DNA of 64,000 nt from Halieaceae bacterium (GTDB taxonomy: Bacteria; Pseudomonadota; Gammaproteobacteria; Pseudomonadales; Halieaceae): the NCBI GenBank assembly GCA_902613175.1, contig CACMGJ010000005.1, forward strand, positions 1-64,000, written 5' to 3'. A program made the translations under genes and the position numbers. Positions within the stretch are counted from its first letter, which is position 1; each line of letters begins with the position of its first letter. The notes beneath the pieces are model-generated. The model saw only the letters and a program-made list of their open reading frames with translations, was not told the origin of the DNA and searched no databases. This document shows, piece after piece, positions 1-64,000 of the stretch.

Positions 1-255
1 GCTGAGCCGAGCAAGAGCAGCCGAACCCTCGCCCTTGTCCTCTCCGAAGAGCGCGTTTAACTCATGCGCTCTCAGCGGTCCGCTGGAGGCATTTTTGTTG
101 CCCATCAGGTGCGAAGCTACCGAAATGGCGTCGGAGCTGATTTCTGCATCGCACCAGTGAAAGGCGACAAGCTCAACGCCGAAACGTTTCCTGACGAGAT
201 CACAAAACAACGTGGCGAGATCTTCGTATGAGCCTCGCTCTGCGATAGAAGCGAT
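1..255 (-). pseudogene. DUF484 family protein, internal fragment in inverted orientation
   Basis: The minus strand is open without a stop from about base 276 to the left edge. It reads like the middle of a DUF484 (GAF-like) protein: 'SYEDLATLFCDLVRKRFGVE', then 'GPLRAHELNALFGEDKGEGS', which fits the family's C-terminal half. DUF484 normally lies directly upstream of xerC in the same direction. Here it points the other way and its N-terminus is missing where it meets xerC. It lacks a start and runs off the window. The boundary with xerC is uncertain by about 20 bases. The family call is from memory of motifs, without a search. Confidence 0.55.
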
Positions 256-687
256 AAGATCATTACGGTTATTGGTAAGGGCCAGAAAACCCGCGTTGTT
301 CCCGTAGGTGGCCCTGCGTTGGCTGCCTTGGCAGAGTGGATGAAATATCGACCAATGGGGGACGAAGCGCTTGGCTACGACTCGCCGCTTTTCGTTACTC
401 AACGCGGAAGGCGAATCAGTCCAAGAGCTGTACAAGATAGAATTCGTCAGCTAGCAATTAAACACGGCATGACCCAACGCGTGCACCCGCACGTGTTGCG
501 TCACGCTTTTGCGAGCCATCTACTGGAATCCAGTGGCGACTTGCGCGCGGTACAAGAGCTCCTGGGACACGCCAATATTGCAACGACCCAGATTTATACC
601 CATCTCGATTTTCAGCACCTTGCCAAAGTCTATGATCAGGCGCACCCGCGGGCACAAAAGCGCGGTAAGCGAAATACGGACTCATGA
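256..687 (+). CDS. xerC: Tyrosine recombinase XerC, C-terminal fragment
   Basis: XerC resolves chromosome dimers at dif together with XerD. Only the catalytic C-terminal part is present. The frame is open from 232, with recognisable homology from about 256 ('[14 protein letters not shown]'). The active-site signatures are intact: '[14 protein letters not shown]' (HxxR), '[17 protein letters not shown]' (H and the nucleophilic Tyr). About 150 N-terminal residues, including the SAM-like core-binding domain and the first catalytic Arg, are absent because an inverted DUF484 fragment precedes it. The ORF-track start (TTG 319) is therefore artificial. The stop overlaps the next start (ATGA), the usual xerC–HAD coupling. 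Confidence 0.8.
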
Positions 688-1379
688 TCACAACCCTCTC
701 ATTCGATCTTGACGATACACTCTGGGATCCAAGACCTGCCCTCATCGCGGCTGACAAAGCGCAATGGTTGGCACTCGCCCACCGCTACCCCGATCTCACC
801 GAGCGCTTTACCCGGGACCAAATCTTCGTTTGTAGAAAGCAGATTCTTACCGATGCGCCGTCCATCGTGGGTAATGTAACAGCGCTGCGAATTGAAGTGA
901 TGTATAGGCTCTTACTGTCTCTCGATATCGTGCCAGCAGAGGCCGATGAATCCGCAAGAATGGCGTTCGAGGCCTTTATGGCAAAAAGAAATGACGTAAT
1001 TCTGTTTCAAGAGACAATTCCAATGCTCGAAAGCGTCTCGGAGTCCTACACTGTCGTAGCCATTACCAATGGCAATGCGGATGTTTTCAAGACCGGGATC
1101 GGGCCCTATTTTGACCTTTCGATTCGGGCTGATGAAGCCGGAATAGCAAAACCGGATAGAGGCATTTTCGACCTGACCTGGGAAAAACTTGGCTGCCAAT
1201 CAAGCGACGTTATCCACATAGGCGACAGTATTGAAAATGACGTTCAGGGTGCGATCAATGCTGGAGTGACACCTATTTGGTACAACCCTGATAAGGAACA
1301 AAACACGCTAAGAGTTGATGAAGTAGGAGCCCTATCAGAGCTCCCTTCAATGATTCAGCAGCTTAGCGACAGGCACTAA
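684..1379 (+). CDS. HAD-superfamily hydrolase (YigB-like phosphatase)
   Basis: A 231-residue haloacid-dehalogenase-like phosphatase of subfamily IA. Motif I is 'FDLDDTLWD' (nucleophile D8, acid D10), motif II 'ITNGN' at about 127–131, motif III Lys at about 156 ('KPDRGIF') and motif IV '[10 protein letters not shown]' at about 178–187. A helical cap domain sits between motifs I and II. The gene overlaps xerC by 4 bases (ATGA), so the two are translationally coupled, as in many gammaproteobacteria. E. coli YigB, in the same position, dephosphorylates the riboflavin intermediate 5-amino-6-ribitylamino-uracil phosphate. That role is plausible here but inferred from position and family only. Confidence 0.85.
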
Positions 1380-1397
1380 GCTTTACGAAGCAATTGC

Positions 1398-4146
<2,749 letters not shown>

Positions 4147-4335
4147 AAATACCACCTCCAAAAGAGACTTATTGTTTTCTTGGAAGAGACTGAAACCAGT
4201 CCTCCCATGACAACTAATCTAGTCCTCTTGTCGGTAGCGTTCCAATCGGAATATCTGTCGAACTTGATCGAAATTTCTAATCAGTGATTTGGGAGGCTGG
4301 ATACGCTGTCAAAGCATGCAGCCCATAGCTGATAA

Positions 4336-4835
4336 TTAGGCTTTTGACGTTCTCTCAAGAGATCGCATCAACGTGGTGTTGAAGGGTGCCAGCGCAGCCT
4401 CGGTAAACCGGGCCATGTTTTCTTCACGGTTGCCGAGAATGTCTCTACTATGATGGAAGCGTTGACGGGCCCACTGACCCCAATAACGCTGGTGCCAGGC
4501 GCATGCCCGTAAGGGGTTCCCTTAGGCCCTGCAGCGCCGAGCTCCGCGATGCCCCAAGTGGCATCAAGTTTCAGTCTTGCAGAATGAGCGAATTCGGCCA
4601 CCATGGGTTCCGTGAGGGGTTTGAGTCCTTTCAGTTTGACCACATCAAGGTCAAGAAAGGCGTGTCGCGATTCGTGGGTGTAAATAACGCTACCGCCGCG
4701 AAAGTAGCTGGATGCGCCAGCGACGGATAGTAGGTTTGCCGCAATGAGACCGCCCGTGGACGACTCTGCGACCGAGACGGACTGTCCGTTGGCGACAAGT
4801 TTCGAGGCGATGGTAGCGCAAGCAGCTGAGAACAT
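4336..4835 (-). pseudogene. pncC: CinA C-terminal / nicotinamide-nucleotide amidase (PncC), frameshifted
   Basis: A CinA C-terminal domain protein that deamidates NMN in pyridine nucleotide recycling. The motif 'VAESSTGGLIAANL' is at about residues 20–33, then 'GGSVIYTHESRHAFL' and 'GAAGPKGTPYGHAPGT'. The ORF-track protein ends with an unrelated tail. In another frame the sequence continues exactly as the family does: 'GNREENMARFTEAAL', then about 20 more residues to a TAA at 4336. One base appears to be missing near 4432–4436, probably a GGG collapsed to GG in the codons for Ser-Gly. Correcting it gives about 166 residues, the usual length for stand-alone PncC. It may be a sequencing error or a real mutation. 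Confidence 0.85.
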
Positions 4836-4970
4836 AGGGGCGTCCCTTGCGATCTAAGAAAAACATCACGCTAATCGTAAAAGGCATTGTTTGCTACGTA
4901 GGCTGGTGCCGCGGGTCGCAAAGAGGTAAGCATCGCAGGCCAAACCCGCGCTGACACACGTTTTTTGCAG

Positions 4971-4997
4971 AAAAAAAAGGGGGAGCAAAGCTCCCCC
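4971..4997 (-). terminator. Rho-independent terminator after amtB
   Basis: On the minus strand a GGGGGAGC-TTT-GCTCCCCC hairpin is followed by eight T residues, 30 bases past the amtB stop. Confidence 0.9.
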
Positions 4998-5027
4998 AAC
5001 GTCTCACTCAAACATCTAGCGGGCGGT

Positions 5028-6254
5028 TTAAGCCTTAAATTCTGGGTACGCCTCGAGTCCACACTCGGCAATATCTGAACCCATCTCTTCCTCTTCATCG
5101 GAAACACGAACCGGCATAACGATGCCGATCAACTTGAAGGTGAGGAAGGACGTGACGAAGACCCACACAAAAATTGTTGCACCACCAATTAACTGACCCG
5201 AGATGCTTGCGTCTGAATTGGTGAAGGGAACAGCTAGCAGACCCAATAATCCTACAGTTCCGTGAACCGAAATCGCTCCTACAGGATCGTCTATATTCAG
5301 CTTGTCTAGCGTGACAATTGATCCAACTACCAAGGCACCACCCAAGCCCCCGATAATGGTAGCCACTAACGGTGATGGTGTATCAGGACCAGCCGTAATC
5401 GCAACCAGGCCAGCCAAACAGCCGTTAAGTGCCATAGTCAGATCTGCCTTACCAAACACACTTTTCGCAACCAAAAGAGCAACGATGCACCCGCCTGACG
5501 CGGCAGCATTAGTATTTAAAAATACGACTGCAACCGCATTTGCGTCGCTGACTGTGGCGGTAGCCAATACCGATCCGCCATTAAAGCCAAACCACCCCAT
5601 CCATAGAATGAACGTACCTAAGGTCGCTAAGGGCATGTTCGCGCCAGGCATGGCATTTATGGAACCGTCTGCTCCATACTTACCCTTTCTCGCCCCGATC
5701 GTTAATACCCCTGCCAGGCCAGCTGCTGCACCAGCCATGTGTACGATTCCTGAGCCAGCAAAGTCTACAAAACCAAGATCACCAAGGGTGTAGAGTCCGA
5801 ACACTGGATTGCCACCCCAGGTCCACGATCCTTCCATAGGATATATAAACGATGTCATTACGACCGCGAAAATTAGGAATGCAAATAACTTCATTCTTTC
5901 GGCCACAGCGCCGGACACGATCGACATTGCAGTTGCAACGAATACAACTTGGAAATAAAAGTCGGCTGACGGAGCGTAGCCCGCCGGCTCGTCCGCTCCG
6001 GTGACGCCATCTCCCGCGAGACCATCTAGGAGTACACCACCGCCATACATAATGTCGTAGCCAACCACCATGTACATGGTGCACGCGATAGCGAATAACA
6101 CTACGTTTTTAGTCAGAATCTCGGTCGTGTTCTTGCTTCGAACAAGGCCGGCTTCCAGCATGGCGAATCCTGCCGCCATCCACATAACTAACGCGCCGCA
6201 CACCAAAAAGTAAAAGGTGTTTAACGCATAACTTAACTCTGCTGTTGCTTCCAT
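5028..6254 (-). CDS. amtB: Ammonium transporter Amt
   Basis: A 408-residue inner-membrane ammonium channel with about eleven hydrophobic segments. The pore twin histidines are in 'GSGIVHMAGAAAG' (H172) and 'AISVHGTVGLLG' (H331), with the recruitment-site region 'GSWTWGGNP' (142–150). The N-terminus starts directly with a periplasmic segment and a TM helix, as in GlnK-coupled Amt proteins without a signal peptide. The gene lies 22 bases behind glnK with its own AAGGAC site, the conserved glnK–amtB operon in which GlnK binds and closes the channel when ammonium is plentiful. A strong terminator ends the unit. Confidence 0.95.
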   Translation of the reverse strand: MEATAELSYALNTFYFLVCGALVMWMAAGFAMLEAGLVRSKNTTEILTKNVVLFAIACTMYMVVGYDIMYGGGVLLDGLAGDGVTGADEPAGYAPSADFYFQVVFVATAMSIVSGAVAERMKLFAFLIFAVVMTSFIYPMEGSWTWGGNPVFGLYTLGDLGFVDFAGSGIVHMAGAAAGLAGVLTIGARKGKYGADGSINAMPGANMPLATLGTFILWMGWFGFNGGSVLATATVSDANAVAVVFLNTNAAASGGCIVALLVAKSVFGKADLTMALNGCLAGLVAITAGPDTPSPLVATIIGGLGGALVVGSIVTLDKLNIDDPVGAISVHGTVGLLGLLAVPFTNSDASISGQLIGGATIFVWVFVTSFLTFKLIGIVMPVRVSDEEEEMGSDIAECGLEAYPEFKA

Positions 6255-6276
6255 AGTTCTTGTCCTTTTTTAAAAT

Positions 6277-6654
<378 letters not shown>

Positions 6655-7371
6655 TTAGAGGCTTTTACCAATCGATAGAATCAAAGCAGCATCAGCCCAG
6701 TCATAACCGTAGGCGTCTTCCTTATCCAAATCGGTATCCTCATACGTAATAGCAAAATCAAGGCCGCCGGCTGAGGTAGACAACGCCACTGACCAGTTCA
6801 TGTGTTCAGTTGCACCATCCAAGTAGCCAGCTTCATCGTAATCGCCAGAACCTACGAGTAAATCTAAAGCCACGCTTTCGGAGAGCGCCATGCTGTAGGT
6901 GGCATAAGTGTATGTAAACTTGCCAGTTTCGCCCCAGTACTCATCGGAGTAGTTCATACCAATGCCGAAATCACCAAAACTCAAAGACCCGTAAATCTCA
7001 CCGTAATCGCCCAGCAAACCTTCGTCCTGAGGGTAGTCGTAGTAGATATAACCAATGTCGAATGAAACACTGTCGCTGATGTCGGAGGCGAAGCCTGCGT
7101 AGTAGTCGAGTTCGATACCGCCATTTAGGCCACCACACGTATCGATCGCGCAATCAAAATCGACCGCCGCGCCCCATGTACCGATGTATGCCCCGTTGTC
7201 AAAAGCGATATCGAAACCGCCCTGCACTGACGGCGCGCTATCTGACTGCGAGATGCCGCGGAACTTATAATCCGTTGTTAAAGCGATGTTACCACTAACT
7301 TCTGCTCCGAACGCCTGAGTGATAGGGAAGGAACTTAGGGCTGCCGCGAAGGCCACTTTCTTTAAAGACAT
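6655..7371 (-). CDS. TorF-family putative outer-membrane porin
   Basis: A 238-residue exported beta-barrel-like protein. The start chosen is the ATG at 7371, which has AGGAGAG seven bases upstream and gives a clean signal peptide 'MSLKKVAFAAALSSFPITQA', then FGA. The mature part begins 'EVSGNIALTTDYKFRGISQS', the hallmark of the TorF / TIGR02001 family, and is rich in Tyr, Gly, Asp and alternating hydrophobic strands, ending with an aromatic-poor strand. It heads a probable operon with glnK and amtB. Outer-membrane entry of ammonium or another small nitrogen source is a reasonable inference; the family has no proven substrate known to me. Confidence 0.82.
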   Translation of the reverse strand: MSLKKVAFAAALSSFPITQAFGAEVSGNIALTTDYKFRGISQSDSAPSVQGGFDIAFDNGAYIGTWGAAVDFDCAIDTCGGLNGGIELDYYAGFASDISDSVSFDIGYIYYDYPQDEGLLGDYGEIYGSLSFGDFGIGMNYSDEYWGETGKFTYTYATYSMALSESVALDLLVGSGDYDEAGYLDGATEHMNWSVALSTSAGGLDFAITYEDTDLDKEDAYGYDWADAALILSIGKSL

Positions 7372-7636
7372 TATGCTCTCCTTTAATAAAGACAAATCCA
7401 GAAGACAACACCCCGTGCTGCTCCTTTGGACATATTTCTTCTTGCGAGTGGCGCGCCAATAAATTTAAACCTAACAAAAACAATAAGTTATCGTTTTTTA
7501 AGACCGTCTAAAATGGTGGATAGCAGTTGGATTGCACCACGATAGTGCGAGTCGAAATCACTGATGCGCAAAAATGATGCGACACCGAGACCTCAAATTT
7601 AGTTAACCTGTACCCTTTTTAAGCGAGTCACATGGC

Positions 7637-7915
7637 ATGAGTGATCGGAAACCTAAGCCTGACCCAATTGGATCGGTATCATCAACGCTCGGCGATATGT
7701 TAGCGGACGGTAAATCCATAGCTGACGAGGTAACAGATAACGCAAAGGCGGTTGCGCGAGTAGCCCTGGGCAATCTCGGTGTTGTAAGTCGTGATGAATT
7801 TGACGGTCAAGTCGCAATGTTGAGGAGGACGAGAGAGCGCGTGGAGCAGTTAGAGTCTGAGATTTCGACACTGCTTATAAAAATCGATGAACTCCAAAAC
7901 CAATCGAACGATTGA
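7637..7915 (+). CDS. ubiK: Ubiquinone biosynthesis accessory factor UbiK (BMFP domain)
   Basis: A 92-residue YqiC/BMFP-family protein. The N-terminal half is a small amphipathic region. The C-terminal half, from 'VSRDEFDGQVAMLRRTRERV', is the family's trimeric coiled coil. In E. coli and Salmonella UbiK binds lipid and UbiJ and helps assemble the soluble ubiquinone-synthesis complex. The gene is divergent from the porin gene and monocistronic by appearance. Sequence and length (80–100 residues) fit well. Confidence 0.82.
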   Translation: MSDRKPKPDPIGSVSSTLGDMLADGKSIADEVTDNAKAVARVALGNLGVVSRDEFDGQVAMLRRTRERVEQLESEISTLLIKIDELQNQSND

Positions 7916-8223
7916 AATAATCGCGACTGGCTCTTTAAGCTGCTGACTCCTTTTTTGACAATGCCTGATCGTGCAAAAAAGCTTGACCTTTACCAATTTA
8001 GCGTGGATTCTAACGTGGCCCAAAGGGCAAAACACGTTCATCTGGCACGAGTAAAAGTAGGTCAGACGGAAGTAGGCAGATAAAAATACATCTCTTCAAA
8101 AAGAGAGGTTCGCATCAAGCGTTCGCTTGTTGCACTAAACAATCTACCGAAGGAACGCATTGAAAGAAGGTGTGTTGTCGTAAGGCAGCGCGTGTTTAAT
8201 CAATCGTAATGTTGGAGGTTGAC
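7916..8223. other. Intergenic region before the DUF4278 gene
   Basis: About 300 bases without a supportable gene. The minus-strand 63-residue ORF (7850–8041) has no ribosome site or recognisable motif and overlaps ubiK. The stretch just before 8224 carries a good Shine-Dalgarno (GGAGG). I see no hairpin with a T-run here, so ubiK has no obvious terminator. Confidence 0.4.
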
Positions 8224-8394
8224 ATGACTTCATGCACTTATCGTGGCGCAGAGTATCACCCATCTCAGAAGGCAGGCACCCAAATTTTGGGCGCGGGCGT
8301 GTACCGAGGTGTGAATTGGAAGCGCCGCTCTATGAAGCCTGCTGCTAACCCAGAAAGAAATCTTATCTGGCGCGGCACAACTTATACAAAGTAA
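8224..8394 (+). CDS. Small DUF4278 protein
   Basis: A 56-residue protein with two or three copies of the DUF4278 signature: 'YRGAEY' near the N-terminus, 'YRGVNW' in the middle and 'WRGTTY' at the end, spaced as in the family. The start is placed at the ATG at 8224, where TTGGAGG lies eight bases upstream, rather than the earlier ORF-track ATG, which precedes that site. It is followed by a clear terminator, so it is a one-gene unit. DUF4278 is best known from cyanobacteria and has no established function that I know of. Expression signals on both sides support it as a real gene. Confidence 0.75.
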   Translation: MTSCTYRGAEYHPSQKAGTQILGAGVYRGVNWKRRSMKPAANPERNLIWRGTTYTK

Positions 8395-8424
8395 AGACCA
8401 TTTGGTCGTCTCGCTCAACAAAAC

Positions 8425-8450
8425 AAGGGGTCCATGAATGACCCCTTTCT
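8425..8450 (+). terminator. Rho-independent terminator after the DUF4278 gene
   Basis: AAGGGGTC-CATGAAT-GACCCCTT hairpin followed by a short T-rich stretch, 30 bases after the stop codon. Confidence 0.8.
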
Positions 8451-8616
8451 CTAGCTTCCTTACACAAATACGGAATGACTGCTAACGGTATAGCAACTAA
8501 TCCCATACTTCGAATTTTACAGCGGGCGACGCTGCGTTGAACGGAATTAAAGCTTAAAAAGTAGTACCTTGAATCCGCAAACGTCAGCCGGATAGTTCTC
8601 GAATTTGCCGGATGCA

Positions 8617-9012
8617 TCAGAAGCTGGTGACGTACTCCGCAAGATCTCGGATGTCGTCATCACTCAGCGCAGCGGCCTGTCCCCACATGAGTGCACTCTG
8701 AGCGCCGACCGTCTCGTTTGAACGGTAGGCCGTCAGTCGGCCCACAATATAATCAGCCTCGCGCCCTGCTAGTGCTGGGCCAATGCCGCCACCGCCATTT
8801 GGCCCATGACATGCAGCGCAGCCTGCGTATTTTGCTTCACCGGGAAGAGAGGCTACCGCCGCATCAGCGACAGATGCGCCGCCGCAACCCTGTCCTGCAA
8901 CGCAGACGTTTGAAAATGACTTAATTCGATGAGCAATTGCAGCACGTTGCTCGTCTGTCTGCGCAAAAGCTGAAGCAGAAAGAGCTAGTGTAGTGACAAA
9001 AAGGTATCGCAT
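8617..9012 (-). CDS. Small periplasmic cytochrome c
   Basis: A 131-residue class I cytochrome c. The start is taken at the ATG at 9012, because residues from there form a signal peptide ('MRYLFVTTLALSASAFA'); the 46 residues the ORF track adds upstream look non-coding. Haem binds at 'CAACHG' (C65, C68, H69), and a later Met in 'SALMWGQA' is a candidate distal ligand. An extra Cys pair (C37, C43, 'VCVAGQGCGG') precedes the haem domain and could form a disulfide. It is a soluble electron carrier of unknown partners. It stands alone and is divergent from the GST gene. Confidence 0.85.
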   Translation of the reverse strand: MRYLFVTTLALSASAFAQTDEQRAAIAHRIKSFSNVCVAGQGCGGASVADAAVASLPGEAKYAGCAACHGPNGGGGIGPALAGREADYIVGRLTAYRSNETVGAQSALMWGQAAALSDDDIRDLAEYVTSF

Positions 9013-9216
9013 GGCTCTGGGAACTCGTTTGGCAGTTTTTCTGGAGCGCGGAGTATACAGACTAAAGTGGCATTGAAAAAACTCTGTTGTCCAGATAATG
9101 CCTATAACAATGATCTTTAATACCCAGCTTCTGTTAGGTAGCCACTGCAAAAAAAACAGGCTTTATGATTAAGACAGTGCACCCTAGACAGCAGCCCAAC
9201 CCCAATAGGACTCCTT

Positions 9217-9840
9217 ATGAAACTTTACACCTTCGACCCTGCCCCCAACCCACAGCGCCTCAAGATATTCATCGATTACAAAGGTATTGAGTTAGACGCC
9301 ACGCAAGTTAACTTTCAAGAGGGCGAACAGCGGACCGATGCTTATAAGGCCGTTGTTCCCACGGGTACGGTTCCAGCACTCGTGCTTGATTCAGGGCGCG
9401 TACTAAGTTCCGTGTTTGCGATCACACAATATTTGGAAGCGTTACATCCGGATCGTCCGCTTTTAGGGACGTCCGACGAAGAACGAGCGCTTATCCTAGA
9501 TTGGAATCACCGTATCTTTACCGATGTGTTCAAGGCAATTGCCGACCTCTTCCGAAACACTAATCCGGCATTTGCAGGGCGCGCGCTCCCCGGAACACTG
9601 GACACCGAACAAATTCCAGCGCTCGCCGAGCGCGGAAGAAGTCAACTCGTGCACGCGCTGAACATCATGAATGATGAGCTTTCCTCCCGAGATTACGTGG
9701 CTGGTGACAGCTTCAGCATGGCGGACATCGACTTACTCGTATCAATGCATTTTGCTGGCTGGGCGGCAAAGGTTCAGCCCGATCAGTCACTTACCGCGCT
9801 ATCCGACTGGCGTCAGCGAGCGCAAGCGGCACTCGGCTGA
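9217..9840 (+). CDS. Glutathione S-transferase family protein
   Basis: A 207-residue GST-fold protein. The N-terminal thioredoxin-like domain 'MKLYTFDPAPNPQRLKIFID' leads to the cis-Pro loop 'VVPTGTVPALVLDSG' and 'LSSVFAITQYLE'. The C-terminal all-helical domain includes the conserved 'DSFSMADIDLLVS' N-capping box motif. The position usually occupied by a catalytic Ser or Cys after the first strand holds 'PAPNPQ', so the active residue is unclear. AGGA precedes the ATG. Family membership is secure, but substrate and role are unknown. Confidence 0.88.
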   Translation: MKLYTFDPAPNPQRLKIFIDYKGIELDATQVNFQEGEQRTDAYKAVVPTGTVPALVLDSGRVLSSVFAITQYLEALHPDRPLLGTSDEERALILDWNHRIFTDVFKAIADLFRNTNPAFAGRALPGTLDTEQIPALAERGRSQLVHALNIMNDELSSRDYVAGDSFSMADIDLLVSMHFAGWAAKVQPDQSLTALSDWRQRAQAALG

Positions 9841-9937
9841 GACAGCACTAATGCATAAAGCACTGACGTATACAGCCCTGATGTAAAAAGAGAAACGTGG
9901 AACCGTGTTACTAGGCCAACAGACATCGCGATCGGGT

Positions 9938-10963
9938 ATGCGGATCTCAATACTTTGGATCGGGCTCATCGCAAGCCTCGTGATTTCGAGTTGTGCTGAG
10001 CGCGAGGTCGGTGCCGCAAAGCTAGCAAATTACGTTGACCGTCTGAGCACCGCCGCCGACATTGATATCGGAATAGTCGAAGGGGACCAAAATACTTGGC
10101 AGCGAGTAGACCTCCCATCTGACCTCGATGTGGATCCCTTGACGGCTACCGGCTCATTATCGCTAATCGACTTCCTGTCCCTGAGTGGCTGTAAGTTGCA
10201 AGCCAACATTGCCAAACGCAATACGTCGATGGGACGGACGGCATCGGCATCACAACGCCTTATCTTCGATCTTGAGTTTTTGAGACTGGCACCTGCTTGC
10301 GTAACGCTCATGGAAGAGAAAGAGGAAAACAGCGTTGCCGAAACGCTGGGGGAAAATATTGAATTACGACGTACCAATCTGCCTATACGCATCTTCGCGG
10401 CAACCCTCGGGGGTCCGGAATGGCAAAAATTCTGGGACCAGCCCATGTTATTAGGGTCGTATCCCGAGTCGGCAAGTGGTGACTCGGCACAAGCGTTGTG
10501 GGAGCTATCCGAGCGGGTGCAGCGTTTTCTGGACCATAGCTGGTCTGCCGCCGACGAGGATCTCGAGCCGCTGCTATCCTCAATAAGGGCAAACTCAGGG
10601 GGACAGCTGCTGGCAGCCGCTGCACTTCAGTCAGGTTACCTTGAACACGCCAACGACGTACTGCGCAGCGCGGGTAAAGAAGGCATTTACTGTAAAAATG
10701 AGGCCATGACCGAAGCGGGGACGATCACAAAAACGGTGGTGGCCAAATACTTTGCTTCAGACGTGCAGCGATGGTCTGCACAGGTGTCGCAGCGGCATTA
10801 CGAGATTCAATCGGCTTTGATTGCGCTGGAGTCTCACCTGACATCGACGTTACCGCCCCGTTATTTAGACTGGGTTACCGAGCGCGATGCACTGCTTCAT
10901 CGGCTTTACGCTGCAACGAGAGAGCACGTTGCCGTCATAAAGAAGACGGTTAATGCCTGCTAG
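9938..10963 (+). CDS. DUF3080 family lipoprotein
   Basis: A 341-residue predicted lipoprotein. From the ATG at 9938 the N-terminus 'MRISILWIGLIASLVISSC' is a lipoprotein signal peptide with Cys19 as the acylated residue. The ORF-track GTG at 9905 would add 11 residues and remains possible, since neither start has a strong ribosome site. The family signature is the run 'LIDFLSLSGCKLQANIAKRN', then 'SQRLIFDLEFLRLAPAC', typical of DUF3080. Four Cys in the mature part could form disulfides. No enzymatic motif is visible. It probably sits at the inner leaflet of the outer membrane, with unknown function. Confidence 0.72.
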   Translation: MRISILWIGLIASLVISSCAEREVGAAKLANYVDRLSTAADIDIGIVEGDQNTWQRVDLPSDLDVDPLTATGSLSLIDFLSLSGCKLQANIAKRNTSMGRTASASQRLIFDLEFLRLAPACVTLMEEKEENSVAETLGENIELRRTNLPIRIFAATLGGPEWQKFWDQPMLLGSYPESASGDSAQALWELSERVQRFLDHSWSAADEDLEPLLSSIRANSGGQLLAAAALQSGYLEHANDVLRSAGKEGIYCKNEAMTEAGTITKTVVAKYFASDVQRWSAQVSQRHYEIQSALIALESHLTSTLPPRYLDWVTERDALLHRLYAATREHVAVIKKTVNAC

Positions 10964-11082
10964 GTACCCAGTTAGAGGGGTCATGTCCCACCTTGTGCTC
11001 TGATATATTCGACCTAGGGCATTGAGCGCCCATTGCGGAGCCAATCGACTACCAGACAATACACACGGATTAGAGATACGAC

Positions 11083-12084
11083 ATGATTCAGGTCATTTCA
11101 GCAACACTGCAACCCAGCCTATGTGCGACGGGAGAGTCGGACTCGCGGCAACTGCGTGTCGGCCTCTATCAGATGAAGTGGTATGACGATGCGAGCGAGC
11201 ACCTCCGACAGCTTCATGCGGGAGTCACCGCCTGTGCACATGCGGGCGCACAGATTGTTTTTTTGCCCGAGCTCACGCTCGGTCGCTACCCAGCGGATAA
11301 ACGACCAAAGTCCCAGGACGATCGCCAACCAGAAAATATTATGACGGGACCGACCGTTGCGTTTGCGAAAGACGCTGCGCGCAAGAACGACGTCTTCGTT
11401 CAGGTCTCCCTCTACGAGCAAGTTGAGCGAGATGATGGCCTGGGTTTCAACACGGCGGTGCTGGTAGCACCTAACGGTGAGATCGCCGCGCAAACGCGCA
11501 AGCTGCATATCCCCGTTACCGAGGGCTATTTCGAGGACTGTTATTTCGCTCAAGGCCCCAGTGAAAACCCCTACCCCATCCATCGGATTGCAGTGGACTC
11601 GGCAGACATCAATGTGGGTTTACCAACTTGTTGGGACGAATGGTTCCCGGAGGTTGCGCGTAACTATGGCCTTCGAGGTGCAGATCTACTCTGCTACCCG
11701 ACTGCCATTGGATCAGAGCCTGATCACCCTGACTTTCATACACGCCCGCTGTGGCAGTCGGTGATCATTGGGCACGCGATTGCCAACGGGCTCTTTATCG
11801 CCGTGCCGAACCGAACGGGTATGGAAGGCCTGATCCGATTCTATGGCGGCAGCTTCATTGCCGATCCGTTCGGACGAATCTTGGTGGAAGCCCCCGAAAA
11901 CGAGGAAGTCGCACTGGTAGCTGAAATTGATCTAAGTCACCGGCAAGACTGGCTGCAACTCTTTCCGTTCTTTGCAACACGACGGCCCGACACCTACGCC
12001 ACGCTCACAGAGCCAATGACCAACCCTCGACAGTCCGACGGGCGGGGGTCGATGGGGCCTATCCCAGGCATTTCAGTCGAGTGA
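11083..12084 (+). CDS. aguB: N-carbamoylputrescine amidase
   Basis: A nitrilase-superfamily hydrolase of 333 residues with the catalytic triad E63 ('FLPELTLGRY'), K140 ('TRKLHIPVTEGYFE') and C183 ('LPTCWDEWFPE'). The substrate loop wording 'GYFEDCYFAQG' matches carbamoylputrescine amidases. The enzyme releases putrescine, CO2 and ammonia from N-carbamoylputrescine. It lies ten bases upstream of aguA, the preceding step, so the pair completes the agmatine route to putrescine. About 22 residues at the N-terminus extend beyond the usual fold start. Confidence 0.92.
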   Translation: MIQVISATLQPSLCATGESDSRQLRVGLYQMKWYDDASEHLRQLHAGVTACAHAGAQIVFLPELTLGRYPADKRPKSQDDRQPENIMTGPTVAFAKDAARKNDVFVQVSLYEQVERDDGLGFNTAVLVAPNGEIAAQTRKLHIPVTEGYFEDCYFAQGPSENPYPIHRIAVDSADINVGLPTCWDEWFPEVARNYGLRGADLLCYPTAIGSEPDHPDFHTRPLWQSVIIGHAIANGLFIAVPNRTGMEGLIRFYGGSFIADPFGRILVEAPENEEVALVAEIDLSHRQDWLQLFPFFATRRPDTYATLTEPMTNPRQSDGRGSMGPIPGISVE

Positions 12085-12094
12085 GTCATTGACC

Positions 12095-13087
12095 ATGTGG
12101 ACCATGCCGCCTGAATGGCAACCCCACTCTGCCACCTGGATGGGCTTTCCAACCGGTACCTACGACACTGCCGGTGTCAGCGACGACGATGTCTTTAATG
12201 CTTGGTCTATGGTCGCAAACACTATCTCTGAGCATGAGCCTGTTCACATGCTCTGCCATCCGGGAAAGCTGACAATTGCGCAAAAGAAATTAGCAAGTGC
12301 TGTCACATTGCATGCCTTCGAGATTGACGACGCGTGGATGCGGGACTCAGGACCTACCTTTGTCACAAGCGAGCAGGGCCTTGGCGGCGTGGACTGGGTT
12401 TTCAATGGCTGGGGCGACCACACTGCATTCGATTGGCGCCAAGACGCTAAAGTGGCCAGTCACATTACCGAGCTGACGGGTGCCAAACGCCTTGGATCGG
12501 ACTTGGTGAACGAGGGTGGTGGTATTCACGTAAACGGCGATGGCGACGTATTGCTTACCCGCACGGTGCAGCTCGATCCCGGCCGAAATCCGACGGCAAC
12601 GGAGGACACTGTCGAAGCAGCGATCCATCAAAAATTGGGTACTGAGCGAGCCATCTGGTTTGATCGCGGTCTGTGGCGAGATTATCAGGACCATGGCACA
12701 CGCGGACACGTCGATATGATCGCAATCTTTGTCCCTGATGGCTCAGTACTCCTGCATCGGCAATTTGATACCAACCATCCCGACAATGCTCTTTGGCAGG
12801 ACCACTGCGAGACCCTAGAGGCAGCCGGCTTCACAGTGCGGGCACTACCAGCACCACGGATAGCGAAGGACAACAACGGGTGGGTCGATTACAGCTACGT
12901 CAATCACTACGTAGGGAATGGCTTCGTGTTGTTGCCCGCCTTCAAAGATCGCACAGACGAACATGCCCTTGAGATCCTTAAAGATCTGTATCCCGATCGC
13001 CACGTAACTAATTTGGACGCTCGAGTGCTGTTTGCCATGGGTGGCGGTATACACTGCATCACTCAGCAAGAGCCCGCCCTACCCTGA
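12095..13087 (+). CDS. aguA: Agmatine deiminase
   Basis: A 330-residue guanidino-group-modifying enzyme converting agmatine to N-carbamoylputrescine. Visible motifs are 'DDAWMRDSGPTFV' (substrate Asp), 'NEGGGIHVNGDG' with the metal-free Glu pocket, 'HGTRGHVDM' with catalytic His, and the terminal 'GGGIHCITQQ' with nucleophilic Cys, about C321. I start at the ATG at 12095; the ORF-track TTG lies six bases earlier. It is co-transcribed with aguB (10-base gap). Arginine decarboxylase, which would supply agmatine, is not in the window. Confidence 0.93.
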   Translation: MWTMPPEWQPHSATWMGFPTGTYDTAGVSDDDVFNAWSMVANTISEHEPVHMLCHPGKLTIAQKKLASAVTLHAFEIDDAWMRDSGPTFVTSEQGLGGVDWVFNGWGDHTAFDWRQDAKVASHITELTGAKRLGSDLVNEGGGIHVNGDGDVLLTRTVQLDPGRNPTATEDTVEAAIHQKLGTERAIWFDRGLWRDYQDHGTRGHVDMIAIFVPDGSVLLHRQFDTNHPDNALWQDHCETLEAAGFTVRALPAPRIAKDNNGWVDYSYVNHYVGNGFVLLPAFKDRTDEHALEILKDLYPDRHVTNLDARVLFAMGGGIHCITQQEPALP

Positions 13088-13100
13088 GGATTGCGGGCTC
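13070..13100 (+). other. Inverted repeat over the aguA stop codon
   Basis: GAGCCCGC and GCGGGCTC form a perfect 8-bp stem around a 15-base loop containing the aguA stop. It lacks a T-run, so it is at best a weak terminator, attenuator or RNA-stabilising hairpin between aguA and the RibA-like gene. Confidence 0.4.
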
Positions 13101-13126
13101 TCATACAAAGCTTAAAGGGATAATCG

Positions 13127-13942
13127 ATGTTTACATATCTAAAGCCAGGCATACGAGAGCGCCTTGTCCGCGAGAACAAGCTATTCCGAATCGATGCTGA
13201 CGGAAACCGTCTCGATGCAGAGAGTGCCGGTTCTTCAGGGCAGCGCATCGTCAACTTGCTTGGCCCTATCCCACTGCCGCTTGCGCGGGGTGAGGAGCAC
13301 CCGACGGCCAAGTGGTATGCGACGGTTCGTGCAACCGAATTGGCTGAAGTTGAAAATCTTGCATCTGACCTTCGTGAGCAGGGTGGTCAACATCTCTTTG
13401 CACACCTCGCGTCGAGTATGGCGGTCAATAGTGTTTTAGAAATTGGTCCCGCGGCGACATCCAAATCTCCTTTGGTCCGAGTCCACTCATCTTGTTTAAC
13501 CGGCGATGTCTTCGGCTCTCAGCGCTGTGAATGCGGCCCTCAGTACGAGGCAGCCATCGATCGAATCGCACGCAACCCTGAGGGTGGCTATCTAATTTAC
13601 ATGGCGGGACATGAGGGTCGCGGCATTGGTTTATGGGCAAAGGCAGCGACGTATCTGCTTCAGGATGTGGGCGAGAACACCTATCAAGCTAACCGCTCGC
13701 TGGGTTTGCCCGACGACTCACGCGACTTCAGTGATGCGGCGTCCCTACTCAAGTACTTTGGGCAGGAAAGACCCCTCAGGTTGCTGACCAACAACCCAAA
13801 GAAGATGGAAGACCTCACAGCCATGGGCGTACAAAATCTTACGCGCGTTAAGCACGTCTCAGGGGTTAACGACTTCAATCGACGCTATCTAGAAGCGAAG
13901 CGCGAATGGGGCCACGGACTCGATGAGGACGACCTCGGTTAA
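13127..13942 (+). CDS. GTP cyclohydrolase II-like protein (RibA family)
   Basis: A 271-residue protein whose residues about 115–260 form a GTP cyclohydrolase II domain. Zinc ligands are at C123, C134 and C136 ('CLTGDVFGSQRCECG'), the catalytic loop is 'GHEGRGIGLW' (161–170), followed by 'LLTNNPKKMEDL' for guanine-side binding. Family members open GTP for riboflavin synthesis. The N-terminal 110 residues are longer than in a minimal RibA and contain no DHBP-synthase motif. The usual 'R-x-Q-S' tail is replaced by an acidic end. It may be a paralogue with a different nucleotide substrate. It follows aguA by 39 bases. Confidence 0.8.
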   Translation: MFTYLKPGIRERLVRENKLFRIDADGNRLDAESAGSSGQRIVNLLGPIPLPLARGEEHPTAKWYATVRATELAEVENLASDLREQGGQHLFAHLASSMAVNSVLEIGPAATSKSPLVRVHSSCLTGDVFGSQRCECGPQYEAAIDRIARNPEGGYLIYMAGHEGRGIGLWAKAATYLLQDVGENTYQANRSLGLPDDSRDFSDAASLLKYFGQERPLRLLTNNPKKMEDLTAMGVQNLTRVKHVSGVNDFNRRYLEAKREWGHGLDEDDLG

Positions 13943-13975
13943 ATCTGACTGATCCCCACCCGTCGGTTAAGGCGC

Positions 13976-14296
13976 TCAGTTCAGCCACTCCGGTAGCGGC
14001 TGGTCACCCAGCGACAGCTCCATGGTGTTATCGCCTGACGATGACGCACTCTTCCCCACCATTTCGTCATAAGCGCTGCGCTGACGAAGTACCGCTTCCA
14101 CCTTGCCGAACTGCTTTATTTGGCGCTGCATTGACGGCAGATTGGTGGTCTTCAAGGGCTTACCGGTATTGTCAGCTATCAGGTGCTCCTCTCCTTTTAT
14201 CTGCACGAACGCAATGTAGAGACTTAGATCGACCGACTCGATGACAAAGCGGTCAATATTGGATTTATACCTGATTTCTTTGAGTCGGAGCTTCAT
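13976..14296 (-). CDS. Conserved hypothetical protein, DUF6482-like
   Basis: A 106-residue soluble protein, convergent with the RibA-like gene. The region 'LYIAFVQIKGEEHLIADNTG', then 'LRQRSAYDEMVG', resembles the DUF6482 family of gammaproteobacteria: a short beta-rich domain ending in a conserved YDEM-type segment. The tail is Ser/Asp-rich and probably disordered. No catalytic motif is visible and function is unknown. The family assignment is from memory and moderate. Confidence 0.5.
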   Translation of the reverse strand: MKLRLKEIRYKSNIDRFVIESVDLSLYIAFVQIKGEEHLIADNTGKPLKTTNLPSMQRQIKQFGKVEAVLRQRSAYDEMVGKSASSSGDNTMELSLGDQPLPEWLN

Positions 14297-14357
14297 CGTT
14301 TCTGACCTTAATGACCCAGCCTTTCATGCCTCGTAAGTCTAGTCTTACGAAAAACGC

Positions 14358-15221
14358 TCAGACTCGGTTTTTCCGCCGCCAATTGCCGATGACCGGAGTT
14401 AGAATATCGAGGCCCTTGTGGCGACGGAGATCGTCGGGAGCCGTCTCTACCGCAGACCATAAAGACTCCAGGGCCCCCTCGATGGGCAACAAGGCCGTGA
14501 GATCACAAATATGGACGCGAATTGTGAACGCAATCGCACCCGATCTAGGAAGTCGCCGAAGCGACTGTCGCTCAGCGCGGTACCACAGCTGATCAGAGGC
14601 GGGGTTCACCTGCCATTCATCGCGTGACATAAGATCAGGATGCGGCATGAGCGACCAATTGAATCGCTGGGTGAAGCGGTCGGTAGGTAACCGAGTGAAG
14701 AACCGGTCAATCTGATGACCAATCTCATCGTTCAACCGAGGAATCGGACTATGGACTTCCGCCATGGTCGCACCTAGCTTTTCTTCCAGGCTCAAGTCAC
14801 TGGGACTACACAACGAAGCCGCTACGAGTCGATACTTACCGTGATCATCTGACTGCATCACTACCAAATCGTCAGCTACCTCCAGAGAAGCGCGCCACAA
14901 CGCCTCGGTATCGGGCAGTTCGGATTTTTCCAACCTGGATCGCTCGCCTACGACGTCAAAGACCAGTCCCGTAAATTCATTTGCGGCGGCGACCCCCTCG
15001 TCAAGAACCGCATAAACCCGTCTGCCCAGCTGCTCACGGACGCTTGTCTTGTGCGCGCGCCACGCGTCCGATGGCGTCGTGTCGACCCATGAACCCAGCA
15101 TCGGCGCTAAACCCATCGCAACAATGCGTGGATCGTTACAGTGGGGAAGAAACGCCGGAGCCTGTTCTATCCGTTCAAAAGATGGACGGCTCTGGGTCAT
15201 TGGATCGTCTTGGGGAATCAT
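14358..15221 (-). CDS. Haem-dependent oxidative N-demethylase family protein (HDOD, DUF3445)
   Basis: A 287-residue protein of the DUF3445/HDOD family, whose characterised members demethylate dimethylamine using haem and tetrahydrofolate. Family-typical stretches are 'YRLVAASLCSPSDLSLEEKL', 'VHSPIPRLNDEIGHQIDRFF', 'FNWSLMPHPDL' and 'RAERQSLRRLPRSGAIAFTI'. The start could also be seven codons later (Met at 15200). Its start is only about seven bases from the divergent cho gene, so the two promoters must lie inside each other's coding sequence or share control. Demethylated amines would feed the ammonium and folate pools. Confidence 0.82.
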   Translation of the reverse strand: MIPQDDPMTQSRPSFERIEQAPAFLPHCNDPRIVAMGLAPMLGSWVDTTPSDAWRAHKTSVREQLGRRVYAVLDEGVAAANEFTGLVFDVVGERSRLEKSELPDTEALWRASLEVADDLVVMQSDDHGKYRLVAASLCSPSDLSLEEKLGATMAEVHSPIPRLNDEIGHQIDRFFTRLPTDRFTQRFNWSLMPHPDLMSRDEWQVNPASDQLWYRAERQSLRRLPRSGAIAFTIRVHICDLTALLPIEGALESLWSAVETAPDDLRRHKGLDILTPVIGNWRRKNRV

Positions 15222-15227
15222 CCGCGC

Positions 15228-16142
15228 ATGATGCCAGAGCTTGCCAAGACCACCATTACCTCTAAAGGAGAAACTCTGGACGAACTTCCAACGTACAGCG
15301 GCGTTTACCGTTTCTTCTCATCCGAGAACACCCTGCTCTACGTCGGCAAAAGCATCGACATACGCGCTCGCGTTCTGTCCCATTTTCAAGAAGGCAGAAA
15401 GCCGGGGCGACATCAACGCATCATGTCGCAGGTCTCGCGAATCGAGGCTCAGTCCACGGCAGGTGAAATTGGCGCGCTTCTCGTTGAAAACGCAGCAATC
15501 AAAGCGGAGACACCGCTCTACAACCGTCGTCAGCGGCAGGTCAGGAAACTGTGGACCATTCATCTGAATCGATCTCGCGACAATTTCCTGCAACCCGTTA
15601 GCGCTGACTTCTCACCATGGGGTGAACGAGCACTGGACAGTTATGGCTTATTTCATAACCGCCGCCACGTCGACAACACCATTCGCCGCCACGCCCGTGA
15701 CCATGGACTCTGCCTGCGTATGCTTGGGCTCGACTCGGGCAAAGGGCCTTGCTTTCAGTACCAGCTCAAACGCTGCGATGGCGCTTGTGCGGAAGATGAA
15801 ACCCCTGAAGAACACAACGCTCGCCTACTGTCCGTGCTCGACCGCGACCGAATCGCTGCTTGGCCCTTCGCAGGACCTCTGTTCCTGGTGGAACGCAATA
15901 TCCGGCCGCAAGATCAGCAACCTGCAGAGCAGTATCATCTCGTCAACCACTGGTCTTGGCTCGGTTGTTTCGACAATACCGAGGCGGCACGCAAAGCATC
16001 TCAGGATAACCATCAAACGGTCTTCGACCGGGATGCCTATCGCATGCTGATGAGTGCCTTACGCCAGGGGAAATTAGAACTCGTCGATGCGGCAACCATG
16101 CAACCAGTCGATAACCCGCTGATTAGAGAGAACTTCGACTAA
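15228..16142 (+). CDS. cho: Cho/UvrC-type GIY-YIG excision endonuclease
   Basis: A 304-residue protein with an N-terminal GIY-YIG nuclease domain: 'YSGVYRF' and '[18 protein letters not shown]', the divalent-metal Glu in 'LLVENAAIK'. This is the UvrC N-terminal incision module without the UvrBC, RNase H-like or HhH domains, as in Cho. A C4-type cluster ('[13 protein letters not shown]') follows, as in Cho and UvrC. I start at the ATG at 15228, since the ORF-track start lies inside the divergent gene. The stop overlaps the photolyase start (TAATG), so a nucleotide-excision nuclease and a light-repair enzyme are co-translated. Confidence 0.82.
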
Positions 16143-17620
16143 TGGCGGTCAACATTGTCTGGTTTAAACGCGACTTGCGATTCGTCGATCACGCGCCGCT
16201 GGAGCTTGCACTCAAGTTAGACGAGCCAACGCTGATTATTTATCTCATCGAGCCGAAACTGCTTCGCAATCCGCATTATCGCGGCCGCCATTGGCAGTTC
16301 ATTGGTCAGTCGCTCGAAGACCTCCAGCGCACTGCCGAGGCTTCAGGTCATCGAATAGAAGTGCTCGAAGGCAAGGCTGTTGAGGTCTTTAATGAAGTTC
16401 ACCGAAAGCTCGGTATAACGCGTTTGCTTTCCTATGAAGAGACCGGTCTCGATCTGACCTTCCAGCGAGACCAAGCCGTAGCCAAGTTTTGCCGATCAGC
16501 GGGTATCGAGTGGCGCGAATTCCAAACCAACGGAGTCGAGCGAGGCCGGCGGGATCGAAAAGGCTGGAATCGGTCATGGCACCGTTTTATGACCGCTGAC
16601 CCACACCAGATTGAGCTTGGATCAATGAAGTCCATCAGTTCGGAGGCTTCAGAGCAACTCAATGCTCTGCGTAGTACCAAGCATCGACAATGGATTAAAC
16701 ACAGCGGCGACATGCAAGCCGGCGGACCCAATCAAGCACAACAAGTGCTCAACAGCTTTCTCACTGACCGCGGCTGGGGCTATCAAAAATTCATTTCCAA
16801 ACCCGAGAAAAGCCGGACGCATTGCTCTCGGCTTTCTCCCTATCTTGCCTGGGGAAATCTCAGCATGCGGCAGGTCTACCAAGCCCTCCAGCAACAGGAG
16901 AAAAAGCAGGGCTGGGGGCGTGCGATGAGTGCTTTTGAATCACGGCTCCACTGGCACTGTCACTTCATCCAGAAGTTCGAAATGGAGTGCCGGATGGAAT
17001 TTGAGGACATCAACAGAGGCTATGCGGCGCAGCCACGAGGTCATAATGAGGACCTCGTCACCGCCTGGAAAGAGGGAATGACAGGCTATCCCTTAATTGA
17101 CGCCACTATGCGCGCGCTCAAGGCCACCGGCTATGCCAACTTTCGGTCTCGCGCCATATTAGTGAGTTTTCTCACCCATCATCTATGGCAGGACTGGCGG
17201 GCCGGGGTAACCCACTTGGGTTCGCTGTTTTTGGACTTTGAGCCCGGTATTCACTACCCACAAATGCAGATGCAGGCAGGGGTCACGGGCATCAATACGA
17301 TACGCATCTACAACCCTATCAAGCAGTCTTTAGATCACGATCCGAACGGTGAATTCATCCGCAAATGGGTGCCAGAACTGAAGGATTTACCGATACCTCT
17401 GGTTCACCAACCATGGCTGATGTCCCCCATCGAGCGAGTGCTCCAACCCATCGACTACCCGGAGCCCATTGTTGACCTGAAGGAATCTTACAAACGCGCC
17501 CGCGATACGCTATGGAAATTAAAATCCGATCCAATGGTTGGAAGGGAAAGAGAGCGTATACTCAACCAACACGTTGAGCGACGTCACCAAAAACGCTTCG
17601 AGGAAAAGGAAGCGAGTTAA
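16142..17620 (+). CDS. Cryptochrome/DNA photolyase family protein
   Basis: A 492-residue flavoprotein. Residues 1–130 are the photolyase alpha/beta domain ('[20 protein letters not shown]'). From about 200 comes the FAD-binding helical domain: '[16 protein letters not shown]', '[20 protein letters not shown]', '[20 protein letters not shown]'. The run '[20 protein letters not shown]' is typical of a proteobacterial cryptochrome-like branch and differs from classical CPD photolyase. It could be a photolyase or a blue-light sensor. Overlap with cho by one base argues for repair. Confidence 0.85.
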
Positions 17621-17840
17621 CTTGCTCGACCAGCAAGCGTCATCGCAGTAGACGTCGTCGTATCAAAGCACACTGCTGCCCGAGGGGGAGTCGCTCACGA
17701 CTCGGAGTAAACATGCGGACATTAATCATTACCACTAGCTCGGCTGGCCTGACCTACCTATCCGCACAAGTCACAGTCCGATCGATGCTCAACGATGGCA
17801 TTAATTTCATTCAGTCACTACTTAAGAGGATACGGTAACG

Positions 17841-19331
17841 ATGGCTATTCCTCAGTGGCAGCACTCCTTTCAAGCGCTAGGAAGCCGCTACACCAGTCGT
17901 GTCAACCCGGATCCGGCTAGCTCTCCTGAGTGGATGGGTTGGAATGAGGCCCTCGCCGAACAACTGCGGTGGCCGAAAGATCTGAGAAGAACTGACGAGG
18001 CCTTGGCGGTCTTTGCCGGTCAACACCCTTTGGAAGGGACAAGTCCAAGTGCATCGGTTTATGCAGGCCATCAATTTGGTCAATACAATCCCCAACTGGG
18101 TGATGGGCGAGCCATCCTATTGGGTGAGTGGGCGCTGAGTCCTTCAGAGCATTACGACATCCAGCTAAAAGGTGCGGGGCAGACACCCTACTCCCGCGGG
18201 GGCGACGGTAAGTCGCCAGTAGGACCTGTTGTTAGGGAATATCTAGTCTCCGAGGCCATGCATCATCTTGGAGTACCGACGACCCGCGCACTGGCGGCGA
18301 TTGCCACTGGCGATAAAGTCTTTCGAAATACCATCGAGCCCGGCGCCGTGATGGTGCGCGTTGCCAAGAGTCATTTGCGCTTCGGGAGTATTCAGTATTT
18401 CGCCATGACACGAGAGGGTGACGGACTTGGTGAACTGGTGGACTACGCGGCAGAGCGTCACTTCGCGGAGATCACTAGTGCAAAGAGCGCGGAATCCACG
18501 GCCGCCAAAGCAGAGGTCCTCTTGGAAGAAACCGTAAAGCGGATCGCATCTCTAGTTGCACATTGGCAGAGCCTTGGTTTTGTACATGGGGTTATGAACA
18601 CCGACAACATGCTCCTTTCTGGCGAAACCATCGACTACGGCCCCTGTGCCTTCGTTGACACTTTTAAGGCCGACGCCATGTTTAGTGCCATCGATAGCCA
18701 GGGGCGGTATAGGCTTTCCAATCAACCGGGTATTGCCCACTGGAATACCAGTGTTCTTGCCTCATGCCTCCTCAAAGTCTTGGGCCCCAGTGAGGATCGC
18801 GCTGTTGCCTACGCCCAATCGGTGATTGATGAGTTTCCGCGTTGGTACACTGATGCCTTCAAAATACGCATTGCCGCGAAACTGGGTCTGGACAGTTTTA
18901 GACCTGAAGACGCCGAACTTCACGATGGCTTCTTAAGGGTATTAGAAGAAGATCAGCTAGACCTGTCACTCGCCTACCGCTGGTTGACTCACCAAGCGCT
19001 GAAAGACAGCGGCCACACGCCTATCGGAGACCTATTTATCCCCAGTGACGAGCTGCTCGACTGGCGCTTTGCCTGGGAGCGACGACGAGCGAGCAACAAG
19101 TCGGACTCTCAGGACACGGCGGAACGCATGCGTCAGGCTAATCCTGTGGTGATTCCGCGAAACCACCATGTCGCCGCGGCTATTGCCGACGCTGAGGCGC
19201 AAGACTATGAGTACTTACAGGCAGCCGTTGAGCGCTGGAAAACCCCATTCGAATGGCAAGATGATGACCGCCTATGGGCCGCTTCACCCACGCCAACTGA
19301 ACGCGTTACTCGGACATTTTGCGGGACATAA
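17841..19331 (+). CDS. selO: Protein adenylyltransferase SelO (YdiU)
   Basis: A 496-residue pseudokinase-fold enzyme that transfers AMP from ATP to proteins in redox homeostasis. Family motifs in order: 'YAGHQFGQYNPQLGDGRA', 'LKGAGQTPYSRGGDGK', 'REYLVSEAMHHLGVPTTRAL', the catalytic-loop region 'VHGVMNTDNM' and the metal-binding 'DYGPCAFVD'. It ends in 'RTFCGT', the conserved redox-active Cys tail. RBS GAGG lies upstream. The gene stands alone between the photolyase and the dihydroorotate dehydrogenase-like gene. Confidence 0.93.
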   Translation: MAIPQWQHSFQALGSRYTSRVNPDPASSPEWMGWNEALAEQLRWPKDLRRTDEALAVFAGQHPLEGTSPSASVYAGHQFGQYNPQLGDGRAILLGEWALSPSEHYDIQLKGAGQTPYSRGGDGKSPVGPVVREYLVSEAMHHLGVPTTRALAAIATGDKVFRNTIEPGAVMVRVAKSHLRFGSIQYFAMTREGDGLGELVDYAAERHFAEITSAKSAESTAAKAEVLLEETVKRIASLVAHWQSLGFVHGVMNTDNMLLSGETIDYGPCAFVDTFKADAMFSAIDSQGRYRLSNQPGIAHWNTSVLASCLLKVLGPSEDRAVAYAQSVIDEFPRWYTDAFKIRIAAKLGLDSFRPEDAELHDGFLRVLEEDQLDLSLAYRWLTHQALKDSGHTPIGDLFIPSDELLDWRFAWERRRASNKSDSQDTAERMRQANPVVIPRNHHVAAAIADAEAQDYEYLQAAVERWKTPFEWQDDDRLWAASPTPTERVTRTFCGT

Positions 19332-19412
19332 TGCGCACTGTTTACTGAGTATGTTCATGGCTCAACAGGGTGCGGGGCTGTATAATTAGCCGTCGCAAGA
19401 ACGGAGAGTCGG

Positions 19413-21044
19413 GTGAAAACAGAGTTCCTCGGGAAAACAGTCAGCGGTCCTTTCACGATTCCCTCTGGAATCGTCTCGACGGCTCCCAGCATTATTCAGC
19501 GAATCTTTGACGACCTCCCTGAAATCGGCGTAATCACCACCAAAAGTGTGGGGCCAGTCCCGCGCGCAGGTAATCGTGAGCCTGTCTACAGCCAGTATGC
19601 TCCGGGCTGCTTTGTCAATGCGGTTGGACTGACCAACCCGGGCGCCGAAGAGGCTCGAAAAGGGTTCGAATCGCTGACCATTCCCGAAGATCGCTTCCTC
19701 CTTGTCTCTATTTTTGGCGGCAGTATCGAGGAGTTTGTGGAGGTCGCAAAAATTCTGGCTCCTGTCTCTGACGGTCTGGAGCTCAACCTCTCGTGCCCTC
19801 ACGCTCAGGGCTACGGTATGGCGATAGGTCAGGACCCTGAAATGGTCAGGGCGATCGTAAGCGCGGTCAAAGCAGCCGTTGATGTTCCCGTGATTCCAAA
19901 ACTCACACCCAATGTGGATCGCATTGAGGACATTGGCCTTGCAGCACTTGAGGCGGGCGCGGACGGGCTCTGTGCCATCAATACGGTGGGGCCCGGCTAC
20001 ACAGAAAGTCACGGACACGCTGTACTCAGTAATGGCATGGGCGGCATGTCCGGTAGCGGCGTTCTACCCACAGCCCTCAAGTGCATTCGTGCGCTCAAAA
20101 CCATTACTGACAAGCCCATCATCGGCTGTGGCGGTCTATCGACTGCCGATGATTGCCGCGCAGCGATCCGCGCCGGTGCATCCATCATTGGCGTTGGTTC
20201 CGCCTTGAGTGGAATGGACACGGAAGACATGAATACCTACTTCCGCCAGCTTCAGACCGACCTCGATAAGGGGACCAACAAGGCGAAGGCAGGGCTCAAC
20301 CTCGACCTTGATATGGACTTTGCGCCCTACAAGGTCGTTGCTAATGACCCCGTCTGTGACGACATCACTGTGGTTACACTCGATGGCAACATCAACATTC
20401 AAGCCGGCGAGTACGTGTTTATATGGATACCCGGTGTCGGTGAAAAACCGTTTTCCTGTCTCACTGACTCGCCCTTGCGGCTAGCCGTGATTGATGTGGG
20501 GCAATTCACGAGCGCCTGTTACCAGCTAAAACCCGGCGACGATGTTTACATCCGAGGCCCGCACGGCGCACCGGTCATGCCGAAGGATGACGCCAATATT
20601 ATCTGCGTGGCTGGCGGCACCGGTTTGGCCGCTGTGTATCAGGTGGCACGAGACTTTGGGTCCAACGACAAACCGGCACAGATGTTTGCTGGCGCGCGCA
20701 GTGCCGATCGCTTGTATTTCACTGAGGAATGCAAGGATATCGCCGAGGTGCACATCGCAACCGATGATGGCAGTGCTGGCTTTAACGGCCGGGTAACGGA
20801 TGCGCTCCGTGGCTACCTTGAGACCCTCGATGCCGATACATTGGCAAAAACCGAGTTCTACAACTGCGGACCAGAGCCAATGATTCACGCAGCTGAAGTA
20901 GTCCAGCGCGAGTTTGTTGAGGCTTCGCAGATGTTCAGTGCAATTGACTACACCACGAAATGTGGCGTTGGTATCTGCGGTGCCTGTGCATCACCTGATG
21001 GCCGCCGAATTTGCGTTGATGGGCCCTTCATTAATACGCAGTAG
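19413..21044 (+). CDS. Fused dihydroorotate dehydrogenase-type (PyrDB) and PyrK-type electron-transfer protein
   Basis: A 543-residue fusion. Residues 1–~300 are a class 1 FMN dihydroorotate dehydrogenase-like barrel with the class 1B Cys base in 'GLELNLSCPHAQG' (C128), and FMN-phosphate loops 'IIGCGGLSTADDC' and 'GVGSAL'. Residues ~310–543 are a ferredoxin-reductase-like PyrK module: flavin motif 'EKPFSCLTDS', nucleotide motif 'VAGGTGLAAVYQ' and a [2Fe-2S] site C517, C522, C525, C534. In PyrDB/PyrK enzymes these are separate subunits that use NAD. Start is GTG with GGAGAG upstream. The substrate may be dihydroorotate or another dihydropyrimidine. Confidence 0.83.
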   Translation: MKTEFLGKTVSGPFTIPSGIVSTAPSIIQRIFDDLPEIGVITTKSVGPVPRAGNREPVYSQYAPGCFVNAVGLTNPGAEEARKGFESLTIPEDRFLLVSIFGGSIEEFVEVAKILAPVSDGLELNLSCPHAQGYGMAIGQDPEMVRAIVSAVKAAVDVPVIPKLTPNVDRIEDIGLAALEAGADGLCAINTVGPGYTESHGHAVLSNGMGGMSGSGVLPTALKCIRALKTITDKPIIGCGGLSTADDCRAAIRAGASIIGVGSALSGMDTEDMNTYFRQLQTDLDKGTNKAKAGLNLDLDMDFAPYKVVANDPVCDDITVVTLDGNINIQAGEYVFIWIPGVGEKPFSCLTDSPLRLAVIDVGQFTSACYQLKPGDDVYIRGPHGAPVMPKDDANIICVAGGTGLAAVYQVARDFGSNDKPAQMFAGARSADRLYFTEECKDIAEVHIATDDGSAGFNGRVTDALRGYLETLDADTLAKTEFYNCGPEPMIHAAEVVQREFVEASQMFSAIDYTTKCGVGICGACASPDGRRICVDGPFINTQ

Positions 21045-21082
21045 ATGACTCACCATGAGCAATAACAATAGGCGAGGTAACT

Positions 21083-21943
21083 ATGGGACCTAAACTGGTT
21101 ATTACATCGATCATCGTCACCGCCGCCGTGTTTGCGGTCGCATGGATGGGCGATCAAACGGGCTCAACGCTCTACGGACTCCCGCTCATGACCGTAATGG
21201 CTCTGGGTATCTTTGCGATTCAATGGGTTGGACTCATTCACGCGCGACTGTTTGAGACCGAGCACTATTTTGATCTCGTTGGCAGCCTGACTTATATCAC
21301 CGTCACGGTTTTTGCCATTCAGCAAGCCGCTGAGATAGGGTTACGCCAACAAATTGTCGCTGGCGTCGTCATAGTTTGGGCGGCACGCCTTGGGCCCTTC
21401 TTGTTCAGACGCATCCAAAAGGCTGGAGAGGACCGACGCTTCCGTAAGATCAAACTGTCGACGCCCCGATTCCTAGTCACGTGGACCCTCCAAGGCACCT
21501 GGGTCTTCCTTACCGCTGGTGCGGCACTGGCAGCCATCATGACGCCCAATACCGCCCCACTCGGAACCGTATTTTATGTGGGCGCCGCCATGTGGGTTCT
21601 AGGCTTTGCTGTCGAGGTCATCGCAGACAGCCAGAAGAGTGCCTTCAAGGCAGATCCTGCTAATGAAAATAAGTTCATTACGACCGGCATCTGGGCAAGA
21701 GCGCAGCATCCGAACTACTTCGGCGAAATTCTGCTGTGGGCGGGTGTCGCAGTCATGGCCCTTCCTTCCCTCAGCGGCAGCGCGATGATTTTCCTCATCT
21801 CACCCGTCTTTGTTGCCGTGTTACTGACTCGTATTAGTGGTGTTCCGCTCCTCCGTAAAACCGCGGGTGCACGTTGGGGAGACGACCCGGAATACCAAGC
21901 TTATTTGAAAAATACACCGCTCATAATTCCACGAATCTTCTGA
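21083..21943 (+). CDS. DUF1295 membrane protein (steroid 5-alpha-reductase-like)
   Basis: A 286-residue integral membrane protein with about seven hydrophobic helices. The C-terminal signature 'GIWARAQHPNYFGEILLWAG', then 'PLLRKTAGARWGDDPEYQAY', is that of DUF1295 and the related isoprenylcysteine methyltransferase / steroid 5-alpha-reductase fold. Such proteins bind NADPH or SAM at the cytosolic face. It follows the PyrD–PyrK fusion by 38 bases in the same direction and could be co-transcribed. The transcript ends at the terminator 30 bases downstream. Substrate is unknown. Confidence 0.85.
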   Translation: MGPKLVITSIIVTAAVFAVAWMGDQTGSTLYGLPLMTVMALGIFAIQWVGLIHARLFETEHYFDLVGSLTYITVTVFAIQQAAEIGLRQQIVAGVVIVWAARLGPFLFRRIQKAGEDRRFRKIKLSTPRFLVTWTLQGTWVFLTAGAALAAIMTPNTAPLGTVFYVGAAMWVLGFAVEVIADSQKSAFKADPANENKFITTGIWARAQHPNYFGEILLWAGVAVMALPSLSGSAMIFLISPVFVAVLLTRISGVPLLRKTAGARWGDDPEYQAYLKNTPLIIPRIF

Positions 21944-21969
21944 TTCCAAACGACCGTAAAGCGCAAAGA

Positions 21970-21997
21970 AAAAGCCGGCAGTTGCCGGCTTTTTTTG
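21970..21997. terminator. Bidirectional Rho-independent terminator
   Basis: AAGCCGGCA and TTGCCGGCTT form a GC-rich stem, with T-run on the plus side and A-run on the minus side. It lies between the convergent DUF1295 and nitronate monooxygenase-like genes. Confidence 0.88.
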
Positions 21998-22032
21998 ATA
22001 CTGATGATTGCTTCAAAGCTCATCACTCAAGC

Positions 22033-22971
22033 TTAGAACGTATTGAGTCCCGACAGACACTCGTGGAACCCGGCCATCGTCGAGTCGACGACCTCTGCGG
22101 CAGTTCTCGCCTCATTAATGCGCCCCATGACTTGTCCGGTTAGCGGAATAGCAGCCTCGAGATCTCCACCGAAGTACAGATCCAGGATATTCGCCATGTG
22201 TTCAAAGGGCTGGAACTGCCCTAGGAGTTCGAGTTCACCTGTGCGTTCGGTACGCATCGCTCGAAGTGCAGGTCGGCCCTGCTGGTTCAGGAAAACCGTG
22301 TCTGTCTCCTTTCCGTCGTAAATAGCGTTTTTCCAGTTCTGATGGACCGGCGAATCAGAACAGCTCAACATGGCCGTACCTAACTGCACACCCTCAGCAC
22401 CCATGGCAAATGCAGCCGCCATGGTCGGCCCATCACAGATACCACCGGCTGCAATGATCGGCACATCCGTACGCTCTCTAATCAGCGGCAACAACACCAT
22501 CGTCGAGACCGGCCGCGGATTTTTAAAACCGCCGCCTTCACCGCCTTCAACCACAAGGCCATCAACGCCTGCATCCAAAGCTTTGAGTGCCATGTCGAGT
22601 GTAGGGATTACATGGAAGACTTTGATACCTGCTTCCTGAAAGACCTTCGTACAGAGATCAGGACTACCCGAGGATGTAGTAACGAACTTAATGCCTTGCT
22701 CGATAACGAAATCAATCACGTTCGTCCCTTTAACAAACGCGAGCGCCACGTTCATACCAAAGGGCTTATCCGTGAGCTCGTGCATCTTGCGTACTTCTTC
22801 CTGAATGGCATCGAATTCACCCGAGGATGTTTCGATGATACCCATAGCGCCGGAGTTCGATACTGCAGACGCGAGCTGTGCTCGGGCAATCCAACCCATT
22901 GGGGCCTGTAAAATGGGATAATCCACCCCAGTCATGTCGGTCACACGATTTTTAATAGGCTTTGGTTTCAC
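22033..22971 (-). CDS. Nitronate monooxygenase / 2-nitropropane dioxygenase family protein
   Basis: A 312-residue FMN-dependent TIM barrel. Evidence: 'PILQAPMGWIARAQLASAVS' at the N-terminus (the PMxGxx signature), then 'GEGGGFKNPRPVSTM', 'IIAAGGICDGPTMAAAFAMG' (FMN phosphate loop) and 'GVQLGTAML'. The start is GTG at 22971 with GAGGT five bases upstream. Members oxidise alkyl nitronates, but many act as dehydrogenases or enoyl reductases. The 'VEGGEGGGF' loop is also shared with FabK-like enzymes, so the substrate is open. It is monocistronic. Confidence 0.83.
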   Translation of the reverse strand: MKPKPIKNRVTDMTGVDYPILQAPMGWIARAQLASAVSNSGAMGIIETSSGEFDAIQEEVRKMHELTDKPFGMNVALAFVKGTNVIDFVIEQGIKFVTTSSGSPDLCTKVFQEAGIKVFHVIPTLDMALKALDAGVDGLVVEGGEGGGFKNPRPVSTMVLLPLIRERTDVPIIAAGGICDGPTMAAAFAMGAEGVQLGTAMLSCSDSPVHQNWKNAIYDGKETDTVFLNQQGRPALRAMRTERTGELELLGQFQPFEHMANILDLYFGGDLEAAIPLTGQVMGRINEARTAAEVVDSTMAGFHECLSGLNTF

Positions 22972-23097
22972 ATCTACCTCGTATTCTTATAAAGCGTTGG
23001 CCGAGCCAACATACCGGACCCGTAGTCGCGGTCAAGCAAATAGCGATAAGCTGCCACACGACGCGCGCACAGCGCACATTGATTTAGGGAACACAGA

Positions 23098-24258
23098 ATG
23101 ATCATGCGCTCACTTCCACTGTTTAGCCTGACTGTCCTCCTTGGTGTTTTGTCACTTACAGAACACGCAGAGGCCACAGAGTCACGCGAGTTGCGTTTTC
23201 CTCCGCTGAAGGATGGGCGCCTCCTACTGTCTGTAGACACTCACACACACACTGTCTTCTCCGATGGGCACGTCTGGCCTACGGTACGGGTTTGGGAGGC
23301 CAATAAGGATCGGCTCGACGCCATGGCTATTACCGAGCACCTTGAATATCAACCCAACCGTGACGACATCCCTCATCCAGACCGCAATCGCGCCTTCGAG
23401 CTCGCGGTAAAGGAAAATAAGCAGGGCCGAGAACGAACCGATTTACTACTGATTTCTGGCGCTGAGATAACCCGCAAATACGCTCCGGGTCACGTAAACG
23501 CGCTGTTTATCGAGGACACAAATCCACTACTCACGGTAAAGCTCCGGCGCGAGGAGACCTTTGCTACTGCGCGTAAAGCGCTCAAAGCGGCAAAGGCGCA
23601 GCAGGGCTTTATGATCTGGAATCATCCTGCCTGGCCACGCGATTTCCCCGATGGCGTCATCAAGATATCCAAAGAGCAGCAGTCCCTGTTTGATGAAGGT
23701 CTCATTCAAGGTATCGAAGTTGCCAACGGCGAGTACTTCAATGACTCATCGCTCCAAGTCGCGTTAGATCATGATCTAACTATCATTGGCGCCTCAGACA
23801 TCCATGGCCTCATCGACTACGACTACGACATAAACGGTGGCAGCCACCGTACAGTGACTTTGGCCTTCGCCAACGAACGCAGTGTTGAAGGCATCGCAGC
23901 AGCCCTCTTCCAAAAACAAACCGTTGCGGTCTATGACCGCCAGTTCATTGGACGTGAGACCGAACTCCAAACCTTGTTCGATAGCCTGATGCGCTTCGAG
24001 CGCCTCCCGGCCCGCCGCAATGACAGCCAACAAACCGCGGTGCGCATCAGCAATGCAGGCCCCATCGACATTGAACTCGAAGTGCTCAGCGATGTGAGCC
24101 TCAACAAATCAGCTGGGTACGTCACAGTGCCATCCCACGGATCGACGATTATCGTCGTGCTCGATCACGCACCGAGCGACGACATGAAGCTAACACTTAA
24201 GTGGCTGAATAGCTGGCAGGCCCCAAAGACGCACGCCCGGATTGATGTAGGGCTGTAG
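23098..24258 (+). CDS. Exported PHP-domain phosphodiesterase (Sb-PDE-like)
   Basis: A 386-residue secreted metalloenzyme. A signal peptide covers residues 1–~27 (ending HAEA). The PHP domain has metal-binding 'VDTHTHTVFSDGHVWP', 'ITEHLEY', 'SGAEITR' and 'WNHPAW', then 'ASDIHG'. These match the Sb-PDE phosphodiesterase group, which hydrolyses organic phosphate diesters. A C-terminal ~90-residue beta domain follows. The cell could use it to take phosphorus from diesters in the periplasm, in keeping with the PhoA and phosphatase genes of module 1. It has no obvious operon partner. Confidence 0.78.
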   Translation: MIMRSLPLFSLTVLLGVLSLTEHAEATESRELRFPPLKDGRLLLSVDTHTHTVFSDGHVWPTVRVWEANKDRLDAMAITEHLEYQPNRDDIPHPDRNRAFELAVKENKQGRERTDLLLISGAEITRKYAPGHVNALFIEDTNPLLTVKLRREETFATARKALKAAKAQQGFMIWNHPAWPRDFPDGVIKISKEQQSLFDEGLIQGIEVANGEYFNDSSLQVALDHDLTIIGASDIHGLIDYDYDINGGSHRTVTLAFANERSVEGIAAALFQKQTVAVYDRQFIGRETELQTLFDSLMRFERLPARRNDSQQTAVRISNAGPIDIELEVLSDVSLNKSAGYVTVPSHGSTIIVVLDHAPSDDMKLTLKWLNSWQAPKTHARIDVGL

Positions 24259-24312
24259 AAAAAAACAACCGCGCATACAAAAGGATGCAAAGGCACTACC
24301 ACCGACCTTTGA

Positions 24313-24921
24313 CTATGCTCTGTTTTGGAGCCACCACTCCATTTCTTCGATATGGTCCTTGCCAAAGAACTGCTCATCACCCACAAAGAAGGCGGGAATA
24401 CCAAAGACGCCTCGATCAACAGCGCCTTGTGTGTTCGCCATGAGTTCAGCCTTTACTTCGGGGTCCTGAGTGGCTTTCAACAACGCTTGACCGTCAAAAC
24501 CGGCGGCGTTGAAGGCACTGACAAACACGTCAGGATCGTCCATCTTCAGACCGTCTTCCCACATCATTTTGACGCCCGCTTCAATGTAGGGCGCCACATC
24601 ATTGTCACGACCGTAAGCGACACAGGCGCGCATCAGCAGCAAGGTGTTGATGGGGAAATTAGGATTCATCGCGAACTTGTTAAGTCCGTGACGATCGCAA
24701 TAGCGCTCGATTTCGCGCATGAACATCACATTTTTCCCAGAGACACCCGCGAAATTCATCATAGGCGGCTGGTTGTTGGTCGACTTGAAAATACCGCCAA
24801 GTAAGCACGGTGTAATCTTGAGCTGGGCGCCGGTTCGCTCGGCTACGTCTTTTACAGTGAAGTAAGACAGATAGGCGTTTGGACTGCCAAAATCAAAGAT
24901 GACTTCGATGGTTTTACTCAT
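24313..24921 (-). CDS. DsbA-fold 2-hydroxychromene-2-carboxylate isomerase-like protein
   Basis: A 202-residue DsbA/GST-kappa-fold protein. In place of a CxxC active site it has 'FDFGSPNAYLSY' with Ser13, the residue that activates glutathione in kappa-class GSTs and hydroxychromene carboxylate isomerase. 'FPINTLLLMRA' and the C-terminal 'VFGIPAFFVGDEQFFGKDHI' complete the family pattern. Known relatives act in naphthalene-type degradation. AAGGGGC precedes the start. Genes for aromatic breakdown occur in module 2 but not beside this gene, so the substrate is uncertain. Confidence 0.82.
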   Translation of the reverse strand: MSKTIEVIFDFGSPNAYLSYFTVKDVAERTGAQLKITPCLLGGIFKSTNNQPPMMNFAGVSGKNVMFMREIERYCDRHGLNKFAMNPNFPINTLLLMRACVAYGRDNDVAPYIEAGVKMMWEDGLKMDDPDVFVSAFNAAGFDGQALLKATQDPEVKAELMANTQGAVDRGVFGIPAFFVGDEQFFGKDHIEEMEWWLQNRA

Positions 24922-25049
24922 GAAGAGCCCCTTATTGTTGTTATAAAAATTAGACCGTCAGTAGGCCAATAAACACTTGCGCTGTCCAGTAATGTAGCCG
25001 GCTTACTTAAGGACTCAAACACCGGTGCGCGGGTTCTGGGTAGTCACCA

Positions 25050-25463
25050 CTAGACGAACTGAATTCCAACCAACAAAACCAGCTGCACCATATTAATGCC
25101 GACCGATAGCTTGTGGTCCCGATCGAAACGCCGACCCGCTTCAGCATTACCCGCCAGTTGCTCGTCGCGTGCCGCATTGATGCGCGGCAATAGCCACTGC
25201 CTTACCCAGAGCGTCGATACGCCTACAAAGAGACAAACGATGGCCGCTTGGTAAGCAGACTCATCATTGGCCACCAAGAACAACAACGCCGCAATAAGAC
25301 TGAGGGCAATCATGAAACCGTAATAGCGGGGAAACATCGAACGCAAAAACACACCGGCTTGCGCCTCAGGCAGTGAGCTGAAAACCACCGGTGCCACGAC
25401 CGAGGGAAAAAACAGCATAGCGCCCAATAGCATTAAGACCAGCGCGTTTGCGAACTCCAGCAT
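25050..25463 (-). CDS. DUF4149 membrane protein
   Basis: A 137-residue protein with four hydrophobic helices, opening 'MLEFANALVLMLLGAMLFFP' with a conserved Pro. The middle 'RSMFPRYYGFMIALSLIAAL' and the cytosolic 'WLLPRINAARDEQLAG' match DUF4149. Function unknown. It follows the TIGR03643 gene by nine bases, so they form a two-gene operon, an association worth checking in relatives. Confidence 0.8.
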   Translation of the reverse strand: MLEFANALVLMLLGAMLFFPSVVAPVVFSSLPEAQAGVFLRSMFPRYYGFMIALSLIAALLFLVANDESAYQAAIVCLFVGVSTLWVRQWLLPRINAARDEQLAGNAEAGRRFDRDHKLSVGINMVQLVLLVGIQFV

Positions 25464-25472
25464 CGATACCTG

Positions 25473-25736
25473 CTACCGTTTGTATTGCGTAGGACAGTAG
25501 CCACGCCCGACATCGAAGCCCCGCAATTTGCGATGCTTGGTGACGCGGCCTGTGACCCGCTTACGCCAAAGCCGAAACGAGCTCGCTTTCATCTCACGAC
25601 GCATGAGCTTGATGGTCTCAGACTCGCTCAAACCAAAGGTTGCTTCGATAACCTCAAAGGGCGTTCGGTCCTCCCATGCCATTTCAACGACGCGGGATAC
25701 CTCTGATTCGGTTAATGTGTGCTTGGATATCGACAT
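25473..25736 (-). CDS. TIGR03643 / DUF2805 family protein
   Basis: An 87-residue protein. 'ESEVSRVVEMAWEDRTPFEV', then 'IKLMRREMKASSFRLWRKRV' and 'RVTKHRKLRG', is the TIGR03643 pattern: a helix-turn-helix-like start and a basic C-terminal half, which suggests nucleic acid binding. The function is not established. It is the first gene of a pair with the DUF4149 membrane protein. Confidence 0.85.
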   Translation of the reverse strand: MSISKHTLTESEVSRVVEMAWEDRTPFEVIEATFGLSESETIKLMRREMKASSFRLWRKRVTGRVTKHRKLRGFDVGRGYCPTQYKR

Positions 25737-25810
25737 GGCGGGATGGTAAGACTCTGAAAGAGGCGATACCTCTGCCGTCTGGGCTGTGTTCGGGTTCGTA
25801 CTCGAAAAAA

Positions 25811-27553
25811 TCAGGACTGCGTAAGCTTGCAGCGACGCCAGCCGCGCAGAGAGTTAATTAACCACCATGACTCTACCTTCTCGAGATCCGACACAGGCAG
25901 TGACCGTTCAGACACCGTGCCTTCATCGATTAACTCGTCGCGTAATACCCCGGGCAGTAGGCCGTCAGAAAGTGGCGGTGTGAATAAACGACCGCCCATC
26001 TGATACACGACATTAGCAATAGCACTCTCAGTGACATGTCCCAACTCATTCACCAGAAGTGGCGATACACCGTCGGGTACTTCAGCGACCGCGCGATCAT
26101 AGGCCTCTCGGCGACTCGTTTTATGAATTAAGAAGGAGTCCGTAGAGTCAACCGGTGTCGGTGAGACCGACAGAGGTAGGCATTTACGGTCGGTAACCGC
26201 TTCGTCTGGGACAAAGGGATGAAGGTTGTGACTCAGAACACCACATCGATTGAGTTGTAGTCGCAATCGCCAATGTTTGGCGCTATCGATGGAGCTTATT
26301 AGCTCGTGAAGGTACGACTCGACAGCCTGTCTATCAAACGCAAAGGACCAGTACTGCGCGGATTTTTCGAGCCGGCGCAAATGACGCGCTAGGCGAGTAA
26401 TCTTGCCGTGACTGATACCCATGGTTTCGAACAAATGAAAACCAGGGTCGGGCTGCTTAAGTATGCGCGCTTTGGTCTGCAGCTCCTCAAACTCGTCGCT
26501 GGGGTCCGAATCCCAGACGATGCCACAACCCACACCAAACCGGCTCTTCCCGCTGCGCGAATCGCTCCAAGCCGTTCTTATCGCAACGTTAAAGCTAGCA
26601 AACCCGGATGGCTGAATGATGCCAAGCGCGCCGGTGTAAAGTTCGCGCGGGCTGTCTTCTAACCCATCGATGACATCGACTGCCGCGTGCTTTGGTGCAC
26701 CAGTGATCGACGCCGCCGGAAACAGGGCCGTAAAGATATCGGCGATACTAGCTGACACCTCGGTTTTAACCGTAGAGGTCATCTGCCAAACACTGGGGTA
26801 GCGCTCGACCCCGAATAACTGATCGACGGACACCTTGCCAGTGGACGACAAGCGCGCAAGGTCGTTGCGCACCATATCGGTGATCATGACGTTCTCAGCT
26901 CGGTTCTTTATCGAAGTCTGCAGCCAGTGTGCATTGGCTTCATCGGCAAGGGTTTCGGGTTTGCGCCCTACCGTGCCCTTCATGGGTTTACTCCACACGA
27001 CACCGTCTTCACGCTCGAAAAACAGCTCAGGTGAAGCCGAGCACACCGACACCTCAGGTCCGCTCATGAAAACAGCATACGGCATGTCTTGTGACCAGCG
27101 AGCAAAGTCCGCAAGCGTCACCTGCCCCTTATTCGACATCCGTGACGTGAGGTTGATCTGGTAGACCTCCCCCGCGCCAATCATCAATTTAATACGGTCG
27201 ACCTTGGATTCGAAGGAGTCCCGCGACTCTAAAAGGTGCCAGTTAGCATTCGTTTGCTCATCAGGTGAATAGAGATCTGTGAGGGATGTGATGGACGTCT
27301 CGGCGGCGAACAAAGCAAAACATGCGAGAGGCACATCGATATCACGCTTTGGAAACTTGCGATCAAAGGCGTGACTTGCCTCGTAGGCAACATAGCCCAC
27401 GGCGTACATTCCGTCTTTCTGAGCTCGCTCCTCGGCCTGATTCAAAACCGATAAGACAGCGCTGTGCTCCGCGGCCACTAGAACATCCTGGCAGTGCTCA
27501 TACACTAACCAACTATGTGTCTTGGCATTACGAACAATGGCGCGGTTAAACAT
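25811..27553 (-). CDS. pabBC: Fused aminodeoxychorismate synthase component I and aminodeoxychorismate lyase (PabB–PabC)
   Basis: A 580-residue fusion for p-aminobenzoate synthesis, which feeds folate. Residues 1–~365 are PabB: 'GEVYQINLTSRM', 'SASPELFFERE', 'KPMKGTVGRKP', 'ASITGAPKHAAVDVIDGLE' (catalytic region) and 'GVGCGIVWDSDP'. Residues ~370–580 are a PLP-dependent fold IV lyase: 'HLFETMGISHGKITRLARHL', the Schiff-base Lys in 'IHKTSRREAYDRA' and 'VTESAIANVVYQ', 'LLPGVLR'. Fusion brings both steps from ADC to PABA together; the glutamine amidotransferase PabA is elsewhere. No strong ribosome site is seen. Confidence 0.92.
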   Translation of the reverse strand: MFNRAIVRNAKTHSWLVYEHCQDVLVAAEHSAVLSVLNQAEERAQKDGMYAVGYVAYEASHAFDRKFPKRDIDVPLACFALFAAETSITSLTDLYSPDEQTNANWHLLESRDSFESKVDRIKLMIGAGEVYQINLTSRMSNKGQVTLADFARWSQDMPYAVFMSGPEVSVCSASPELFFEREDGVVWSKPMKGTVGRKPETLADEANAHWLQTSIKNRAENVMITDMVRNDLARLSSTGKVSVDQLFGVERYPSVWQMTSTVKTEVSASIADIFTALFPAASITGAPKHAAVDVIDGLEDSPRELYTGALGIIQPSGFASFNVAIRTAWSDSRSGKSRFGVGCGIVWDSDPSDEFEELQTKARILKQPDPGFHLFETMGISHGKITRLARHLRRLEKSAQYWSFAFDRQAVESYLHELISSIDSAKHWRLRLQLNRCGVLSHNLHPFVPDEAVTDRKCLPLSVSPTPVDSTDSFLIHKTSRREAYDRAVAEVPDGVSPLLVNELGHVTESAIANVVYQMGGRLFTPPLSDGLLPGVLRDELIDEGTVSERSLPVSDLEKVESWWLINSLRGWRRCKLTQS

Positions 27554-27767
27554 GATTTCAGCGATAAGTTTGTGGGCTGTCTATGGACTGAGATAAACGC
27601 AGGCGGATGGCAACTCGATCACCCGTGCATTATGCCTATTTTTTGAAGCTAGTTAATATCTCGTGACGAAGAAACAGGCGGAAGACAGCAACGAGTCTGC
27701 GGTTTTCAGGGCTTGGTATCGTCAGCATTACCGCGTATAACGTCACAGTCGGGTGGGAGAGCGCAAC

Positions 27768-28214
27768 ATGAAAGTTGACCTTTTGGATAATACAAAATTG
27801 TCTTGGCAAGACTATGGGCCAGATGATCGATTCAATTATCCGATCGGCTATGGCGGTGCTTTACTCGCTCATGACGAGCAAGGCCACATCGATCTAGTCT
27901 ATCGATGGGAGCCCGGAAAATACTGCCATTTCCATCGTCACCTTTGCGAGGTGAGATCCACCGTATTGCAGGGCTCCCTCGAGGTCGTGACCTTTGAGGA
28001 CGGTGTTGAAGTCTCCACGGTCACCCGACAGGCCGGCAGTTACTCACACATGCCAGAAGGCGATGTGCATATGGAGCGCGGTGGCCCCAAGGGCGCCATC
28101 ATCTTGTTTAATCTTTACTCACCCAATGGCCGTTTGACGCAAATGCTCGATGAGCAAGGGAATGTGCTTAAAACGATCACCATCGAGAATGTACTCAAGC
28201 AGTTTGCGAATTAA
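27768..28214 (+). CDS. Cupin-fold protein
   Basis: A 148-residue single-domain cupin. The metal-site motif 'GKYCHFHRHLCEVRSTVLQG' contains the HxH...E cluster. A second part, 'PEGDVHMERGGP', has a third His, and the barrel ends with 'AIILFNLYSP'. The start is the ATG at 27768 with GGGAG upstream, not the ORF-track GTG. The reaction is unknown; it may be a dioxygenase, isomerase or a small-molecule sensor. It precedes the amidohydrolase gene by 86 bases. Confidence 0.78.
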   Translation: MKVDLLDNTKLSWQDYGPDDRFNYPIGYGGALLAHDEQGHIDLVYRWEPGKYCHFHRHLCEVRSTVLQGSLEVVTFEDGVEVSTVTRQAGSYSHMPEGDVHMERGGPKGAIILFNLYSPNGRLTQMLDEQGNVLKTITIENVLKQFAN

Positions 28215-28300
28215 GTAAGCCAGTGCTTTAAGCAATAGCGTATGGGAGAAAATGCCCCCCGGAATAGACTTAGCGCATTGAAAGCCAATCGGAATAATCG

Positions 28301-30040
28301 ATGCGCAACGTTCTAAGCCTTACCCTCTTCAGTCTTCTTTTTTTGGCTCAGCAAGCATCGGCATCCCTCATGGACGCCGATGTCGTGTTGCGTGGCGGCA
28401 CCGTCTACTCAATGGACACCCAGGGGAACCGGCATAGCGCCATTGCCATCGCCGGCGACCGAATCCTTGCCATCGGCAGCGAGGCGGATATTGCTCTCTT
28501 CACGACCGAAGCGACGCGCATCATCGAGCTTGAGGGGCGTGTCGTTTTTCCCGGGTTCGTCGACACACACATCCATACGATGGACACCTTGCCACTCCTC
28601 AAAGGAGCGATGCTTTCACCGGGACAGAGCGCCGATGAGGTCTTAGAAACCATCGCCGCGCATGCAGAGCAGTATCCCGAGCAAAACCCAGTTTTAGGCT
28701 CAGGGTTTTTGGCCCGTGCCTTTGGCATAGACGGCCCCACCGCAGCCCAACTCGACGCCGTGGTTCCTGACAGACCTGCGCTGATTATTGATGAAGGAGG
28801 CCACACAGCCTGGGCCAATTCACTCGCTCTGCAAGCCGCGAACATCACCGCAGATACGCCAGATCCGGTACCGGGCGCCCACTTCTTTCAGCGCGACATG
28901 CTCGGCACCCCAACAGGGTGGTTGGTTGAAGGCGCTGCCATTGACCCTGTCACCGATGCCTTGGGCGTAGTCAGCGAGAAGACCTTGAGAGAGCGGGCCC
29001 CTCAGTTCTTTTCCGACATGGCCGCGGTCGGCTTAACCGCTGCATTTGATGCCGGAATGATCGACACGGGTCGGTATGGGATGAAGGTGGCCGATGAGCT
29101 TGCGCAAGCGAATACCTTACCGCTGCGACTCGTCGGTTCGCTGTACATCAACAAGCCCAAAGACCTCAAAACCGCGCACGCGAGGCTGTCTGAACTGCGT
29201 GAGGAGTACCAGCACGAGCTCTTCTCAATGACCACCTTAAAACTCTCGCTTGATGGCACGGTGGAGGCTAAAACGGCGGTGACGCTCGCACCTTACATTG
29301 CCCCAGAGGGTCATGAAGCATCGCCTCTGTTGCCGGATGAGCAAGTATTCAACGCGGTGTATGAAGCCTACAGCCTTGGCTTTGATCTACACCTACATGC
29401 TATTGGCGATGGCGCTGTCAGAACAGCATTGGATGCCATCGAAGCAGGCCAGGCGGCGCATCCATCGTCGGATGTACGAGCAACCATCTGCCATATTGAA
29501 GTGGTGGATCAGAAAGATATCGAGCGATTCGGAGAGCTTGGTGTCGTTGCCCAGACGACCCCCACCTGGTTCGAGTACGATGAGATTGCCATGGAGTTTT
29601 TGGGACCTGAGCGTTTCGAGCAGCTCTATCCTCTTGCATCCATCCGGCGCAACGGCGGTCGTGTGACCTTGGGCAGCGACTATCCGGTGTCGTGGATTGG
29701 CAAGGATGCCCTAAATCCATTGTTTAACATTGAAATGGCGGTCACCCGTCAGCGAGCCGGCGACAAGCTGTATCCAGTACAAGCACGCGCTAGCGAACGA
29801 CTCAGCGTCGATCAGGCCATTCGCGCGCACACGGTCGATGCTGCATGGCAGATTCGCATGGAAGACATGATTGGTACTTTAGAGCCCGGAAAGAAAGCCG
29901 ACCTTGTAGTGCTTGATCGCGACCCCTATCTGAGTGACTCATATGCCATACACAAAATCGAGGTTGATCTCACTGTCTCGAACGGACGACTGGTTTACGA
30001 AAAAAACGAACTGTGCTGCGGGCCCGCACGGGCGCTTTGA
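28301..30040 (+). CDS. Exported amidohydrolase (YtcJ-like, amidohydrolase 3 family)
   Basis: A 579-residue metal-dependent hydrolase. Signal peptide 'MRNVLSLTLFSLLFLAQQASA'. A small beta-sandwich holds 'DVVLRGGTVYSMD' and 'VVFPGFVDTHIHT' (metal HxH). Further ligands are in 'LHLHAIGDGA', 'ICHIEVV' and 'GSDYPVS', and the C-terminal 'GKKADLVVLDRDPY' closes the sandwich. The C-terminus includes 'ELCCGPARA'. Substrates of this family include N-substituted amides. The gene ends four bases from the convergent patatin gene. Confidence 0.88.
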   Translation: MRNVLSLTLFSLLFLAQQASASLMDADVVLRGGTVYSMDTQGNRHSAIAIAGDRILAIGSEADIALFTTEATRIIELEGRVVFPGFVDTHIHTMDTLPLLKGAMLSPGQSADEVLETIAAHAEQYPEQNPVLGSGFLARAFGIDGPTAAQLDAVVPDRPALIIDEGGHTAWANSLALQAANITADTPDPVPGAHFFQRDMLGTPTGWLVEGAAIDPVTDALGVVSEKTLRERAPQFFSDMAAVGLTAAFDAGMIDTGRYGMKVADELAQANTLPLRLVGSLYINKPKDLKTAHARLSELREEYQHELFSMTTLKLSLDGTVEAKTAVTLAPYIAPEGHEASPLLPDEQVFNAVYEAYSLGFDLHLHAIGDGAVRTALDAIEAGQAAHPSSDVRATICHIEVVDQKDIERFGELGVVAQTTPTWFEYDEIAMEFLGPERFEQLYPLASIRRNGGRVTLGSDYPVSWIGKDALNPLFNIEMAVTRQRAGDKLYPVQARASERLSVDQAIRAHTVDAAWQIRMEDMIGTLEPGKKADLVVLDRDPYLSDSYAIHKIEVDLTVSNGRLVYEKNELCCGPARAL

Positions 30041-30043
30041 TGA

Positions 30044-31105
30044 CTAGAGCCGAATAGCACCAGCCAGCGGGACAGGGCCATTAATGAGTTCATGGAACTC
30101 ATCAGCCAGTCGCTGTGACTCTTTGACGCAATGTCGCCAATAGGTCTCTCGAACACGCTCAGGGATCTTTCCAAAATCTCGCCGATCGGGGATTTTCCCA
30201 AACGGTAACTGCGACAAAAACTCATCGCTGGGACAAATCATAATGAGCTGGTCGGCCGATACCATCTGGTCAGCACGCCAGGGCAAAAACTTATCAAACC
30301 ATCCCACGGTGGTGCGGCTATTAAAGTGTGGATAGAGCCAAACCTGATCCTCGGGTAGCCGCGTGAGGTCAAAATGGTAATCGATAATACCACCATCCCA
30401 GAAAGCACCTTTTCCCGCGCCCTCGATGTCATAGACACCCTCAAATACGTAGGGAATCGCACCACTCGCCATCAAAGCTTTGAAAACATTGTTTTCCGCA
30501 AGATCGATGTAGCGCGTGCCAAACCCATCAAACAGTGGCGTGAGTGGCTTGGCGCTGTGCGAGGCGAACACAACACGTTGAAATGAAGCCGGAAGCGTTC
30601 CGCGGCTGACAGCATTCCCTAATGCAGCCATCCCCATGCCCACAATGAGGCGCTTACCCGGCTGTCGACCATTAAGACCCCGCCCGCGCGCAGTGACAAT
30701 ATGGGAACGAAGCCACGAATGCTCGGCCACGTGACGTTCACCATTATCACCAAGCAGCGTTTGCATAAGCCAGAGGGCAACCTCGGTGATCTCCGGAACC
30801 GTTGGTTTAGCCGACGCGTAGTGCTGCGTGAGGTAGGCTTGCTCGAATCGATCGTAGGCTTGAATGGGGTCGGGCTGCGCCATCGCCGCATGGCGCCACG
30901 AGCCTATGGAGGAGCCAATAGCGTCTAGTGGTCTTGATCGTCCGGACAGCAGTTCACTGATGACGACTCGATCGAGCCGCCCCAGTATCAGCCACTTGGG
31001 TCCACCAGATGCCCCGATGAGTCCATCGATGAGATCGGCATGCCAACCCTCGTTTTCGAGGCGCTTGGCAGCCTTGGCACCGACTCTTAGCTCAAGTGCT
31101 TTCAC
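30044..31105 (-). CDS. Patatin-like phospholipase
   Basis: A 353-residue lipid acyl hydrolase of the patatin family. The oxyanion-hole loop is 'GASGGPKW', the nucleophile elbow 'AIGSSIGSWR' (Ser66 within GxSxG) and the catalytic Asp 'FWDGGIIDYH'. No signal peptide is visible, so it is cytoplasmic or membrane-associated. The start is GTG at 31105. It is convergent with the amidohydrolase. The broad family includes DUF3734-type hydrolases, with unknown lipid preference. Confidence 0.85.
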   Translation of the reverse strand: MKALELRVGAKAAKRLENEGWHADLIDGLIGASGGPKWLILGRLDRVVISELLSGRSRPLDAIGSSIGSWRHAAMAQPDPIQAYDRFEQAYLTQHYASAKPTVPEITEVALWLMQTLLGDNGERHVAEHSWLRSHIVTARGRGLNGRQPGKRLIVGMGMAALGNAVSRGTLPASFQRVVFASHSAKPLTPLFDGFGTRYIDLAENNVFKALMASGAIPYVFEGVYDIEGAGKGAFWDGGIIDYHFDLTRLPEDQVWLYPHFNSRTTVGWFDKFLPWRADQMVSADQLIMICPSDEFLSQLPFGKIPDRRDFGKIPERVRETYWRHCVKESQRLADEFHELINGPVPLAGAIRL

Positions 31106-31263
31106 TTTGGATACTCTGACGAACTTGCTTGAACGTTGATGGCCATATCACTAGCCATACGCTGCGAGTGGCGACACGGCTTAATGCATTGAAGTAAAGG
31201 GAGAGGGGCTGGCGTCTCAGCCGCCAGCCACTAGTGGCAAGGAATAGCTAATTAAGGGCAGCC

Positions 31264-31557
31264 TTACTCGATGCCGTCGAGGTACTCAATATCCGGACGT
31301 CCGCCGACCAGACCTGCCAATTTGACGTTCGCTGCCTTGAAGTAATCGGTTTGCCCGTGCGCTTCCAAAGCCGCCTGATCCTCATAAGACTCGAGCACCT
31401 TGTAAACCTGCGGATCGGACTTACTGCGGTTGAGCGCGTAAAACTTGCAGCCCGGTTCGTTGGCTAGGACCTGCGCTGCAAGCTCCATAAAGACCGCTTC
31501 GAACTCGTCATTTTTTCCTTCTTGGACTGGAATTGTGGCAATAGCACCGATAGCCAT
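31264..31557 (-). CDS. Antibiotic biosynthesis monooxygenase (ABM) domain protein
   Basis: A 97-residue protein of the dimeric alpha/beta ferredoxin-like ABM fold. Motifs are 'IATIPVQEGKNDEFEAVFME', 'EPGCKFYALNRS', 'YKVLESYEDQAALEAH' and 'TDYFK'. The start is the ATG at 31557 with GAGAGG seven bases upstream; the 32 residues added by the ORF track are spurious. Relatives include quinol monooxygenase YgiN and haem-degrading proteins, so the substrate is undetermined. Confidence 0.85.
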   Translation of the reverse strand: MAIGAIATIPVQEGKNDEFEAVFMELAAQVLANEPGCKFYALNRSKSDPQVYKVLESYEDQAALEAHGQTDYFKAANVKLAGLVGGRPDIEYLDGIE

Positions 31558-31773
31558 GATGTACCTCTCATTTTTTTTGTTGGTTTGTTGTCGTTTTAAT
31601 GGGCGTATCAGCCGATACCCAATCGACCCTAAACGAGCATACACGAATCGCACCCATACCCGTGCCTTAGCTCCTATTTTTGCCGTCCAACGTTTAAAAA
31701 TTGATGTCCCTGTGAGACCTTGTGGAGAAGGGGCTGAGCGAACACCCCGCAGAATAATAACGAGGACCTTTAG

Positions 31774-33321
31774 ATGGTTTCCAGGTTATGGCGGTCGTCA
31801 CCCCATGGGCGACTGAATTTTAGTTGGATTTTCATTATTGCCTGTATTTGTGGTGCGCGGGCAGTCTCCGCATCGGGCGAGGCAACGCAAGACTCAGTAG
31901 TCCGACCCAACATTGTCATCTTGTATGCAGACGACATGGGATGGGGCGATACAGGTGCCTACGGCCATCCCTACATCAAAACCCCTTCGTTGGACCGACT
32001 CGCCAACGAGGGCCAGCGCTGGACCGACTTTTATGTGCCCGCTCCCGTGTGCTCGCCGAGCCGCGCTGCACTGCTCACGGGACGACATCCTGTCCGCTCG
32101 GGGCTCTATGGCGTGGGCAGTCCGGTGTTATTTCCGGACGACAAGTACGGTATCCCTGAGAGTGAAGTGACGCTTGCGGAGATGCTCAAGGACGCGGGTT
32201 ATCTCACCGCCATCATGGGAAAGTGGCACCTGGGTGATGCACCTGAACACTTTCCCACGCGCCATGGTTTCGATTACTGGTTTGGCATCCCCTACTCCAA
32301 CGACATGAAGTTCGAGGGAAGACCGGGTATCGAAGAACTGTTCATGATGCAACAGACCGGTAAGACGGAAGCGTTACACAAGATCCTGAATGACTTCCTG
32401 ATCGCCTTTGAGGACCCGGATTCATCAAACTACGACGTCCCTCTGTGGCGAAGTCGCTGTGACAAGGCTATCTGTGAGGACGAACTGTTAGAGCAACCCA
32501 CCTTTCAGCCAAACCTGACGACCCGTCTTACGCATGAGGCGACTCGATTCATAGAGGAAGTAAAAGAAGAGCCCTTCTTGCTCTACCTGCCCTATACCAT
32601 CCCCCACCTCCCCGTTTTTGTCGATGAGCCTTTTCAAGGACAGAGTTTGGCGGGGCCCTACGGTGACGCCATCGAAGAGATCGATTGGAGCGTGGGCGAA
32701 ATTATTAGTGCTCTAGAGAAAGCAACCATCGACGACAATACGCTCGTCTTCTTCTCAAGTGATAACGGACCCTGGCAATTAGCGAGTATTCATCTCGCGG
32801 GAAGCACAGGCCCCTTCAAAGGTTCCAAACAGGAAATTTACGAAGGCGGTGTTCGCGTCCCCGGTATCTTTTGGTGGCCCGGTACCATTGCACCCGAGGT
32901 CATCTCGGACATGGGCAGCGTACTTGATCTCTACCGAACCATTGCAGCTATCCTCGAGTTAGATACCCCTCAAACACTCGACAGCCACAACCTCACTCCC
33001 GCACTGGTCGAGGGCGATAAAGGTCCGCGAGAAGAAATCGCGTTCTACCGAAAGGGTGAGCTACGGGCCTATCGCAAAGGCGACTTCAAACTTCATCTAT
33101 TCGACCAACCACAAGGTGGCGAGCCGCTAGAAACACCTGAGCTCTACAACTTAAGACGTGATCTAGGCGAAAAGGACAACATCGCTGACAAACACCCAGA
33201 GATTGTGGCGGATATTTTAAGTGCCATCGCCATCCATAAAGCCAATCTGCCCCGCAAGCCGCCCTTATTTGATCAGCGCTTTGTCGACATGATGAACCGC
33301 GCTGCAGAGTCTGGACGATAA
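31774..33321 (+). CDS. Exported type I sulfatase
   Basis: A 515-residue arylsulfatase-superfamily enzyme. The calcium site is 'YADDMGWGDTG' (D53, D54). The formylglycine motif is 'CSPSRAALLTGR' (C93), which matches CxPxR and needs FGE activation. Further ligands are 'GKWHLGD', 'HLPVFVDEPF' and 'SSDNGPW'. An N-terminal hydrophobic segment (18–28) serves as a signal sequence. GAGGA precedes the start. It is followed by RidA and PhyH genes. The 100-residue insertion around 'RSRCDKAICEDEL' with two Cys pairs is typical of desulfating enzymes for glycans. The exact family (S1_14-like) is not resolved. Confidence 0.92.
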   Translation: MVSRLWRSSPHGRLNFSWIFIIACICGARAVSASGEATQDSVVRPNIVILYADDMGWGDTGAYGHPYIKTPSLDRLANEGQRWTDFYVPAPVCSPSRAALLTGRHPVRSGLYGVGSPVLFPDDKYGIPESEVTLAEMLKDAGYLTAIMGKWHLGDAPEHFPTRHGFDYWFGIPYSNDMKFEGRPGIEELFMMQQTGKTEALHKILNDFLIAFEDPDSSNYDVPLWRSRCDKAICEDELLEQPTFQPNLTTRLTHEATRFIEEVKEEPFLLYLPYTIPHLPVFVDEPFQGQSLAGPYGDAIEEIDWSVGEIISALEKATIDDNTLVFFSSDNGPWQLASIHLAGSTGPFKGSKQEIYEGGVRVPGIFWWPGTIAPEVISDMGSVLDLYRTIAAILELDTPQTLDSHNLTPALVEGDKGPREEIAFYRKGELRAYRKGDFKLHLFDQPQGGEPLETPELYNLRRDLGEKDNIADKHPEIVADILSAIAIHKANLPRKPPLFDQRFVDMMNRAAESGR

Positions 33322-33434
33322 AGTTCGCACATAGACATCAAAGTTTGCTCGCAAAAGCCATTAGGTACAGTTAAAAATAGACCATAGAGAAAGCTACACC
33401 TACCAAGAACTAAATAAAAACAGAGGGGTAAACC

Positions 33435-33827
33435 ATGGCAATCAACAAAAAATTGTATAGAGACGGGCCTTACGCCGACCTTTTCAGCCAAGGTGTTCAG
33501 GTCGGAAATACGCTCCACATGGCGGGCCAAGTCGGTACCGACGCCAGTGGTAAAGCACCCGACAGCCTCGTTGAGCAAATGAAAAATGCCTATCAACACG
33601 TTGAGTCGGTGCTCAAGGAGTTCGATTGCACCATGGATAACGTGGTGGAGGAAACATGGTTCGTTACCGACATGCATGAATGTATGTCACAGGTTGAGGC
33701 GCTCTTTGCCGCGCGGCAGATGATCTACGGTAAAACGCCCGAGGTCGCTCAAACTGTTGTTCAGGTGGTCGCACTGGTCGATTCGTCATTCAAGATCGAA
33801 ATTAAGTGCGTTGCCATCGCGGATTAA
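33435..33827 (+). CDS. RidA family (YjgF/YER057c/UK114) protein
   Basis: A 130-residue RidA-fold protein: 'YADLFSQGVQVGNTLHMAGQ' near the N-terminus, 'NVVEETWFVTDM' and 'VQVVALVDSSFKIEIKCVAI' at the end. Archetypal RidA uses an Arg in the C-terminal motif to deaminate enamines. Here the equivalent position reads 'LVDSSFKIEI', so Lys replaces the usual P-x-x-x-VE/Arg context and the activity may differ. Clear AGAGGGG site. It lies 13 bases upstream of the PhyH gene, so the two are an operon. Confidence 0.87.
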   Translation: MAINKKLYRDGPYADLFSQGVQVGNTLHMAGQVGTDASGKAPDSLVEQMKNAYQHVESVLKEFDCTMDNVVEETWFVTDMHECMSQVEALFAARQMIYGKTPEVAQTVVQVVALVDSSFKIEIKCVAIAD

Positions 33828-33840
33828 GAGGAGCTTGGAC

Positions 33841-34731
33841 ATGCCAGAACTACAACACCTCCCTGCCAATGCCGATGCCAGCACTATTGTAGCCGCAGTT
33901 GAGCAAGACGGCGCAGTCATCCTCGACAACGTCATCAGTCCCGAATTTATCGCGGCACTGCGTGAAGAGACTGACCCCTACATGGATAACACCAGTAACG
34001 GTGACGATCCCTTCGCAGGGTTCAAAACGACTCGCACCGGCGGTCTGTTAGTACGCTCAGAGAAGTGTCGAGAGCTCATCGAGCACGCGACGATTCTGAA
34101 CCCCTGCCGCGAGTTCCTCACGCCTTTCTGCGAGAAGGTGCAGCTGCACCTCACTCAGATTATCCGCATTCGCCCCGGCGAAACCGCGCAAGTGATTCAC
34201 CGTGATAAGTGGGCTTGGGGCAAACATTTGTCGCACCTTGAGCCTCAGTTCAACACCATCTGGGCGCTCACGGACTTCACCGCTGAGAACGGAGCGACAC
34301 AAGTCGTCGCCGGCAGCACGAAATGGCCCGATGACCAAGACATACAACCTGAGCAAGTCACTCAAGCTGAGATGAAAGCTGGTTCAGTACTAATCTACTC
34401 GGGATCGGTCTTCCATGGCGGCGGTGCCAACAGCAGCGACGGCGATCGCATTGGCATCAATATCACCTATGCACTGGGTTGGTTGCGACAAGAGGAAAAT
34501 CAGTACTTGAGCTGCCCTCCAGAACTGGCAAAGGATCTCAGCCGCACGTTACAGGAGCTCGCCGGCTACGCCATGGGTCAGTATGCACTGGGATACCACA
34601 CACCACCGGGCGCGCCCGGTGAGGCACCCGAAGTCGTCCCACCGCAATATGCATTAGGCATCCGTAAGGATCTCTCCAGCATGGGCGGACCGGGTGATTT
34701 GGAAGCGCTTCAAAGAGCATTGCAGACTTAA
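33841..34731 (+). CDS. Phytanoyl-CoA dioxygenase (PhyH) family oxygenase
   Basis: A 296-residue iron(II)/2-oxoglutarate oxygenase. The facial triad is 'VIHRDKWAWG' (HxD) and 'GSVFHGGGANSS' (distal His), with a 2-oxoglutarate Arg in 'SDGDRIGINITYALG'. The start is the ATG at 33841 with GAGGAG upstream, not the ORF-track site inside ridA. It forms an operon with the RidA-family gene and lies next to a sulfatase. The substrate is unknown; an aliphatic or sterol-like compound is possible. This is the last gene before the tRNA-Val. Confidence 0.87.
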   Translation: MPELQHLPANADASTIVAAVEQDGAVILDNVISPEFIAALREETDPYMDNTSNGDDPFAGFKTTRTGGLLVRSEKCRELIEHATILNPCREFLTPFCEKVQLHLTQIIRIRPGETAQVIHRDKWAWGKHLSHLEPQFNTIWALTDFTAENGATQVVAGSTKWPDDQDIQPEQVTQAEMKAGSVLIYSGSVFHGGGANSSDGDRIGINITYALGWLRQEENQYLSCPPELAKDLSRTLQELAGYAMGQYALGYHTPPGAPGEAPEVVPPQYALGIRKDLSSMGGPGDLEALQRALQT

Positions 34732-34796
34732 AGCGTAACATGGGCACAGGGTGCTTGAGGTGCATCAAGACACCCCTTATACTCTGCCGCCCTTAT

Positions 34797-34874
<78 letters not shown>

Positions 34875-35069
34875 CCTTACTCAGCCTCTACAGGACTGTC
34901 AGAGAAACCCCGCAAAAGCCCTCTCAAGTTAGCGCGGATAGATGAAAAACTGGGCCAAAAACAAACAGTCGCTCACAACATCAAGATTTTTACTGATTTG
35001 AAAATTAGCATAGACTTGAAAACTGGAATGCTTTAGAAAGTTTAGGAGGTCGGTGTCTTAGGAGTAATT

Positions 35070-35606
35070 ATGCGACTTAAATATCAGAGTCAGGATAGTA
35101 CGCAAACGTTGGGCGAGGCTATCGAGGAATACCAAAGGTATTTGACGTATATGGGGCGTAACGTCCTAACGGACGCCGTCTCGGACGACGATTCGATTTG
35201 GCTCTATCACGACGCGACGCATGCCATTTTTGGACAGGACACCACCATAGAGGATGAAACCGCCCTAGATTTTTGGGTTTTATTCGGTACTTCGTTTTCA
35301 TGGAAGCTACTGAGAAAGTATCAACAAGTGCCAGAAATAGGAAACCTGACCAAAGCATTGACATTGAAGATGGGTATCATGTTTCTCCCGAAATTATACT
35401 GGAGGAACAAGAGCGTCATTTGGTCGGTCATTCAGCACTCTCGCCGAATGAAAAAAAAATGGCCTCTCAAATTACCTCCTGAACTTTTGAGTAAAACGCT
35501 CAAGGAGCTCCGTGAGGAATACGGAATCAGCGTTCTCACTGACAAACAAAAAATCCCTACTCGCGTCACGGAATTTGACTACTCAGTCGTGAGCAAAATG
35601 ACTTAA
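35070..35606 (+). CDS. Coq4-like protein with HDxxHx11E motif
   Basis: A 178-residue protein without signal peptide or membrane segment. 'LYHDATHAIFGQDTTIEDE' gives H47-D48-x2-H51-x11-E63, which is exactly the zinc-binding signature of the COQ4 family (HDxxHx11E). COQ4 takes part in ubiquinone head-group maturation. The rest of the sequence, with the basic segment 'RRMKKKWPLKLPPELL', is not recognised, and Coq4 proteins are typically 220–270 residues. TTAGGAG lies upstream of the ATG. It is the first gene of module 1 and is unrelated in kind to its neighbours, so its function is open. Confidence 0.55.
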   Translation: MRLKYQSQDSTQTLGEAIEEYQRYLTYMGRNVLTDAVSDDDSIWLYHDATHAIFGQDTTIEDETALDFWVLFGTSFSWKLLRKYQQVPEIGNLTKALTLKMGIMFLPKLYWRNKSVIWSVIQHSRRMKKKWPLKLPPELLSKTLKELREEYGISVLTDKQKIPTRVTEFDYSVVSKMT

Positions 35607-35785
35607 AGATCCTTCAACCCGCCTATGGATCACCAAGCACGCCAGGGTAATCAGCGAAAACGACCTCGATTGTGATTAGTCAAGTGCCTGTAGCCTCATC
35701 TAGATCAGCTAGAACTCTAGTGCGTGGCGCCTTACATCAGGGTCTCCAAAGAGAAAATCAGTGCCTATCGTTCGTAACGTCATGT

Positions 35786-37147
35786 TTACAGCTCCAAATA
35801 GCGCATCATCGCATCATAGATATCGCGTTGACGCATGAAAGGACTTAAGACTGATTCGGCCTCAGAGTTAGCAAATAGGGGTACGTTAGCACCCGTGTGT
35901 TCCTCTGAGCGGATATTGTTTGTAGCGTAGTTAATCCGCATCACACTGCCCTCGGGGGTCACAATACGCGCGACCTTTCCCGGACTGAACACAGGAATGG
36001 GTAAAGAGGTGTATAAGGTGGGATCCGGCACAATCTGGGCAGCTTGAGAGTGGTCAGCCGTGACCATAATGAGTGTATTGGGATTGTCACTCGCGTAATC
36101 CATGGCAACTGCGAGCGCTTCCTCTAGCTGTTTGATTTCACCAATTGAACCGCAAGCATCACGTTCATGACTCTTCTTATCAATAGAGGCGGATTCGATA
36201 GTTAAGAAGAAGCCCTTGTCATTGTCGCGAGATAAGTGATCGAGGGCATACCGTGTCATCGCCTTCATGGTAGGCATCTCAGCGAAGCTCGGGTTGGCTT
36301 CACACTCGATCACCTCCGGTTGAGTGATGGAGCCAATCATTTCATGGATGTGGTTCAGCCAGCTTCGCTCGATGGACTCGGCGATTCGACCATTTTTTCC
36401 GCGCCATGCCACGGGCATGGTGTCCTCGGAAAACAGACCGATAACGCGACCCGAGTATTGCTGGTATAGCGCGTTACGTTCGGTCAGGATGGTCACACCT
36501 TGTTCCTGAGCCAACGCGAGTGCTGTTGGATCTGACTCATAACGAGCGACAAAGTGCTCCATACCACCGCCGAGGATGACGTCTACATTAGCGACCGCGA
36601 GTTGCTCGGAGATAGAACCCAAGCCGCCGTTCTCTTTTAGATCCTCGGGACAGCCGTCGAACGTCACGCCGTATTTTTCGCCACCGCGAATCGTGACTGG
36701 ATTCTCGCAAGCGCGAATTGTGACATGAGCAGCAAAGGCTGCGGGTGATGCATCTGTGATGGACGCGGTACTAACGATCCCCGTTTTGTAGCCAGCACTC
36801 GCTGCAGACTCGAGTACTGTTTTTACAGACTGATCGGCCGCGTTTTTGCCAATCCTACCAATCTGTGTGATGGCACCCGTCGCCAGGGTTGTCGCTGTAT
36901 TCGCCGAGTCCGCAACATAAATCGGTGTGCCTTCGCTGTTGACCGTTTCAACCTGCACAGCGCCGCGAAAGGGCATTTGATCGAGCAGTAATTGTCCGGC
37001 TTGTCCTTTGAGATAATTACGGCCCATCGTGACGTGAATGTCGTCAAATCCATCACCAATAATGAGAATGACAGCTCGTTCGTCTGCGATGACAGGCTGT
37101 GTCGCCATGGCAATTATGACGGCTGCTGCGGATAAGATGTTGCGCAT
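35786..37147 (-). CDS. Exported alkaline phosphatase
   Basis: A 453-residue PhoA-family phosphatase. The start chosen (37147) begins a clean signal peptide 'MRNILSAAAVIIAMATQPVI', then ADE; the 38 residues added by the ORF track look untranslated. Motifs: metal site 'LIIGDGFDDIHV', nucleophile in 'VADSANTATTLATG' (Ser81), 'SITDASPAAFAAH', 'IESASIDKKSHE', 'VTADHSQAAQ' and 'EEHTGANVPLFA'. It acts in the periplasm to release phosphate from esters. It shares module 1 with a TonB receptor and a second secreted phosphatase and runs divergently from them. Confidence 0.92.
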   Translation of the reverse strand: MRNILSAAAVIIAMATQPVIADERAVILIIGDGFDDIHVTMGRNYLKGQAGQLLLDQMPFRGAVQVETVNSEGTPIYVADSANTATTLATGAITQIGRIGKNAADQSVKTVLESAASAGYKTGIVSTASITDASPAAFAAHVTIRACENPVTIRGGEKYGVTFDGCPEDLKENGGLGSISEQLAVANVDVILGGGMEHFVARYESDPTALALAQEQGVTILTERNALYQQYSGRVIGLFSEDTMPVAWRGKNGRIAESIERSWLNHIHEMIGSITQPEVIECEANPSFAEMPTMKAMTRYALDHLSRDNDKGFFLTIESASIDKKSHERDACGSIGEIKQLEEALAVAMDYASDNPNTLIMVTADHSQAAQIVPDPTLYTSLPIPVFSPGKVARIVTPEGSVMRINYATNNIRSEEHTGANVPLFANSEAESVLSPFMRQRDIYDAMMRYLEL

Positions 37148-37379
37148 GAGATACCTATTAGTTGCCCAGAGTGATCGTTTTTGTGAGCGGAGAATAAACC
37201 CAATGTGGTTGGATAAAAACCCTGACAACCCGGACGGTTTTTCACATGGCGTGTCATCCATGGGTGGACAGCTTTACGTCCAAATCTAAAGAGTCACCGA
37301 AGGTTAACATTCGAGTAACTCCAGATTAATCGATGGTCGTTATAACAATAGAAAGTTTTTCCTAAGCAGGTACACCTTA

Positions 37380-39849
37380 ATGTTCGCCTCACCCAGATTA
37401 AACTTTTTAAACCTTTTATCAATAGCGGTACTGATCGCATCGCACGGTTCCTTGGCTCAAGATCGTCAACTTGAAGAAGTGATCGTTACCAGCTCGCCAA
37501 TTAAGCAATCAGAGATGGCTTCGATTGAGGCAAAGCGCTTCGCTGTGAATGTTCTTGATGCCGTTTCTGCTGACACCATAGGACGTTTCCCAGACCAAAA
37601 CCTTGCAGACTCGTTGGCTCGAGTGCCTGGCGTCGCTATCGAACGAGACCAAGGACAAGCACGTTATGTAAATCTACGTGGCGCTCCGTTTAGGTACACC
37701 GCAATTGCGTTCAACGGCATCGATGTCCCGGGCGCGGAAAATGGTCGAATTCCTCGTTTTGACAGCTTTCCAGCGGTGATTACCCGCAGGCTCACGGTGA
37801 ACAAGGCCATAACGGCAGATATGCCAGGTGAAGCGGTCTCAGGATTCGTCAATATCGAGACCAATAGCCCCTTCGACAAAGAAGGTGCGTCTTTTGCGTT
37901 TGACGCGGGCCTCGGTGAGCAAGAGTTGGGGGGGGGGAGACGTCAATAAGCTCAGCTTACGCGGTTCTTTCTCTAACGATAACTTCGGCATTCTCGGTTT
38001 TTATTCCGAGAATAGTCGGGAGCAGGTTACGGACAATCGTGAGTACGATTTGGGCCTCGAGGGTTCAGCGTTAGTCGTTAACGAGCTTGATTACAGATCT
38101 TATTTCATCAAGCGCTCCGATGAGGCCTACGGGTTCAACGCTGAGTATCGTGGTACTGGTGCTGTGTCCCGAGTATTTTTGAACAGCGTGTATTCGGAGT
38201 TCACTGACGAGGAAGAGCGTAATCAGTACGTCTTCGAATTCCTTGCACCTACAGCAGGAGAGACGGGCAGTAACGCGCCGCTTCAGCTAACACGTGCGCT
38301 CGAGGATGGTATCTACGAAAACTCAACGTCTACTAACACCCTTGGTATTGAGTTTACTGCTGCAGAGTTTGACGTAGTTGCCTATTACACGTTCACGGAA
38401 ACGGAGTTCGTGCAGAACTTGCCGATTACCTATCAATTGGCGGGATTTGCCGGACTTACTGCAGATGGACCCGTGCCTTACTTCGGTGATTTTGACGTGA
38501 CCAATATCACCGACCCAATACTTACCCTGAGTGGGAACCCAGCTAACGCTATATTTTTGGCCAATTTCGGTATTGGCTTTTACAGCCCAATGGACCAGGA
38601 AGTCGATAAGTTTAAAGTAGATTTTAAGCGAGCGTTAATGGGCAAAAGCGAACTTAAGTTTGGCCTACAGTTAGACCAGAGAGAAGCCATCGGTGGCGCT
38701 AATACTGTCGCATTTGGAGGCTACCCAGAGGACTTGGCCCTGCGAGTAAATGACTTCGACACTGGCCGACCATGGGTGTCAAACACTACCAATTCCATTG
38801 GAGGCACTTACTTTGACAACCCTGGTTTGGATAGAGCTTGGCAGTCGTACGACATTTATCCTAGTGGTTCGGTTGACCCTGAAAATGCCGTGGCGATAGA
38901 CGAAGACATCCTTGCAGGTTATGTCAGTTACATGAAGTCGACTGATTGGGGCAACTACGTTGTGGGTGTTCGAGTAGAACAGACTGATGTGACCAATCAA
39001 GGAGTTGATGGGTTTGAGTATTCGACAGACTTTACGGATGTGCTACCCAATGCCCACATCAACTTTGATCTCTCGGACAATATGAAGCTTCGCCTCTCTG
39101 CTAGTTCTGGTGTCAACCGCCCTACGTACAACGAGTGGCGCGCTGCAGCAGGCATCGACGTTATTGAAAAGGAGATCTCAGGAGGTAACCCCTCGCTCGA
39201 ATCCGAAACTTCATTTGGATTTGACGCCTCGCTGGAGTACTACCTAGACAGCGGGTCGCTACTATCAGTCGCGGCGTTCACACGCAGTATCGATGATGTG
39301 ATCTACGCTGATTCCAGTACAGTGGATGCAGGAGCCTACATAGTCGAATACGCCGGTGAGCAGTGGGCATACACAGGATTTTTGAACGGTTCAGACGGCA
39401 CATTCTCGGGTGTTGAGTTGAACGCGGTCTACTTTGCGGACCAGATCGTGGAAGGGCTGGGTGTCAGTGTAAATATCACTTTGGCAGATGGCGAATTCAA
39501 GCGCGTCAATGGTGAGAAAGTAGGTTTACCCGGCACTTCAGATTCCATTTACAATGCCGTAGTTTTTTATGAGAACTTTGGTTTGTCCGCAAGAGTCAAC
39601 TATAGCTATCGTAACGAATGGATTTCTCCTATTGAAGATCCAGAGGAGTTTTGGGGCGAGATGGAGCGACTAGACGCCCAGATCTCCTACACGTTTCAAC
39701 GGCCTATCGCCGGTAGTGAAGTCAGTATTTACGCCAACTTCAACAACATTACGGACGAAACGGACGTGAGATTTGCTGGCAACGGTACTATTAATCAGTC
39801 AGAGAGCTATGGCTCGCATTACTTGGTGGGAATACGCGTAAACTACTAA
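37380..39849 (+). CDS. TonB-dependent receptor, split by a frameshift at a G10 tract
   Basis: An outer-membrane receptor of about 822 residues, shown as two ORFs (37380–37949 and 37828–39849) joined across a homopolymer. The first part has a signal peptide ('LLSIAVLIASHGSLA'), then the plug: 'FPDQNLADSLARVPGVAIER' and 'YVNLRGAPFRYTAIAFNGID', as in the TIGR01782-type receptors of Xanthomonas and Caulobacter relatives. The second frame is a strand-rich barrel ending 'SHYLVGIRVNY' with a C-terminal aromatic. Ten Gs (37928–37937) shift the frame; nine would restore a continuous protein. It imports an unknown ligand, perhaps a glycan or a phosphorus compound. Confidence 0.85.
37928..37937 (+). repeat. 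Poly-G tract (G10) in the TonB receptor gene
   Basis: A run of ten G residues about 180 codons into the receptor gene. The upstream ORF reads through it into a stop within five codons, whereas the downstream frame continues the barrel. One fewer G gives an open gene. Confidence 0.8.
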
Positions 39850-39866
39850 ATCGAAGCTCAGACTCT

Positions 39867-39889
39867 CGGCGCCGTACGGCGCCGTTTTT
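39867..39889 (+). terminator. Terminator after the TonB receptor
   Basis: CGGCGCC-GTAC-GGCGCCG hairpin immediately followed by TTTTTG, 18 bases past the receptor stop. Confidence 0.88.
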
Positions 39890-39925
39890 GTTAGCGCTGA
39901 CAATAGCAACCAGAATAAAACACTG

Positions 39926-40852
39926 ATGACATTACGTAATGACTTCACTTATTTATGTGTATCGGCAGTAATCGCAGTGACTTTTGGCCTATTAGCTGGA
40001 CTCTCAAATCAGGTTATTGCTGCCGAGGACAGCGACAACGCTGAAGTACTCAGTTTTAGTTATCGACGATTGTTACCGTTGGAGGGTGGGAGTAATTTTA
40101 GGGACCTGGGTGGCTATCCCACCGATGATGGAGGGCAGGTCAAGCGAGGACTGTTATTTAGATCCGGCGCCATGACGGGGCTTACTGACACAGACCAGAA
40201 TTACTTAGATAACTTTGGATTTAAAACCATAATTGATCTCCGATCGACCGAAGAGGTCGAGCTCTATCCTAATCATTGGGCAGTAGCGTCAAACATCGAC
40301 CATTTGCGGGTGCCGTACAGCATTCTCGAAATGATGGCTCAAGCGGTTGAGGTCTCGGAACAGAAAGATGGCGACAGTCATGGTGGAATGTATGACACGC
40401 TGCTGACCACCATCAAACCGCAGCTAAAGCTCTATTTTAAGGCGCTCCTCCAGGGAAGAGCCCCCCTAGTGGTTAACTGTTCTGCCGGCCAGGACAGGAC
40501 TGGCGTGACCTCAGCGCTTTTGTTGGCTTCGCTTGGTGTGTCGCGAGAGCAAATTATTGAAGACTATCTGCTATCTACCGATTTTAGGCGACCACTGATT
40601 GAGGCGGGCAGTGTTGATCTTACGGAGGCGGCAAAAACAAACGGGTTCGCGGCGATGATGCTGCAGTACGGTGAAGGGAAGGATCCAAGCCGTCCCAGTC
40701 CGCTGGTAACTGCCGAGGGCGTGCCGTTCATTGTCGCTACACTCGAGGGTATAAAAAAACAATATGGCACAGTCGATGCTTACTTAAAATCCGAATTAGG
40801 TCTCAGCGAAGACGACCTCAGTAAACTCAGAGAGCTCTATGTAGCTTACTAG
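39926..40852 (+). CDS. Exported tyrosine-phosphatase-like hydrolase
   Basis: A 308-residue protein with an N-terminal hydrophobic signal ('LCVSAVIAVTFGLLAG...IAA'). The body is the Y_phosphatase3 type of the cysteine phosphatase family: 'NFRDLGGYPTDDGGQVKRG', 'TIIDLRSTEEVELYP' and the P-loop 'VVNCSAGQDRTGV' with C185 and R191. Related enzymes dephosphorylate proteins, phosphoinositides or phytate. Export argues for an extracytoplasmic phosphate ester as substrate. It is the last gene before repeat copy 1 and, with PhoA, suggests that module 1 serves phosphorus acquisition. Confidence 0.85.
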   Translation: MTLRNDFTYLCVSAVIAVTFGLLAGLSNQVIAAEDSDNAEVLSFSYRRLLPLEGGSNFRDLGGYPTDDGGQVKRGLLFRSGAMTGLTDTDQNYLDNFGFKTIIDLRSTEEVELYPNHWAVASNIDHLRVPYSILEMMAQAVEVSEQKDGDSHGGMYDTLLTTIKPQLKLYFKALLQGRAPLVVNCSAGQDRTGVTSALLLASLGVSREQIIEDYLLSTDFRRPLIEAGSVDLTEAAKTNGFAAMMLQYGEGKDPSRPSPLVTAEGVPFIVATLEGIKKQYGTVDAYLKSELGLSEDDLSKLRELYVAY

Positions 40853-40986
40853 CCTCGAGCAATCGCAATTGTTGTCGTTACAGTGTGACAATTTGGGAGT
40901 GCCGTCATAGCTATTTGGCCCGGGTTTGTATTAGCGAGACTTGTGCGGTAGCGCTAATATTCGTGAGACGCCGTGCACTAACCGCT

Positions 40987-41032
40987 TTGACATGGTAGAG
41001 GTCGCCAGTTCGAATCTGGCTGGTCCTACCAA
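40987..41032 (+). repeat. tRNA-Val 3'-end direct repeat, copy 1
   Basis: All 46 bases are identical to the tRNA-Val segment 34829–34874, including the anticodon loop and CCA. The 5' half of a tRNA is absent, so this is not a gene. It marks the right end of module 1 and the left end of module 2. Confidence 0.92.
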
Positions 41033-41196
41033 ATTTTTAAGTCTCTATTTTTCCTCGATTTTATTTTTCGTTTTCACTGAGTCGTCGCGTGTTCTGGCGA
41101 GTTACCTCTACCTTAGAAAGGTAGTGATCGGGCAATTGCCTTGTAAAAGTAGTGATCTGCCCTGCCAGCGCCGTGTGAAGCCGTGAAGCTGCCAAA

Positions 41197-41223
41197 GTCG
41201 CTAGTAGTTAATCTGACTGGTCC
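41197..41223 (+). repeat. Decayed tRNA-Val 3'-end remnant
   Basis: GTCGC(T)AG ... AATCTG(A)CTGGTCC matches the T-arm and acceptor part of the repeat with a few changes and a short insertion. It lies 164 bases past copy 1 and may be the scar of another, almost fully lost element. Confidence 0.5.
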
Positions 41224-41573
41224 GCGGTAATTTTCGACAGCCCCTTGATCAACTCTCTTTCAGTCCGTTGCCGGTCGTATGGTTTCAAGCCCTGTCAAGT
41301 CCGTGCTTCTGCTTTTGTCCGTCCGCACCCCAGGCACCAACCTTTGGGTCCAGAGAAATCACATATGTCTCGGCACGGACTCCGTTGCTTTTTCAACTAG
41401 ACCTCCAAACGATTTGGCCAAAAATAAATCGGCTATCGTGCCAGGCTCTGCAGCGCTTTATCGACACTCGACTCGAGTTGACGCAAACGGTTGAGTTTCT
41501 CAAGCAAGCGCTCCTCGAGATTTTTGAAATTCAAAGGCAGCTCTCTTTGGCAGATGGAGTAGCCTTCACCGAT
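41224..41573. other. Gene-free stretch with degraded sequence
   Basis: No supportable gene. The plus-strand ORFs listed here have no ribosome site or known motifs. On the minus strand a short open stretch after a stop reads as a charged coiled coil ('LEERLLEKLNRLRQLE'), which could be the remnant of a regulator's C-terminus. It sits beside the partial copy of the VOC gene start. Confidence 0.35.
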
Positions 41574-41692
41574 AAACTATTTTTGCACCTGCAGGTCGGT
41601 GACACGAGATCTGGCATATACAACGTCTTTGATGTTCGGCATGGGTTCCCTTATGTTTAACTTGCCAATTGACAAGCAACATATAACATTGC
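41574..41692 (-). repeat. Partial duplicate of the VOC dioxygenase 5' end and promoter region
   Basis: About 115 bases closely match 45161–45279, the start of the extradiol dioxygenase gene and its upstream control region. The coding part reads 'MPNIKDVVYARSRVTDLQVQ' on the minus strand against 'MPSIKDILYVRFRVTDLQAQ' in the intact gene. It then hits a TAG, so it encodes only about 21 residues. It is a pseudogene fragment that keeps the operator. Confidence 0.85.
41661..41676. promoter_or_regulatory. Palindromic operator, copy upstream of the sulfatase gene
   Basis: CTTGCCAATTGACAAG, identical to the site at 45249 between the TetR and dioxygenase genes. It lies 50 bases upstream of the module 2 sulfatase start, suggesting control by the same regulator. 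Confidence 0.6.
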
Positions 41693-41726
41693 CTCGAATT
41701 ATAAAAAACAACAGGTCTTCCCGGCG

Positions 41727-43208
41727 ATGCCACTGCTCAAACACTACTTAGCGATTTGTATCTTCTTTTTCCTCGGCAACACAGCGCTTACGGCGACTAC
41801 GGCCGACATCGTATCCGCGGACGGCGAAGCAATATCAATATCCAAACCCAATATGGTGATCCTCTTGGTTGACGATCTCGGCTGGGGTGACGTCGGCTAT
41901 CACAATGAAAATGTTGTTTCGCCTCATATTGATGGCATCGCTGCACAAGGTGTGGAGTTTGATCGATTCTACGTTAACCCTACCTGCTCACCCAGCCGAG
42001 CCTCGCTGCTGACAGGCCTATTCTCTACCACCCATGGCGTTAAAGGCCCTATACAAGCGCACTCTAGCGAGGGATTACCGCTGCAATGGCAAACGCTGCC
42101 TGAGTATCTCAAAGGCGTGGGCTATCAGACACACTTAGTTGGCAAATGGCATTTGGGCAACGCCAATACCGCCTACTGGCCTCAGCAGCGCGGCTTTGAC
42201 TCTTTTTACGGGCACCTCAACGGCGGCATAGGTTACTTCGACCATGTGTTCTCTGGCGGTCTGGATTGGCAAAAAAATGGTACGACCCTACGTGAGGAGG
42301 GCTACACCACAGACCTAATTAAAGACGCAGCCATCAATATCATTGAAGGCCGCACCGCAAGCGACGCCCCACTGTTCTTATTTGTCTCCTTCAATGCTAT
42401 CCACACGCCTGTTGAAGAACCCAAAGACGCCAGCGTCGAACATCAAGGACGTGCCACCCTGTTGCGTATGATCTCAGCCCTCGACAATGCGGTTGGAGAT
42501 GTTGTTGAAGCTATAATGAATCAGTCGTGGGGCAAGAATACGGTAATTTTGTTTGCCAGTGACAATGGTGGCTCCTCACCGAAGCCCTGGCTAGTCGAAC
42601 TACTCATTCCACCGATGCGCGATGGCTTTAGCGATAATGGTAGCCTTAAACAGGGTAAAGGATCTGTATTCGAGGGTGGTATCCGTGTCCCTGCTGCAAT
42701 TTGGTGGCCGGGTAAAATGGAGTCCAGCGAGCCGTTCTCTCAGGCTATTCACATTGCCGATGTGTTGCCAACGCTTACCGATATAGCGGGTCTTAGCATT
42801 AACAATGTGGATGGACGGAGCATCAAAGCCGCTCTTTTAGGCGAATCGCCCTTACCAGCAAAGCCTTTTGTTGTTGCTAATTTCGATAGCGAGGCCCTGA
42901 TAGATTGGCCCTGGAAGGTGGTCCGCGAAGGCTCACTGCCCGTTATGCCTGACTTTTTGAAGTCCGACACTTGGTATCTTCACAACATCGAAACAGATCC
43001 CCGTGAGCTAGAAGATTTAAAGGAACAATTTCCTCAGCGATTCTCACAAATGCGCGAAGCCTTGCTCGCAGTGCCGCGGAGCAAGCCGGTGGAATTCGCG
43101 ACGGATCAGCCTTGGGACACATTTGGGGGCGAGGAGACCCGTCCACCCTGGGCCGAGGCTGCTAGTCGGCGCAATGAGGGCTCAACAACCCAAAGCCCAG
43201 TTGAGTAA
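41727..43208 (+). CDS. Exported type I sulfatase (module 2)
   Basis: A 493-residue sulfatase. Signal peptide 'LAICIFFFLGNTALTATTA'. Calcium site 'LLVDDLGWGDVGYHN' (D49, D50), formylglycine motif 'TCSPSRASLLTG' (C87), then 'LVGKWHLGN', 'FNAIHTPVEEP' and 'ASDNGGSS'. The overall pattern is that of arylsulfatase B / S1_20-type enzymes that desulfate galactosamine or galactose residues, though the subfamily is a guess. The upstream region is the partial dioxygenase duplicate with the palindromic operator. It is convergent with the membrane GST gene. Confidence 0.92.
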   Translation: MPLLKHYLAICIFFFLGNTALTATTADIVSADGEAISISKPNMVILLVDDLGWGDVGYHNENVVSPHIDGIAAQGVEFDRFYVNPTCSPSRASLLTGLFSTTHGVKGPIQAHSSEGLPLQWQTLPEYLKGVGYQTHLVGKWHLGNANTAYWPQQRGFDSFYGHLNGGIGYFDHVFSGGLDWQKNGTTLREEGYTTDLIKDAAINIIEGRTASDAPLFLFVSFNAIHTPVEEPKDASVEHQGRATLLRMISALDNAVGDVVEAIMNQSWGKNTVILFASDNGGSSPKPWLVELLIPPMRDGFSDNGSLKQGKGSVFEGGIRVPAAIWWPGKMESSEPFSQAIHIADVLPTLTDIAGLSINNVDGRSIKAALLGESPLPAKPFVVANFDSEALIDWPWKVVREGSLPVMPDFLKSDTWYLHNIETDPRELEDLKEQFPQRFSQMREALLAVPRSKPVEFATDQPWDTFGGEETRPPWAEAASRRNEGSTTQSPVE

Positions 43209-43246
43209 ACGATTGCAAGGATCCAAGCAGTCTGGCCGGCTGAGCC

Positions 43247-44248
43247 TTACTGAGGAATTTCCGAAGGCCATCGCTGCAGTTGTTTAAGACCCACAAGTTC
43301 CTTGGTCGCCTGAACGACAGCGGGATGTTCGTGCTCTAGACAGCCCTCGCGATAGCTTTGCCGCTGCTGCAGGGCGCTCCAGTAAGCATTTAGGACCGGC
43401 CGGTCCTTTACCAGCAGAGTTAGCCAGTCTCCCTCTCTCAGACGATCAAAAACCACCATCATGCCCACATCGGCAAGACTGAACTGTTGGCCGCAAATCC
43501 ACGGCCCTTGGCTGCTAACAAGTTGCTGCTCAAGATCATCCAGATGTGCGGTCATCGCCTCGGATGCTCGGTTAACGATATGGATTACGGGCTTCAAGGT
43601 CAGCGTTTTTGGCAATCCAACAAGTCTCATCATCAGAAAGAAGAACGCCCGCTGCTTAATACGATGAAACAACAGCCCCTCAAAAATGTTCAGCACCGGG
43701 ATCTTTGCCACCATGGAAGCAAAGATTGGGATAGTGAGACCGGGAACCGCGTTGCCGGCCGTGGCTTCTGGCGACTCGATTGGATCGTCGCCAATTAGGG
43801 AGGTTTTATGCACCCATGCATCCATCACTTGTCGTTGCTCTGTGCTGTCTGGCACCAACAGGCCGGTCACATCAACCGTGGCGGCAACATATTTTAGCTG
43901 CTCGTGTGATTCGTAAATTGGATGCCCGTTATGCAAGAGTACCGGTACAGTTGCTCCGGGGTTCACCTTGAGAAATTCCCGACTGATGTTCTGATAACTA
44001 CCGGTTTCAATGAGATCTATCGCAATACTGTCAAAAACCACGCCATACTCTGCTAAGCAGACGCGGATCTTCTTGGAGCATAGCGAAAACGGATTGTGAT
44101 AAAGCGTCCACTCAGCCTCAAAAGGCAGACTGATATCAGACTGCAAACCCGGAGGAACCACCCGGGTTTGTCGCATCGAGCGCTCTCGAAGCATCACAAC
44201 CATTGCCAACGTGATGCCGACGAAAATCAGACTAAGCAAGATAGTCAT
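43247..44248 (-). CDS. Membrane-anchored glutathione S-transferase-like protein
   Basis: A 333-residue protein: one N-terminal transmembrane helix ('ILLSLIFVGITLAMVVML'), then a GST N-domain starting 'WTLYHNPFSLCSKKIRVCLA' with a Ser/Cys active-site region (SLCS). The C-domain includes 'GQQFSLADVGMMVVF'. The extra hydrophobic stretch 'RAFFFLMMRLVGLP' may be a second membrane contact. It is downstream of the VOC dioxygenase in the same direction (57-base gap). GST-fold isomerases often serve aromatic ring-cleavage pathways, so a glutathione-dependent isomerisation of the cleaved product is possible. Confidence 0.75.
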   Translation of the reverse strand: MTILLSLIFVGITLAMVVMLRERSMRQTRVVPPGLQSDISLPFEAEWTLYHNPFSLCSKKIRVCLAEYGVVFDSIAIDLIETGSYQNISREFLKVNPGATVPVLLHNGHPIYESHEQLKYVAATVDVTGLLVPDSTEQRQVMDAWVHKTSLIGDDPIESPEATAGNAVPGLTIPIFASMVAKIPVLNIFEGLLFHRIKQRAFFFLMMRLVGLPKTLTLKPVIHIVNRASEAMTAHLDDLEQQLVSSQGPWICGQQFSLADVGMMVVFDRLREGDWLTLLVKDRPVLNAYWSALQQRQSYREGCLEHEHPAVVQATKELVGLKQLQRWPSEIPQ

Positions 44249-44305
44249 GGTGCTTCTTACTCCCGAGGTTGACTGGATGCGTGCAACTGCTGGTTTACCA
44301 CTTAC

Positions 44306-45229
44306 TTATTGCCCTGGCATACCCTCTGGCCCCCAGTGAGTACCGAGCAAATCCGCAGGGCTGCGCTTATGCGAACCAAAGGACTCATTGAAGAGATCGC
44401 CATCGGTGAAATGCTCCAGCATAAAACCGTTTGGATCTTTCCAATAATCAAAGGTTTGGCTACCTAGTAAGTGCTTGCCCACACCGAAAGAATGCTGGTG
44501 ACCCGCTTTTTTCAGCTCATAGTGACCCCGCATAAGTACATCCCAATTGGCCACTTCAAAAGCGGCATGATTGAAGTCTGCATGCCCCGCGTCAATGAAA
44601 AATAGCGTGTGGTGGTCAACGAATTCTTCCCCTCGGTTGCAGCGCGTGAACGCTCCCAGGGTGTGCTCTTCGCCTTCCTTTTCCATGACAATTTCATCGG
44701 AAATTAGCAACCCCAGACGGCATTGATACCACTCAAAGGTTTCCTGAAAGTTGTTCACCATCAGCACCACGTGACCAAGACGCTTGATCGAACACTCAGG
44801 GTCTGCGAAAGCAACCCGTTCGCCCAAGCGCTGCTTCTCATTACCACTGTTGAGGCCTGAGCGTCCGGCCACGGTAAGCGACGGCGCAGCCGAGATATTG
44901 GCCACCACATCTACAGCGAAACCGTTGGGGTCGGTAAGACGAGCAATCAGCCCGCCTCCCTCCAGCGGATTAGTCTCTACCGGCACTTGGTCGATGGCAG
45001 CGATTTCCCGCAACGCATCTGCCGACTCTGCAGCAAAGCCGACACAAACAAAACCGGGCTCTACAGCCTCTTGAGCAAGATAGATATATGGGGTTTCATC
45101 GGTACCCCGAGCCATCAACAGATCGCCGTCTATTTTCGTTTGGAAGCCAAAATCCTCCAAAAACTGTTTTTGCGCCTGTAGGTCGGTGACACGAAATCTG
45201 ACATATAGAATGTCTTTGATGCTCGGCAT
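44306..45229 (-). CDS. VOC-family extradiol ring-cleavage dioxygenase
   Basis: A 307-residue two-domain type I extradiol dioxygenase-like enzyme. The iron ligands are probable in the C-domain: His in 'KRLGHVVLMV', His in 'ADFNHAAFEV' and Glu in 'FMLEHFTDGD'. The second-shell His-His pair is at 'FVDHHTLFF'. It would open a catechol-type ring using O2. It is transcribed divergently from tetR–FAH–hydroxylase with the palindromic operator between, and with them makes a meta-cleavage pathway. Confidence 0.87.
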   Translation of the reverse strand: MPSIKDILYVRFRVTDLQAQKQFLEDFGFQTKIDGDLLMARGTDETPYIYLAQEAVEPGFVCVGFAAESADALREIAAIDQVPVETNPLEGGGLIARLTDPNGFAVDVVANISAAPSLTVAGRSGLNSGNEKQRLGERVAFADPECSIKRLGHVVLMVNNFQETFEWYQCRLGLLISDEIVMEKEGEEHTLGAFTRCNRGEEFVDHHTLFFIDAGHADFNHAAFEVANWDVLMRGHYELKKAGHQHSFGVGKHLLGSQTFDYWKDPNGFMLEHFTDGDLFNESFGSHKRSPADLLGTHWGPEGMPGQ

Positions 45230-45248
45230 GGGCTACCTTATTGTTTAA

Positions 45249-45264
45249 CTTGCCAATTGACAAG
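45249..45264. promoter_or_regulatory. Palindromic operator between dioxygenase and tetR
   Basis: ACTTGCCAATTGACAAGT is a near-perfect inverted repeat (one mismatched pair) in the 84-base divergent promoter region. Size and position fit a TetR-family operator that would control both directions. A second copy lies at 41661. Confidence 0.65.
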
Positions 45265-45313
45265 TAATATATAAAATAGCCAAATACTATACAAGTTCAT
45301 TCTAGGGACCCAT

Positions 45314-45970
45314 GTGAATTCGGCCCGGCGCGCGCCCACAGCCAACTGCGTAAACAAACTTCGCGATGCCCAGACTACGAAAAAAAAGCTGGTGCATGCG
45401 GCCCTTCTCGCATTCTCCACTAGAGGCTACGATGCCGCTTCAACGCGAAGTATAGAGACCGCCGCAGGCGTTAAGCGGGGCTTAATCAATCATCACTATG
45501 GCTCTAAACAGGCGCTCTGGCAGGCTGCTGCAGACCATATGATGTCGATTACCGAGCAGGATCTTGGCGGAGCGTTAGAGAACATTAAGCAGATAGACGA
45601 CCACTTAAAACTGCGTTTTTTTGTGCACGCCTACGTTACCTTTTGCGCCAAACATCCGGAGCTCAACCGCTTGATGATTCAAGAAGGCATGGACAACAAC
45701 TGGCGTTTGCAGTGGTTGTTGGAGCGATCAGTAAGACCGTGGTATCGCCAAGTATGTTGCGTATTTAATCGAGCTAAGGACCTCGGCGCTGCGCCGAAAA
45801 TGGATGCGCATCATTTTTATTACATTCTAACGGGAGCGGCGACGCTGGTGTTCTCTAACGCTTCTGAAGCCGAGGCATTGTCTGGCCAAAACCCGTTAGA
45901 CCCGCAAAGGATCGAGGCCCACGCGGATGCAGTCGCCAATTTATTTACCCCGTCAGAGAAACCACTATGA
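45314..45970 (+). CDS. TetR/AcrR family transcriptional regulator
   Basis: A 218-residue regulator. The DNA-binding domain (residues ~20–70) has 'KKKLVHAALLAFSTRGYDAA' and the helix-turn-helix 'IETAAGVKRGLINHHYGSKQ'. The C-terminal part is a ligand-binding helical bundle with a CerR-like 'HPELNRLMIQEGMDNNWRL'. The start is a GTG. It is the first gene of the operon with FAH and the hydroxylase (ATGA overlap) and most probably represses it and the divergent dioxygenase until an aromatic inducer binds. Confidence 0.9.
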   Translation: MNSARRAPTANCVNKLRDAQTTKKKLVHAALLAFSTRGYDAASTRSIETAAGVKRGLINHHYGSKQALWQAAADHMMSITEQDLGGALENIKQIDDHLKLRFFVHAYVTFCAKHPELNRLMIQEGMDNNWRLQWLLERSVRPWYRQVCCVFNRAKDLGAAPKMDAHHFYYILTGAATLVFSNASEAEALSGQNPLDPQRIEAHADAVANLFTPSEKPL

Positions 45971-46842
45971 AGCTGATTACATTTACCGAATCTTCACGAA
46001 CCCGAATTGGACTGCTACAGGGCGAGCAAATCGTCGATTTATCTCAGGCAGCCCCGGCGTTGCCTGACGATATGCTGACCCTGCTTGAAGTAGGCGATAC
46101 AGCCCTGCAGGAAGCCGCAAAGCACGTTGATGCCGCAACACACTTTGCTGCTGTTGACGTAGTAATCGAAGCCCCCATGCGAAGACCGCCAAAGATTCTT
46201 GCCATCGGCCTGAATTACCAGGCTCACGCCAAAGAAAGCAATTTGGACATCCCAAAATATCCAGTGGTCTTCACCAAGCAGGCGACCTCGGCCAACGGAC
46301 CGTACGCACCGATTCACTCGCCTCAAGAAACCAAGATGCTGGATTACGAGGGTGAGCTAGGCATGGTTATCGGCAAACGGTGCCGGCGAGTTAGCAAGGC
46401 TGACGCCAGCAAAGTCATCGCAGGCTTCTGCGTGTTGAACGATGTCAGCGTTCGCGAATGGCAGTTTCTCTCAACTCCACCACAGTTCACTATGGGTAAA
46501 TCTTGGGATACGCATAACCCGTTCGGGCCGGCCATCGTCACCGCAGATGAAGTTGACCCTCATCACCTCATGCTCAGAACCTTCGTCAACGGTGAGCTGC
46601 GGCAAGAGACCAATACCGACGACTTAATATTTAACTGTTACGACATTATTGAGTTTTTGAGCACCGCATTCACCCTGGAACCCGGCGATCTAATTGCTAC
46701 TGGCACACCAAGCGGCGTGGGAGCAGCTATGCAGCCACAAGCGACGCTGCAAATCGGCGATACAGTGAAAGTCGAAATTGAGGGTCTGGGTTTTATTGAG
46801 AACGAGGTGATTGTGGAACCAGATACCGCCTCTATTCAATGA
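45967..46842 (+). CDS. Fumarylacetoacetate hydrolase family protein
   Basis: A 291-residue FAH-superfamily enzyme. Metal ligands are in 'LDYEGELGMVIGKR' (E, E) and 'FCVLNDVSVREWQ' (D). The catalytic 'GLNYQAHAKESN' and 'TGTPSGVGAAM' regions are present. Members hydrolyse C–C bonds of ring-cleavage products or hydrate 2-hydroxypentadienoate. It overlaps tetR and the hydroxylase gene by four bases on each side (ATGA), so expression is tightly coupled. Confidence 0.9.
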   Translation: MKLITFTESSRTRIGLLQGEQIVDLSQAAPALPDDMLTLLEVGDTALQEAAKHVDAATHFAAVDVVIEAPMRRPPKILAIGLNYQAHAKESNLDIPKYPVVFTKQATSANGPYAPIHSPQETKMLDYEGELGMVIGKRCRRVSKADASKVIAGFCVLNDVSVREWQFLSTPPQFTMGKSWDTHNPFGPAIVTADEVDPHHLMLRTFVNGELRQETNTDDLIFNCYDIIEFLSTAFTLEPGDLIATGTPSGVGAAMQPQATLQIGDTVKVEIEGLGFIENEVIVEPDTASIQ

Positions 46843-48437
46843 CCACAGAAGCGCACAACGGCTTGAGCCGTCCATTTGATGTTGCCATCGTCGGCTTAGG
46901 ACCGGTGGGATGCTTGGCGGCCATTTTATTCGCCGACGCAGGCCTTACGGTTGTTGCGGTCGAGAAAGAAGCACAAGTATATACCCTGCCGAGAGCGGTT
47001 AATTTAGATGGCGAAATCATCCGCGCGTTGCAGCCATTAGGGTTAGCAGAAACGGTTAATCAAATGATGCAGCCCATTCGCGCCAACGAACGGGCGGGCT
47101 TCGCGAACTCTAAACGGGAGTGGTTGTTCGGCGGCAATGCTGTGGCTTTAGGCAGCAGTGGCTGGCAGTCTGCCAATATGTTTGACCAGCCAGAACTGGA
47201 GACCTTCCTGCGCACCCAAGCAATGTCTCATGCCAATGTCTCTCACTATGTAGGCTATGAAGTTACCGAGTTTTTCAACAGTCCAACCCAGGTCACACTT
47301 AATGCCTCAAGCATCGACAAAAGCGTTTCACTGACTGCCAAATATCTCGTTGCCTGCGATGGGGCAAACAGTCCAACGCGCAAAGCACTGGGTGTTGGAT
47401 TGCGGGACCTTGGCTATGATCAAGATTGGCTGGTTGTCGATGTGGAAATGCTGAAACCACACAATCTGCCCAATGAGGTGCTGCAGGTCTGTGATCCTGA
47501 CCGAATTCACACCTATGTCGCCACCAAGGACCCTTACCGCCGTTGGGAGTTCCAGCTAAACCCAGGTGAAAGCGCGGAACAGATGCTCGAGACTGACACC
47601 ATACATGCGCTTTTAGATAGCTGGACACCGCGTGACACCTACAAACTTCGTCGCACTACCGTGTATCAATTTCACGCGGCTATCGCCGATATTTGGCAGC
47701 AGGGGCGCGTCTTTCTCGCTGGCGACGCCGCCCATCAAACGCCACCCTTCTTGGGGCAAGGCATGAATTCAGGCATGCGCGACGTGATCAATTTGGCCTG
47801 GAAGCTGCCCCTAGTGCTGAAGGGCGTGTGCAAACAATCACTGCTTGATACCTACCAAACAGAACGTGATGCCCATGCTCACGATCTGGTGTCTTGGGCA
47901 GTAGACATGGGCCACCTAATGCAGCACCTGGCGACAACCGAGGCGGCCGAGCGCGTCGGCGAAGCACCCCCAGAAATGCAGCAAACATCGCGCTCGTCTG
48001 GCTATGGCCAAGGCAGAGAGCAGCCGCCCATTCGTTCAGGGGTCGTGCTTGTTGAGCAGGTTTCTAACCGGGGCGCGACAGGTTACTCGCTAGCCCAACC
48101 GGTGGTTCGTGATACGACAGGCGAAGAGCAACGGTTCGACGAACTCCTGGGCACACAGGCGGGCTTGATTACACAGGGCTCAGTTGCCTTGAACGAAAAC
48201 AGCAGGGCTTTAGTCGAGGCATTGAGCATCAAAGTTATTGATCTTGACGAGATTGAACTGCTGCAAGGTAAATATCCTGCAGAATTAACCAGTGGTGAAA
48301 CGGTACTTCTGAGGCCAGACAGACTAGTGTTTGGGCATACAGAACCAGAGGTGTCGGCAGATCAGTTAGTTAGCTCATTCGCAACGGCGATTGGGCTCGA
48401 TCTGACCAAGATATTGCGCCATAAGTATCAAGCATGA
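46839..48437 (+). CDS. FAD-dependent aromatic hydroxylase (MhpA-like)
   Basis: A 532-residue class A flavin monooxygenase. The N-terminal Rossmann motif is 'VAIVGLGPVGCLAAILFADA', followed by the DG motif region 'LVACDGANSPTRKALGV' and the ribityl motif 'VFLAGDAAHQTPPFLGQGMN'. The pattern is close to 3-(3-hydroxyphenyl)propionate / 3-hydroxycinnamate hydroxylase MhpA, which makes a catechol for ring cleavage. The C-terminal thioredoxin-like extension is present. It ends module 2, with repeat copy 2 73 bases downstream. Confidence 0.9.
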   Translation: MTTEAHNGLSRPFDVAIVGLGPVGCLAAILFADAGLTVVAVEKEAQVYTLPRAVNLDGEIIRALQPLGLAETVNQMMQPIRANERAGFANSKREWLFGGNAVALGSSGWQSANMFDQPELETFLRTQAMSHANVSHYVGYEVTEFFNSPTQVTLNASSIDKSVSLTAKYLVACDGANSPTRKALGVGLRDLGYDQDWLVVDVEMLKPHNLPNEVLQVCDPDRIHTYVATKDPYRRWEFQLNPGESAEQMLETDTIHALLDSWTPRDTYKLRRTTVYQFHAAIADIWQQGRVFLAGDAAHQTPPFLGQGMNSGMRDVINLAWKLPLVLKGVCKQSLLDTYQTERDAHAHDLVSWAVDMGHLMQHLATTEAAERVGEAPPEMQQTSRSSGYGQGREQPPIRSGVVLVEQVSNRGATGYSLAQPVVRDTTGEEQRFDELLGTQAGLITQGSVALNENSRALVEALSIKVIDLDEIELLQGKYPAELTSGETVLLRPDRLVFGHTEPEVSADQLVSSFATAIGLDLTKILRHKYQA

Positions 48438-48808
48438 GTGGTAACGATTAAGGCTATAGAGCAGCTTTCGATGCTAGTCTGCGCGATGTTCTGACGAGTT
48501 CTGTGAGCCTTGGCATGGTAGAGGTCGCCAGTTCGAATCTGGCTGGTCCTACCAAATCAAGATTCAATCAACCAACCTGCTGTGCATAGCTTCTGCCGAT
48601 CATTGAATTCCACCAATGCGACGCGAAAACAGCGTAAGCTAGCGCGCCCTGTAAACAAATGTTGGTAAATCTATATTGACTCACGCTTAGGTCATATACT
48701 GAACCCAAGTCCAAATAACTTTACACGAGCAATGCGCTCAAAAACCGCACAGAGAAAAAGACAAACAACTCTTAAAAAAAAGAGTTTTTTGAGTTGGAGG
48801 GCAAAGCG
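48438..48808. other. Intergenic region with repeat copy 2
   Basis: It holds the tRNA repeat (48510) and an A/T-rich stretch before the SPINDLY-type gene. A TTGACT...TATACT pair at about 48678 has only a 13-base spacer, so I do not call it a promoter. No gene is visible. Confidence 0.4.
48510..48555 (+). repeat. tRNA-Val 3'-end direct repeat, copy 2
   Basis: 45 of 46 bases match the tRNA segment. The single change is in the anticodon (GAC to GGC). No 5' half is present. It marks the boundary of modules 2 and 3. Confidence 0.92.
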
Positions 48809-50437
48809 ATGCTCGATTTAATTAATTTTCAGAACGGCCTAAAGTTACTCTCCGATGGAAACTTTGTAGAAGCGCGCAACATATTCTATGAAATATGGAT
48901 TCGTGATCAGAACTCAGCATCTACTGCCGCTCGTTATGTCGCATATATTGATGAACTTAACGGCCAGCTAAATGATGCAGTCACGCTTCTTGAATCATCC
49001 ATGGCACAATACGGTGAAGATCCAGCGACGCTCGCGCAAATATCTGAACTCGCGATGAAAATGGGGCTCCACAAAAAAGCAATTGATCGAGCAAAAAGGT
49101 CATTAGAACTCTCTCCGAATAATGCAATTACGGCCTTGAATAAGACAATCTGGCAGAGTAACTACAGTAGTAACGGGCCTGCTATAAAAACCGCATTTGA
49201 GTTGTGGGCTTCAAGATATATTGAGCCAACGCAATGTACCACTCCCATGAAAAACTTCCACGATTTTGAAAGATCGAAGTCAGAAACTTTAAAAGTCGGT
49301 TTTTTGTCAGGAGATCTGAAAAATCATGCAGTCCGCTATTTTATTGAACCTTATTTGAAGCTACACGATCGCTCCAGAATAGAGTTACACATATTCATGA
49401 CTGCAGAAGAGGACGAAATATCTCAGATTCTCAAGCAATGGGTACCTAACTGGCATAACGTAAGAGACCTCAATAGTGATTCCCTTTTAAGCTATATTCG
49501 AACTCTGGGGATCAACATCCTTGTTGATCTGTCAGGCCATACCGAACACTCGAAGCTAGATGTATTTGCCGCACGAGCTGCACCCGTGCAAGTAACTTGG
49601 TGGGGATTCGTCCATACGCTAGGAATAAGAGAAATAGACTATAGATTAACAGATTATGAGGCGTGCCCCCCAGATGCCGAAGACCACTACACGGAAGCGC
49701 TGTGTAGAATGGCCTGTCTTACAGCATATGTTCCCCCAGTCGGCTGCGAAGAAGAGTACTCTTCACCATGGGGTCAGAACCAGTTTGTTACTATGGTGAG
49801 TCTGAACCACACAAGGAAAATTAGTGACGCTGCTCTGAATACCTGGAGAGAAATCCTAGAAAAAAACCAAAACGCCGGCTTGATTATCGTCACCGGTGAA
49901 GTATCCGAATTGCAAAAAGATAACTATTTCGTTCAGCGGCTCACGGAGAGTAACTTGCCAATGGATAGAGTTGCTGCAGTTCCCAAGCTAACAATGTTGG
50001 AGTACATGCGAGTGGCATCAGTAGCGGATTTTGCTGTAGATACCTTCCCAATATCCGGGGGAGTAACGACATTTCATAGCCTTTGGATGGGACTACCGGT
50101 ACTCACGATGTGCCCCGGAAACAAAATTGCTATTCAGACATACACAGCTAATGTTTTAAGTAAAATTGGCCTATCTGAGGGCATCACAAATAACATCAAT
50201 CAATACGTTGATCTGGCAACATATTGGATTCAAAATCCCAGCGTTATAAGTCAGCTCAGATCAACTATTCGCCAAAAGATGATTACAAGCCCGTTTTTAA
50301 ATCATGATGAGCGGGTAAAGGAGTTGGAGTCTTGTTTCAGAGAAATGTGGAGACGTTTCTTGCTAAATGAATCGGTCAGAAGCTTTGATAGCGAGCTTGC
50401 TACACATCCCGAGCTTAGCGACGCGACAGAAGATTAA
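48809..50437 (+). CDS. TPR / SPINDLY-type O-GlcNAc transferase-like protein
   Basis: A 542-residue protein. The N-terminal ~125 residues are TPR-like helices ('LKLLSDGNFVEARNIFYEIW', 'MGLHKKAIDRAKRSLELSPN'). From about 155 there is a GT41-type catalytic region: 'LKVGFLSGDLKNHAVRYFIE', 'INILVDLSGHTEHSKLDVFA', 'APVQVTWWGFVHTLGIREID', 'DFAVDTFPISGGVTTFHSLW'. It probably transfers a sugar to a surface protein or glycan. The start is the ATG at 48809 with GGAGG nine bases upstream. Codon use is A/T-richer than in the core genes. Confidence 0.87.
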   Translation: MLDLINFQNGLKLLSDGNFVEARNIFYEIWIRDQNSASTAARYVAYIDELNGQLNDAVTLLESSMAQYGEDPATLAQISELAMKMGLHKKAIDRAKRSLELSPNNAITALNKTIWQSNYSSNGPAIKTAFELWASRYIEPTQCTTPMKNFHDFERSKSETLKVGFLSGDLKNHAVRYFIEPYLKLHDRSRIELHIFMTAEEDEISQILKQWVPNWHNVRDLNSDSLLSYIRTLGINILVDLSGHTEHSKLDVFAARAAPVQVTWWGFVHTLGIREIDYRLTDYEACPPDAEDHYTEALCRMACLTAYVPPVGCEEEYSSPWGQNQFVTMVSLNHTRKISDAALNTWREILEKNQNAGLIIVTGEVSELQKDNYFVQRLTESNLPMDRVAAVPKLTMLEYMRVASVADFAVDTFPISGGVTTFHSLWMGLPVLTMCPGNKIAIQTYTANVLSKIGLSEGITNNINQYVDLATYWIQNPSVISQLRSTIRQKMITSPFLNHDERVKELESCFREMWRRFLLNESVRSFDSELATHPELSDATED

Positions 50438-50526
50438 ACGCGTTACAAATTAAACTTTATCAATACCTATAGATATTCAGTTTACCTGCTTCATGGAGGT
50501 TGGATGACGTTAGTGAGGTTAAGATC

Positions 50527-51540
50527 ATGAGGATTCTACTAATCCGATGTATGGGTTTGGGAGATGTTGCGTCGATATTGGCCCCAGCCGTATCTATCTA
50601 TAAAAATCATTACTCGACCGCAGTGATTACTACTCTCACTTATGAAGCCGGTGCGGAAATTATGCAACTCCACCCAGAGGTGGATGATGTAATAACGATT
50701 AAAAAGGAAGACTGGCCCGATGATTTAGTCCCTGCTGTAGACATGTTTATGCGTTTGGCGCAGTTCATTGCCGCAAAAAATTTTGATTTAGTAGTGAATC
50801 TAGATACTTGGTTTATGCCATGCTTCTTGACACAAATATTACGAGACGCCGGAGTTACAGCTATTGGAAATCATTTAAATCAGGGCGCTGAGAAACTCTT
50901 TTCACGCGCCCTTACTCATCAGCTGTCACAGGATTACTTTGATTTCCCTTCAAATTATATGGATAGCACGTTCCCGAATATGACCGAGTGGAGTTGCCCT
51001 TGGTGGACGAGATATTCTGAAATAAGTTACCCGGAATTCTATCTACGCTTTTGCTGTGGATTTGACGATTATCCGGCGCTGAGACTTCCGTGTGAGGCAG
51101 ACACCGACCTGTTAAAACGAGCCGATGGACGCCCTATTGTTGCAATCTCCACTCGCGGTCGTAGCGACTATAAGCAGTATCGGTACAGCGATGAACTGAT
51201 CCAAACCCTGAACGACAAAGGTATCTTTTGCTGGAGCGAGTTTGATGGGTCTGTAACGATCAAGGTCACCCTCAACCGGCTACATAGCAGTAAGTTAATC
51301 GTAACCGTGCCGACCTCTACGCAATGGCTAGGGCGTTTGGCAGGGTGCCCATCCCTCATGCTGCCGGGACCCATGCCGCCCTCATTACTTGGCGCCGAAT
51401 TCTACCCACCCAGGCAAACAAGCTGTCAGTACTGTGGCCATGAGAAACAATGTCCCGAGAGGCGAAATTTTGACTGTATGGATATCTCTCCCAATATCAT
51501 AGCTAATAACGTCGTAAATATTTTGGCACAGAACTTTTGA
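50527..51540 (+). CDS. Glycosyltransferase family 9-like protein
   Basis: A 337-residue protein of the heptosyltransferase fold. The N-terminal 'RILLIRCMGLGDVASILAPA' is the GT9 signature. The C-domain has 'LIVTVPTSTQWLGRLAGCPS' with the usual gate. A Cys cluster near the end, 'SCQYCGHEKQCPERRNFDC', could bind a metal. I start at the ATG at 50527 with GTGAGG upstream; the ORF-track TTG is an alternative. It follows the SPINDLY-type gene and completes module 3. The sugar donor is unknown. Confidence 0.72.
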   Translation: MRILLIRCMGLGDVASILAPAVSIYKNHYSTAVITTLTYEAGAEIMQLHPEVDDVITIKKEDWPDDLVPAVDMFMRLAQFIAAKNFDLVVNLDTWFMPCFLTQILRDAGVTAIGNHLNQGAEKLFSRALTHQLSQDYFDFPSNYMDSTFPNMTEWSCPWWTRYSEISYPEFYLRFCCGFDDYPALRLPCEADTDLLKRADGRPIVAISTRGRSDYKQYRYSDELIQTLNDKGIFCWSEFDGSVTIKVTLNRLHSSKLIVTVPTSTQWLGRLAGCPSLMLPGPMPPSLLGAEFYPPRQTSCQYCGHEKQCPERRNFDCMDISPNIIANNVVNILAQNF

Positions 51541-51550
51541 AATAAACTCG

Positions 51551-51601
51551 TCTCACCTGCGGCCGTCGGGTAACCTAATCTCATCTACGGCCGTCGTGTA
51601 A
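51551..51601 (+). repeat. Imperfect tandem repeat, two 23-base units
   Basis: TCTCACCTGCGGCCGTCGG... and TCTCATCTACGGCCGTCGT... share 20 of 23 positions with a 28-base period. They lie between the GT9-like gene and repeat copy 3. Function unknown; a protein-binding site or remnant is possible. Confidence 0.6.
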
Positions 51602-51754
51602 AAAAGGTATCATCAATCTAGCGAACGTTCCGATTAAATGATCGGATAACAATAAAGACTTGAGAAAGCAGGGTGCTTCGCGCACTCAACGCTCTTGAGA
51701 GTCATTACTCCTTAATAATTATTTGACAGCCGATCTTGAAGGTTAGCCGGAGCA
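51602..51754. other. Intergenic A/T-rich region
   Basis: Nothing recognisable before repeat copy 3. It is part of a 381-base gap (51541–51921) that holds only the tandem repeat and the decayed tRNA repeat. Confidence 0.3.
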
Positions 51755-51800
51755 ATGAAATGGTAGAGATCATCAATTCGAATCTGGCTGGTCCTGCCAA
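51755..51800 (+). repeat. tRNA-Val 3'-end direct repeat, copy 3 (decayed)
   Basis: 39 of 46 bases match. Changes cluster in the anticodon stem and T-stem, while TTCGAATCTGGCTGGTCCT is kept. It separates modules 3 and 4. Confidence 0.82.
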
Positions 51801-51921
51801 CTCACTAAATATTCATTTAAAACCTCGCATACCCTTGTGTTATGAAGGTGCAAGCACAAAGACGCTGAACTAAAAATGTATGTTACGGTAGGTTGATTGA
51901 AGTGAGTTGCGACACGCGGAT

Positions 51922-53304
51922 ATGACTAACAATTATTTGGCGGATGAAAAAAACAGATTTGCAAACGAGCTCAGGTCAAATAGCAAGTTTAAAGACGCTA
52001 TCGATTTGCATCAAGAAGCAATTGCTTTGGATCCTAGCGAACCTAAATTTTGGTACGACTTATCTGAAACATATCTCAACTGGAATAAGCCAGAGGCCGC
52101 TGAGCTAGGCTTCCGTCATGCCTTAAAAATCAATCCTAGCAGTGCTCAACTATTAACAGGTCTAGGATCTGCGCTGCAACGCCAGAAAAAACTTCGCGAG
52201 GCCATACAGTGTTATGCCGAGGCCACCAGTTCGGATCCAACCTATGTTCCAGCCTGGATAAATCTTGGTACGGTTCAAAAACAATTAGGGGACTACGAAG
52301 ATGCTTTTTTGTCTCACCAAAATGCGGTGCAACTTGACCCAACAAATAAAATTGCCAATTGGAACCTATCATTAACCTTGCTCTTAGTCGGTAATTATAA
52401 AGAGGGCTGGTCTCTTTATGAATTTAGGCACGAGCGATCCAGCGATTTGGAGCGACTAAGAGAAGAACGGCATGGCTCTTATAAACGCAAGCAAAAGTTA
52501 CTTGTTAAAGCAGAACAGGGTTTGGGAGATGTGCTCCAATTTGTAAGGTTTCTACCTGAATTAAAAAAACTCACTGATCATTTGACATTGGCTGTCGATA
52601 GTAGGCTAAAAAAACTACTTACCTCAGGGCTCAGCGCTGTAGATGAAATCATAGACATTGAGCAGGACGAACCAGAAGAGTTTTGTGCCACCATCTACCT
52701 GATGAGCGCCCCCTTCTTGCTCAATTTTCAGAGCGAACAGCAACTTTCATCAAAAGCCTACTTAGTTGCAGATCGGCAACTGGAACAAAGTTGGCGAACT
52801 CACCTACAGAATTTGGAGTCCAAAAAATGTCTTAGGGTAGGCATTGCTTGGCAGGGTAATCCAATGTACGAGGCGGATTACCAAAGATCAATTCCACTCA
52901 CATACTTCGTATCTTTACTCGAACTTCCTAATATTCACTTCGTAAGTCTTCAAAAGCAGCACGGATTAGAGCAGCTAGATAATATTAAAACAGATTTTAG
53001 GTTAGATAATTTGGGCGTAGCTTTGGATAGCCAAGGCCATGCTTTTGTCGACACTGCTGCTGTCTTAACGAATCTTGACCTGCTCATCACATCGGACACT
53101 GCTATTGCTCATTTAGCAGGAGCTATGGGGGTGGAAACATGGCTTGCCCTGAGTAAAGTTCCCGATTGGCGCTGGGGGCTCGAGGGAACAGAAACGTTTT
53201 GGTATGGGAACATGCGGTTGTTCCGTCAGAGAGAATTTGGAGACTGGTCTTCAGTTTTCGTCGACATAAAAAATAACTTAATAGCAAGGTGCAGTGATCA
53301 ATGA
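51922..53304 (+). CDS. TPR–glycosyltransferase-like protein
   Basis: A 460-residue protein. About four TPR units occupy residues ~15–150 ('FKDAIDLHQEAIALDPSEPK', 'KLREAIQCYAEATSSDPTYV', 'YEDAFLSHQNAVQLDPTNKI'). The rest is a GT-B fold related to GT9/GT41: 'LLVKAEQGLGDVLQFVRFLP', 'VGIAWQGNPMYEADYQRSIP', 'LLITSDTAIAHLAGAMGVET'. It would glycosylate a protein partner. The start is placed at the ATG at 51922 without a strong ribosome site; the ORF-track TTG is an alternative. It is coupled to DUF6165. Confidence 0.8.
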   Translation: MTNNYLADEKNRFANELRSNSKFKDAIDLHQEAIALDPSEPKFWYDLSETYLNWNKPEAAELGFRHALKINPSSAQLLTGLGSALQRQKKLREAIQCYAEATSSDPTYVPAWINLGTVQKQLGDYEDAFLSHQNAVQLDPTNKIANWNLSLTLLLVGNYKEGWSLYEFRHERSSDLERLREERHGSYKRKQKLLVKAEQGLGDVLQFVRFLPELKKLTDHLTLAVDSRLKKLLTSGLSAVDEIIDIEQDEPEEFCATIYLMSAPFLLNFQSEQQLSSKAYLVADRQLEQSWRTHLQNLESKKCLRVGIAWQGNPMYEADYQRSIPLTYFVSLLELPNIHFVSLQKQHGLEQLDNIKTDFRLDNLGVALDSQGHAFVDTAAVLTNLDLLITSDTAIAHLAGAMGVETWLALSKVPDWRWGLEGTETFWYGNMRLFRQREFGDWSSVFVDIKNNLIARCSDQ

Positions 53305-53687
53305 TTCAAATACAAGTATCTGCCGGTGAGCTACTCGACAAGATCACGATATTAGAGATCAAAAATGAAAGAATCAGCGACCCAAAAAAATTAATAAACG
53401 TTCGCAAAGAACTTGCCTCGCTCAAAGCTGAAAATCCATTTGACCTTAATAACCGGACTGAATTAAGCGCCCTTCTGGAGGAACTGCGCATGGTTAATAG
53501 AAACCTTTGGGATATCGAGGACCAGATCCGTACCTGTGAGAATATCTCTGACTTTGGTGATACGTTTGTACAACTCGCTCGTTCCGTCTACATACAAAAT
53601 GATGCTAGAGCGGATATCAAAAAACGTATAAATATACTCACTAAATCGAATCTCACCGAAGAGAAAAGCTACGCTCCTTACCAATAA
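53301..53687 (+). CDS. DUF6165 family protein
   Basis: A 128-residue helical protein. 'VSAGELLDKITILEIKNERI', then 'NVRKELASLK' and 'LWDIEDQIRTCE', is the DUF6165 pattern, which is often found beside TPR–glycosyltransferase genes. It overlaps the preceding gene by four bases (ATGA), so the two act together. It may assist or modify the transferase; function is unknown. Last gene of module 4. Confidence 0.75.
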   Translation: MIQIQVSAGELLDKITILEIKNERISDPKKLINVRKELASLKAENPFDLNNRTELSALLEELRMVNRNLWDIEDQIRTCENISDFGDTFVQLARSVYIQNDARADIKKRINILTKSNLTEEKSYAPYQ

Positions 53688-53899
53688 TACCTCTAACCTC
53701 GCGTCGTCTGCATGTCAAAGAGCAGAGCCCGATCTATCCCGCACTAAACAACGACCAAACCGCACCGGAAGGCTAAGTGGACGGCACTCTCAAGAATTCG
53801 CCAAAGGTCAGCAGAGGCAGACGAATTTCCGGAATCAAGTTAAACCGCTGCAACGCTAACCTAGGGAATGAGCTGTGTACGTTTGTGCACCCGTCTATA

Positions 53900-53927
53900 T
53901 TGACATGGTAGAGGTCGCCAGTTCGAA
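53900..53927 (+). repeat. tRNA-Val 3'-end direct repeat, copy 4 (truncated)
   Basis: The first 28 bases of the repeat are intact (anticodon loop to T-loop, TTGACATGG...TTCGAA). The T-stem 3' half and acceptor part are missing; the sequence passes straight into unrelated bases. It is the right end of the visible array. Confidence 0.88.
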
Positions 53928-53976
53928 AAACGCGACCTTAGAATCTATAGAGCAATCAAACGGTAGCATCCCGCCG

Positions 53977-55467
53977 CTAAGGACATCCTTTGTGAGAAAA
54001 GCCTTTTCGCTGACAGACCGCCATCTCAGTTTGAACACCTTGGTCATTTTGTTCACGCATCCACTTATGTAAATGAGTCTGCATTCGCTCCAGCTCGTTT
54101 GTCTGCGTGGCATTAAGTTGTCCCACTAAATTATGTAATTCGAACGGATCTCGCTCTAGGTCATAAAACTCACGCTTTGGTCTTTTTAGATAATTTAAAT
54201 AACGGTCGCTACCCGCTTCCACCTCATCTGCCAGCTCCTGCTGAAACCAGGTACTCGCCGTTGTGAAGCTTGAAAACTGGGTCTCAGGACGGAGATTTTC
54301 AATCAGTTTATAACGCTCTGTGCGTACCCATCTGATCGGGTAAGGGACGCCATTATGGATGTTTTTACTCGTCTGAATGCCGACGGCAAACTCTTTATGG
54401 GTATCGCCAGTCCCGCTTAGCAGCGATGAAAAACTACGACCGTCTAAATCCGTTGGGACTTCATTGACGGATAGCTCCATAAGCGTCGGAAGCAGATCGA
54501 CTGACTCCACGATCGCTGAAGAAATACCTGGACTTATCTTATTGGGCCACCGAACAACCAAAGCCACCCTCACACCCGCGTCGTAGCCGGTCCATTTTGC
54601 AAAGGGCAGATCGCTTCCGTGCTCGGATGAAAATACGAAAATGGTGTTGTCGGTCAATCCTCTCTTATCAAGCTCCTCATCAATCAAACCCACCTCTCTA
54701 TCTAGCTCGGAAACCTCTGCCAAATAAGAAGATAATTTGGCTCTTAATTCAGGCGAATCATGTAGATACGGTGGCACCGTAATACTGGCTGGAGGGTGGT
54801 TTTTCGCGTTACCACGATTCCATGGGATATGCGGGTTACTTGACGCCACAACGAGCACAAAAGGTGTTTGTCCAATACCGTCCAAGAACGCCCTAGTTTT
54901 TGCAATACCAAAGGTGGTCTCGCCGGCGGGGCCTTTGTTTTCACCTCCTGCTTTTGTAAACGAAAATACGTGGCGGGGATACACGTGAGATTTGCCAGCC
55001 AGTGCCACCGCATACCCGTGTTCTGAAAAGTAACTGACGATGCTCTTTGTATCCTCGTAAACACGTGAATGGTTTCCATAACCGCCGCTTCGAACAGGGT
55101 ACAACCCCGTATAAATTTGATGTCGTGCCACTGAACACATCGCTGTGGCGGTAAAGGCACGTTCAAAAACGACGCCTTCACTTGCCAACTGATCGATATT
55201 CGGAGTGTTATTCGCACCCATTAATGAGCTCGTCAGCCTCTGATAGACACCCACGTCGTGCCAAGCCATGTCATCAGCAAGAAAAATGACGATGTTTGGC
55301 TGCGATTGGTCCTGACGGCTCCCCAGAACAGCCGGGGGCTGTTCAGACAAAGTGGTTTCACGGGGCACTGACTCGCTCAAGTCAGTTATCGATTGCAAAC
55401 AACCTAGGAGCTTGGCGCACGCCGCAAAAAGCAATAAATGAAGTACTCTACTTTTACTCAGTCTCAT
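53977..55467 (-). CDS. Sulfatase-family lipoprotein with atypical active-site motif
   Basis: A 496-residue sulfatase-fold protein. The signal 'VLHLLLFAACAKLLGC' ends in a lipobox, so Cys23 is probably acylated. The calcium site is 'IFLADDMAWHDVGVYQ'. The motif that should be CxPxR or CxAxR reads 'AMCSVARHQIYTGLYPVRSG', that is C111-S-V-A-R, so formylglycine formation by FGE is doubtful. 'AGKSHVYP' and 'SSEHGSDLPFAKW' are present. The context resembles S1_8-type heparan-like sulfatases. Start at the ATG at 55467; an upstream GTG at 55479 is possible. First listed member, at the downstream end, of the minus-strand glycan locus. Confidence 0.82.
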   Translation of the reverse strand: MRLSKSRVLHLLLFAACAKLLGCLQSITDLSESVPRETTLSEQPPAVLGSRQDQSQPNIVIFLADDMAWHDVGVYQRLTSSLMGANNTPNIDQLASEGVVFERAFTATAMCSVARHQIYTGLYPVRSGGYGNHSRVYEDTKSIVSYFSEHGYAVALAGKSHVYPRHVFSFTKAGGENKGPAGETTFGIAKTRAFLDGIGQTPFVLVVASSNPHIPWNRGNAKNHPPASITVPPYLHDSPELRAKLSSYLAEVSELDREVGLIDEELDKRGLTDNTIFVFSSEHGSDLPFAKWTGYDAGVRVALVVRWPNKISPGISSAIVESVDLLPTLMELSVNEVPTDLDGRSFSSLLSGTGDTHKEFAVGIQTSKNIHNGVPYPIRWVRTERYKLIENLRPETQFSSFTTASTWFQQELADEVEAGSDRYLNYLKRPKREFYDLERDPFELHNLVGQLNATQTNELERMQTHLHKWMREQNDQGVQTEMAVCQRKGFSHKGCP

Positions 55468-55564
55468 TATTTTTGGCACCCATGCTTGGGTCTATTAGCA
55501 GGTATCGTTACTGAATGAGCGCTTTTCGAACGCGTTTTAGCTAACTTCAGGGTGCTTTGCATGT

Positions 55565-56980
55565 CTACGAACCGTGCCAATGCTTAAAGCGCAACGCCTC
55601 AAGCGAGTCCAAAACAGGTGCCAGCTTTTTATTATCCGCAAGATTAAGCGTTGGCAGTAATTCGGTACGATGGTCATAGAGTTCTCTGGACACTATTTTA
55701 CCTGAAGGCACTGAAACCCAAGCGGTATAGCGATATCGATCATCTCTTACCGACTGCCCCTGCAACTTAACCCCAGACACCCAGCGCGTAATTTCGGAAT
55801 AAGCTGCCTTTTTTGCCACATCCGTTTGACCCAATGTGACGCCCTTAAATGAAGTACCCTCGAGATGACTGGGAAGCTCTATCCCTGCAAGGTCGAGGAC
55901 CGTTGGGTAGATATCCACCGTTTCGATAATAGCGAGGCTACGCGAACTCTGGGGTATCAGTCTCGGTGAAACCATGAACAATGGAATTTTTAGATCGACC
56001 TCATGTGTAGTGTGTTTTGACCAGGCTCCGTATTCACCCAACTTGTAACCATGGTCACTCCACAACACAATCAGCGTATCGTCAGACAACCCCGTCTCGT
56101 CTAACGTTTGCATTAGATCTCCTATTAAGGTGTCCACATAAGTAATCGAGGCCGCATAAGCACGACGCAGGCGTCGGGTCTGAGCTGGCGTCATAGGGCC
56201 GGGTTTCTTCGGCAAGTCATCGTAGTTCCAAATTTCGTAAGCGACTACAGACCACGGCGGTGCGCCTTCAGGCGATTTTTGTAATGCCTGCGAGATAGAC
56301 CTCTTTTGAGGCGTTGCGTCCCATGCAGATTGTGGGACTCTAAACGGCAAGTGGGGCTTGTGTGTCCCCACAGCCATGAAGAAAGGTGTTTTGCTTGAAG
56401 ATAGCGATACAAGTGCCGCACGCGCCTGGTCGATATTAAGACGATCAGGCAGCCCTTGATCTGACGCCACAATATCGATCACAGGATTAGGTTGGCCGGG
56501 CTCCTTTCGCCGCATTCGCATAGCGGGCTCGTGATCAATTGGGGGTTGGCTCCAGCCCTCAAGGTCATCATCAAGATGATGGTAAACCTTACCAAAGGCA
56601 AGCGTCTTATAACCCGCATTTTTAAATGTTTTGTTAAGTGTCGGTAAGTCGGGAACCCACTCAGACACTGGCTGGTCGAGGCGTCTGATCCCGGTGGTTT
56701 TCGGTCTGAGTCCAGTGAGTAGCGATGCTCGGGACGGGGCACAAATCGCCTGATGTGCGTAGGCTCTGTCGAACACAATGCCGCGCTGAGCCAAGTCGTC
56801 GATATTAGACGTATTAGCCTGCGAATCTCCGTAGATGCCTAGATCGGCTCTAAGGTCATCAACAATAATCAGCAAAATATTCTGTTTATCCGACGCTACA
56901 ACATCGTCCGCCTGTGCAACCGCATGGACTGTCGAAAGAACCACAACACTGCCGATTATTAGCTTTCCTGGAGAGAACAT
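55565..56980 (-). CDS. Exported sulfatase, iduronate-2-sulfatase-like
   Basis: A 471-residue S1_7-type sulfatase. Signal peptide 'KLIIGSVVVLSTVHAVAQA'. Calcium site 'LIIVDDLRADLGIYG' (D41, D42), formylglycine motif 'ICAPSRASLLTGLRP' (C80). 'VGTHKPHLPFRVP' and 'WSDHGYKLGEYGAWSKHT' match iduronate-2-sulfatase relatives that desulfate uronic acid or fucose-like residues. It lies 97 bases upstream of the lipoprotein sulfatase and 90 bases downstream of the GH3 gene in the same direction. Confidence 0.9.
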   Translation of the reverse strand: MFSPGKLIIGSVVVLSTVHAVAQADDVVASDKQNILLIIVDDLRADLGIYGDSQANTSNIDDLAQRGIVFDRAYAHQAICAPSRASLLTGLRPKTTGIRRLDQPVSEWVPDLPTLNKTFKNAGYKTLAFGKVYHHLDDDLEGWSQPPIDHEPAMRMRRKEPGQPNPVIDIVASDQGLPDRLNIDQARAALVSLSSSKTPFFMAVGTHKPHLPFRVPQSAWDATPQKRSISQALQKSPEGAPPWSVVAYEIWNYDDLPKKPGPMTPAQTRRLRRAYAASITYVDTLIGDLMQTLDETGLSDDTLIVLWSDHGYKLGEYGAWSKHTTHEVDLKIPLFMVSPRLIPQSSRSLAIIETVDIYPTVLDLAGIELPSHLEGTSFKGVTLGQTDVAKKAAYSEITRWVSGVKLQGQSVRDDRYRYTAWVSVPSGKIVSRELYDHRTELLPTLNLADNKKLAPVLDSLEALRFKHWHGS

Positions 56981-57070
56981 ATGAAAACCCTTTAGAGAAT
57001 CCCTTGATTGACAGGCGTTAACGTATATCCGCGCATAATAAGCTGAGTCACAGCGGCCAATTTGACCGCA

Positions 57071-59380
57071 TCACTTCGGCATAACCCGCAGTGTGACCAT
57101 TTCAAGTTCAGGACTCCGGGAAGATCCACCAACCATGATGCTGAAGTCACCAGGTTCGACCTGCCACGACATATCGATACCGTAGTAACCAAGCGCCTCA
57201 GACGTAATGTCAAAGTGAATCACTTGCGCCTCACCCGGCGCCAGTGAAACGCGCTGGAATCCCTTGAGCTCCTTCACTGGTCGCGTTACAGCGGAAAAAT
57301 TGTCGCGAACATAAAGTTGCACAACCTCATCGCCAGGCAGTTCACCTACGTTCTTCACCACCACAGAAAGTCGTGTCGACTCGTCCACTGACACCGTTGA
57401 AGACGATAACTTAGCATCCGAGTAGGCGAAGTCCGTGTAGCTCAAGCCGTCACCAAACTCATACAGATTGTGACTAGGCGCATCAACATATTTACGAACC
57501 CTAGCCGTAGGTTTGTGGTTGTAAAAGGCTTTCAGATGACCTGTTGAGTAAGGCACCGTAATGGGCATTTTGCCACTGGGGTTGACGTGTCCAAAAAGTA
57601 TTTCAGCAAGCGCCCTACCGCCCAATGCACCGGGCTCCCAGGCTTCGAGCAGTGCAGACACGTTTTCAGCAATCCAAGGTTCTGCTAGTGGCCTACCGTT
57701 AATCAAAACCACAACCGTAGGCACACCTGTGGCATGAATTGCCTGCACTAGGGCTAGTTGCTGTCCGAATAGACCAATTGAACTTCGAGCAACGTTCTCG
57801 CCCGACGTTTTCTCTTTGCGCTCGTATCGTAGGGGGTTGCCTCCCACGACCACAACTGCCACATCGGCCAATTCAGCCCGCTTTGCTGCAGTCGCAATCA
57901 TGTCCGGCTCAATATTTTTTACGGTACCCTCAACGTCAAAATAATCAATCTCTGCAATGTTGCTACCAACTTCTCTCAAGCCTTCAATAATCGTCGTAAT
58001 GTTTTCCTCGGGTTGCCGCAACACCCAGTCGCCCATCAGCGAGTGATTGCTAGCGTTGGGGCCCGTGACAAAGACGCGTGCACCCGCAGAGAGAGGCAAG
58101 GTATTGGCATCATTTTTCAACAACACTATGCCCTGTCTTGCCAGTTGCAGCGCGGTTTGCTGGTGTTCTTTATTGAACATGACGGTTTTTACGTCGGATA
58201 GGTCGACCTGTGCGCTCTCAAATAAACCGAGTCGGAACTTGGCGAGCAATATTGGTCTTACCGCAGCGTCAATTCTTGCCTCACTGATTCTGTGATTAGT
58301 GACCAGTTGACGCAACGGATCAAAAAACTTTGGACCATGCATGTGCATATCGATACCGGCACTAACACTCTGGTACACCGCCTCCTTAAAATTTTCCGCA
58401 GTACGGTGATAGGTGTGTAAGCGCTCGACATCCATCCAGTCACTTACAACAAAGCCCCGAAAGTCCCATTCGTCACGCAAGACCTCTGAGAGTAAAAAAT
58501 GGTTGGCATGCGCCGGTACGCCGTTCACCTCATTATGCGCAGCCATTACCGAAAAAACGCCCGCGTTGATAGCACGCTCAAAAGGCGGGAAGTGATCCTC
58601 ACGAAGCGAGCGGATCGATAGGTCCATTGGCGACAAGTTCAGTCCATTACTTGGATCACCGCCTGCGATAAAGTGCTTAGCTGTAGCTAGCACCTGACCC
58701 TCTTCATCGAAATTTCCCTGCTGCAGACCCTCAATGACGGCGACGCCCATTTCGGCCACCAGAAAGTCATCTTCCCCGAAAGTCTCGCCCACCCGCCCCC
58801 AGCGCGGATCTCTCGCGATATCAATATTCGGTGTAAACGTCCATTGGGCACCATTTACCCTAACCTCTCGCGCAGTCTCCACAGACGACTGTCTGACTAA
58901 ATCCAGATTCCAGCTACTGGCCATGGTGATGGGTGAGGGGTAAATAGTGGCGCCCCTAACCAAACCGTTACCGTGTATAGCATCGATGCCAATCAATAAT
59001 GGAATGCCCAGACGACTCTCACTCGCGTAACGCTGTAAGAGGTTTGCTTCCTCAGGGTCGGTGACATGTAAAAAAGAACCTATTCTGCCGGCTCTTATGA
59101 CGTCCGGGATTTGTGAGGAGTGCAGGCTGGGGTACATGCCAAACGCGTCACTGGCTTTCATCTCTTCCAGAGTCAAATTTTTCTCGGAACGGGCAATGTG
59201 CTTTGGTCCTACATATTGAGACATCTGCCCGATCTTTTCGGCCAGCGTCATTCTACTAAGCAAGTCCTCAAGTCGCGCCTCGTCGCTTAAATCGGCGTTT
59301 TTATAAGCCGGCATCGGTGATCCTAGTGCCGGATTTATCAGCGTACTGATCAGAAACAGTAGCGGGGCATATCGCTTCAT
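57071..59380 (-). CDS. Exported GH3 beta-glycosidase
   Basis: A 769-residue glycoside hydrolase family 3 enzyme. The start is moved to the ATG at 59380, where a signal peptide begins ('YAPLLFLISTLINPALG'); the ORF-track extension is not protein-like. The GH3 barrel shows 'LLIGIDAIHGNG', 'RDPRWGRVGETFGED' and the catalytic Asp in 'FRGFVVSDWMDVERLH'. The second domain has 'VFVTGPNA' and 'VVVVGGNPL', and a C-terminal fibronectin III-like domain reads 'ELKGFQRVSLAPGE'. It removes terminal beta-linked sugars from oligosaccharides freed by the surrounding sulfatases. Confidence 0.93.
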   Translation of the reverse strand: MKRYAPLLFLISTLINPALGSPMPAYKNADLSDEARLEDLLSRMTLAEKIGQMSQYVGPKHIARSEKNLTLEEMKASDAFGMYPSLHSSQIPDVIRAGRIGSFLHVTDPEEANLLQRYASESRLGIPLLIGIDAIHGNGLVRGATIYPSPITMASSWNLDLVRQSSVETAREVRVNGAQWTFTPNIDIARDPRWGRVGETFGEDDFLVAEMGVAVIEGLQQGNFDEEGQVLATAKHFIAGGDPSNGLNLSPMDLSIRSLREDHFPPFERAINAGVFSVMAAHNEVNGVPAHANHFLLSEVLRDEWDFRGFVVSDWMDVERLHTYHRTAENFKEAVYQSVSAGIDMHMHGPKFFDPLRQLVTNHRISEARIDAAVRPILLAKFRLGLFESAQVDLSDVKTVMFNKEHQQTALQLARQGIVLLKNDANTLPLSAGARVFVTGPNASNHSLMGDWVLRQPEENITTIIEGLREVGSNIAEIDYFDVEGTVKNIEPDMIATAAKRAELADVAVVVVGGNPLRYERKEKTSGENVARSSIGLFGQQLALVQAIHATGVPTVVVLINGRPLAEPWIAENVSALLEAWEPGALGGRALAEILFGHVNPSGKMPITVPYSTGHLKAFYNHKPTARVRKYVDAPSHNLYEFGDGLSYTDFAYSDAKLSSSTVSVDESTRLSVVVKNVGELPGDEVVQLYVRDNFSAVTRPVKELKGFQRVSLAPGEAQVIHFDITSEALGYYGIDMSWQVEPGDFSIMVGGSSRSPELEMVTLRVMPK

Positions 59381-59590
59381 GTAGTGTTGTTCTCCAGTCG
59401 CGAGTTGCACTATGTTCATTTGGTTTAACACACAGTGATGGCGCCTCCTCCACGAATGCCAACTCGAGATTGGCATCCGTTTAGCATCTGCTCTAAGGCC
59501 ATAACCTGACTTCCGCCAGACCGAAACTGGCCAACACCGACTGACTAATGACACGCCCGAAGCACACGCAACGACCGTCTGCAGCCCAAA

Positions 59591-61279
59591 TTAATTAAGC
59601 TGTGGTTCCTCCACCTCTGCCGCTTTCTTCTGAGCCTTTACACGTCTATGGTCGGGAACAAAAAAGTTGGTTAGTCCCGGATCGCTATCTTTCTTTAGCC
59701 ACCGATCTGGAAACTCAGCAGCTTTGGATCGATCACGCTCCCTAAAGACCGCGCCGCTACTAAACTTCTCTGTGTAAGGTACGACGTGTTGCCCTTGGTT
59801 GTTCACCAGTCGCTTAAAGAGCTGTTGCCGCATGGCTGCAACTATGGGTAGATACTTTGGGTCTCCGATAAGATTATTCATCTCTTTGGGGTCATTCTTG
59901 ATATCGTAGAGCTCTTCCGTATCCCAAATGCCATGGTATTGAATGAGCTTGTAGTCGTCGGTTCTCAGTGCGAATGTTGTGGGGGTGCTGGGAAAATTGA
60001 ACTCCCAGTAGTATTCGTACAAAAGCTCTTTCCGCCAGTCTGACACTGACATGCCACGCGCCAATGGAAGCAGGCTTTGACCTTCAAACTGGACCGGCGA
60101 CTTCAAGCCGGCAATATCAAGCATGGTCGGTGCGATATCCAGATTGGCGACTATTTCATCCACCTTATGGTTCTCTGGCAGCAGGCTGGGGCCCCAGGCA
60201 ACAAGAGGTACGCGCATAGACTCTTCGTAGGCATTTCGCTTGTCTATCAGGCCATGCTCGCCAAACAAAAAGCCATTGTCGCCCATCAACATAACAATCG
60301 TATTTTCCGCGTAACCATTTTCCGCTAACCAGGCTAGTAGCCGACCGATGCTGTCATCAACAGCCGACATGGCCCGGTGGTATTCCATCTTGTATGCCTG
60401 TACGTCCAGTGAACTGTGGTAGGGAAAGTCCACGCCATGCCAGCTATTACGCTGATTTTTCACCCACATGGGTTTTCCATGGTAATTCTCATCCGTATCA
60501 GCTTGACTGGCCGGAATCGGAATCTCGCGGTCAGCGTACTGCTCGGCATGCCGCTCTGCTGGGGAAAAGTTGGCGTGGACGGCTTTGTGTGACACATAGA
60601 GAAAGAACGGATTATCGGATGGCCGTTCCGACAAATAATCTAGCGCATAATCGGTGAGCTCATCAGTGATATAACCCTTTTGTGGGACGTGCTCACCATT
60701 AATGTTCAGTTGATTCACGAGACCATTACGCAGTTGTGTCGGATAGTAATGTCCCTGCCCCGCGAAACTAACCCAGTGGTCGAAACCTGGCTGAGGATCG
60801 TCCAAGCTCCTCGATGCCGATGCCGCCTCGCCCATGTGCCATTTACCGACGAATGCCGTGTCATAGCCGGCCGCTTGCAAGTATTGAGGAAAGAAAACGC
60901 TGTTAGGATTGGGGGGGGCGTTGTTGTCTACGACCCCATGGTTGTGCATATATTGCCCGGTCAGTATCGTCGCCCTGCTTGGCGAGCACAAAGCCGTAGT
61001 CACAAACGCATTTTTAAAATGCACACCTTCTCGTGCCAGGCGATCTATATTAGGGGTGTCTATGATCGGATTCATAAACCCCATCTCATCGAAGCGCTGG
61101 TCATCGGTCAGAATAAATATGACGTTCAGTTGCTGGCTTAACTCAGTGGTGGTCTGCCATTGCACATCGAGTATCTTAGATGTTGCGTCCCCCGCCCGGA
61201 GTGGCACTACGCTGAATATACATAAACACATGGCAATTAATTGAAGGGCAAGAATGCGTTCACGTTTAATCTTCTTCAC
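59591..61279 (-). CDS. Exported sulfatase, S1_11/S1_16-like
   Basis: A 562-residue sulfatase. Signal peptide 'ILALQLIAMCLCIFSVVPLR'. Calcium site 'FILTDDQRFDEMGFMN' (D59, D60), formylglycine motif 'LCSPSRATILTGQYMHNHGV' (C98). 'VGKWHMGEA', 'LYVSHKAVHANF' and 'LMGDNGFLFGEHG' follow, then a long Lys/Glu-rich tail. It is close to N-acetylglucosamine-6-sulfatase and choline-sulfatase-type families that attack carrageenan- or fucoidan-like glycans. The clear start ATG is preceded by GAGTAACG. Confidence 0.92.
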   Translation of the reverse strand: MKKIKRERILALQLIAMCLCIFSVVPLRAGDATSKILDVQWQTTTELSQQLNVIFILTDDQRFDEMGFMNPIIDTPNIDRLAREGVHFKNAFVTTALCSPSRATILTGQYMHNHGVVDNNAPPNPNSVFFPQYLQAAGYDTAFVGKWHMGEAASASRSLDDPQPGFDHWVSFAGQGHYYPTQLRNGLVNQLNINGEHVPQKGYITDELTDYALDYLSERPSDNPFFLYVSHKAVHANFSPAERHAEQYADREIPIPASQADTDENYHGKPMWVKNQRNSWHGVDFPYHSSLDVQAYKMEYHRAMSAVDDSIGRLLAWLAENGYAENTIVMLMGDNGFLFGEHGLIDKRNAYEESMRVPLVAWGPSLLPENHKVDEIVANLDIAPTMLDIAGLKSPVQFEGQSLLPLARGMSVSDWRKELLYEYYWEFNFPSTPTTFALRTDDYKLIQYHGIWDTEELYDIKNDPKEMNNLIGDPKYLPIVAAMRQQLFKRLVNNQGQHVVPYTEKFSSGAVFRERDRSKAAEFPDRWLKKDSDPGLTNFFVPDHRRVKAQKKAAEVEEPQLN

Positions 61280-61335
61280 TGCGTTACTCCTTATTGATGC
61301 ACCTCGGCATCTTGAACCCGTTGACCCTCAGATCG

Positions 61336-62832
61336 CTAAATCAGAGCATCAGTCAGGCACTCGCCTTCATAACTTGTCGACACGTTAACTGGATAACGTT
61401 CCAAAAATCGCGTCTTTGTCTTTCCTTTTTTCCCTGGTTTAACCCAACTACTGCTGTCCTTTGGCTGCTCCGCGCCAACTGCAGTCAAATAGGTATCTAG
61501 GAGCGCCTCGAGTTTGTCCACGCACGCGGCATTAGACTCCGCTATGTCACGCGCCTCACCGAGATCCGTCGCCACATTGAACAATAACGAGCGCATCGAT
61601 TGGTCAAATCTGACTAGTTTGAAGTTACCGACGCGAATGGCCGAATGAGGCTCATTGAGCCCCACTTGGTTGTAGTGCGGAAAGTGAAAGACAAGACCGT
61701 GGGGCGGTCGCTTAAGATGTGCATCCGGTGAACCGAGAAGCGGTACGATACTGACCCCGTCCGAGTCCTCCGGTACGTGCTGTGACGACCCGGCCAATTC
61801 GGCAAACGTCGCCATCAAATCGTATCCAATAATGGGCTCATTTGACTGCGAATTTGGCTTGATATCCGGCCCTACTGCCAAAAAGGGAACCCGTATACCA
61901 CCCTCCATTAGATCCCATTTGCCTCTCAGAAGGGGCGCATTAAGGCCATTTTTATAGGGCCGTCCTCTGTTTACCTGTTGCGGCAATACGGGCATCCCAC
62001 CATTGTCCGAGGTGACAATAAAATAAGTATTTTCGTTCAAGCCTAATCGCTTATAAGCATCAAACAGTCGGCCGATCGACTCATCAAGATCTGTCATCAT
62101 CGAGGCATAGGCTACATTCTCATGCAAACTGCCCGGGGTCTGACGCGATACTTGATCGAAAGTTGTTTGACGGTAGGCGAGGTTTGAATGCAACGCATAG
62201 TGAGAAACCTGAAGAAAAAATGGCGTGTCGCGCTTGACGCTTTCGGTCATGAATTCAATCGCACGATCTGTCAGAGAAAACATCTTTTTCGGGTCGTCCC
62301 CCGAATCGCCATACCACTGGGATTTATCGTTTACGAACCCTCCCTCCTTGTTCCCAGTTTGGCCGTCGTGAACGTCATAGCCATACCGAGCCGGATCGGC
62401 CTTTATATGCCACTTACCCAAATGAGCAGCTCGATACCTCGGATCGACCGCTTTTAGGACTTGAGGAATCGCCGCTTGATCGTGATTGACATTGTTGTCA
62501 CCCAAGACACGTGTGTGTAGCAAGCGAGCGGGCGACTTGCCAAACTGTATGCTGTAACGACTGGGAGCGCAGACCGGCGATGCCGCATAGGCATTGGAAA
62601 AGCGAATACCCGAGGCCACAATCTGGTCAAGTGATGGTGTTACATGAAAATCACTCTTCGCATCAGGAACACGCTTGTCCATTGACGACGACATTGAAGA
62701 CCATCCTTGGTCATCGGTCAGCACTAATATGAAACTGGGCGGCTTCGTAACCGCAGGTGTTGCCCAAAGCGAGAAACTCAAAGTCATTAAAACCAGTGCG
62801 CTTACTACTTGCCTATTGCTCCCTAGCTTCAC
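61336..62832 (-). CDS. Exported sulfatase coupled to the beta-helix gene
   Basis: A 498-residue sulfatase. The GTG at 62832 is chosen because it follows the beta-helix stop by four bases with a TTGAGG-type site, and gives the signal 'MKLGSNRQVV...LVLMTLSFSLWA'. Calcium site 'LVLTDDQGWSSMS' (D40, D41), formylglycine motif 'PVCAPSRYSIQFGKSP' (C88), 'LGKWHIKAD', 'VSHYALHSN' and 'TSDNGGMPV'. The subgroup resembles S1_16. Translational coupling with the beta-helix protein means the two act on the same polysaccharide. Confidence 0.9.
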   Translation of the reverse strand: MKLGSNRQVVSALVLMTLSFSLWATPAVTKPPSFILVLTDDQGWSSMSSSMDKRVPDAKSDFHVTPSLDQIVASGIRFSNAYAASPVCAPSRYSIQFGKSPARLLHTRVLGDNNVNHDQAAIPQVLKAVDPRYRAAHLGKWHIKADPARYGYDVHDGQTGNKEGGFVNDKSQWYGDSGDDPKKMFSLTDRAIEFMTESVKRDTPFFLQVSHYALHSNLAYRQTTFDQVSRQTPGSLHENVAYASMMTDLDESIGRLFDAYKRLGLNENTYFIVTSDNGGMPVLPQQVNRGRPYKNGLNAPLLRGKWDLMEGGIRVPFLAVGPDIKPNSQSNEPIIGYDLMATFAELAGSSQHVPEDSDGVSIVPLLGSPDAHLKRPPHGLVFHFPHYNQVGLNEPHSAIRVGNFKLVRFDQSMRSLLFNVATDLGEARDIAESNAACVDKLEALLDTYLTAVGAEQPKDSSSWVKPGKKGKTKTRFLERYPVNVSTSYEGECLTDALI

Positions 62833-62836
62833 GACC

Positions 62837-64000
62837 TCAACCTGCCCCAACTTTAGGCGCGTCTTGCGACACGGGATTACCAAAAATATCTTTATGCGGT
62901 ATTGCACTAATGTGCGAAAAAATACCTATACCTGCCGCCGGGAACAAGGGGTGCTCAACCGCGACTCCCAATAGCCCCTTCGGCATCGCAAAATTTTCTA
63001 ATGACGACCCGTTAGCATCAATCTTAATGGTAGGCGTTTGTGCAAAGCGGTCCAACGACGTAAAGGCCGGCGATACCAGTCCGGAAAAGAGATTATGTGA
63101 GAGTTGCGGGCCGTTGTGATCATTCCAAACAACGGTCACTCGACTCCCGATCCGACTTCCGGACACGGCTATAAACGCATTGTTAATGAGATTTAGGTTG
63201 CGACCATTAAGCTCTATCTGAGGCTCTGTATTTTCGAATGTTACATAGGTGTTGTTGTACAGGTAGATGTCTTCAGAGACGATACGCTTAGGCGACGCGA
63301 AGTCGCTGACAAATACAGTCTTACCCGGAAACTGGCTTTTAATACCCTCAGGTCGGGCCACTCTCGGCTCTCGACTGCCATCCCCGACACTGACGTTGTA
63401 ACGCCAGATGACATTCTTGTTTTTACCCAGAATTTCTGTCCCGTAACCCTCGTTGTCGTAGAAGAAATTGTATTGAACCAGGATATTTTCATTACCAAAA
63501 TCCACATGCAGACCGCTCGAGTCATTGTGACCGCGCGAACCTATGGCTGCGTTGTACTGAGCCACGATATTTTTCGACCTGAAGAACCAAGCGCCACTGC
63601 CGCGGGTGACAGAGATGGCCTTGTTGCGCAGCGAGCCGGATCTAAGAAAGGTGTTGCTCTCTAACAGCCCCTTATCGACGCCGTTGAGCAAGACACAGCT
63701 CCCGCCCAAGTCCTCGCAAAGGTTGTTTACGATTCTGATGTTTTGGTCAAAATGATCCTTAAGATTGGCCGCTGACTTGTTCTCGGGCGCCCGATGACGA
63801 ACGGCAATACCAAAGCGACCTGTGTACCGAATTACGTTATCGTGTATGTAGATATCGGACGTATTAACCACTGGACTACCGGGTTTCGAAGGTCGGGTCT
63901 CGATTCGAATTCCACTGACGGTATTTAAATTGAAGGCTTTACGACGCTTGATTGGATAGACGTCTCTCACTTCAAGATCAAAGAGCTCAAACCCTTTTAG
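62837..64000 (-). CDS. Right-handed parallel beta-helix protein, 5' end beyond the window
   Basis: The minus strand is open from the right edge to a TGA at 62837, at least 387 codons. The ORF-track GTG (63970) is internal, since ten more codons continue to base 64000. Repeated Asn-rich turns ('DIYIHDNVIRYTG', 'NIRIVNNLCEDLGGS', 'NILVQYNFFYDNEGYG', 'DIYLYNNTYVTFEN', 'NLNLINNAFIAVSG') make a parallel beta-helix as in polysaccharide lyases (PL6/PL-type) and some GH. The catalytic residues cannot be assigned from the fragment. It is probably the first enzyme of the locus, cleaving the main chain. Confidence 0.85.
   Translation of the reverse strand, partial: LKGFELFDLEVRDVYPIKRRKAFNLNTVSGIRIETRPSKPGSPVVNTSDIYIHDNVIRYTGRFGIAVRHRAPENKSAANLKDHFDQNIRIVNNLCEDLGGSCVLLNGVDKGLLESNTFLRSGSLRNKAISVTRGSGAWFFRSKNIVAQYNAAIGSRGHNDSSGLHVDFGNENILVQYNFFYDNEGYGTEILGKNKNVIWRYNVSVGDGSREPRVARPEGIKSQFPGKTVFVSDFASPKRIVSEDIYLYNNTYVTFENTEPQIELNGRNLNLINNAFIAVSGSRIGSRVTVVWNDHNGPQLSHNLFSGLVSPAFTSLDRFAQTPTIKIDANGSSLENFAMPKGLLGVAVEHPLFPAAGIGIFSHISAIPHKDIFGNPVSQDAPKVGAG

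Follow-up and report, generated by a model that had tools for sequence, protein, structure and literature searches.

The receptor locus described here lies in a stretch of DNA of 64,000 nucleotides, referred to as the window (G000:C5:1-64000), from the draft genome of an uncultured marine bacterium, which comprises 1.90 Mb in 82 contigs and is 58.6% complete. The named relatives of the locus belong to the Halieaceae, OM60/NOR5 clade, and include MED-G27. A gene for an outer-membrane receptor is found here in two pieces, with the frame shifted at a run of exactly ten Gs in the window sequence, and it is flanked by two phosphatase genes within a module of 6.1 kb that extends from a tRNA-Val gene to a copy of its 3' end. 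The features of the locus are:

34797..34873, + strand: tRNA-Val (gac), with the left-hand direct repeat of the module at its 3' end
35786..37261, - strand: alkaline phosphatase gene, transcribed away from the receptor
37380..37949, + strand: upstream receptor piece of 189 aa, with a signal-like N-terminus and a TonB plug domain, stopping just past the G run
37928..37937, + strand: ten-G run, frame-shifting; its codons are interrupted in relatives
37936..39849, + strand: downstream receptor piece of 637 codons and a stop, carrying the beta-barrel in a different frame (mechanical ORF 37828-39849)
39926..40852, + strand: tyrosine phosphatase family gene (PF13350), 3' of the receptor
40991..41031, + strand: right-hand limit of the receptor module, a 41-bp repeat identical to the 3' end of tRNA-Val

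The receptor gene and its module

The upstream frame begins with the ATG at 37380, closes with a stop codon that ends at 37949, and has a Pfam Plug domain at residues 59-155, while the downstream frame is open from 37936 to the stop at 39849, has its nearest start at a GTG (37828), and carries the TonB_dep_Rec beta-barrel. Consecutive parts of the TIGR01782 profile are matched by the two pieces (1-157 and 204-867, at 180 and 250 bits). The MED-G27 orthologue (G019, locus L011), with 89% nucleotide identity to the receptor gene, encodes a single uninterrupted protein of 822 aa that passes the curated cut-off of the same profile (436 vs. 310 bits). With both plug and barrel predicted, the gene product is a TonB-dependent receptor of the TIGR01782 (TonB-Xanth-Caul) type. 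An initial annotation had described the gene as intact save for one extra G, nine Gs being in frame, and this description is borne out by a codon alignment to the MED-G27 orthologue (182 + 637 codons), in which the search for a second lesion found no gap and no internal stop. It had also predicted one continuous receptor of 820 residues; the single receptor stands, with its length corrected to 822 residues from the orthologue. Relative to MED-G27, dN/dS is 0.089 before the run and 0.091 after it. Such strong purifying selection, together with the intact flanks, implies that the receptor gene still works or lost its function only very recently. The ratio does not tell a technical error from a fresh mutation or from switching, because all three keep the rest of the gene intact. 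A promoter scan 5' of the receptor found nothing.

Repeats of the tRNA-Val(gac) 3' end are found at 34833-34873, 40991-41031 (41/41), 48514-48554 (41/41), 51759-51799 (35/41), and, in partial form, at about 53900-53940. Those to the right mark further consecutive modules with metabolic and sulfatase genes, and the array as a whole looks like a tandem of tRNA-targeted islands. The core of the receptor module is common to MED-G27 and G018 (locus L017), minus the alkaline phosphatase gene, which sits between ORF 35070 and the receptor and is absent from that position in both relatives. Among those large ORFs between 33.7 and 64 kb that were scanned, no integrase family was recognized. The placement of the receptor in a mobile module, as first annotated, is compatible with this layout and its att-like ends, and the module may deserve more attention than the G run itself.

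Guanine runs in relatives, in the draft, and across the genus

At the site of the G run, all nine relatives examined are in frame and interrupted, either by interrupted codons or by other residues. The Leu-Gly-Gly-Gly-Asp site reads TTG GGT GGT GGA GAC in MED-G27 and TTG GGT GGA GGA GAC in G018, while remoter relatives have GGC codons or other residues. The conservation of the tract among orthologues that marks a contingency locus is not seen in these genomes (0/9 keep the run); the closest relative of the draft at other loci, G001, has no match to the receptor gene. An in-frame form of the run requires no more than a pair of GGG codons, placed between a conserved TTG and a conserved GGA, and GGG accounts for 13% of the Gly codons of long ORFs (445 kb of the draft sampled). 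By codon usage, the run could easily have originated by chance through synonymous drift. Overlapping 8-mer G matches number four in the window vs. 1.14 expected, a count reached in 8 of 100 shuffles, so that the ten-G run is unremarkable against chance.

Exact G runs in the draft fall steadily in number with length, from 29 of seven to 5 of eight, 3 of nine, and 1 of ten. The genome does not show the enrichment in long tracts, chiefly in surface genes, that accompanies contingency loci: there is no peak at nine to ten Gs, and the only other coding run of at least nine lies in alanine dehydrogenase (ald). The four runs of at least nine Gs comprise two outside coding frames (C12:49445 and C17:21530) and two within genes, the receptor (G10) and ald (G9), both of which are out of frame by +1. 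The ald gene (C1:120509-120517, L006) is split by its G9 within the NAD-binding VVVIGGGVVG motif; in G001, the closest available relative and 98% identical, the run is G8 and the frame is open throughout, and in other relatives the site is made of interrupted codons, e.g., GGTGGAGGT. In mutY (C11, about 43730; L076), a run of seven Cs separates the glycosylase from the NUDIX part, again by +1, and G001 is in frame with six Cs. Where a coding run has exactly eight Gs, as in Mpl, serS, and other genes, the frame is kept; as coding runs of at least nine carry the +1, the fault rises with run length. Like changes in length, of the kind by which an artefact is recognized, are found at runs in unrelated genes of one draft (ald, G9 vs. 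G8; mutY, C7 with six in frame). Because ald is a cytosolic catabolic gene and mutY functions in DNA repair, both are implausible contingency genes, and instability or mis-measurement of G/C runs is a likelier common cause than selection on the receptor.

The general quality of the draft bears on this reading. An alignment to G001 over about 120 kb of contig C1, with identities of 82-99% by block, contains 36 indels, and only two draft-specific, uncompensated coding frameshifts appear over this length: the +1 in ald and a -1 in an HD-domain gene that is without a long run. The draft is therefore not full of indels; trouble is rare and, as far as seen, tends towards long runs. An A7 homopolymer gain of +1 in an acyl-CoA dehydrogenase gene (C6, about 31900-32700; L196) was considered and rejected, as relative to G001 the gene has a net change of -2 and has lost a further stretch of about 170 bp, making it a real pseudogene. 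A mismatch-repair mutator was likewise rejected, mutS and mutL both being open. Taken together, the fairly clean draft, the open repair genes, and the real pseudogene favour technical error while keeping chance mutation alive. A codon-based frameshift scan of about 445 kb in stretches was noisy, most matches being overlapping neighbour genes, and missed mutY; run on 200 kb of each of two complete genomes, it returned 0 raw matches for G006 and 3 for G044, and in view of the noise no formal frameshift rate is claimed.

Across many genomes of the genus, G runs of at least nine at the loci inspected fall mainly in ordinary genes or between genes, and most genic ones are in frame; this survey is an inspection of loci. 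Read from their translations, the genes concerned presumably include ftsH, hisS, truB, infB (antisense), ispE, and L-serine dehydratase. One further clear +1 at a G10 was found, in a P-loop NTPase of G051 (L110) and not in a surface receptor. No other inspected run in the genus breaks a TonB receptor.

Several tracts seen in the course of this survey are of separate interest. A G10 lies about 100 bp 5' of the likely start of a TonB receptor (G063:C29, about 10083; L156) and is a candidate promoter or leader tract. Two predicted lipoproteins carry an in-frame run just behind the lipobox cysteine, a G13 in one with DUF1800 (G049:C57:2133; L031) and a G10 in the other (G009:C13:40176; L171), both candidates for variation in tract length. 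A public assembly of the genus contains a run of about 88 Gs (G047:C116:5379-5466) that is probably a sequencing artefact; if so, poly-G artefacts persist into such assemblies.

Origin of the extra G

The preferred explanation is that the receptor gene would be whole in the organism and the extra G present only in the draft. Synonymous changes from GGT to GGG would have built up the run by drift, at three successive Gly residues whose codons are mixed in relatives, and a length error of polymerase, amplification, sequencing, or assembly at the long run, surviving into the consensus, would have added one G. Homopolymer tracts are a known source of artefacts in both sequencing and bioinformatic analysis (PMC8808543). 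The explanation is favoured by the +1 at both coding G runs of at least nine and at the mutY C run, the in-frame runs of eight, the open mutS and mutL, the incomplete state of the draft, and the low dN/dS on both sides of the run. The run itself and the lesions in ald and mutY are observed, whereas a technical origin of the extra G, and its absence from cells, is an inference with slightly better than an even chance of being correct. The scarcity of draft-specific frameshifts in the C1 alignment, one of the two being without a long run, counts against this explanation, as does the presence of at least one real pseudogene. Should the extra G instead be present in cells, a chance slippage mutation would be the next best account, ahead of a dedicated switch. 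Long G runs generally slip in vivo, and the sequenced cell or population may have ten Gs by chance, with the receptor off and no evolved switch. The similar changes in ald and mutY fit incidental slippage of this kind, as does the real pseudogene, which indicates that gene loss occurs in the lineage; however, a core dehydrogenase, mutY, and the receptor would all have to be lost in one genome without a mismatch-repair defect, and such an origin is possible rather than probable. Two routes by which a ten-G gene might still yield receptor were also considered. RNA polymerase can slip on long homopolymers, and some nine-G messages could provide a low level of receptor despite ten-G DNA, but nothing in the analysis points to this and the run is not kept in relatives; it is the most remote of the readings considered here. 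A ribosomal -1 slip was rejected by frame arithmetic, as it enters the wrong frame. An old, dead pseudogene would account for the broken reading frame and is scarcely more credible, as no second lesion is found in 2.47 kb at 89% nucleotide identity and dN/dS is 0.09 in both pieces, a value that excludes it for practical purposes.

The initial annotation had raised a slipped-strand switch as a possibility, with an error in the run as its alternative. As a phase-variable gene, the receptor would have the G run as a contingency tract whose length changes by slipped-strand mispairing, with multiples of three (9, 12) giving the receptor (ON) and other lengths a truncated plug fragment, in the case of ten Gs the 189-residue fragment without a barrel. 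The tract lies within the ORF of an outer-membrane receptor, where it is placed to alter expression, its flanks are intact and constrained, its length falls in the range of switching tracts in Campylobacter, eight or more (PMC6321876), and meningococcal HmbR and HpuAB provide direct precedent (PMC3786947). Against such switching stand the failure of any of the nine relatives to keep the tract, the like lesion in cytosolic genes, a genome with no excess of tracts of nine to ten Gs, and the lack of any TonB receptor broken by the other runs inspected in the genus, and the proposal is unlikely. In the fullest form of the proposal, a marine, free-living gammaproteobacterium (of the Halieaceae, judging by named relatives) would switch a TIGR01782-type receptor through a recently arisen poly-G tract, within a tRNA-Val-bounded mobile module, as bet-hedging of nutrient uptake against phage attack; this version is, if anything, more doubtful still. 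The switch is not upheld, and the error that was named as its alternative fits the ald and mutY gains, the relatives, and the genome counts better, as does chance slippage. The receptor frameshift seems to reflect chance or a technical error at a run of Gs rather than an evolved on/off switch, because the +1 gain also breaks metabolic and repair genes of the draft.

Comparison with known phase-variable loci and homopolymer artefacts

If the switch were true, poly-G contingency loci, known from host-adapted bacteria, would extend to nutrient receptors of a free-living marine lineage. The literature searched contained no paper pairing Halieaceae with phase variation, and nothing usable on G-run errors in single-cell genomes. 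A practical caution follows for draft genomes, in which a frameshift at a G run of a surface gene should be weighed against G runs that lie in the housekeeping genes of that draft before phase variation is called.

The closest counterparts are HmbR and HpuAB of Neisseria meningitidis, which share with the present gene a function in TonB-dependent uptake across the outer membrane and a poly-G run within the ORF (PMC3786947; PMC3352162). In those systems length variation between isolates and ON/OFF states have been measured, whereas here there is one sequence, a tract that is not conserved, and a lesion that occurs in cytosolic genes as well. The poly-G contingency loci of Campylobacter also have tracts of nine to ten within ORFs, but these loci form a core gene set and their poly-G/C tracts are most often nine (53%) or ten (26%) bases long (PMC6321876), whereas in the present draft longer runs are steadily fewer and the tract occurs in one genome only. 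The receptor locus is not classed as phase-variable on this comparison: it has the anatomy of a contingency locus, and it lacks both tract conservation and genome-wide enrichment. Its likeness to described homopolymer artefacts (PMC8808543) lies in a one-base change confined to a long run and recurring in several unrelated genes of one draft, a likeness drawn here from assembled sequence.
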